Source: a virus. From it: a DNA stretch of 21,643 nucleotides. The notes under the pieces are model-generated. The model was not told the DNA's origin. It made no database searches and worked only from the letters and a program-made list of their open reading frames with translations. The translations under genes and the position numbers were made by a program. Below, piece after piece: positions 1-21,643 of the stretch (position 1 is its first letter; every line of letters begins with the position of its first letter). Location of the stretch: IMG/VR virus record IMGVR_UViG_3300033148_006227, positions 1 to 21,643 of that record; one strand, 5' to 3'.

Positions 1-165
1 TTTCTCCGTTTGTGCTTCCTCTCCATGCTTATATCCATGGATAAAATGAGTAATTAATAATGGTTTTATTATAGCCAAAAACCAATTAACATGAGACTCG
101 GCTAAAAGAAGAGCCTCTGTCTCTTTTCCCACAGATTTAAACTCACCATTTACTCCATTAGGCAT
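1..165 (-). CDS. Small phage protein of unknown function (3' end outside window)
   Basis: An ATG at 165 opens a reading frame of 55 codons that runs off the window edge without a stop. A ribosome binding site (GGAGACCTAAGTG) precedes it inside the end of the upstream gene, with an 8-bp overlap. The visible part has a polar start, a hydrophobic stretch around residues 28-40 (NWFLAIIKPLLITHF) and a His/Tyr/Lys-rich segment (HGYKHGEE). I do not recognise the family. The gene is the last visible member of the leftward operon and is translationally coupled to the ribbon-helix-helix-like gene before it. Confidence 0.6.
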   Translation of the reverse strand, partial: MPNGVNGEFKSVGKETEALLLAESHVNWFLAIIKPLLITHFIHGYKHGEEAQTEK

Positions 166-346
166 CACTTAGGTCTCCTATAATTTGTTTAGCCACAGTT
201 TGCTCAAAAGGGGTTTCTTCGCTACGAAGCAAGACTATTTCCCTTACTACTTTTCGCAACACTGCTGAGCGTTCTCCATGACCAGGGAAGAATCTGTAAA
301 ACCTTTCCCAAAGCGTTTTGTCTATCCGAAACTTGATTTCTTTCAT
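158..346 (-). CDS. Putative ribbon-helix-helix DNA-binding protein, 62 aa
   Basis: The start (residues 3-9, EIKFRID) looks like a beta strand. It is followed by two predicted helices, about 10-18 and 24-40, separated by a PGHGERSAVLR turn. That is the layout of small CopG/Arc-like ribbon-helix-helix proteins, which bind operators as dimers through the N-terminal strand. The ATG overlaps the stop of the preceding zinc-ribbon gene by 4 bp (ATGA), with GAAGGA as ribosome binding site. If the assignment is right, it is a candidate ligand for the dispersed 31-bp palindromic element. The family call rests only on residue pattern and size, so it is moderate. Confidence 0.55.
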   Translation of the reverse strand: MKEIKFRIDKTLWERFYRFFPGHGERSAVLRKVVREIVLLRSEETPFEQTVAKQIIGDLSDA

Positions 347-594
347 GGCATTCCTTCTATGGTTTGGTTAGCTATAAATGCTTCTGTCTGCAACTTTCGA
401 AAATCTTTGAATTTGCCTAAGGCAACTTGACAATCAGAGCATAAAAGCATTTCAGTGTCAAAAACATTAGTGTCGCGAAAGCCCGAATTAGCCCGAATTA
501 GATAGACTATACTACTATCCAAATTTCCTTTTAAAGTAACAAATTCTTCTTTTCGACAACGCTCACACTTAACTATCATTCTCATTCTTGACAT
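343..594 (-). CDS. Small zinc-ribbon-like protein, 83 aa
   Basis: Two Cys pairs, CERC near residue 10 and CSDC near residue 53, are spaced as in a zinc ribbon. The segment between them is beta-rich, and the C-terminal part is probably helical. GAGAGGAATAAACTT precedes the ATG at 594. The gene lies just downstream of a strong leftward terminator (617-651), so it is expressed either by read-through or from an unseen promoter. The specific role is unknown; nucleic-acid or protein binding is inferred from the zinc motif only. Confidence 0.65.
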   Translation of the reverse strand: MSRMRMIVKCERCRKEEFVTLKGNLDSSIVYLIRANSGFRDTNVFDTEMLLCSDCQVALGKFKDFRKLQTEAFIANQTIEGMP

Positions 595-616
595 AAGTTT
601 ATTCCTCTCTTCATTG

Positions 617-651
617 AAAAGCTACCCCTCGGACCAATTCCAAGGGGCAGC
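617..651 (-). terminator. Rho-independent terminator of the leftward operon
   Basis: Read leftward, a 12-bp stem (GCTGCCCCTTGG paired with CCGAGGGGTAGC, two G-U pairs) closes a 7-nt loop and is followed by TTTTC. It lies about 160 bp beyond the stop of the ssDNA-binding-like gene. It probably ends or attenuates the recombination-module transcript before the three small genes at 594-1. Confidence 0.8.
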
Positions 652-810
652 CAGGTTACAAACTATACGTTTTATCACTAAGAGTCTTCCGGCATGGCAT
701 CACCTCCTTTTAAGTGGGGGATAAGTTTGCCATGCCCCCCAACCACTTCGTTCGGATTCCACTTCCCACCCTTGTCTTCCGAGACTCCCCACTTATCCCC
801 CAATAGACCT

Positions 811-1416
811 TTAGAATCCGAGATCACCCTCAGTACCAACATCAGGTCCAGCAGCCTGCGGTTCATCATCAAGCCTCTCACCAAGCCCGGAACCTCCAGC
901 TCCGATTGCTCTCGGAGCGACATTCATAGAGATCGAGTTGATGATTTTTCCGGCCTCTCGATTATCTTCTTCTTGAATAACATAAACCAGCGCCTTTTGC
1001 CCCTCAGACAAGGACACCTCAGCTCCTTCGGAAAGACCGCCAAAGGCTTCAACCCAGTTATGAATCGTACCGGCCTTCCAGTCAGCTTTCCTCTGACCGT
1101 CATTCATGAATTTCCCATCGTCATTGGGGTTGATCAAGGGAAGCCATTTGGTAAAGTTTCGACCATCATGCTCAGCAATATGGCTGATCACTCTCAGGTG
1201 AATAATAATGTTTTCCCCGGCCTTTTCGTCGATTGCTGATGCTGCATCAAAGTCAAGATTTTCTCCTACGTCTTTCCACGCGGAGTTCTTACCTTGCTTG
1301 GGTTCCTTTAGGATCTGCATTGTGTACCAGTCTTCGGGAAGCAGAACTCCTTCTTCGATGTCGTCTTTACCAATTCCTACATTAAACGTAGCAAGTACAT
1401 TAAGTAAACTAATCAT
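811..1416 (-). CDS. Putative phage ssDNA-binding protein (DUF669-like), 201 aa
   Basis: The N-terminal part (about residues 20-130) is a beta-rich domain beginning with a LLPEDWYTMQILKEP strand. It resembles the 'pGeY.v.I...' opening of the DUF669 proteins that accompany AAA_24 ATPases in phages. The tail from about residue 165 is Gly/Pro/Glu/Asp-rich, probably disordered, and ends in DLGF, reminiscent of acidic SSB tips that end in Phe. AAAGGAGAAAAGAATT precedes the ATG at 1416. Its place next to the P-loop ATPase and near the nuclease supports a recombination or replication role. The family call is by pattern and context; a profile search would settle it. Confidence 0.6.
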   Translation of the reverse strand: MISLLNVLATFNVGIGKDDIEEGVLLPEDWYTMQILKEPKQGKNSAWKDVGENLDFDAASAIDEKAGENIIIHLRVISHIAEHDGRNFTKWLPLINPNDDGKFMNDGQRKADWKAGTIHNWVEAFGGLSEGAEVSLSEGQKALVYVIQEEDNREAGKIINSISMNVAPRAIGAGGSGLGERLDDEPQAAGPDVGTEGDLGF

Positions 1417-1452
1417 AATTCTTTTCTCCTTTGTTAAGTTGTTGTTGTTTCC

Positions 1453-1620
1453 TCAGTCTTTATCATACCAACTCCAGTTTCGTTTCTCTTCTTCTCCTTC
1501 ATCACCTCCTTCTCTTCCTTTCTCATCCAGATGATTTAAAACCAGAATAAGAAGGATTAAATTGAGTAAAGTTAAGCCCAGATTAACTACGAGCAAAAAA
1601 TTACTTTGCCACAGCGGCAT
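1453..1620 (-). CDS. Small single-pass membrane protein, 55 aa
   Basis: This short frame starts with an ATG overlapping the TGA of the ATPase gene (TGATG), using AAAAGGAGGTG inside that gene's last codons. Residues 7-29 are strongly hydrophobic (NFLLVVNLGLTLLNLILLIL), followed by a charged cytoplasm-like tail rich in Glu, Lys and Gly (residues 30-55). It ends 36 bp before the next gene. The junction, ribosome binding site and clear transmembrane segment make it convincing as a gene. Function is unknown; a superinfection-exclusion or membrane-anchoring role is possible but speculative. Confidence 0.72.
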   Translation of the reverse strand: MPLWQSNFLLVVNLGLTLLNLILLILVLNHLDEKGREGGDEGEEEKRNWSWYDKD

Positions 1621-2498
1621 CACTTTGCTTCACCTCCTTTTGATGCTTTCCCATCCGACCCAAACCGACGGTTCCACAGTCCTGCAAACCCTTGAGGCTT
1701 TTCCGAACCATAGTCCAACAGAATTGGATCTTCCCAATAGGCTCCAAGAGTATTCAAACTTGACTTGAAAAACTCTTGCCTCCCCGAGCCTGCAGTTTGC
1801 CAGTAATAGGCCAGATTTCCATCTGTATCTGCCCTCCGATAACAGTAATAAGTTTCGTTAAACCAATTTGCTACTTCAGTCCTTAGCTTCCCTGTAACCT
1901 TAGGATAGAACTTCTGCGCTCCTGTAGCCTCATCCTGAAACAACTCAATGTGCCCTGTGTAGATTATATCCAAAGGAAAGGCTAAGGTTGCCAAAACAAA
2001 CTTAGCTAAGTTATCCATCTGGGGACCATAGTGCTGCCTCGCCGGGGAACCTCCAAGACCCCGTTTTGCGTCAAGCAGCAGTGCCCAATTCAAAGAAATC
2101 CTCCCCATCATAGTTAGTCCATCGAACATAATCCCACTATAGGGAAAAATCCCCTGCCGAATTTCCGAAACTATTACATCTTTAAGCCGTAAGGCTTTCT
2201 GCCAAGCCGTAGGACTTCTTGGATCAGCCTCATGAATCGGAAAAATATCTATATCAGGGAATCCAGCTAAGGCTTGCGCTCGATTGTCAAAGTCTACCAG
2301 AAGTTTCCTCCCTGGTAGAGTTGTCAATGCGGTAGTCTTACCCGAGCCACTTGGTCCGGCAAGAAAGATTTTCCATTTATAGTTCTCCGGATCAATTATC
2401 ATCGTTTCGGCATTTACCACTACCGAAGCAAACGCACTTTCCTTCTTCCCCGGTTGAGCTTCCACCTTCGAAGCTTCCACTACTATAGTCTCTGTCAT
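1620..2498 (-). CDS. Phage nucleotide-binding P-loop ATPase (AAA_24 / Sak4-like), 292 aa
   Basis: A RecA-fold ATPase of the type linked to phage single-strand annealing or strand exchange. Walker A is GPSGSGKT at residues 48-55, a second acidic strand is LLVDFDNR (66-73), and the Walker B-like strand is GIMFDGLT (122-129). The Ala/Gly-rich first 30 residues are probably flexible. I chose the ATG at 2498 because GGAAAGGAGGGGAGAT lies directly before it; the frame is open further upstream to 2549 but without a comparable site. The C-terminus (SKGGEAK) encodes the ribosome binding site of the next gene. It probably works with the DUF669-like protein and the PD-(D/E)XK nuclease on phage DNA ends. 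Confidence 0.85.
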   Translation of the reverse strand: MTETIVVEASKVEAQPGKKESAFASVVVNAETMIIDPENYKWKIFLAGPSGSGKTTALTTLPGRKLLVDFDNRAQALAGFPDIDIFPIHEADPRSPTAWQKALRLKDVIVSEIRQGIFPYSGIMFDGLTMMGRISLNWALLLDAKRGLGGSPARQHYGPQMDNLAKFVLATLAFPLDIIYTGHIELFQDEATGAQKFYPKVTGKLRTEVANWFNETYYCYRRADTDGNLAYYWQTAGSGRQEFFKSSLNTLGAYWEDPILLDYGSEKPQGFAGLWNRRFGSDGKASKGGEAK

Positions 2499-2518
2499 AT
2501 CTCTCCCCTCCTTTCCTA

Positions 2519-2761
2519 TCAACAAACTTTTCCGCAGAATGGACAACAAGTTCCTTTAATTCCTATCCTTCTAACTCCTGCACCGAGATTCTCTACCTTA
2601 GGAATTAACCCCCCTTGAGCAATAGCAGTTACAAGCCATTTACCTGCGGGGTTATAAGAAATAATCTGAGGCTCAAAAGGGATGTAGTTTAGCTCACTTT
2701 TATGAGCCGATAAAAGCTCTTGCATTTCTTTAACCCAGGTTGGATTTATTCTTGCTCGCAT
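2519..2761 (-). CDS. Unknown small protein with cysteine-rich C-terminus, 80 aa
   Basis: The product has a helical N-terminus (WVKEMQELLSAHKSEL), a central beta-like part and a terminal CCPFCGKVC cluster that could bind a metal or form disulfides. The ATG at 2761 follows AAAGGAAGTGGCTGATT, placed in the end of the upstream gene, and the stop lies 20 bp before the ATPase start. I do not recognise the family. Position suggests an accessory to the recombination ATPase. Confidence 0.65.
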   Translation of the reverse strand: MRARINPTWVKEMQELLSAHKSELNYIPFEPQIISYNPAGKWLVTAIAQGGLIPKVENLGAGVRRIGIKGTCCPFCGKVC

Positions 2762-2763
2762 AA

Positions 2764-3069
2764 TCAGCCACTTCCTTTCCTACTAAGTTTTCCCACAGCT
2801 TGCCAAGCGGCCCAATGAGCTTCAGCATTTCGTATCCGAAGCAAAAACCGCTGCGTCGATTCTTCAGCAAACTTCGGGTTCCAGAGCACTGCACTTGGAA
2901 AATGGTCTACCTTAACCAAGCTCAGCTCACCTTTCCGGTGCTGACCTCGGTTACGTTCCAACCAACCAAGCTTAGCCATTCGTTCTATCCCATCACCAAA
3001 CCGGTAGACAAAAGGGCTGAAAAAGTCTACCCCAACCGAAGTCTCTAATTTAATCTGAGCATGTTCCAT
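2764..3069 (-). CDS. Unknown phage protein, possible winged-helix fold, 101 aa
   Basis: The start follows GGGAGGCTAAAG. The middle (residues 25-60: GDGIERMAKLGWLERNRGQHRKGELSLVKV, shown here only in outline) alternates helix, basic turn and strand in a way that could be a winged helix. The C-terminal third is helical and Ala/Trp-rich. No diagnostic motif is visible, so the fold remark is tentative. It is embedded between two small genes in the leftward operon, 2 bp before the next start. Confidence 0.62.
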   Translation of the reverse strand: MEHAQIKLETSVGVDFFSPFVYRFGDGIERMAKLGWLERNRGQHRKGELSLVKVDHFPSAVLWNPKFAEESTQRFLLRIRNAEAHWAAWQAVGKLSRKGSG

Positions 3070-3085
3070 CTTTAGCCTCCCTTAT

Positions 3086-3283
3086 TTAATCTTGCAGCAA
3101 GCTGTTTTTTAGCGCTATAAAATCAGCTCTAAGTTGCTGTTCTTTAAGATACCTTCGAGATTCTTTATAATCACTTATCTTTTCTTCGTAGCCATTAAAA
3201 TTAATTCCTTTACACCAAGTTCTTTCAAACTGCTCAAACTTAGCCAAAAACTCTTTCTTTGAAACAATTACATTTAGCGCCAT
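3086..3283 (-). CDS. Unknown small helical protein, 65 aa
   Basis: A short basic protein, mostly predicted helix (FLAKFEQFERTWCKG, then KESRRYLKEQQLRADFIALKNSLL). GGGAGGAGGATTGAAAA precedes the ATG at 3283, and just upstream lies a small hairpin (3304-3316) followed by copy 1 of the 31-bp element. The family is not recognised. Confidence 0.65.
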   Translation of the reverse strand: MALNVIVSKKEFLAKFEQFERTWCKGINFNGYEEKISDYKESRRYLKEQQLRADFIALKNSLLQD

Positions 3284-3315
3284 TTTTCAATCCTCCTCCC
3301 TTTGCGGTTTCGCCA

Positions 3316-3346
3316 CTACATCGTTCCATTAAATGACATCATCGAG
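3316..3346 (-). repeat. 31-bp dispersed palindromic element, copy 1
   Basis: Read leftward it begins CTCGATGATG, has the core TCATTTAATGG and ends GATGTAG. Its left end contains the TGA stop of the nuclease gene (CTCGATGA). Confidence 0.8.
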
Positions 3347-4418
3347 TACGCTTTGTCCGACCAAGCAGCTCTTCTATTACTCCTTTTCTACCTGGTCGAG
3401 TTGCTCCGGCACGTGTTGGAAGTGCTTTCAACGTTTCTCGTTTAGCTTCAGAGGGACTTCGTCGCCAAGGTTCCCATTTTTCTTCTCGATAGGTTAGGTT
3501 GGGAAAGGCCAGCGGGTCGAGAAGGTGGGGTTCAAGTCCGGAAAGGCATAAGCCTTTATAGGGACAGGCAGACTTCCCTATCCCTCCAGTGCAATTAATC
3601 GTGTCTGTAGTTTTGGGCCAGTGCCAGCGGTCCCAAGAACGCTCCACAGCTTCAATATCTCTTCGCCAGTCTCGCTCGAATTCTTTGAGGTCTTCTTCAG
3701 TTCGAGACTCAATTTGAGAAGAAAATTGAGGAGTGGTCCCTGTACACTTCACTACTTGCTTAGTTGCCATGTTAATTAAAACTCCAACGCAATCGCCAAG
3801 GAGTTGAACGGCGTACCAAAAATATCCTGTGATTTGAGAAGAAAATCTCCATTGCATCATAAAGAAATCAGAGAGCCAAATTCCTGTGGTTTTTTCCTCA
3901 AGGGGGAGAGTGCCGAATCCGGGCCAGTCAATATACCCATCCATTGAGCCTCCGAGGAAATACTGCGAAGCCATACCTCCAGCTTGGGGGAGTGGCCAAA
4001 GCCAACCAACTTCACTACCTCCCTTGACCAAAGACCAAGACTCAGTTGGATAAGTCCGCACATAGGCTTTCCAGAGTCGGATTAGATTATCTCGGGTATC
4101 GTTCTTGGCATCGGTGGCTCCAGAATTATCCCATAGATCAAGTCCGGTTACTAAGGCTTCTAAAGCAGCTTCTTTCCATTCAGGAGAAAAGGGTTTTGCT
4201 TTGCTTCCCGGTAAGCTGTACCAGGTACCTTTGATAAGATGCCAAGCAGAGCCCCAAGCGAAGTAGGCAGGGCGGATAAGATAATCGACTTGGCGAATTT
4301 TCCACCAGTAGAATTTCCTTTGGCACTGGTGGAAGTTTACTCGAAGAGTATTATCATAACGTCTGGGAGGACCGGCTTCTCGGCGAAGTCGCTCTTCCTG
4401 AGTTAGTGGGGCAAGCAT
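3339..4418 (-). CDS. PD-(D/E)XK nuclease, RecB/Cas4-like with probable Fe-S cluster, 359 aa
   Basis: RecB-family nuclease core: GxAWH at residues 56-60 (His60), metal-binding Asp160 in GGSMDGYIDW, Glu174-x-Lys176 in LPLEEKTTG, and a QxxxY motif at Gln195-Tyr199. Cys32 (FHQCQRKFYW) and a C-terminal trio Cys276, Cys285 and Cys291 are placed as in Cas4/AddB enzymes, where four cysteines hold a 4Fe-4S cluster. Expected activity is exonuclease on DNA ends. It shares the operon with a Sak4-like ATPase and an SSB-like protein, which suggests end resection for recombination or replication. The stop codon lies inside copy 1 of the 31-bp element. No cas1/cas2 or CRISPR is present, so an adaptation role is not supported here. 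Confidence 0.88.
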   Translation of the reverse strand: MLAPLTQEERLRREAGPPRRYDNTLRVNFHQCQRKFYWWKIRQVDYLIRPAYFAWGSAWHLIKGTWYSLPGSKAKPFSPEWKEAALEALVTGLDLWDNSGATDAKNDTRDNLIRLWKAYVRTYPTESWSLVKGGSEVGWLWPLPQAGGMASQYFLGGSMDGYIDWPGFGTLPLEEKTTGIWLSDFFMMQWRFSSQITGYFWYAVQLLGDCVGVLINMATKQVVKCTGTTPQFSSQIESRTEEDLKEFERDWRRDIEAVERSWDRWHWPKTTDTINCTGGIGKSACPYKGLCLSGLEPHLLDPLAFPNLTYREEKWEPWRRSPSEAKRETLKALPTRAGATRPGRKGVIEELLGRTKRTR

Positions 4419-4421
4419 AGT

Positions 4422-4679
4422 TTAGTCTCCTTTCGAAGGGCGTTTAGGCCTTTCTTTCGTTGCAGTAAGCTCGGCAAATTTGTCTTCTAACTCAGACCAA
4501 GTTGTGAGCCGATAAAATTTTCCGGGACTGTAAATTTGATAGCTAACTTCTTCTCCTTTAGCTTCCCAGGACCAAATTACTGCTTCAACTGAGCAAGCAC
4601 GGTTACGTTGTTCTTTAAGCTTTTGAGCCATAAAAACTGCTCGTTTTATTGTAAAACCTTTAGTTCTTTTCTTACTCAT
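4422..4679 (-). CDS. Unknown basic phage protein, 85 aa
   Basis: The ATG at 4679 follows GAAAGGAGAATAAAA. An in-frame extension to 4742 lacks such a site and would overlap the upstream gene. The N-terminus is very basic (MSKKRTKGFTIKRA), then a helix, then beta-like segments with several aromatics (VIWSWEAKGEEVSYQIYSPGK in outline). The last codons encode PSKGD, which carries the AAAGGAG ribosome binding site for the nuclease gene 3 bp downstream. Basic charge suggests nucleic-acid contact, but no family is recognised. Confidence 0.68.
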   Translation of the reverse strand: MSKKRTKGFTIKRAVFMAQKLKEQRNRACSVEAVIWSWEAKGEEVSYQIYSPGKFYRLTTWSELEDKFAELTATKERPKRPSKGD

Positions 4680-4681
4680 TT

Positions 4682-4912
4682 TTATTCTCCTTTCGAGGGG
4701 GCCTTCAAGTCTTCTCTCAGGCTGCACCAGAAGCAACTCCAACTTTCCCAGTGCAGCGCTGCTGCATAATTAAGACAAAGACCATAGAGAGGGCAATCCA
4801 GTTGCCTGTGGCGTTTTAAATCTCTTTCCATTGACTGGAGAGAAATACCTCCCCAACAGGTTGGAGTTGCCCCCTCGGGTAATGGGGATAGAGTTTTTTT
4901 ATCTCTGCTCAC
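4682..4912 (-). CDS. Putative small metal-binding protein with GTG start, 76 aa
   Basis: The frame is open from a TTG at 4954, but a GTG at 4912 overlaps the TGA of the preceding gene by 4 bp (GTGA), so coupled initiation there is preferred; no clear ribosome binding site decides it. Cysteines in TCW, DCPLYGLC and CFWC form a plausible zinc site. The C-terminus is APSKGE, again encoding the next gene's AAAGGAG. Function unknown. The start is uncertain. Confidence 0.55.
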   Translation of the reverse strand: MSRDKKTLSPLPEGATPTCWGGISLQSMERDLKRHRQLDCPLYGLCLNYAAALHWESWSCFWCSLREDLKAPSKGE

Positions 4913-5070
4913 TGGGGCTTTGCCATTTGTTGCTTCTTTAATCGAGCCAACCAAATTCTATAACCTCGAATAAGCTTAGCCTTCTTCTCAGCCTCTTTTT
5001 TAAGCCATTTATATTCAGTGGTTCTTTGCTTGATTATATCAGCAAGTAGTTTAATATTATCAGGATACAT
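4909..5070 (-). CDS. Small basic helical protein, 53 aa
   Basis: Starts at an ATG overlapping the upstream TGA (TGATG), with AAAGGAGGCCTTCTG as ribosome binding site. The product is Lys/Arg-rich and helical throughout (EYKWLKKEAEKKAKLIRGYR), without cysteines or membrane segments. It fills the gap between two convincing genes with overlaps on both sides, which supports reality. The role may be DNA or RNA binding; no family recognised. Confidence 0.65.
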   Translation of the reverse strand: MYPDNIKLLADIIKQRTTEYKWLKKEAEKKAKLIRGYRIWLARLKKQQMAKPQ

Positions 5071-5360
5071 CAGAAGGCCTCCTTTGCTGGCTTTGCTGCC
5101 GCCCTCTGGAGCAATTTCTTTCCCAATGCTATCTCGGCCACTGAGAGTCCAGATCGAAAAGCAATTTGTTCATTTTCGCTTAGATTCTTAAACTGCTCAA
5201 TACGTTCTCGCTGAATCTTATGCAGCAACCGTTGTTGCTCCCATAAAAGCTCTTCCTTTTTAAACGTAGTTTGACGAAGCTCAAATATTTTAGCCTCAAG
5301 AGCAATTATCTTATCCTTACACCACCGTTCTGCCATGATTATTGCTTTGTGTTGTTCCAT
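5070..5360 (-). CDS. Coiled-coil protein of unknown function, 96 aa
   Basis: Residues 15-60 form a long charged helix with heptad-like spacing (IIALEAKIFELRQ ... LLWEQQRLLHKIQRERIEQF). They are followed by a shorter helix (SVAEIALGKKLLQRA) and an Ala/Lys-rich tail AAAKPAKEAF whose codons contain the next gene's ribosome binding site. AAGGAGACTAAGCAATA precedes the ATG at 5360. Oligomerisation by coiled coil is likely; function is unknown. Confidence 0.68.
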   Translation of the reverse strand: MEQHKAIIMAERWCKDKIIALEAKIFELRQTTFKKEELLWEQQRLLHKIQRERIEQFKNLSENEQIAFRSGLSVAEIALGKKLLQRAAAKPAKEAF

Positions 5361-5366
5361 TATTGC

Positions 5367-5759
5367 TTAGTCTCCTTTCGAGGCCTCAATTGCTCCATAA
5401 ACCTCATCCCAACAAACCTCATCAAGCTCATCCTGATGAGTCTCTTGAAGTCGGTTTAGTAACTCCGAAGAAATCAATTGTTCCTCTAAAGCAATCTCAA
5501 CGATTTCAAGCTCGTTTTCAGCAACCAGAGCATTAAACTCCACCCTGATCTTCAAACAGATTTCGGTTTCAACAGTGAACTGAGGAACTGCGGTTTCTTT
5601 GTCCACATAGAGGGCACAATCACCAGCAAACCATTGCTTGTTCACTGTTGCTTTAGTATCTTCATGCAAATGCTCTTTATCCTTAATCCAGCTTCTCCAC
5701 AGCTGATCTGCTAAAGCAGCATTGTGATGAGGATAGGCTACGGCTATTTTTTCCGACAT
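5367..5759 (-). CDS. Unknown acidic phage protein, 130 aa
   Basis: The ATG at 5759 follows GGGGGAAAGCA and overlaps the end of the NrdR-like gene by 16 bp. The first half is mixed alpha/beta (KQWFAGDCALYVDKE then FTVETEICLKIRVEFNALV); the second half is very acidic and helical (ENELEIVEIALEEQLISS ... ETHQDELDEVCWDEVYGAIEA). It ends in SKGD, the shared tail that encodes the following ribosome binding site. No family is recognised. The acidity might suit a DNA-mimic or a partner-binding protein, which is speculation. Confidence 0.68.
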   Translation of the reverse strand: MSEKIAVAYPHHNAALADQLWRSWIKDKEHLHEDTKATVNKQWFAGDCALYVDKETAVPQFTVETEICLKIRVEFNALVAENELEIVEIALEEQLISSELLNRLQETHQDELDEVCWDEVYGAIEASKGD

Positions 5760-5929
5760 TGCTTTCCCCCTATAGATTTTAGCACTCTATTGTTTCGCTC
5801 CGTTGTATTCCACCGCCAGCCACAATCAAGACATTCTCTTCTTCGTTTGACTATATACTTATTCTGCTCAATAACTGGCCTTGTATCCACTACTTTATCA
5901 TTAAAACTTTCACAGTTTGGACACATCAT
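5744..5929 (-). CDS. Miniature NrdR-like zinc-ribbon protein, 61 aa
   Basis: The sequence matches the N-terminal zinc ribbon of NrdR closely in order and spacing: MMCPNCES at the start, VVDTRPV, then RRRECLDCGWRWNTTER. Full-length NrdR, the repressor of ribonucleotide reductase genes, continues with an ATP-cone of about 100 residues; this frame stops after the ribbon and a short basic tail. GGAGGAGGAAAGTA precedes the ATG pair. It may bind NrdR boxes or other DNA without nucleotide control, or interfere with host NrdR; both are inference. Confidence 0.8.
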   Translation of the reverse strand: MMCPNCESFNDKVVDTRPVIEQNKYIVKRRRECLDCGWRWNTTERNNRVLKSIGGKQCRKK

Positions 5930-6025
5930 TACTTTCCTCCTCCATTGTTATTCTCTAAGATTAGATTAACACAAAACATCCCATTTGTCCCCATTTACAG
6001 GAATTAAGTTGTCATAGCATCCTCC

Positions 6026-6289
6026 TTAATGATAGGTTAGTTTATTTACATTTCTCCCTTCAAGGTTAGCGGCTTTGCCGCAGTCCCACCGTTCGAGGAT
6101 AACTTGATCTCCCACAACCGAAGTTTTTATAGCGTAGCTTAGTCGCAGTTCTTCTGTTTTTACGATAAAGATACCGAGTTGAACCACTTGAATAAAAATC
6201 TTTTCTCCAGACATGATTTTTTCTACAAGAGCCGCTAATGAAATATTGTCTCCTTGACCTTTGCCATCTTTGCCATCTTTGTCTACCAT
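6026..6289 (-). CDS. Unknown phage protein with repeated DGK start, 87 aa
   Basis: The ATG at 6289 follows AAAAAAGGGAGGTGTT. After a Gly/Asp/Lys-rich head (VDKDGKDGKGQGDN) comes a mixed alpha/beta stretch (LAALVEKIMSGEKIFIQVVQLGIFIV, in outline) and a second strand region (SVVGDQVILERWDC). The 13-nt hairpin at 6069-6081 is inside its coding region. Most of its length is overlapped by the signal-peptide frame from 6482. Of the two, this one has the more protein-like composition. Confidence 0.68.
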   Translation of the reverse strand: MVDKDGKDGKGQGDNISLAALVEKIMSGEKIFIQVVQLGIFIVKTEELRLSYAIKTSVVGDQVILERWDCGKAANLEGRNVNKLTYH

Positions 6290-6482
6290 AACACCTCCCT
6301 TTTTTAAGACTCTTCATTGCTCTTCTATGTGCTCTTCTATGAAAAGCTTGATGCGAGGCAAAGGACCTCGGGTTGTAATAACAAGGGTTACAACAATCGC
6401 AACGAGTTCTCCAAGCATAACTCGAGCTTGGTTCTAAAAGCAACACCATAGACAATACTAAAAGACACCACCGAAGTTTCAT
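6066..6482 (-). CDS. Secreted Cys/Arg-rich protein whose frame runs through the next gene
   Basis: The ATG at 6482 follows AAGAAAGGAGGAGAGTG. Residues 1-23 are a textbook signal peptide (basic start, LLVLSMVLLL core, SSYA cleavage-like end), then a CDCCNPC cluster and a His/Arg-rich region. From about residue 60 the frame enters the 87-aa gene in another register, and its composition becomes Arg/Ser/Tyr-rich like a shadow translation. Either the two genes genuinely overlap, or the signal-peptide gene lost its own stop through an indel near the AAAAAA run at 6299-6304. The N-terminal 60 residues are the trustworthy part. Confidence 0.5.
   Translation of the reverse strand: MKLRWCLLVLSMVLLLEPSSSYAWRTRCDCCNPCYYNPRSFASHQAFHRRAHRRAMKSLKKGRCYGRQRWQRWQRSRRQYFISGSCRKNHVWRKDFYSSGSTRYLYRKNRRTATKLRYKNFGCGRSSYPRTVGLRQSR
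6069..6081 (-). repeat. 13-nt 5-3-5 hairpin, GCGGC-NNN-GCCGC family
   Basis: Perfect GCGGC stem with a 3-nt loop inside the 87-aa gene, directly at the stop (TAA) of the overlapping signal-peptide frame. GAAGGGAG follows within 10 nt. Confidence 0.6.
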
Positions 6483-6497
6483 CACTCTCCTCCTTTC

Positions 6498-6989
6498 TTA
6501 AGACTCGATCGAACCATTTAATGGTTTAATGCTCCCGGTTTTGCTCCCGGAACCGGCTTCGCCGATCTTCCTTTCCCATTCCTCGAGAATAGCCACTAAT
6601 TCAACATCGGTAATCTCTCCGGCGGTTAAGGCAGCTCGAGCTATCGATGAGGCTTCGTCAAGAGTCTCACATTCAAGTAGATTATCTATCACGAAGGTCT
6701 CAACTGGTGAAAACTCTACGGTTAGCTTCGAAGCAGTAAAGTCTTGGCAAATAATCCGCAAAGCTGTGGCGGATTCTCTAACCGTCCTATAATAAGCCTT
6801 GGAGGCAGTCTCGGAGAAATAAGTGTAGAGATGTGATCTCACTTGGTCGATCATCTGCGGAGAATCGTTTTGGATGAGTAAAGATTTTCCAGCACGGAGG
6901 CCTCGCAGTGCGGGGATTATTTCTGCCAAGATAAGCTTACCCGTAGGGGAAAGGCGTCGAGTTTTATAATTCAAAGAATCAAGAATCAA
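6498..6989 (-). CDS. Unknown phage protein ending in the 31-bp-element peptide, 163 aa
   Basis: I place the start at a TTG (6989) because AAAGGAGG sits 6 bp before it; the longer frame to 7118 would read through the upstream gene. The stop of the upstream gene overlaps by 11 bp. The product is largely helical (SPTGKLILAEIIPALRGLR, later ETLDEASSIARAALTAGEI and VELVAILEEWERKIGEA, all in outline), without a recognised motif. Its last residues, SIKPLNGSIES, are encoded by copy 2 of the 31-bp element. Confidence 0.68.
   Translation of the reverse strand: MILDSLNYKTRRLSPTGKLILAEIIPALRGLRAGKSLLIQNDSPQMIDQVRSHLYTYFSETASKAYYRTVRESATALRIICQDFTASKLTVEFSPVETFVIDNLLECETLDEASSIARAALTAGEITDVELVAILEEWERKIGEAGSGSKTGSIKPLNGSIES
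6504..6534 (+). repeat. 31-bp dispersed palindromic element, copy 2
   Basis: CTCGATCG, then AACCATT-T-AATGGTT (perfect 7-1-7 palindrome), then a diverged right end. Encodes the C-terminal SIKPLNGSIE of the 163-aa protein on the minus strand. Confidence 0.8.
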
Positions 6990-7308
6990 GGGATACCTCC
7001 TTTCGAGGCCGAGGGGCCTTTCGAAGCTGCCGCAACAAATGTCGCTTATTTTGAATTGCTTGAACCGAACGACCAAGGAATAAATGAAGTTCTCGATCAG
7101 TGAGACACCACATCTCAAGTACTCGTATTTCCATCATAGTCCAACGTGCTCCATGGTGGAAGTTCAAATCAGGACCAGCAGTTTGAGCATAGTTACGCTT
7201 GCGCTCAGCGGCTCGACGCTTAGGATATTTAGCCCGATAGCGTTTGGTGGCTAAATAGTTTGGGTTTAGCTGCGGCTTAGCCGCCTTAGCTTCTTTAAGA
7301 CTTGTCAT
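6979..7308 (-). CDS. Putative Myb/SANT-like helix-turn-helix protein, 109 aa
   Basis: The central part, about residues 55-95, reads like a Myb/SANT-type DNA-binding module: an ARWTMMEIRVLEMW helix, a LTDRELHLFLG helix and a recognition helix RSVQAIQNKRHLL. The flanks are strongly basic (KRYRAKYPKRRAAERKR and LRKAPRPRK). AAAAGGAGGATCAAT precedes the ATG at 7308, which overlaps the upstream gene by 14 bp. Similar proteins in phages are putative transcriptional regulators or HNH-associated modules; here no nuclease is attached. Another candidate reader of the dispersed palindromes. Confidence 0.7.
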   Translation of the reverse strand: MTSLKEAKAAKPQLNPNYLATKRYRAKYPKRRAAERKRNYAQTAGPDLNFHHGARWTMMEIRVLEMWCLTDRELHLFLGRSVQAIQNKRHLLRQLRKAPRPRKEVSLDS

Positions 7309-7582
7309 ATTGATCCTCCTTTTGCGGCTTGGCCGCGACATCCTTTACCCATTTACAGGTATCTAACCTTCTCATAGCTCCTCTTGAGCTATCTTTAGCC
7401 CCATTCCAGTAGATTATATCTACATTTCCACATTTGGAACAAATAGCTTTTACATTTTCCTTTTGCTGCAAGAGGTGAAACTTCCTACAACCACAAACAC
7501 AAGCCCAGTAACCTTTCTTTAGATTCTTTCTTCTTTCTTTTTCGTATTCTGTTATTAAACATGAATTAGTTATTCTTTTCAT
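7295..7582 (-). CDS. Zinc-ribbon protein, 95 aa
   Basis: A CVCGC motif near residue 28 and CSKCG near residue 48 form a likely zinc ribbon after a basic helical start (EYEKERRKNLKKG). AAAAGGAGAAACCACTT precedes the ATG at 7582. Just before it lies an imperfect 5-3-5 hairpin (7601-7613). The C-terminal VAAKPQKEDQYDKS is encoded by the perfect hairpin at 7324-7336 and by the ribosome binding site of the next gene, so this tail is probably shaped by RNA needs rather than protein function. Confidence 0.68.
   Translation of the reverse strand: MKRITNSCLITEYEKERRKNLKKGYWACVCGCRKFHLLQQKENVKAICSKCGNVDIIYWNGAKDSSRGAMRRLDTCKWVKDVAAKPQKEDQYDKS
7324..7336 (-). repeat. 13-nt hairpin before a ribosome binding site
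   Basis: Read leftward: GCGGCCAAGCCGC followed directly by AAAAGGAGG and, after a short spacer, the ATG at 7308. The 13-mer is identical to the one at 8398-8410. Confidence 0.7.
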
Positions 7583-7617
7583 AAGTGGTTTCTCCTTTTG
7601 TGGCTCTGCCGCTTGGT

Positions 7618-7911
7618 TTAAAACTCCTTCGCAGCTTCGCTGCCGTATTTAAGTCTTAGCCTGCTCATCCGCTTTCGACCTCGCTTAATTGGGGTTGCAG
7701 CTTTGCTGCTCCCGCAAAGTTGATAGTCATAAACTCCCATGTCTGCGTCATAGGCTCGCTCGACATGAATCTCTATTGTTGCCTTGGCTTTGGTTTCGAG
7801 GAGGGCAACTCGAGCTTCAAGAGCAAGAATTTTACTATCAAGGATATTTAGCCCGAATAAAAATAGTGCTATAACTATAAAGAAAAATAATACATTAAGA
7901 ATTGGTTTCAT
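7618..7911 (-). CDS. Membrane-anchored coiled-coil protein, 97 aa
   Basis: Residues 5-24 are a hydrophobic anchor (LNVLFFFIVIALFLFGLNIL), followed by a helix with heptad pattern (KILALEARVALLETKAKATIEI) and a basic tail. The ATG at 7911 is chosen over an upstream GTG because AAGGGAGGTGTTA is ideally placed and the ATG overlaps the upstream stop (TAATG). Its first 21 bases are identical to those of the preceding gene. The topology resembles phage o-spanin or i-spanin-like or accessory lysis proteins, but its place in the early-type arm argues for another role. Confidence 0.7.
   Translation of the reverse strand: MKPILNVLFFFIVIALFLFGLNILDSKILALEARVALLETKAKATIEIHVERAYDADMGVYDYQLCGSSKAATPIKRGRKRMSRLRLKYGSEAAKEF
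7891..7911 (-). repeat. Duplicated 21-bp gene start, copy B
   Basis: The first seven codons (MKPILNV) are base-for-base the same as the start of the neighbouring gene at 8147-8127. After this the two genes are unrelated. A shared start module points to duplication or recombination at gene starts. Confidence 0.85.
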
Positions 7912-8147
7912 TAACACCTCCCTTGTGGCTTCTCGGCTTGCGGAAAGAATTCTCTCATTACAGCTTTGACATAATCATTACCAAGGCGATTACAAGGACA
8001 CGAGCCTTGTCGAAAATATTTTTTTGGGAATAAAAGAGCACAAAGCGAACAGCCTTTAATCGGTCCAAGGCGACCAAAGGGGCAAAGACGGCCTTTTTGA
8101 CGCATATAGGTTAGCTCATCTTGAATTACATTAAGAATTGGTTTCAT
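7911..8147 (-). CDS. Cysteine-rich putative zinc protein, 78 aa
   Basis: After MKPILNV and a short helix comes a cysteine-rich middle: LCPFGRLGPIKGCSLC, then GSCPCNRLG, giving five or six ligands for one or more zinc sites. The tail is helical (DYVKAVMREFFPQ). GAAAGGAGTCAAT precedes the ATG at 8147. The pattern CPF..LGP..GC..C with a later CPC is reminiscent of small uncharacterised phage or bacterial zinc proteins, but I cannot name the family. Confidence 0.68.
   Translation of the reverse strand: MKPILNVIQDELTYMRQKGRLCPFGRLGPIKGCSLCALLFPKKYFRQGSCPCNRLGNDYVKAVMREFFPQAEKPQGRC
8127..8147 (-). repeat. Duplicated 21-bp gene start, copy A
   Basis: Identical to the start of the next gene at 7911-7891, including the ATG and six further codons. 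Confidence 0.85.
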
Positions 8148-8194
8148 ATTGACTCCTTTCTCAATCAGAGGGGAAGCCTAAAGCCCTTAAGCTT

Positions 8195-8225
8195 CTCGAT
8201 CATGTTGTTTAATGGTTTGATGTAG
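8195..8225 (+). repeat. 31-bp dispersed palindromic element, copy 3
   Basis: CTCGATCATG, weaker core TTGTTTAATGG, then TTTGATGTAG. Lies in the gap between the first two leftward genes and joins a hairpin at 8219-8255. Confidence 0.75.
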
Positions 8226-8255
8226 GTTGTGGCTCTGCGGCTTTGCCACTACATC
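8219..8255 (-). other. Compound hairpin at the end of the first leftward gene
   Basis: GATGTA plus GTGGC on one side pair with GCCAC plus TACATC on the other (stems of 6 and 5 bp, one 4-nt bulge, 11-nt loop). It has no U-tract, so it is more likely an RNA processing or stability element than a Rho-independent terminator. The left arm belongs to copy 3 of the 31-bp element. Confidence 0.5.
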
Positions 8256-8382
8256 AGCGCTCCTTAAGAGTGGTTCCGGGCCTGTGCATTGCTCGCATAG
8301 CGCTATAGAAGGCTTCAGCCTTAAGGCTGTTCTTGTTGGCTATTCCACTGTACCTGTAATCTTTAGGCTTTGGCATAGTCAT
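8254..8382 (-). CDS. Very small first gene of the leftward operon, 42 aa
   Basis: The ATG at 8382 follows GGGAGGTGAAACA, which itself follows a perfect 5-3-5 hairpin (8398-8410). The product is basic and polar (KPKDYRYSGIANKNS then AFYSAMRAMHRP). The frame is open further upstream but without a better start. It is the first gene after the leftward promoter candidate. Its stop lies in a hairpin that also uses the right end of copy 3 of the 31-bp element. Unknown function. Confidence 0.55.
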   Translation of the reverse strand: MTMPKPKDYRYSGIANKNSLKAEAFYSAMRAMHRPGTTLKER

Positions 8383-8397
8383 TGTTTCACCTCCCTT

Positions 8398-8410
8398 GCG
8401 GCTTGGCCGC
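8398..8410 (-). repeat. 13-nt hairpin before a ribosome binding site
   Basis: Read leftward: GCGGCCAAGCCGC followed directly by AAGGGAGG and the ATG at 8382. Same 13-mer as at 7324-7336; related variants lie at 3304-3316, 7272-7284, 7601-7613 and 8237-8249. Confidence 0.7.
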
Positions 8411-8440
8411 CCTTTATGGTTCATTAATCTATCTAAAGGC

Positions 8441-8470
8441 ATCATAACATGAACGGGGGAAAAATGACAA
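8441..8470 (-). promoter_or_regulatory. Leftward sigma70-like promoter candidate
   Basis: Read leftward: TTGTCA (8470-8465), an 18-bp spacer, TATGAT (8446-8441). It lies about 60 bp before the start of the first leftward gene and is the best match found between that gene and the inverted repeat. Confidence 0.5.
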
Positions 8471-8552
8471 CAAATCGAGGAATATAAATGATTCTGGGGA
8501 TTAATTAATTTAGGGGTGAATATCCCAATATGCGAACCCCCCAAATTCCGAA

Positions 8553-8589
8553 CCAATACACTTTCGTTCGTTTGGGTACCCCGTAAAAG
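8553..8589 (+). repeat. 37-bp inverted repeat, left arm
   Basis: CCAATACA-CT-TTCGTTCGTTTG-GG-TACCCCGTAAAAG. It matches the reverse complement of 8807-8843 at 33 of 37 positions; the four differences are two adjacent pairs. Confidence 0.88.
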
Positions 8590-8699
8590 GGATTTTTGGT
8601 TTGAGGTGGCTAAGCAAGGCTAAGCAGTAATGCAGTAATGCAATAATGCAGCAGAAATCTTTTGAATGGGCCCTTTTAGCTTTTTCCTTTTCTATAGTT

Positions 8700-8724
8700 A
8701 AAAAAAAAAAAAAAAAAAAAAAAA
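8700..8724 (+). repeat. 25-bp poly(A) tract
   Basis: An uninterrupted run of 25 A near the middle of the 217-bp segment enclosed by the inverted repeat. Confidence 0.85.
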
Positions 8725-8806
8725 TCTCACTGCATTAACAGCTATCTAAGAGCTCACTCGCCTTGGTGCAGCATTTCTTTCCTCGCAACCCAAACATAAA
8801 TAATTT

Positions 8807-8843
8807 CTTTTACGGGGTATGCAAACGAACGAATCTGTATTGG
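8807..8843 (-). repeat. 37-bp inverted repeat, right arm
   Basis: Reverse complement of the left arm with four substitutions. Weaker similarity continues outward on both sides (for example ATTCACC about 50 bp out). Confidence 0.88.
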
Positions 8844-8989
8844 ATCAATGGTTCGTGGATTTGTTGATTTGGGGATTCACCACGGCCCCTTCTTTAGGCC
8901 TCTGATGAGGCAGCAATGCAGCAAAGCAACAGACTCCCCAGCCCCACCGTTTATGGCTTAGCTTCAATGCTACATAAACCACCCAAAGG

Positions 8990-9020
8990 CTCGATCATGC
9001 CATTAAATGGAACGATGTAG
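8990..9020 (+). repeat. 31-bp dispersed palindromic element, copy 4
   Basis: CTCGATCATG, core CCATTAAATGG, AACGATGTAG: the cleanest copy. It sits in the control region, six bases before the first of three tandem repeats. Confidence 0.85.
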
Positions 9021-9025
9021 GATTG

Positions 9026-9178
9026 TGTAATGATTCCACGAGGTTGGAAAGGGGTTCAAATAATTGAATCCGGTTTGTGTAATGATTTTGGGAGGTTATC
9101 AAAAAGCGTTCAATTATTTGGATTTGAGATATGTAATGATTTCAACAGGTTGCCGAAAATGGTTCAATTATTTGTATT
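9026..9178 (+). repeat. Three tandem iteron-like repeats of 52-54 bp
   Basis: Units start at 9026, 9078 and 9132. Each has TGTAATGATT, then AGGTT, an A-rich spot, then TTCAA(T/A)(T/A)A(A/T)TTG near its end. The variable bases are confined to fixed positions. Placement between copy 4 of the 31-bp element and the rightward promoter suggests binding sites for an initiator or regulator. Confidence 0.8.
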
Positions 9179-9285
9179 TTTGACTCATTAATCAATCCGG
9201 TTTGGTTGTCAAATAACTCGACACACAAAGAAAATTAAATAATAAATTCGGGGAGTTATGAAACAAATATAAATTAAACCCCGAT

Positions 9286-9314
9286 TTGGTATGCGACTTG
9301 CATTACATTATATT
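9286..9314 (+). promoter_or_regulatory. Rightward sigma70-like promoter candidate
   Basis: TTGGTA (9286-9291), 17-bp spacer, TATATT (9309-9314), 30 bp upstream of the 75-aa gene start. Confidence 0.5.
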
Positions 9315-9344
9315 AAAATAAACGATGGAGGGAGGTGGAATAAA

Positions 9345-9572
9345 ATGAGAAAAACACGTTATTCTGTCAATCGGTTAGAAAATGGTTTGTTGGATGTGGA
9401 GCAAGATTGTATTGGAAGATATCAAATTACATACAACCCAGATGACAATCGGTTTCACGTAAACGTTATTGGAACTTATTGTTCCATTGCCACATTTGCA
9501 GGAAATCAAAAAGGTTATTGGAATGTTGTAGCCTGGGTTAAACAACGAATTAAAAACGAATCGGTGAAATAA
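9345..9572 (+). CDS. Unknown small protein, 75 aa
   Basis: I chose the ATG at 9345 because GGAGGGAGGTGGAATAAA precedes it; an in-frame start at 9291 would lie inside the promoter. The product is beta-rich with repeated polar strands (RYQITYNPDDNRFHVNVIG), a YCSIATFAG segment and a terminal amphipathic helix (WNVVAWVKQRIKNE). It resembles small phage proteins of single-domain beta type, but no family is recognised. First gene of the rightward arm. Confidence 0.7.
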   Translation: MRKTRYSVNRLENGLLDVEQDCIGRYQITYNPDDNRFHVNVIGTYCSIATFAGNQKGYWNVVAWVKQRIKNESVK

Positions 9573-9597
9573 TTCAAGGAAATCTTGCAACATGGCA

Positions 9598-9647
9598 TGG
9601 GGTGTGCAATAGTAATGGTACGCTGAGAATGAATCCGGCATAACCCA
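9598..9647 (+). other. Possible RNA stem in the leader of the second rightward gene
   Basis: TGGGGTGTGC can pair with GCATAACCCA (one mismatch, one G-U) around a 30-nt loop, just before the 57-aa gene. Weak evidence; it could be chance. Confidence 0.25.
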
Positions 9648-9663
9648 AATGAAGGGTTTAAAA

Positions 9664-9837
9664 ATGATTAAAAAACGATTACTAATTGAAATAACATATA
9701 CTGCCGTACAAAAAAGCAATAACAGACAGGGACAATTTTTAGCCCTCTTTAACCATAAAATCATATCAGTGGTTAAAAAGATTAAAAATGATTATTTTAT
9801 GGTTCAAGAGGTTAAAATTAAAAAAGGAGGTGATTAA
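9664..9837 (+). CDS. Small basic protein, 57 aa
   Basis: The ATG at 9664 follows AAGGGTTTAAAA; a second in-frame ATG at 9649 has no site. The product is Lys-rich with beta-like strands (RLLIEITYTAVQ, FLALFNHKIISVVKKI, DYFMVQEVKI). Its last codons contain AAAAAAGGAGGTGATTA, the ribosome binding site of the next gene, and the stop overlaps that ATG (TAATG). Function unknown. Confidence 0.65.
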   Translation: MIKKRLLIEITYTAVQKSNNRQGQFLALFNHKIISVVKKIKNDYFMVQEVKIKKGGD

Positions 9838-10049
9838 TGAATATCAACAGCAATGGTGTAAATCAGGACGAATTAATCGAACGAATTAAAACCACAAAGG
9901 AGAACAAAATGGAACTATGGACAAAAGAATTAAAGGATTTTCGGGCTTATCATTGGTACGACTGGTTTATTTACAGTAGTATTCCAATAGCCACAAAGCT
10001 CAAGTTTGCCGAGCTTCGCAAGAACTTCGGTCATTTGGAAGCGCTGTAA
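9837..10049 (+). CDS. Small unknown protein, 70 aa
   Basis: Starts at an ATG overlapping the upstream stop and driven by AAAAGGAGGTGATTA. The first half is polar and helical (QDELIERIKTTKENKMELWTKELKD in outline). The second half has a Tyr/Trp-rich patch (AYHWYDWFIYSS) and a basic helix. A possible internal start lies at the ATG after AAAGGAGAACAAA (9909), which would give a shorter product. No family recognised. Confidence 0.65.
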   Translation: MNINSNGVNQDELIERIKTTKENKMELWTKELKDFRAYHWYDWFIYSSIPIATKLKFAELRKNFGHLEAL

Positions 10050-10065
10050 AAAGGGAGGTGATACA

Positions 10066-10134
10066 ATAGCGGCAGAAACTCGAAACAAATTAATCAATCG
10101 AACTAAAAATGTGAAAGGAAAGCAAAATGTCTGA
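10066..10134 (+). CDS. Possible 22-codon gene with ATA start, or decayed start
   Basis: AGGGAGGTGATACA is an excellent ribosome binding site, but the codon at the right distance is ATA, not ATG, GTG or TTG. It opens 22 codons (AAETRNKLINRTKNVKGKQNV) that overlap the next gene by 8 bp, as neighbouring genes do. It could use a rare AUA start, be a mutated start, or be a leader only. Confidence 0.3.
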   Translation: MAAETRNKLINRTKNVKGKQNV

Positions 10135-10642
10135 TGAAAACAAGAACGAGACCAATGACACCGAGACAAGCGAATCCGGAGGAGCAGCAAATCCCGCCGT
10201 ACCCGTAAAGAGGGAAATCGAATACCACGCACCAGTCAGAGAATTTGACAACACAAAGCATATCATAACCAATGTTGGATTCACGGCAAAGGCCGATGAG
10301 AAGTATCAAATCATTTGGTTAATCCCTGAAACCGATGAGGAATCGTTGAAGCGATATGACGCTCCGCTTTCCGCTTTAATCGAGGCAGGTGTTCGTCAAC
10401 TTTCAACGAGACCTGATTATAAAACAATCGGCTTTGAGGATGATGGCACGCCGAAGCTCGATGGGCATCAAGGCATGCAAGACCTTGCTGATGGTTATCA
10501 GGTTGGCAAACGTGTTGTTGGAGTTGGTCAAAAGGTTATGGCACAAAAGGCTGTGGCCGCCGAGAAGGAATTGGGTATGAGCATGGAAGAGATGGTTGCA
10601 AAGATGTTGGCCATGAAAGCCGATGGACTTTTGACTGATTAA
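10127..10642 (+). CDS. Unknown acidic phage protein, 171 aa
   Basis: GAAAGGAAAGCAAA precedes the ATG at 10127. The first 25 residues are acidic, Ser/Thr/Asn-rich and probably disordered (SDENKNETNDTETSE). A folded middle follows (HIITNVGFTAKADEKYQIIWLIPETDEE, in outline), then a C-terminal helix rich in Met, Ala and Lys (MSMEEMVAKMLAMKADGLL). I see no enzyme motif. It ends before a small hairpin (10663-10685) and a frameshifted gene. Confidence 0.75.
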   Translation: MSDENKNETNDTETSESGGAANPAVPVKREIEYHAPVREFDNTKHIITNVGFTAKADEKYQIIWLIPETDEESLKRYDAPLSALIEAGVRQLSTRPDYKTIGFEDDGTPKLDGHQGMQDLADGYQVGKRVVGVGQKVMAQKAVAAEKELGMSMEEMVAKMLAMKADGLLTD

Positions 10643-10662
10643 TTAATAAACCATTAATGACC

Positions 10663-10685
10663 TGGGTAAGTCAATAAACTACCCA
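10663..10685 (+). other. Small hairpin between genes
   Basis: GGGT-A-AGT pairs with ACT-ACCC around CAATAA (one bulged A). No U-tract follows; it sits just before the ribosome binding site of the frameshifted gene and might affect its translation. Confidence 0.35.
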
Positions 10686-10705
10686 AACAAAGGAGAGTTT
10701 ATCAT

Positions 10706-10892
10706 ATGCCAGCGTTTAACATAGTTTGAAAAAACTAATTCATTTAAACATGCCAGTCAAACCGCTTTAGGTTATAAACATAATTCTTGTATTTATGAAC
10801 ACGTTGGTAACCCAGGTGATTGGTACATATTAGCTGATGTTGTTAATGGTTATGTGGCTTCCTGTGTGTTGGGTGATTTACCAAAAGATTAA
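10706..10892 (+). pseudogene. Frameshifted small gene (about 61 aa if joined), possible +1 recoding
   Basis: AAAGGAGAGTTTATCAT precedes an ATG at 10706 that reads MPAFNIV and then hits TGA at 10727. Skipping one base there gives a protein-like frame of about 54 more codons (EKTNSFKHASQTALGYKHNS, later GNPGDWYILADVVNGYV) ending at TAA 10890-10892. The junction is GTT TGA A, similar in form to the CUU UGA C +1 shift of prfB. It may be programmed, a true mutation or an assembly error. The strong terminator right after it marks it as an operon-end gene. Confidence 0.6.
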
Positions 10893-10915
10893 CCACAGAA
10901 CACAAACCACAAACC

Positions 10916-10954
10916 AACGCCCGAGTGATTAAATTCATTCGGGCGTTTCTTTTT
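10916..10954 (+). terminator. Rho-independent terminator, end of the rightward early genes
   Basis: AACGCCCGA pairs with TCGGGCGTT around a loop that can add a few pairs, followed by TTTCTTTTT. It separates the small-gene cluster from the late operon. Confidence 0.88.
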
Positions 10955-10967
10955 CCCCACCCATCGA

Positions 10968-11102
10968 GTACTTTCAACTGCAATGATGTTACCTCAAACC
11001 ATCACAGCTTTAATCATTACAACTCAAAAGACTTCAGTAATAAAGACCACAGTTCATATCATTTCATCTCGGATCATTTCAACTCAAATGATTTCAGCTC
11101 AA
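10968..11102 (+). repeat. Nine phased degenerate 15-bp repeats
   Basis: Units start every 15 bp from 10968 to 11088. The best are ATCATTTCATCTCGG, ATCATTTCAACTCAA and ATGATTTCAGCTCAA (11058-11102). Because 15 is a multiple of three, two plus-strand frames stay open, giving pentapeptide repeats such as SDHFN-SNDFS; no ribosome binding site supports translation. Confidence 0.75.
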
Positions 11103-11228
11103 AGCATCTACCCCTCTGGGGGGATTTCAATCCTCGGGGGTGGGGATAAACCCCCCTGATTAGCTATGTAATTTTTGCCTTGCTGCTGTGTAGTGATGAT
11201 GAAGCAAGTAAGCCTGAAGGCTCGAGAT

Positions 11229-11259
11229 CTCGATTGATCCATTAAACGGTTTGATATAG
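11229..11259 (+). repeat. 31-bp dispersed palindromic element, copy 5
   Basis: CTCGATTGAT, core CCATTAAACGG, TTTGATATAG. It lies 44 bp upstream of the -35 box of the late promoter. Confidence 0.85.
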
Positions 11260-11303
11260 TGATGGTGGGGGAAAATTAATGGGGGGATTTGGGGCCACTT
11301 AGC

Positions 11304-11332
11304 TGTACATTATTTTTGAAATAGCCTATAAT
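11304..11332 (+). promoter_or_regulatory. Late-operon promoter candidate
   Basis: TGTACA (11304-11309), a 17-bp spacer and a perfect TATAAT (11327-11332), 38 bp before the late operon's first ATG. The weak -35 and nearby 31-bp element fit activator or repressor control. Confidence 0.65.
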
Positions 11333-11370
11333 GAAAGAAAATAATTAAATTTTGTTTTGGAGTAGAGCTT

Positions 11371-12693
11371 ATGACTTGGTGGGATGGAGTGCCAGCTGAA
11401 TATCAGGAACATTTACCAGGGCCACCTCCGGGAACAGGGGAAGTGCTGAAGGGGCTTGGGCAAAGAGGGCTTGAAGAAGGGATGGAACCTTTTCTTGATG
11501 TTGGGCAAGGGGTTAAAGAATCGCTTAAGAGGGTTTACGAAGCAACGGCTCAGATGTCTCGAGGGGAGGTGGTTTCGGGAGGTGTTACACCTTTTAAAGA
11601 CGCTCCTTTTGAGTTTATGGGTATGCTTGCAGGCTACGTGGCAAGTCTTCCGATTAAAGGTTTGAGGAATCTATTGGAATCGAGTAAGACGTTGCAGCAA
11701 CAAGGGGTTCAAACGCTTCTTGGTGGTCCTCGAGGAGAAGGTGGTGATTGGACTCCAGAGCAGTTAGATATGTCAATGCTGGCTACTGAACTAACTCTTG
11801 GAGCTATGGTGGGTGGTGGGCCGGGAGCAGGAACTGGACCAGCAAACATTGCGTTGAGGAGCACCGGGAAAGGATCCTCAAAGGTTGTTGGAGCACTTGA
11901 AATGCTGGCGAAAGAGTTTAGAGCAATGCGAAAGACTCCAAAAGCTTGGGTAAAAGCTAAAGCAGAAGGTAAACCTATACTACACCATAATATAAAAGCG
12001 GTTACCAAGTTTGGGGAAAAAGCCGAGGCAACCCTTGAAACAATGACAAAGAACTATCCTATAATTACTAAGGGATTACGTCAAATTCCTCAAGAAGCTC
12101 TTGACTTGGTTAAAGAGGTCGGGTTGGCTCCAAAGTATCGAACCGACATTCACGGAAGGTTTAGGCCTTCTATGGGAAGGGTTGAATATCAGATTGCTCA
12201 ACCACTAAGCAAGGAGACTATTCCTCATGAGGTGTTTCACGCGGTGCAGCTAAACGAATTACGTGCTGCTGGGGTTAAACGAGTTAATCTTGCAGTACTT
12301 GAAGCTCATGCTTATGAGTTTGAAGGTATGTATCTGGATGCTGTAAAGAAACTTCCTAAAGAACAGAAACCTGATATGGCTTTGTTTATGCGAATTTATG
12401 ATGAGGCTAAACAGTCTATGTTCGCTAAATATGGAACTAATCTCAGTGCCTATAAAATGGAAGAGATTGTGAGCAAGGCTCATCTTGAACGAAAGTGGAA
12501 AATGTTGGAAGCTGAGGGAGAGCTGCAAAGTGCTGCAAAACCTCCGAAGACCGTTGGAATGCGGCTTAAGGACTATACTCGGAAAGGTGAGGCAAAGATG
12601 CCTAAGCTAAGCCAAGAGGATAAAGCACTTCGAGATATAACCAAAGCGTCTATGGGACGATTTTTGCGTGAGCAAGAATTGATAAGGAGATAG
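11371..12693 (+). CDS. Putative HExxH metallopeptidase-like virion protein, 440 aa
   Basis: GGAGTAGAGCTT precedes the ATG. The N-terminal half is Gly/Pro-rich (LPGPPPGTGE; a run of Gly around 148-156) with helices and may be structural. A zinc-peptidase motif HEVFH lies at residues 286-290 (His286, Glu287, His290), preceded by a beta strand (RVEYQIAQPL) as in real HExxH proteases. Glu311 or Glu316 in EAHAYEFE could supply a third ligand, as in gluzincins. The C-terminus is basic and helical. First gene of the late operon, 4 bp before the small terminase gene: perhaps a maturation protease or an ejected protein. Substrate unknown. Confidence 0.65.
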   Translation: MTWWDGVPAEYQEHLPGPPPGTGEVLKGLGQRGLEEGMEPFLDVGQGVKESLKRVYEATAQMSRGEVVSGGVTPFKDAPFEFMGMLAGYVASLPIKGLRNLLESSKTLQQQGVQTLLGGPRGEGGDWTPEQLDMSMLATELTLGAMVGGGPGAGTGPANIALRSTGKGSSKVVGALEMLAKEFRAMRKTPKAWVKAKAEGKPILHHNIKAVTKFGEKAEATLETMTKNYPIITKGLRQIPQEALDLVKEVGLAPKYRTDIHGRFRPSMGRVEYQIAQPLSKETIPHEVFHAVQLNELRAAGVKRVNLAVLEAHAYEFEGMYLDAVKKLPKEQKPDMALFMRIYDEAKQSMFAKYGTNLSAYKMEEIVSKAHLERKWKMLEAEGELQSAAKPPKTVGMRLKDYTRKGEAKMPKLSQEDKALRDITKASMGRFLREQELIRR

Positions 12694-12697
12694 AGTA

Positions 12698-13219
12698 ATG
12701 GGACGACCAGTAGAGAATTTACCAGATCGAATTGCAATTAAGCAACTAAGAAACCATCATCGCAGTATGGCTCGGGATATTGTTGCTATGGGTGAAGTGA
12801 GGAACAAGGACTTGGCTCGGATATATAACATGCTCCCTCCGCAGATTTCAATTATAGTAAACTCACCTGTGTTTATTGCTGAAGTGGCAAGGCTTGAGGC
12901 TGAGGTTGAAGAGTCTATCTGTGACGTGAGGGAAGGGATTAGGCTCTTGGTTCCGAGAGCTGAGCAAGTTTTAAAGGAAGAACTTTTTAAGGATGATGGC
13001 CCCGTGGTTGGGGAGGAGTTAAGCCTCTCTGAGCGAAAGCTCCGCCTTGCTGTGGCTACAGATATTCTTGATAGAGACTCGGGAAAGAAGAAGCATGGGG
13101 AAAGTGCAGCGAAGAGTTTGCATTTTCATAGTCATAATGAGATTCATATGGTAGGGGGTATGACTACAGAGGAACTTCAGAACGATGTTTTTTCGTTGAT
13201 TGAGGATGTTGAGGATTAA
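12698..13219 (+). CDS. Putative terminase small subunit, 173 aa
   Basis: GATAAGGAGATAGAGTA precedes the ATG, and the TAA overlaps the large-subunit ATG (TAATG). The N-terminal part (residues 20-60) contains a helix-turn-helix-like segment (GEVRNKDLARIYNMLPPQISIIV in outline). A long helical region follows (VARLEAEVEESICDVREGIRLL...), with an acidic end (EEL..DVFSLIEDVED). Terminase small subunits bind packaging-site DNA and form rings that regulate the large subunit. The assignment rests on size, architecture and direct pairing with the large subunit. Confidence 0.7.
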   Translation: MGRPVENLPDRIAIKQLRNHHRSMARDIVAMGEVRNKDLARIYNMLPPQISIIVNSPVFIAEVARLEAEVEESICDVREGIRLLVPRAEQVLKEELFKDDGPVVGEELSLSERKLRLAVATDILDRDSGKKKHGESAAKSLHFHSHNEIHMVGGMTTEELQNDVFSLIEDVED

Positions 13220-15033
13220 TGCTTTCTAAGATACCAAAAACGTATAGAGAGAACTTAGCCTGGCGAAGATCTATTCTTCAGAAAGCGAAGAGAGACCAAG
13301 TTTTTCGTGCTAAGGTTAGGGAACTGTTTCATAGGGATATTGTTTTTGCTTTTAATGCATTTTTCTATACTCTCGATGTCCGAAGGAGGCCTTTTCATCA
13401 TCAGCCTTTTTGTACCTATCCTTATCAAGAAGATAAAGTGTTGCTTCAGCTGGTCGAGGCGATCAATGGTGGGAAGGATTGTCCGATTGAGAAGAGTCGA
13501 GATATGGGAGCTTCGTGGCTGGTAATTCTTACCTTTCTGTGGTTCTGGCTTGATCCTAAGGGCGGAACGGATTTCCTTCTTGGGTCAAGAATCGAGGACT
13601 ATGTAGACAAGAAGGGTGATATGAGAACCCTGATGGAGAAGGCGAGGTATACGCTGAGGAAACTTCCTCGATGGCTTCTTCCCAAGGGGTTTGTCTGGAA
13701 GAAACACGATAATTTTATGAGGCTGCAGAATCCAGCAACGGGGGCTTCAATAACTGGGGAATCAAATAATGCAAACTTCTCAACAGGCGGTCGATATGCC
13801 GCGGTTCTTTTCGACGAGTTTGCTAAGTGGGAGGGGACGGATAAGGCTGCTTGGACTGCCGCTGGTGATGCTACCCCCTGTCGGATTCCAGTTTCGACTC
13901 CTTTTGGTGCAGCAGGGCAGTACTACGACTTAGTCACCGACCCAACGAAGACGAAGATAAGATTGCATTGGTCTCTGCATCCTTTGAAGGCTCTGGGAGC
14001 CTACTGCAACTGGCCTCGAGCGAAGGAAGACGAAGATCTTGTTGGGGAGGCGCTTGAGGCGTTGATTCGTTCTCCTTGGTACAACAAAGAGTGCCAACGA
14101 AGGTCTCCGGCAGAGGTTGCGCAAGAACTTGATATTGATTACATTGGAGCAGGGAGACCTGCTTTTGATGGAAAGGCTGGGAAACGGATAGGAACTCTTC
14201 TTAAGATCGGCCGAGCGCCTGAAACCTACTATGACTTTGATCTGGGGGGCTTGAAGTTAATCGAGATAGGAGAAGTGCGAGACCGTAGGCCGAGGAAAGA
14301 AGATGCTTATGCTGTTGGGGTAGATGTAGTTGAAGGGACTGAGGATGGAGATTTTGCGGTGCTTAAAGTGCTGAATCGGAGGACTAAGGATTGTGATGCA
14401 ACTTATTGGTCTCGGATTAACGAGGTGGAATTGGCTCGAGTAGTCAAATGTGTCTCTGATCTTTATAGCACAACTGACGCTCCCTGGGTAGGAATTGAAA
14501 CGAATTCTCCGGGCTTGGCTACTTTTGATTTCTGTGCCGAGGTTTACGACATTCACAATCTCTTCATGATGCCAGTGTTTGACTCGGCTAAGCAAAGCGT
14601 GAGCTTTAAAAAGGGCTGGAGGACGACTGAGTCGAGTAGGAAAGTCTTGGTCTCCGGAGTTAAAAATTGGCTTATTGAGAAGCAAGGTTGGGGAGATTCT
14701 CGGCTTTGTCGTGAAATGACTACTTTTGTAGTTAATAAGAATAAAAAGCCAGAGGCCAAAGCGGGCTGCAATGATGATGAGGTTATGGCCTGGGGAGTGG
14801 CGATTCAAGTAGACCTGATTGCCCCGGAAGCCTCTTATATCGCCCCGATAGCCCTAAGGGAAGATGGACTTGCCTTGGATGTTTTTAATCCGAAGGAAGA
14901 TGGAAGTCCGAAGACGATACAAGAACGTTGCTTTCTCTGTGCCTTAGGAAAGCAGCAAGAAAAAATAAACTTAAATCAATTTGGCTCGATTGATCCATTA
15001 AACGGAATGATTGAGTATGGGTGGGGAGGGTAA
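13219..15033 (+). CDS. terL: Terminase large subunit, 604 aa
   Basis: DNA-packaging motor with ATPase and nuclease domains. The ATPase carries a phage-type Walker A, EKSRDMGAS (residues 91-99), and Walker B VLFDE (196-200); STP in RIPVSTPFG fits the coupling motif. The RNase H-like nuclease has Asp369 (AVGVDV), Glu427 (WVGIETNS) and Asp519/Asp520 (AGCNDDEVMAWG). The C-terminal SIDPLNGMIEYGWGG contains ten residues encoded by copy 6 of the 31-bp element, beyond the conserved fold. It starts at a TAATG junction with the small subunit and works with the portal gene at the window's right end. Confidence 0.95.
   Translation: MLSKIPKTYRENLAWRRSILQKAKRDQVFRAKVRELFHRDIVFAFNAFFYTLDVRRRPFHHQPFCTYPYQEDKVLLQLVEAINGGKDCPIEKSRDMGASWLVILTFLWFWLDPKGGTDFLLGSRIEDYVDKKGDMRTLMEKARYTLRKLPRWLLPKGFVWKKHDNFMRLQNPATGASITGESNNANFSTGGRYAAVLFDEFAKWEGTDKAAWTAAGDATPCRIPVSTPFGAAGQYYDLVTDPTKTKIRLHWSLHPLKALGAYCNWPRAKEDEDLVGEALEALIRSPWYNKECQRRSPAEVAQELDIDYIGAGRPAFDGKAGKRIGTLLKIGRAPETYYDFDLGGLKLIEIGEVRDRRPRKEDAYAVGVDVVEGTEDGDFAVLKVLNRRTKDCDATYWSRINEVELARVVKCVSDLYSTTDAPWVGIETNSPGLATFDFCAEVYDIHNLFMMPVFDSAKQSVSFKKGWRTTESSRKVLVSGVKNWLIEKQGWGDSRLCREMTTFVVNKNKKPEAKAGCNDDEVMAWGVAIQVDLIAPEASYIAPIALREDGLALDVFNPKEDGSPKTIQERCFLCALGKQQEKINLNQFGSIDPLNGMIEYGWGG
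14985..15015 (+). repeat. 31-bp dispersed palindromic element, copy 6
   Basis: CTCGATTGAT, core CCATTAAACGG, AATGATTGAG. It encodes SIDPLNGMIE in the last codons of the large terminase gene. Confidence 0.85.
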
Positions 15034-15036
15034 GCT

Positions 15037-15390
15037 ATGGGTGAGAATGTAAAGACTATGGAGTTGTTTCGGGGAGCTAATGGAGCGATTGAGAAAAATA
15101 AGACACTTACGAGTGATGCGTTGGACATGAGATATGTAAATCTGGACGGGTATTTCAGTCTGCATATGATTAATACAGGAGGGACGGTTACGGCTACGGT
15201 TTTAGTTTGTTCGACAAAGACGGGGACTTTTGTAGCTCCGGATACAGCAGTAACGATTATAAGTGCGCAAGCAGCAGGGACTGGGTTTGCAAGCTTTTCA
15301 CCTCCGGTTGCTCCGTTTATGAAGATTCTTTTTACAGAGACTGATGTGGCTGCGGTTACAGCTATGGATGCTTGGTTGAATTATCAATAG
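15037..15390 (+). CDS. Small beta-rich structural protein, 117 aa
   Basis: Begins 4 bp after terL; GGGTAAGCT before the ATG is a modest ribosome binding site. The sequence alternates polar and hydrophobic strands (GYFSLHMINTGGTVTATVLVC, TAVTIISAQAAGTG, FMKILFTETDVAAVTAMDAWL, in outline), like a beta-sandwich. This type occurs among phage neck, decoration and fibre-associated proteins. It may be a virion decoration or tail accessory; not proven by any motif. Confidence 0.65.
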   Translation: MGENVKTMELFRGANGAIEKNKTLTSDALDMRYVNLDGYFSLHMINTGGTVTATVLVCSTKTGTFVAPDTAVTIISAQAAGTGFASFSPPVAPFMKILFTETDVAAVTAMDAWLNYQ

Positions 15391-15420
15391 GGCTGTGAAA
15401 CAGTGAGGAGAAGATAACTA

Positions 15421-16188
15421 ATGACTCTTGCTTGGAATAGTAAATTGTTATCAAGGTGGGCTGGGGCTATAGCTTGGGTTGGCTTGTTGCCTTGGTCTGG
15501 TCAACAAATAAAAAGACTCAAGTTTGATAATCAAACCGGAAGTTTTTATAATGGGAAACTTGTTGTAGGAGAAACTTCAGGAGCTACTGGTACGGTTTTC
15601 TATGTCGATGTTTTAAACAGTATTCTTTATCTGAACAATATTTCTGGTACGTTTCAAGATAATGAGATTATCCATGAAAGTGTTTTGGAAAGTAATCTTA
15701 TAACAAATCCCGAGTTTACAATAAATACAAATGGATGGAGTGTCGCAGCAGGTGATGGAGCAATACTAACACGACGTGATTTTACTGTATCTCCGAATAT
15801 TGATCCTACAGGTGGATTAGACGATTTTGGTCTGGAGCTTAAAAACGGTGAAGCATTGATAGGTTATGGACATCAACAAAATATAGCGGTTGGCGTAAAT
15901 AGTCATGCTATTGTTACAATGAGATGTTATTGTCCAAGTAGTAATATTACAAATAAGGGAACCAGTTTTGCTCTTTTTGACTCCGACTGGAACACTATTG
16001 TTTCCCAAACTTATGTCACGGTAGAAGATGTGTGGCAGGATGTAGGTGGTTCTTTTACAACGGCTACGGCTGTAGTTCATCTTTTACTATTTGCTGGTGG
16101 AGATATTATAAATGATGTTAGTTACTTTGATGCTATAACTATTAAAAAATATACAAACGCTGCTCTCGCAAATGGAGTACTTTACTAA
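15421..16188 (+). CDS. Putative receptor-binding or fibre protein with CBM-like domain, 255 aa
   Basis: GAGGAGAAGATAACTA precedes the ATG. Residues 31-85 form a small beta domain (VVGETSGATGTVFYVD, LYLNNISGTFQDNEII) that recurs in phage tail proteins. Residues 92-245 look like a CBM4/9-type jelly roll: NLITNPEF..NTNGWSV at the start, a long middle with WQDVGGSFTT, and a DVSYFDAITIKK end. Such domains bind glycans. The hydrophobic start (WAGAIAWVGLLPW) may be buried rather than a membrane anchor. Likely an adsorption component acting with the large fibre downstream. Confidence 0.68.
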   Translation: MTLAWNSKLLSRWAGAIAWVGLLPWSGQQIKRLKFDNQTGSFYNGKLVVGETSGATGTVFYVDVLNSILYLNNISGTFQDNEIIHESVLESNLITNPEFTINTNGWSVAAGDGAILTRRDFTVSPNIDPTGGLDDFGLELKNGEALIGYGHQQNIAVGVNSHAIVTMRCYCPSSNITNKGTSFALFDSDWNTIVSQTYVTVEDVWQDVGGSFTTATAVVHLLLFAGGDIINDVSYFDAITIKKYTNAALANGVLY

Positions 16189-16505
16189 TGTGTTGGTTTA
16201 GACTTTTAATAGTAATTTTATTGCTTCAAGGATGTTTTGCTAATTGGAGCAAGAAGGATCGGGTTAAGTTTGGTGGATTTGTAGCCCTGCAAGGAATTGA
16301 CACTTGGCAATCAACTGAGTTTATTGAGGATAAGGAAGAATTGAATTCGCTTTATAAGAATAAAGAAAACCTGGTTTTGGGAAAGCTTTTGGTAGTTGGA
16401 CTTATCTATGGCTTAGCAGAAGTTTTCCCAGAGTCAAGAGGAATGATTTTGAATTTAAGTTGTGGAGAATCTGGGGGAGTAGTTGTTTGGAATTTAACTC
16501 AATAA
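16188..16505 (+). CDS. Predicted phage lipoprotein/membrane protein, 105 aa
   Basis: The ATG overlaps the previous stop (TAATG). The first 16 residues are a lipoprotein signal (CWFRLLIVILLLQGC) with lipobox LLQGC and lipidated Cys16. A second hydrophobic stretch (residues 63-78, LVLGKLLVVGLIYGLAEVF) could cross or lie on the membrane. The DRVKFGGFVALQGIDTWQS segment resembles small unnamed phage lipoproteins near lysis and tail genes. A spanin or exclusion role is possible; I cannot choose between them. Confidence 0.6.
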   Translation: MCWFRLLIVILLLQGCFANWSKKDRVKFGGFVALQGIDTWQSTEFIEDKEELNSLYKNKENLVLGKLLVVGLIYGLAEVFPESRGMILNLSCGESGGVVVWNLTQ

Positions 16506-16518
16506 GGGAAAAAGACTA

Positions 16519-18831
16519 ATGTGGAAGCAAGGAGCCTGGGACGGGCTATCCGCAATAATGGGGAGGGTCAATGCGATTGAAGTTAAAAAAGTCAAAGCTA
16601 CGTTCTTTGCAACTATTGGTGGAGGAACAGAAACTGGCACGGTATCGAAGCCGGCAGGGGCTGGTGAGGACGTTGACTTCGTCATGGATGAATGGGGCAC
16701 TGGTACAGATGCGCTACTTTCTACTTTGGCTAATGGGAAACCCACGTTTAGAAGCCCTGAAGACGGTGAGGGAAACGTCATCACGACTACGTTTAACGCG
16801 GCGGGAGAGTTTACTTTTAGTGGTACTCCTGATCCTGCAGACGCTGTGGCTCTGGTCTATGTTTATACCTGTTTGTTGGGGAACTTTGTAGTCTCGGAAA
16901 GTTTGCTTGAGACGGAATTGCTTGACTGGGTTAAGCCTCACGCAGAAAGTCATGTCGATGGGATAGATGATGTTAGAGATGCTACTGCATCGGTGAAGGG
17001 GTTGGCTACAGCGGCACAGATTGGAAAGCTTGATGGGATTGAAGCACTTGCTGATGTGACAGACTCAGAGAATGTAGACGGAGCCGGGGCTATAATGGAG
17101 GCGGATTATGGGGCTCAAACGATTCTAAGGGCAACGCTGGATGGTACTCCAACTGCGTTGACCATAGGGGAAGATCGAATTGTAGGGAGACAGAGTGGGG
17201 GGAATATAGATGATCTTACTGCGGCTCAAGTAAGAACGATTGCGGAACTTGATGGGCCACTTTCCCCGATGATCTTGTCTGGGGGGACGATTACGGCCGG
17301 GACTGATGTGGGGACTTTTAAGGTAGGAGCCTTGACTGCTTTGCTAAGGGTAGCTGATGAAGCGCTTGGGGTCTTAGCCTATGTGACTAAAGCAGAAGAA
17401 GATAACATTGCTATTACTGTGGCGAATACTGCTTATCGAGTTATCCTTAATTATAATAGTGGAAGTCCTATGATAAGTATCTCAGAGAGTTTACCTAACT
17501 TGACTCAAAATATTCCTCTTGGTTGGGTGATGAAAAATGGAGGGGATGAGATTCATTATATAGCAAGTGGTCATAATTTTGCTGATGGACTTTCAAAACT
17601 ACATAGAAGAGCTAAAGCTTTAAGAGATCATGAGTTGATGAGTGGTTCTGCTATAGCTTATTCCGGTACAAATAACTTTACTATGACAATTGGTGTAGCT
17701 TACGGTGGAATTAATAAGTTTGATTTGGCTCAATATAACTCAGCAAGTACCACCTTTGTTCCGGTTCGAGGAGATGGAGGGACTGGATTTATTGAGGATA
17801 GTCCGAGGAATACTATTGATTTTGCTCACTATGATAAGGGAGATGGAACCCTTGATACTATAGGAGTTGGAAGATATGGGTGTCACTGGGTTTATAAGCA
17901 CGTTTTTGATCAGCATGTTTATGTAGTTTATGGACTTGACAGTTATAAGTTAGCTGAAGCAGAAGTTGCTCTTGAGCCAACGAAACCTGATCACTTGATC
18001 GATTTTGGGCTTCTCATTGGTTGTATAATTGCTCCTCAGGCGGGGGGAAGTTTTGCTGAGATTCAAATGGTTACAGACCAGGTTTTTGTAGGCACGGCGG
18101 TGGCTACGCATAATAATCTTGGTGGGTTGAATGATGGAGATTATAAGCATTTAACTGCAGCGGAAAAGACGCTCTTTGATACCGTGGAAAGTGGGGCTAC
18201 GAAGTATCCAGATACAGGGGAACAGGCCTTTTTGGATGCTGATCGCTCTAAACTTGATGGAATAGAAGCTGGAGCAAAAGTTGGAGATGTTACAGCGTCA
18301 ACTAATCTTGGAGATCATAAGCTTGTTAGTGGAGACGGTGGAGCTAAAGGGATTCAAGAATGTTCCGTTGTTGTTTCTGCCGACGGGGAAATGACGAATC
18401 CGAGTCAACCGGCTTTTTTAGCCTATATAAATACTCTACAAGAAAATAAAACTGGTGATGGTACGGATTATAATATTACAGGGGCTTTTTGGACTGAATC
18501 TTTTGATCAAGGAAATAATTTTTTAGACGGAACGTTTACAGCTCCAAATACGGGTAAGTACCTCCTTTCGGCTACTCTTATCTTGGTTGGTATAACTGCT
18601 GATCATACTCAACTGTTGTTTTGGATTCACACGTCCAACAGAAACTTTAATGTGTTTAAGTGTAATTCCGCTGCTATCAAAGATTCCGGCGGATTTATAG
18701 TATTTTCAGTAGCTATTACTGTAGACATGGATGTTAATGACACAGCCTATTTAATGATAGATGTAAGAAATGGAACTAAAGTGGTGGATATATATAATGA
18801 TATGATTTTTAGTGGAGCGTTAATTTGCTAA
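16519..18831 (+). CDS. Large tail fibre with C1q-like C-terminal domain, 770 aa
   Basis: AGGGAAAAAGACTA precedes the ATG. The N-terminal part (1-130) is beta-rich and probably attaches to the tail. Fibre repeats follow: KLDGIEALADVTDSENV near residue 171, and again KLDGIEAGAKVGDV near 577. A middle region has HNNLGGLNDGDYKHLTAAEK (about 535-555), a common phage-fibre stalk motif. Residues about 640-770 (NITGAFWTESF, TAPNTGKYLLSATL, SNRNFNVFKCNS, SGALIC) fit a C1q/TNF-like trimeric head. It likely forms a homotrimer that contacts the host surface. Confidence 0.85.
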   Translation: MWKQGAWDGLSAIMGRVNAIEVKKVKATFFATIGGGTETGTVSKPAGAGEDVDFVMDEWGTGTDALLSTLANGKPTFRSPEDGEGNVITTTFNAAGEFTFSGTPDPADAVALVYVYTCLLGNFVVSESLLETELLDWVKPHAESHVDGIDDVRDATASVKGLATAAQIGKLDGIEALADVTDSENVDGAGAIMEADYGAQTILRATLDGTPTALTIGEDRIVGRQSGGNIDDLTAAQVRTIAELDGPLSPMILSGGTITAGTDVGTFKVGALTALLRVADEALGVLAYVTKAEEDNIAITVANTAYRVILNYNSGSPMISISESLPNLTQNIPLGWVMKNGGDEIHYIASGHNFADGLSKLHRRAKALRDHELMSGSAIAYSGTNNFTMTIGVAYGGINKFDLAQYNSASTTFVPVRGDGGTGFIEDSPRNTIDFAHYDKGDGTLDTIGVGRYGCHWVYKHVFDQHVYVVYGLDSYKLAEAEVALEPTKPDHLIDFGLLIGCIIAPQAGGSFAEIQMVTDQVFVGTAVATHNNLGGLNDGDYKHLTAAEKTLFDTVESGATKYPDTGEQAFLDADRSKLDGIEAGAKVGDVTASTNLGDHKLVSGDGGAKGIQECSVVVSADGEMTNPSQPAFLAYINTLQENKTGDGTDYNITGAFWTESFDQGNNFLDGTFTAPNTGKYLLSATLILVGITADHTQLLFWIHTSNRNFNVFKCNSAAIKDSGGFIVFSVAITVDMDVNDTAYLMIDVRNGTKVVDIYNDMIFSGALIC

Positions 18832-18844
18832 GTGAGGTAAATAA

Positions 18845-19102
18845 GTGGATATAAAAATAACAAGTACGATCACAAAAGATGAAAAGAGAGTTTTAGACTC
18901 ATGGTTAGGTGAAGATAAGATTCAGGAGTGGCTTCAACATGCGCTTGATAATAAGATTCGGCAGAGAATCGATAACTCGGTGCTTGAAGCAACAGATCGG
19001 AATCCTAAGAAATTGAATAAGGAAGCTAAGCTTAAATTGCTTAAAAATGTTACCCTTCCAACACGAGAAGAAAGAGATGCTATGGAGAAACAACATGCCT
19101 GA
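18845..19102 (+). CDS. Unknown small helical protein with GTG start, 85 aa
   Basis: A GTG at 18845 follows GAGGTAAATAA. The product is charged and helical (DEKRVLDSWLGEDKIQEWL, LDNKIRQRIDNSVLE, NKEAKLKLLKNV). It overlaps the next gene by 8 bp and supplies that gene's GGAGAAACAAC. No membrane segment or motif. It sits between fibre and lysis genes; it may be a fibre chaperone or lysis accessory (context only). Confidence 0.68.
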   Translation: MDIKITSTITKDEKRVLDSWLGEDKIQEWLQHALDNKIRQRIDNSVLEATDRNPKKLNKEAKLKLLKNVTLPTREERDAMEKQHA

Positions 19103-19346
19103 TTTGATTGCGCAGGGAGGAGCGGCTGGAGCTGGAACATTTTTGGGTGTACTTGCCTCCTGGTTTGGTTTTAAACATAGACTTGAGGCTCAGGATAAAA
19201 AAATTAGCGATCTTGCTAATGATGTTAGATATAAGGATACTTGTGAAGCAACCGTGCTTAGTTTTGATAAAAGACTGGCTGATCACGGAGCACTTTTGGC
19301 TGAAATGCGTGGAGATATTAAAGAACTTTTAGCGAGGAAAAGCTGA
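19095..19346 (+). CDS. Membrane-anchored coiled-coil protein near lysis genes, 83 aa
   Basis: The ATG at 19095 is chosen for GGAGAAACAAC and its 8-bp overlap; the frame is open upstream but without a site. Residues 7-24 form one short membrane segment (GGAAGAGTFLGVLASWFGF), followed by a coiled coil (RLEAQDKKISDLANDVRY) and a helical end (RLADHGALLAEMRGDIKELL). Such anchors accompany phage endolysins and resemble XhlA-like or holin-associated proteins. Its stop overlaps the endolysin ATG (TGATG). Confidence 0.7.
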   Translation: MPDLIAQGGAAGAGTFLGVLASWFGFKHRLEAQDKKISDLANDVRYKDTCEATVLSFDKRLADHGALLAEMRGDIKELLARKS

Positions 19347-19705
19347 TGGGAGATCTTACTAAGAACTTTAGCCGGTGGGAATTTGCCTGTAAGTGTGGTT
19401 GCGGTAAAGATGATATAGACGAACGACTTGTTAATCGGATTCAAGTAATTCGGGACATTATCCTTGTTCCTATAATAATTTCAAGTGGTTGTCGATGCCA
19501 GGAGCATAACAAAGCTGTAGGCGGAGCAAACACAAGCTTTCACCCTAAGGGTAAGGCAGCTGACTGGTACTTCGAAGAACCTTATGATGAGAAGCTTTAC
19601 TTCAGAGTGTCTGTTTTACTTGCTAATTGGAGTGGAGGTTTTCATTACTATCAGGATAAAAAATTCTTCCACACAGATATTGGAAGAGAAAGAAGATGGA
19701 GGTAG
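19346..19705 (+). CDS. Endolysin, peptidase M15-type, 119 aa
   Basis: Peptidase M15A fold: NFSRWEFACKCGCG start, then SSGCRCQEHNKAVGG, the zinc motif SFHPKGKAADW (His66, Asp73), and a second metal ligand in FHTDIG (His109). Enzymes of this family cut D-Ala-D-Ala or L-Ala-D-Glu peptide bonds in peptidoglycan. The length is that of a single catalytic domain without a cell-wall binding module, as in phages of Gram-negative hosts. The holin gene follows 5 bp downstream, which confirms a lysis cassette. Confidence 0.9.
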   Translation: MGDLTKNFSRWEFACKCGCGKDDIDERLVNRIQVIRDIILVPIIISSGCRCQEHNKAVGGANTSFHPKGKAADWYFEEPYDEKLYFRVSVLLANWSGGFHYYQDKKFFHTDIGRERRWR

Positions 19706-19709
19706 ACTA

Positions 19710-20099
19710 ATGTGGAGTTGGGCTAAAAGCATTCTTAGTATTGGTAAGAACTCTGAGACACTTATCACTGGTGCTGTTGCTGGGATAGATGCTTTAGTTT
19801 TTACTGCTGAGGAAAAGTCAAGAGCTTCCCTCGAGGTATACCAACTATGGTTAAAGACTCAAGAGGTACTTGCTTCTGAATCTTCCGTGCGAAGTATTAC
19901 GAGAAGAATCTTAGCCATTATGATTCTTGGAACTTTTTTGGGTTTGCTTATTGCTGCCGGAGTGATTTATTCAATAAGCGAGACTTATGCTGCTTTCTTA
20001 CTTTCTTTAGCTTCGGAACTAAGTGGGCTAAGCTTAGCTATCGGCTGTTTCTACTTTGGTGTCCATTTGCTGAGGGGTTTGGGCAAACCCAAAGAATGA
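19710..20099 (+). CDS. Putative holin of the 3TM (GTA-holin-like) type, 129 aa
   Basis: GGAGGTAGACTA precedes the ATG at 19710; the frame is open further left but inside the endolysin gene. The N-terminal helix (SETLITGAVAGIDALVFTAEEKSRASLEVY, in outline), a polar linker with SSVRSITRRILA, and two strong membrane segments (about residues 70-92 and 97-122) match the layout of 3TM holins. The stop codon lies within copy 7 of the 31-bp element. It should release the M15 endolysin. Confidence 0.78.
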   Translation: MWSWAKSILSIGKNSETLITGAVAGIDALVFTAEEKSRASLEVYQLWLKTQEVLASESSVRSITRRILAIMILGTFLGLLIAAGVIYSISETYAAFLLSLASELSGLSLAIGCFYFGVHLLRGLGKPKE

Positions 20100-20122
20100 A
20101 TCCATTAAATGGATTGATCGAG
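20092..20122 (-). repeat. 31-bp dispersed palindromic element, copy 7
   Basis: Read leftward: CTCGATC, then AATCCATT-T-AATGGATT (perfect 8-1-8 palindrome). Contains the TGA stop of the holin gene at its right end. Confidence 0.8.
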
Positions 20123-20138
20123 AAGAGGGGGGAGGAAT

Positions 20139-20411
20139 ATGAGTTTTAAGAAAGATACAAAGGCTCGATTGGCAAGACTTGAAGACAAGATGGATCAGTT
20201 GATAGAGATTTATGGAGAGGCGGAAAGGCTAAAAGAACAAAACGAGGCTCTTTTTGATCGGCTTATGTCGAGAAATTGGGATGAATATTACTTAAGTCCC
20301 TCTGCCTCGAATAGGATAAAGCAGCACATGACTGAGCCGACTGTACTATCGCCGTCACAGGATGAAGCATCTATTGGAGGGGTTTTTACCGATGAAGAAC
20401 TTAGTGGATAG
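20139..20411 (+). CDS. Unknown protein with N-terminal coiled coil, 90 aa
   Basis: GGGGGGAGGAAT precedes the ATG. Residues 6-45 form a charged coiled coil (ARLARLEDKMDQLIEIYGEAERLKEQNEALFDRL, in outline), then a polar, probably flexible tail with Pro/Ser (TEPTVLSPSQDEASIGG). It overlaps the portal gene by 20 bp and carries its GGAGGGG. It may be a head or portal accessory or scaffold-like protein; inferred from position only. Confidence 0.68.
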   Translation: MSFKKDTKARLARLEDKMDQLIEIYGEAERLKEQNEALFDRLMSRNWDEYYLSPSASNRIKQHMTEPTVLSPSQDEASIGGVFTDEELSG

Positions 20412-21643
20412 TAAAGCAGCGAACTACATGAAGAAGAAACCAACTGCGAAGCAAGGTCGGAATGAGCGTGTTCTTTGGACTCATATTGAGAATAAGAAGG
20501 CTGATGGTCTTGCTGCGCGGAGGCTTTATGAGCAGCAGTGGCTCTTGAATTTGGCCTTCTATGCGGGAAGGCAATATGTCTTTTTTAACTCGAGTGCGCA
20601 TACGCTGCAGAATCTCGATGCTGTACGGGGAAGGATCAGGATGATGGATAATCAGATTATGCCGAGAGTAAGAAGGCAGATTGCTGATTTTATCAAGAAC
20701 GATCCGATTATGTCTGTGGTTCCGAGCTCGACTGAGGATGAAGATATTAAGGCCGCTAAAGCTGGGGATAAGTTCTTAAAAAGTTTTTGGCAAAGCAACC
20801 GGATGAAAAAGAAAGTAAGGCAGTTGGCTGGTTGGCAATTTACTACTGGTAATGTTTTTCTAAGTCATAGGTGGAATGCTAAATTAGGTCCGATTGAGCT
20901 GGATAAAACTACCGGAGCGATGGTTTATGCAGGAGATGTTGATGTAGATATTTGGTCTCCTTTTAATGTTATCTTTCCTATAGTGGCTATGGGGGATACA
21001 GAACTACATGAATTTCCTTGGATGATTAGGATGCGTTGGAGGACGCTTGAGTATATTACAGAAAATTTTAAGAAAGGAAGTGCGGTTCAAGCAGAGGGAA
21101 TGCCTTCGGCTATGGCTGATGCTCATTATATGATTGGAGCTGGTATAGGAACTCAAGCAAGGAAATTTCCTGGGGCTATGTTGTTGGAATATTTTCATAA
21201 GCCAGATAAGATTTTTCCTCGAGGGTTGGCCTGTACCTGTGCTAATGGAACTATTCTTGAGGCTAAGGATTATCCTTACGCAAAATACAACATGGAACAG
21301 TTTAAAGATGTAGATATTCCAGGGCAATTCTTGGGTAAGGCGACTATGGCAGATGCTATAGCGTTGCAGAAAACCTGGAATACAACACTTAGTGATATTC
21401 AAGAATTTAATCGAACAATGGGGAGAGGGAAATATCTCATTCCTGAGAATAGTGGTTTTCGAGTTGAATTTGATAATGCAATGAGTCAGCATATTTACTA
21501 CAAGCCGGTTATGGGGCTTAAACCGGAACTGATGACTATAAAGAATATGCCAGGAAGTTTTGCTATGACCTTGGAGACAACTTGGAATAGCTTGAATAAT
21601 CTTTTTTCTCAGCATGAGGTTACTCAAGGGACGAATAAAAGTG
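20392..21643 (+). CDS. P22-like portal protein (3' end outside window)
   Basis: An ATG at 20392, 9 bp after GGAGGGG, opens 417 codons up to the window edge. Recognisable features are a helical start (YEQQWLLNLAFYAGRQYV), NDPIMSVVPSSTEDEDIKAA, the core TTGNVFLSHRWN, DIWSPFNVIFP near residue 185, the WMIRMRWRTLEYI strand-helix, and a later GKATMADAIALQKTWN..SDIQEFNRTMGRG helix. Portals of the P22 type form a dodecameric ring at the capsid vertex, dock the terminase and pass DNA. The family is recognised by these blocks; the C-terminal barrel is not in view. Confidence 0.85.
   Translation, partial: MKNLVDSKAANYMKKKPTAKQGRNERVLWTHIENKKADGLAARRLYEQQWLLNLAFYAGRQYVFFNSSAHTLQNLDAVRGRIRMMDNQIMPRVRRQIADFIKNDPIMSVVPSSTEDEDIKAAKAGDKFLKSFWQSNRMKKKVRQLAGWQFTTGNVFLSHRWNAKLGPIELDKTTGAMVYAGDVDVDIWSPFNVIFPIVAMGDTELHEFPWMIRMRWRTLEYITENFKKGSAVQAEGMPSAMADAHYMIGAGIGTQARKFPGAMLLEYFHKPDKIFPRGLACTCANGTILEAKDYPYAKYNMEQFKDVDIPGQFLGKATMADAIALQKTWNTTLSDIQEFNRTMGRGKYLIPENSGFRVEFDNAMSQHIYYKPVMGLKPELMTIKNMPGSFAMTLETTWNSLNNLFSQHEVTQGTNKS

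What the first reader, a model, noticed from the sequence alone, without database searches (positions are those of the whole stretch)
6498..6534. The element encodes the same C-terminal peptide in unrelated proteins on opposite strands
Copy 2 gives SIKPLNGSIE at the end of a minus-strand protein; copy 6 (14985-15015) gives SIDPLNGMIE at the end of the plus-strand large terminase. The palindrome yields the same decapeptide in either orientation in this frame. Both stops follow within a few codons. Either the DNA element is tolerated as a C-terminal tag, or the peptide itself has a role, such as a shared docking tail.
Basis: seen in the sequence. Interest (0 to 1): 0.75.

Follow-up and report, generated by a model that had tools for sequence, protein, structure and literature searches.

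The report
Evenly spaced phage DNA-binding palindromes
The matching protein tails are a side effect of a 31-base mirror-image DNA element that this family of uncultivated phages carries at intervals along the whole genome, each phage with its own version, probably as docking sites for a phage protein that joins a ParB-type DNA clamp to a DNA-methylating enzyme.

Summary
Both peptides exist as described, but they are by-products of DNA. A 31-bp odd palindrome occurs 7 times in the window, 33-41 bits against 3.6 for the next-best site. It puts stops in most reading frames, so the frame left open usually spells SIxP(L/F)NGxIE. In relatives the whole genome's set changes core together (CCATTWAATGG to TCGTTWAACGA). 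The TerL tail then changes from SIDPLNGMIE to SMDSLNEMM*, and other copies are read in other frames. Homologues of the 6498-7118 protein in three relatives lack the tail. A docking peptide is rejected.

The element is a genome-specific, dispersed DNA site: 184 copies in 19 genomes, 80% outside genes (random 14%), and more evenly spaced than random gene junctions (0 of 2000 draws). Half-sites do not co-vary, so it is not an RNA hairpin. All 17 relatives found to encode a ParB-CTPase/HTH/DNA-methyltransferase fusion carry a set; 14 phages without it do not, nor do three with a distant version. I infer, without showing binding, parS/NBS/OB-like sites for this fusion (known in phages, function unknown, no DNA site found reported). 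The window is cut before that gene; polymerase and primase genes co-occur equally.

The parts
3316..3346 (-). Palindrome copy 1; overlaps the 3' end and supplies the TGA stop (3339-3341) of the exonuclease-like gene 3339-4418(-)
   Evidence: (35.6 bits)
6504..6534 (.). Palindrome copy 2 (the finding); encodes SIKPLNGSIE at the C-terminus of ORF 6498-7118(-)
   Evidence: (32.6 bits)
8195..8225 (.). Palindrome copy 3; intergenic
   Evidence: (32.6 bits)
8990..9020 (.). Palindrome copy 4; intergenic, in the region between the two divergent gene blocks
   Evidence: (40.3 bits)
11229..11259 (.). Palindrome copy 5; intergenic, 111 nt upstream of 11371-12693; same place in G001
   Evidence: (35.8 bits)
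14985..15015 (.). Palindrome copy 6; last codons of TerL (SIDPLNGMIE), 21 nt before the next start codon
   Evidence: (38.2 bits)
20092..20122 (-). Palindrome copy 7; contains the TGA stop of 19710-20099 and lies 16 nt before 20139-20411, upstream of the portal gene
   Evidence: (32.6 bits)
6498..7118 (-). ORF carrying copy 2 as a C-terminal extension; homologues in G002 (49%), G003, G018 and G019 (28-29%)
13219..15033 (+). Terminase large subunit carrying copy 6 at its C-terminus
1..346 (-). Left end of the contig: truncated small gene and ribbon-helix-helix-like protein (158-346). In relatives G002 and G003 this block continues into small genes and then the ParB-methyltransferase gene, which lies just outside this contig
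   Evidence: inference from synteny

Best explanation
The element is a site-specific protein-binding DNA sequence: a dimer site of two inverted half-sites around a 5-nt, mostly AT-rich centre, with an outer box about one helical turn out. It is dispersed along the phage genome at gene junctions, and the shared C-terminal peptide is what it spells when it overlaps a gene end. Shown by computation: genome-specific sets, concerted divergence, junction placement, even spacing, independently varying half-sites. Inferred: the cognate binder is the ParB-CTPase/HTH/N6_N4 DNA-methyltransferase fusion encoded beside DNA polymerase in these phages. It would load at the palindromes as ParB does at parS, Noc at NBS or KorB at OB, close as a nucleotide-dependent clamp and slide into flanking DNA. 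Sites every 3-6 kb would let it cover the genome, for methylation (self-protection), genome organisation or control of gene expression. Junction placement fits the fact that such a palindrome blocks most reading frames.
For: (a) 19 genomes each hold a private set of 4-20 odd palindromes with a clear score gap in every set. (b) 17 of 17 relatives shown to encode the fusion have a set: six found through TerL, nine through the fusion itself, one through DNA polymerase, plus Desulfofustis phage OP947158. Fourteen phages without the fusion do not (excess over null at most 3, against 4-12 for nearly all positives), including G005, which shares the capsid module but lacks the fusion. (c) Only three gene families occur in all 13 near-complete set-bearing genomes: DNA polymerase A, DUF3987 primase and the fusion; only the fusion belongs to a family known for binding dispersed palindromes. 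G027 and Desulfofustis keep the set with a different capsid module. (d) The fusion has GERRxRA and ENxxRE nucleotide motifs and an HTH region. Its N-terminal model (pLDDT 89.6) matches ParB, Noc bound to NBS, and KorB (Z 8.7-10.6); the C-terminal part matches M.BceJIV and CcrM (Z 24). (e) 184 sites: 80% outside CDS against 14%; spacing CV sum 7.1 against 11.3 +/- 0.8, 0 of 2000. (f) Half-sites do not covary.
Against: Binding is not shown. The window is cut before the gene, so the fusion's presence in this very phage is inferred from relatives. Ten of the 17 positives were found through the fusion, so its presence there is by selection. DNA polymerase A and the primase co-occur equally. A sliding-window test for the segment that best predicts the motif was inconclusive: the best segments lay in the methyltransferase domain, not the HTH. 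Three distant relatives (Mel-JY34, MW202489, Vibrio ABTNL-3) have a ParB-methyltransferase-like protein but no detectable set. Known parS, NBS and OB sites are shorter (about 14-16 bp) than 31 bp. G018 and G019 have atypical box II (GFRRL, GHRRL).
Confidence: 0.6

Rival explanations
1. Operators of a different phage regulator (a repressor or activator, or the RHH protein near 158-346), acting as promoter-overlapping operators or transcription roadblocks like stoperators.
For: In tandem junctions the element lies mostly 5-30 nt before the next start codon, and divergent junctions are well represented. Positions are shared between relatives: TerL end, upstream of the portal genes, after the capsid gene. 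Stoperators likewise form genome-specific dispersed sets (PMC6550527).
Against: The RHH family is found in only 7 of 13 set-bearing genomes. No repressor-like or integrase family appeared in the Pfam census of G002, G003 and G018. No consensus promoter or terminator coincides with a copy. Even spacing and seven convergent sites are not expected of promoter operators. Orientation does not follow transcription.
Confidence: 0.22
2. RNA-level element: mRNA hairpin for termination, processing or translation control between genes.
For: Palindromes at gene junctions just before start codons; some sets (G018) could form long hairpins.
Against: Arms within a copy pair less often than randomly re-paired half-sites of the same genome (777 pairs against 816 +/- 10, all 2000 shuffles higher), so there is no compensatory change. 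No U-tract; no Rfam match in the window. Single-base centre and no orientation relative to genes.
Confidence: 0.06
3. The decapeptide is functional: a shared C-terminal docking tail of TerL and the 6498-7118 protein.
For: Two unrelated proteins end in SIxPLNGxIE; close relatives G001 and G002 keep a similar TerL tail.
Against: The tail changes wherever the genome-wide DNA core changes; homologues lack it; other copies are non-coding or read in other frames; other frames through the element mostly contain stops.
Confidence: 0.02
4. Recombination, packaging or replication mark (Chi-like, boundary sequence for module exchange, or origin-related site) read by a replication protein.
For: Even dispersal and junction placement; linkage to the replication module rather than the capsid module.
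Against: The dimeric odd palindrome and concerted specificity change point to a dedicated site-specific binder; polymerase A and the DUF3987 primase are not known palindrome binders (established knowledge).
Confidence: 0.1

Closest known systems
KorB and its OB operators on plasmid RK2 (PMC11790492)
   Same: ParB-family CTP clamp with HTH; operator sites close to or far from target promoters; long-range action by sliding from the site
   Different: OB is a 16-bp silencer sequence; KorB has no methyltransferase domain; here 31 bp, genome-wide even spacing, binding not shown
ParB-parS and Noc-NBS
   Same: Multiple palindromic sites bound by ParB-CTPase/HTH proteins; the fold of the fusion's N-terminus matches ParB and Noc
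   Different: 14-16 bp even palindromes (own knowledge); parS works with ParA, none found here; fused methyltransferase here
Phage ParB-CTPase/N6_N4 methyltransferase fusions (PMC12704722)
   Same: Same domain architecture, reported as more frequent in phages
   Different: In that survey the function is only guessed at (anti-defence or phage-host interaction); I found no DNA site reported for them
Mycobacteriophage L5/Bxb1 stoperators (PMC6550527)
   Same: Genome-specific sets of dispersed binding sites that diverge together with the phage
   Different: Stoperators are asymmetric, mostly oriented with transcription and bound by an immunity repressor; here near-symmetric, unoriented, no repressor or integrase found

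Membership tests
Dispersed ParB-family sites (parS/NBS/OB) | Palindromic sequence in several copies on one replicon | tested here: met
   7 copies in the window; 4-20 in each of 19 genomes
Dispersed ParB-family sites (parS/NBS/OB) | Cognate ParB-family protein encoded by the same replicon | tested here: inconclusive
   Present in all 6 near-complete TerL relatives with a set and in contigs found otherwise; the window itself is cut before the syntenic place
Dispersed ParB-family sites (parS/NBS/OB) | Specific binding by that protein | not testable with these tools
   needs footprinting or EMSA
ParB-CTPase/HTH clamp proteins (for the fusion) | Nucleotide-binding motifs (GERRxRA, ENxxRE) and ParB fold followed by HTH | tested here: met
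   G018 and G019 have GFRRL and GHRRL in place of GERR
ParABS partition system | ParA ATPase partner | tested here: not met
   no ParA family in the Pfam census of G018, G002 and G003
Mycobacteriophage stoperators | Asymmetric site in one orientation relative to transcription | tested here: not met
   near-symmetric sites; orientation does not follow genes
Mycobacteriophage stoperators | Immunity repressor of a temperate phage | tested here: inconclusive
   no repressor or integrase family in the census, but many proteins are unannotated
Intrinsic terminator or RNA hairpin | Base-paired stem kept by compensatory change, then a U-tract | tested here: not met
Conserved docking peptide | Peptide kept while DNA changes | tested here: not met

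The most novel reading that the evidence does not exclude
The palindromes are evenly spaced loading stations for a nucleotide-gated sliding clamp that carries a DNA methyltransferase: the clamp loads at a site, slides through the neighbouring genes and methylates them, so the phage marks its own genome (and not the host's) by the presence of its private palindrome. Each lineage would keep its own palindrome dialect, which restricts methylation to self DNA.
Probability: 0.25. Interest if true: 0.88.

Novelty: new variant of a known kind. Interest (0 to 1): 0.7.

Why it matters
ParB-CTPase/methyltransferase fusions are frequent in phages and have no known role or DNA target. This work supplies candidate DNA sites for one branch of them: 19 genome-specific sets with conserved geometry and even spacing. 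That makes a direct binding, sliding and methylation test possible. It also shows how a dispersed DNA element can mimic a conserved protein motif.

Tried and rejected
Docking-peptide reading: rejected. RNA hairpin or terminator: rejected by the half-site re-pairing test and the scans. Consensus promoters: 27 found against 33 expected, none on a copy. Homologues of the 6498-7118 protein in viral contigs by single sequence: none; found by synteny instead. Sliding-window partial correlation between segments of the fusion and motif distance: inconclusive. Strict palindrome-hub detection missed most of G004 and gave only 2-3 above null in the short contigs G000 and G001; matrix scans show those sets clearly. 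A sensitive search for a set in the three distant ParB-methyltransferase phages and in G005 found none. The fusion-first scan missed L140, which the polymerase-first scan recovered. Structure search of the full-length model is dominated by the methyltransferase domain, so the N-terminus was folded alone.

Full report
What was checked. The window is a 21,643-bp uncultivated virus contig. Both are spelled by a 31-bp odd palindrome, which occurs 7 times in the window: 3316-3346, 6504-6534, 8195-8225, 8990-9020, 11229-11259, 14985-15015 and 20092-20122. These score 33-41 bits with a symmetric matrix; the next unrelated site scores 3.6.

Why the peptides agree. Through the 7 copies the frame that reads SIxP(L/F)NGxIE is open in 10 of 14 cases, while the other four frames are open in 7 of 28, because the palindrome contains TGA, TAA and TAG in those frames. 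A copy that overlaps a gene end is therefore mostly forced into this frame or ends the gene itself, as in copies 1 and 7, where the stop codon lies inside the element. The opposite strands give similar, not identical, peptides (PFNG in place of PLNG), so the 'same in either orientation' claim is only approximate.

Relatives were found through TerL and read in full. G001 (TerL 98%) and G002 (82%) carry the same palindrome, 4 and 9 copies. G003 (72%) carries 9 copies in which the core has become TCGTTWAACGA in place of CCATTWAATGG, on both half-sites and nearly throughout the set, coding or not. At the TerL end the peptide follows the DNA: SIDPLNGMIE, SIDPFNGSVE, SMDSLNEMM*, and in G018, with a quite different palindrome...GEVV*. 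In G004, G016 and G017 TerL has no copy at its end. The 6498-7118 protein has homologues in G002 (49%), G003, G018 and G019 (28-29%); the last three end without the peptide, and in G003 a copy lies in the non-coding region upstream of that operon. Other copies are read in other frames (G003 10973-11221, G001 10124-10669). The peptide therefore has no independent conservation.

What the element is. De novo palindrome searches show that nearly every genome of this group has a private set: 4-20 copies each in 19 genomes, all odd palindromes of the same geometry (inner half-site, 5-nt centre, outer box about 10 bp further out), with sequences as different as CTATATTGATTCATTTTTTGAATCAATGTAG (G016), GAGATGGCGTTCAAAAATTGAACGCCATCTC (G018) and TATGTCCCAANTTGGGACATA (Desulfofustis phage). 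Of 184 sites, 80% lie mostly outside called genes, against 14% for random positions. In tandem junctions the element usually sits between -10 and +20 nt of the upstream stop and 5-30 nt before the next start; 20 sites are at divergent and 7 at convergent junctions. In 13 near-complete genomes the sites are more evenly spaced than the same number of random gene junctions (summed CV 7.1 against 11.3 +/- 0.8; 0 of 2000). The two arms of a copy pair less well than randomly re-paired half-sites of the same genome (777 against 816 +/- 10), so there is no compensatory change as in an RNA hairpin; the picture is of two independently varying protein half-sites. No consensus promoter, intrinsic terminator or Rfam family falls on a copy in the window.

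The candidate binder. A census of gene families found a 446-570-aa protein made of a ParB-type nucleotide-binding domain, an HTH region and an N6_N4 DNA methyltransferase. AlphaFold models match ParB, Noc with its DNA site, and KorB in the N-terminal part (Z 8.7-10.6), and M.BceJIV and CcrM in the C-terminal part (Z 24). It is encoded in all six near-complete TerL relatives with a set, and is absent from G005, which has the same capsid module but no set. Scanning viral contigs with this protein gave nine further contigs (G020-G028); each has its own palindrome set. So do a contig found through DNA polymerase (L140) and the Desulfofustis phage OP947158. That makes 17 of 17. Fourteen phages without the protein (ten IMG/VR contigs, three cultured phages, G005) show no set under the same test (excess at most 3, mostly 0-1, against 4-12 for nearly all positives). 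G027 and the Desulfofustis phage have a different capsid module but keep the set, so it travels with the replication module. Only three families are in all 13 near-complete set-bearing genomes: DNA polymerase A, the DUF3987 primase and this fusion; only the fusion comes from a family known to bind dispersed palindromes.

Limits. No binding was shown. The window ends about where the fusion gene should begin, so its presence in this phage is inferred from synteny with G002 and G003. Ten of the 17 positives were found through the fusion, so the co-occurrence is not independent there. Polymerase and primase co-occur equally. A covariation test that should have picked out the HTH was inconclusive. 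Three distant phages (Mel-JY34, MW202489, Vibrio ABTNL-3) carry a ParB-methyltransferase-like protein without a detectable set, so the protein alone is not sufficient.

Mechanism proposed. Shown: dispersed, evenly spaced, genome-specific dimer-type sites at gene junctions. Inferred: the ParB-methyltransferase loads there, as ParB does at parS or KorB at OB (KorB: CTP-dependent sliding clamp reaching promoters from distant OB sites, PMC11790492), and moves into flanking DNA. Even spacing suggests genome-wide coverage, for methylation or organisation, rather than control of single promoters; regulation remains the main rival. A survey of the ParB-CTPase fold reports that N6_N4 methyltransferase fusions are more frequent in phages and can only suggest an anti-defence or phage-host role (PMC12704722); literature searches here found no report of DNA sites for them.

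Noticed in passing
window 1634-1654, 3296-3316, 5079-5099, 6061-6081, 7316-7336, 7592-7612, 8390-8410: A second dispersed repeat (family D1). On the minus strand it reads GCGGC-loop-GCCGC-AAAAGGAG, a small hairpin followed by a Shine-Dalgarno sequence, mostly just before starts of small minus-strand genes (start codons at 1620, 3283, 5070, 7308, 7582, 8382). It looks like a translation-start-associated hairpin, distinct from the palindrome.
   Followed up: partly
window 8515-8597 and 8799-8881: An imperfect 83-nt inverted repeat (72%) in the large region between the two divergent gene blocks, with 26-nt direct repeats at 9020-9151.
   Followed up: no
window 158-346 (-): 62-aa ribbon-helix-helix-like protein conserved near the ParB-methyltransferase gene in G002 and G003, with homologues in 7 of 13 near-complete relatives; also a basic small protein (F21) beside the fusion in 12 of 13.
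   Followed up: partly
window 5744-5929 (-): 61-aa protein matching the NrdR-like zinc ribbon N-terminal domain without the ATP-cone.
   Followed up: no
G016 (L081-L083), 15 palindrome copies: The centre is an asymmetric T5/A5 tract whose orientation varies between copies, reminiscent of recombinase spacers; no relation to gene direction was seen.
   Followed up: no
Microcystis phage Mel-JY34 (PP438425), MW202489, Vibrio phage ABTNL-3 (MF497422): Distant ParB-methyltransferase proteins with an insertion of about 11 residues in the ParB domain and no detectable dispersed palindromes; a natural contrast group.
   Followed up: partly
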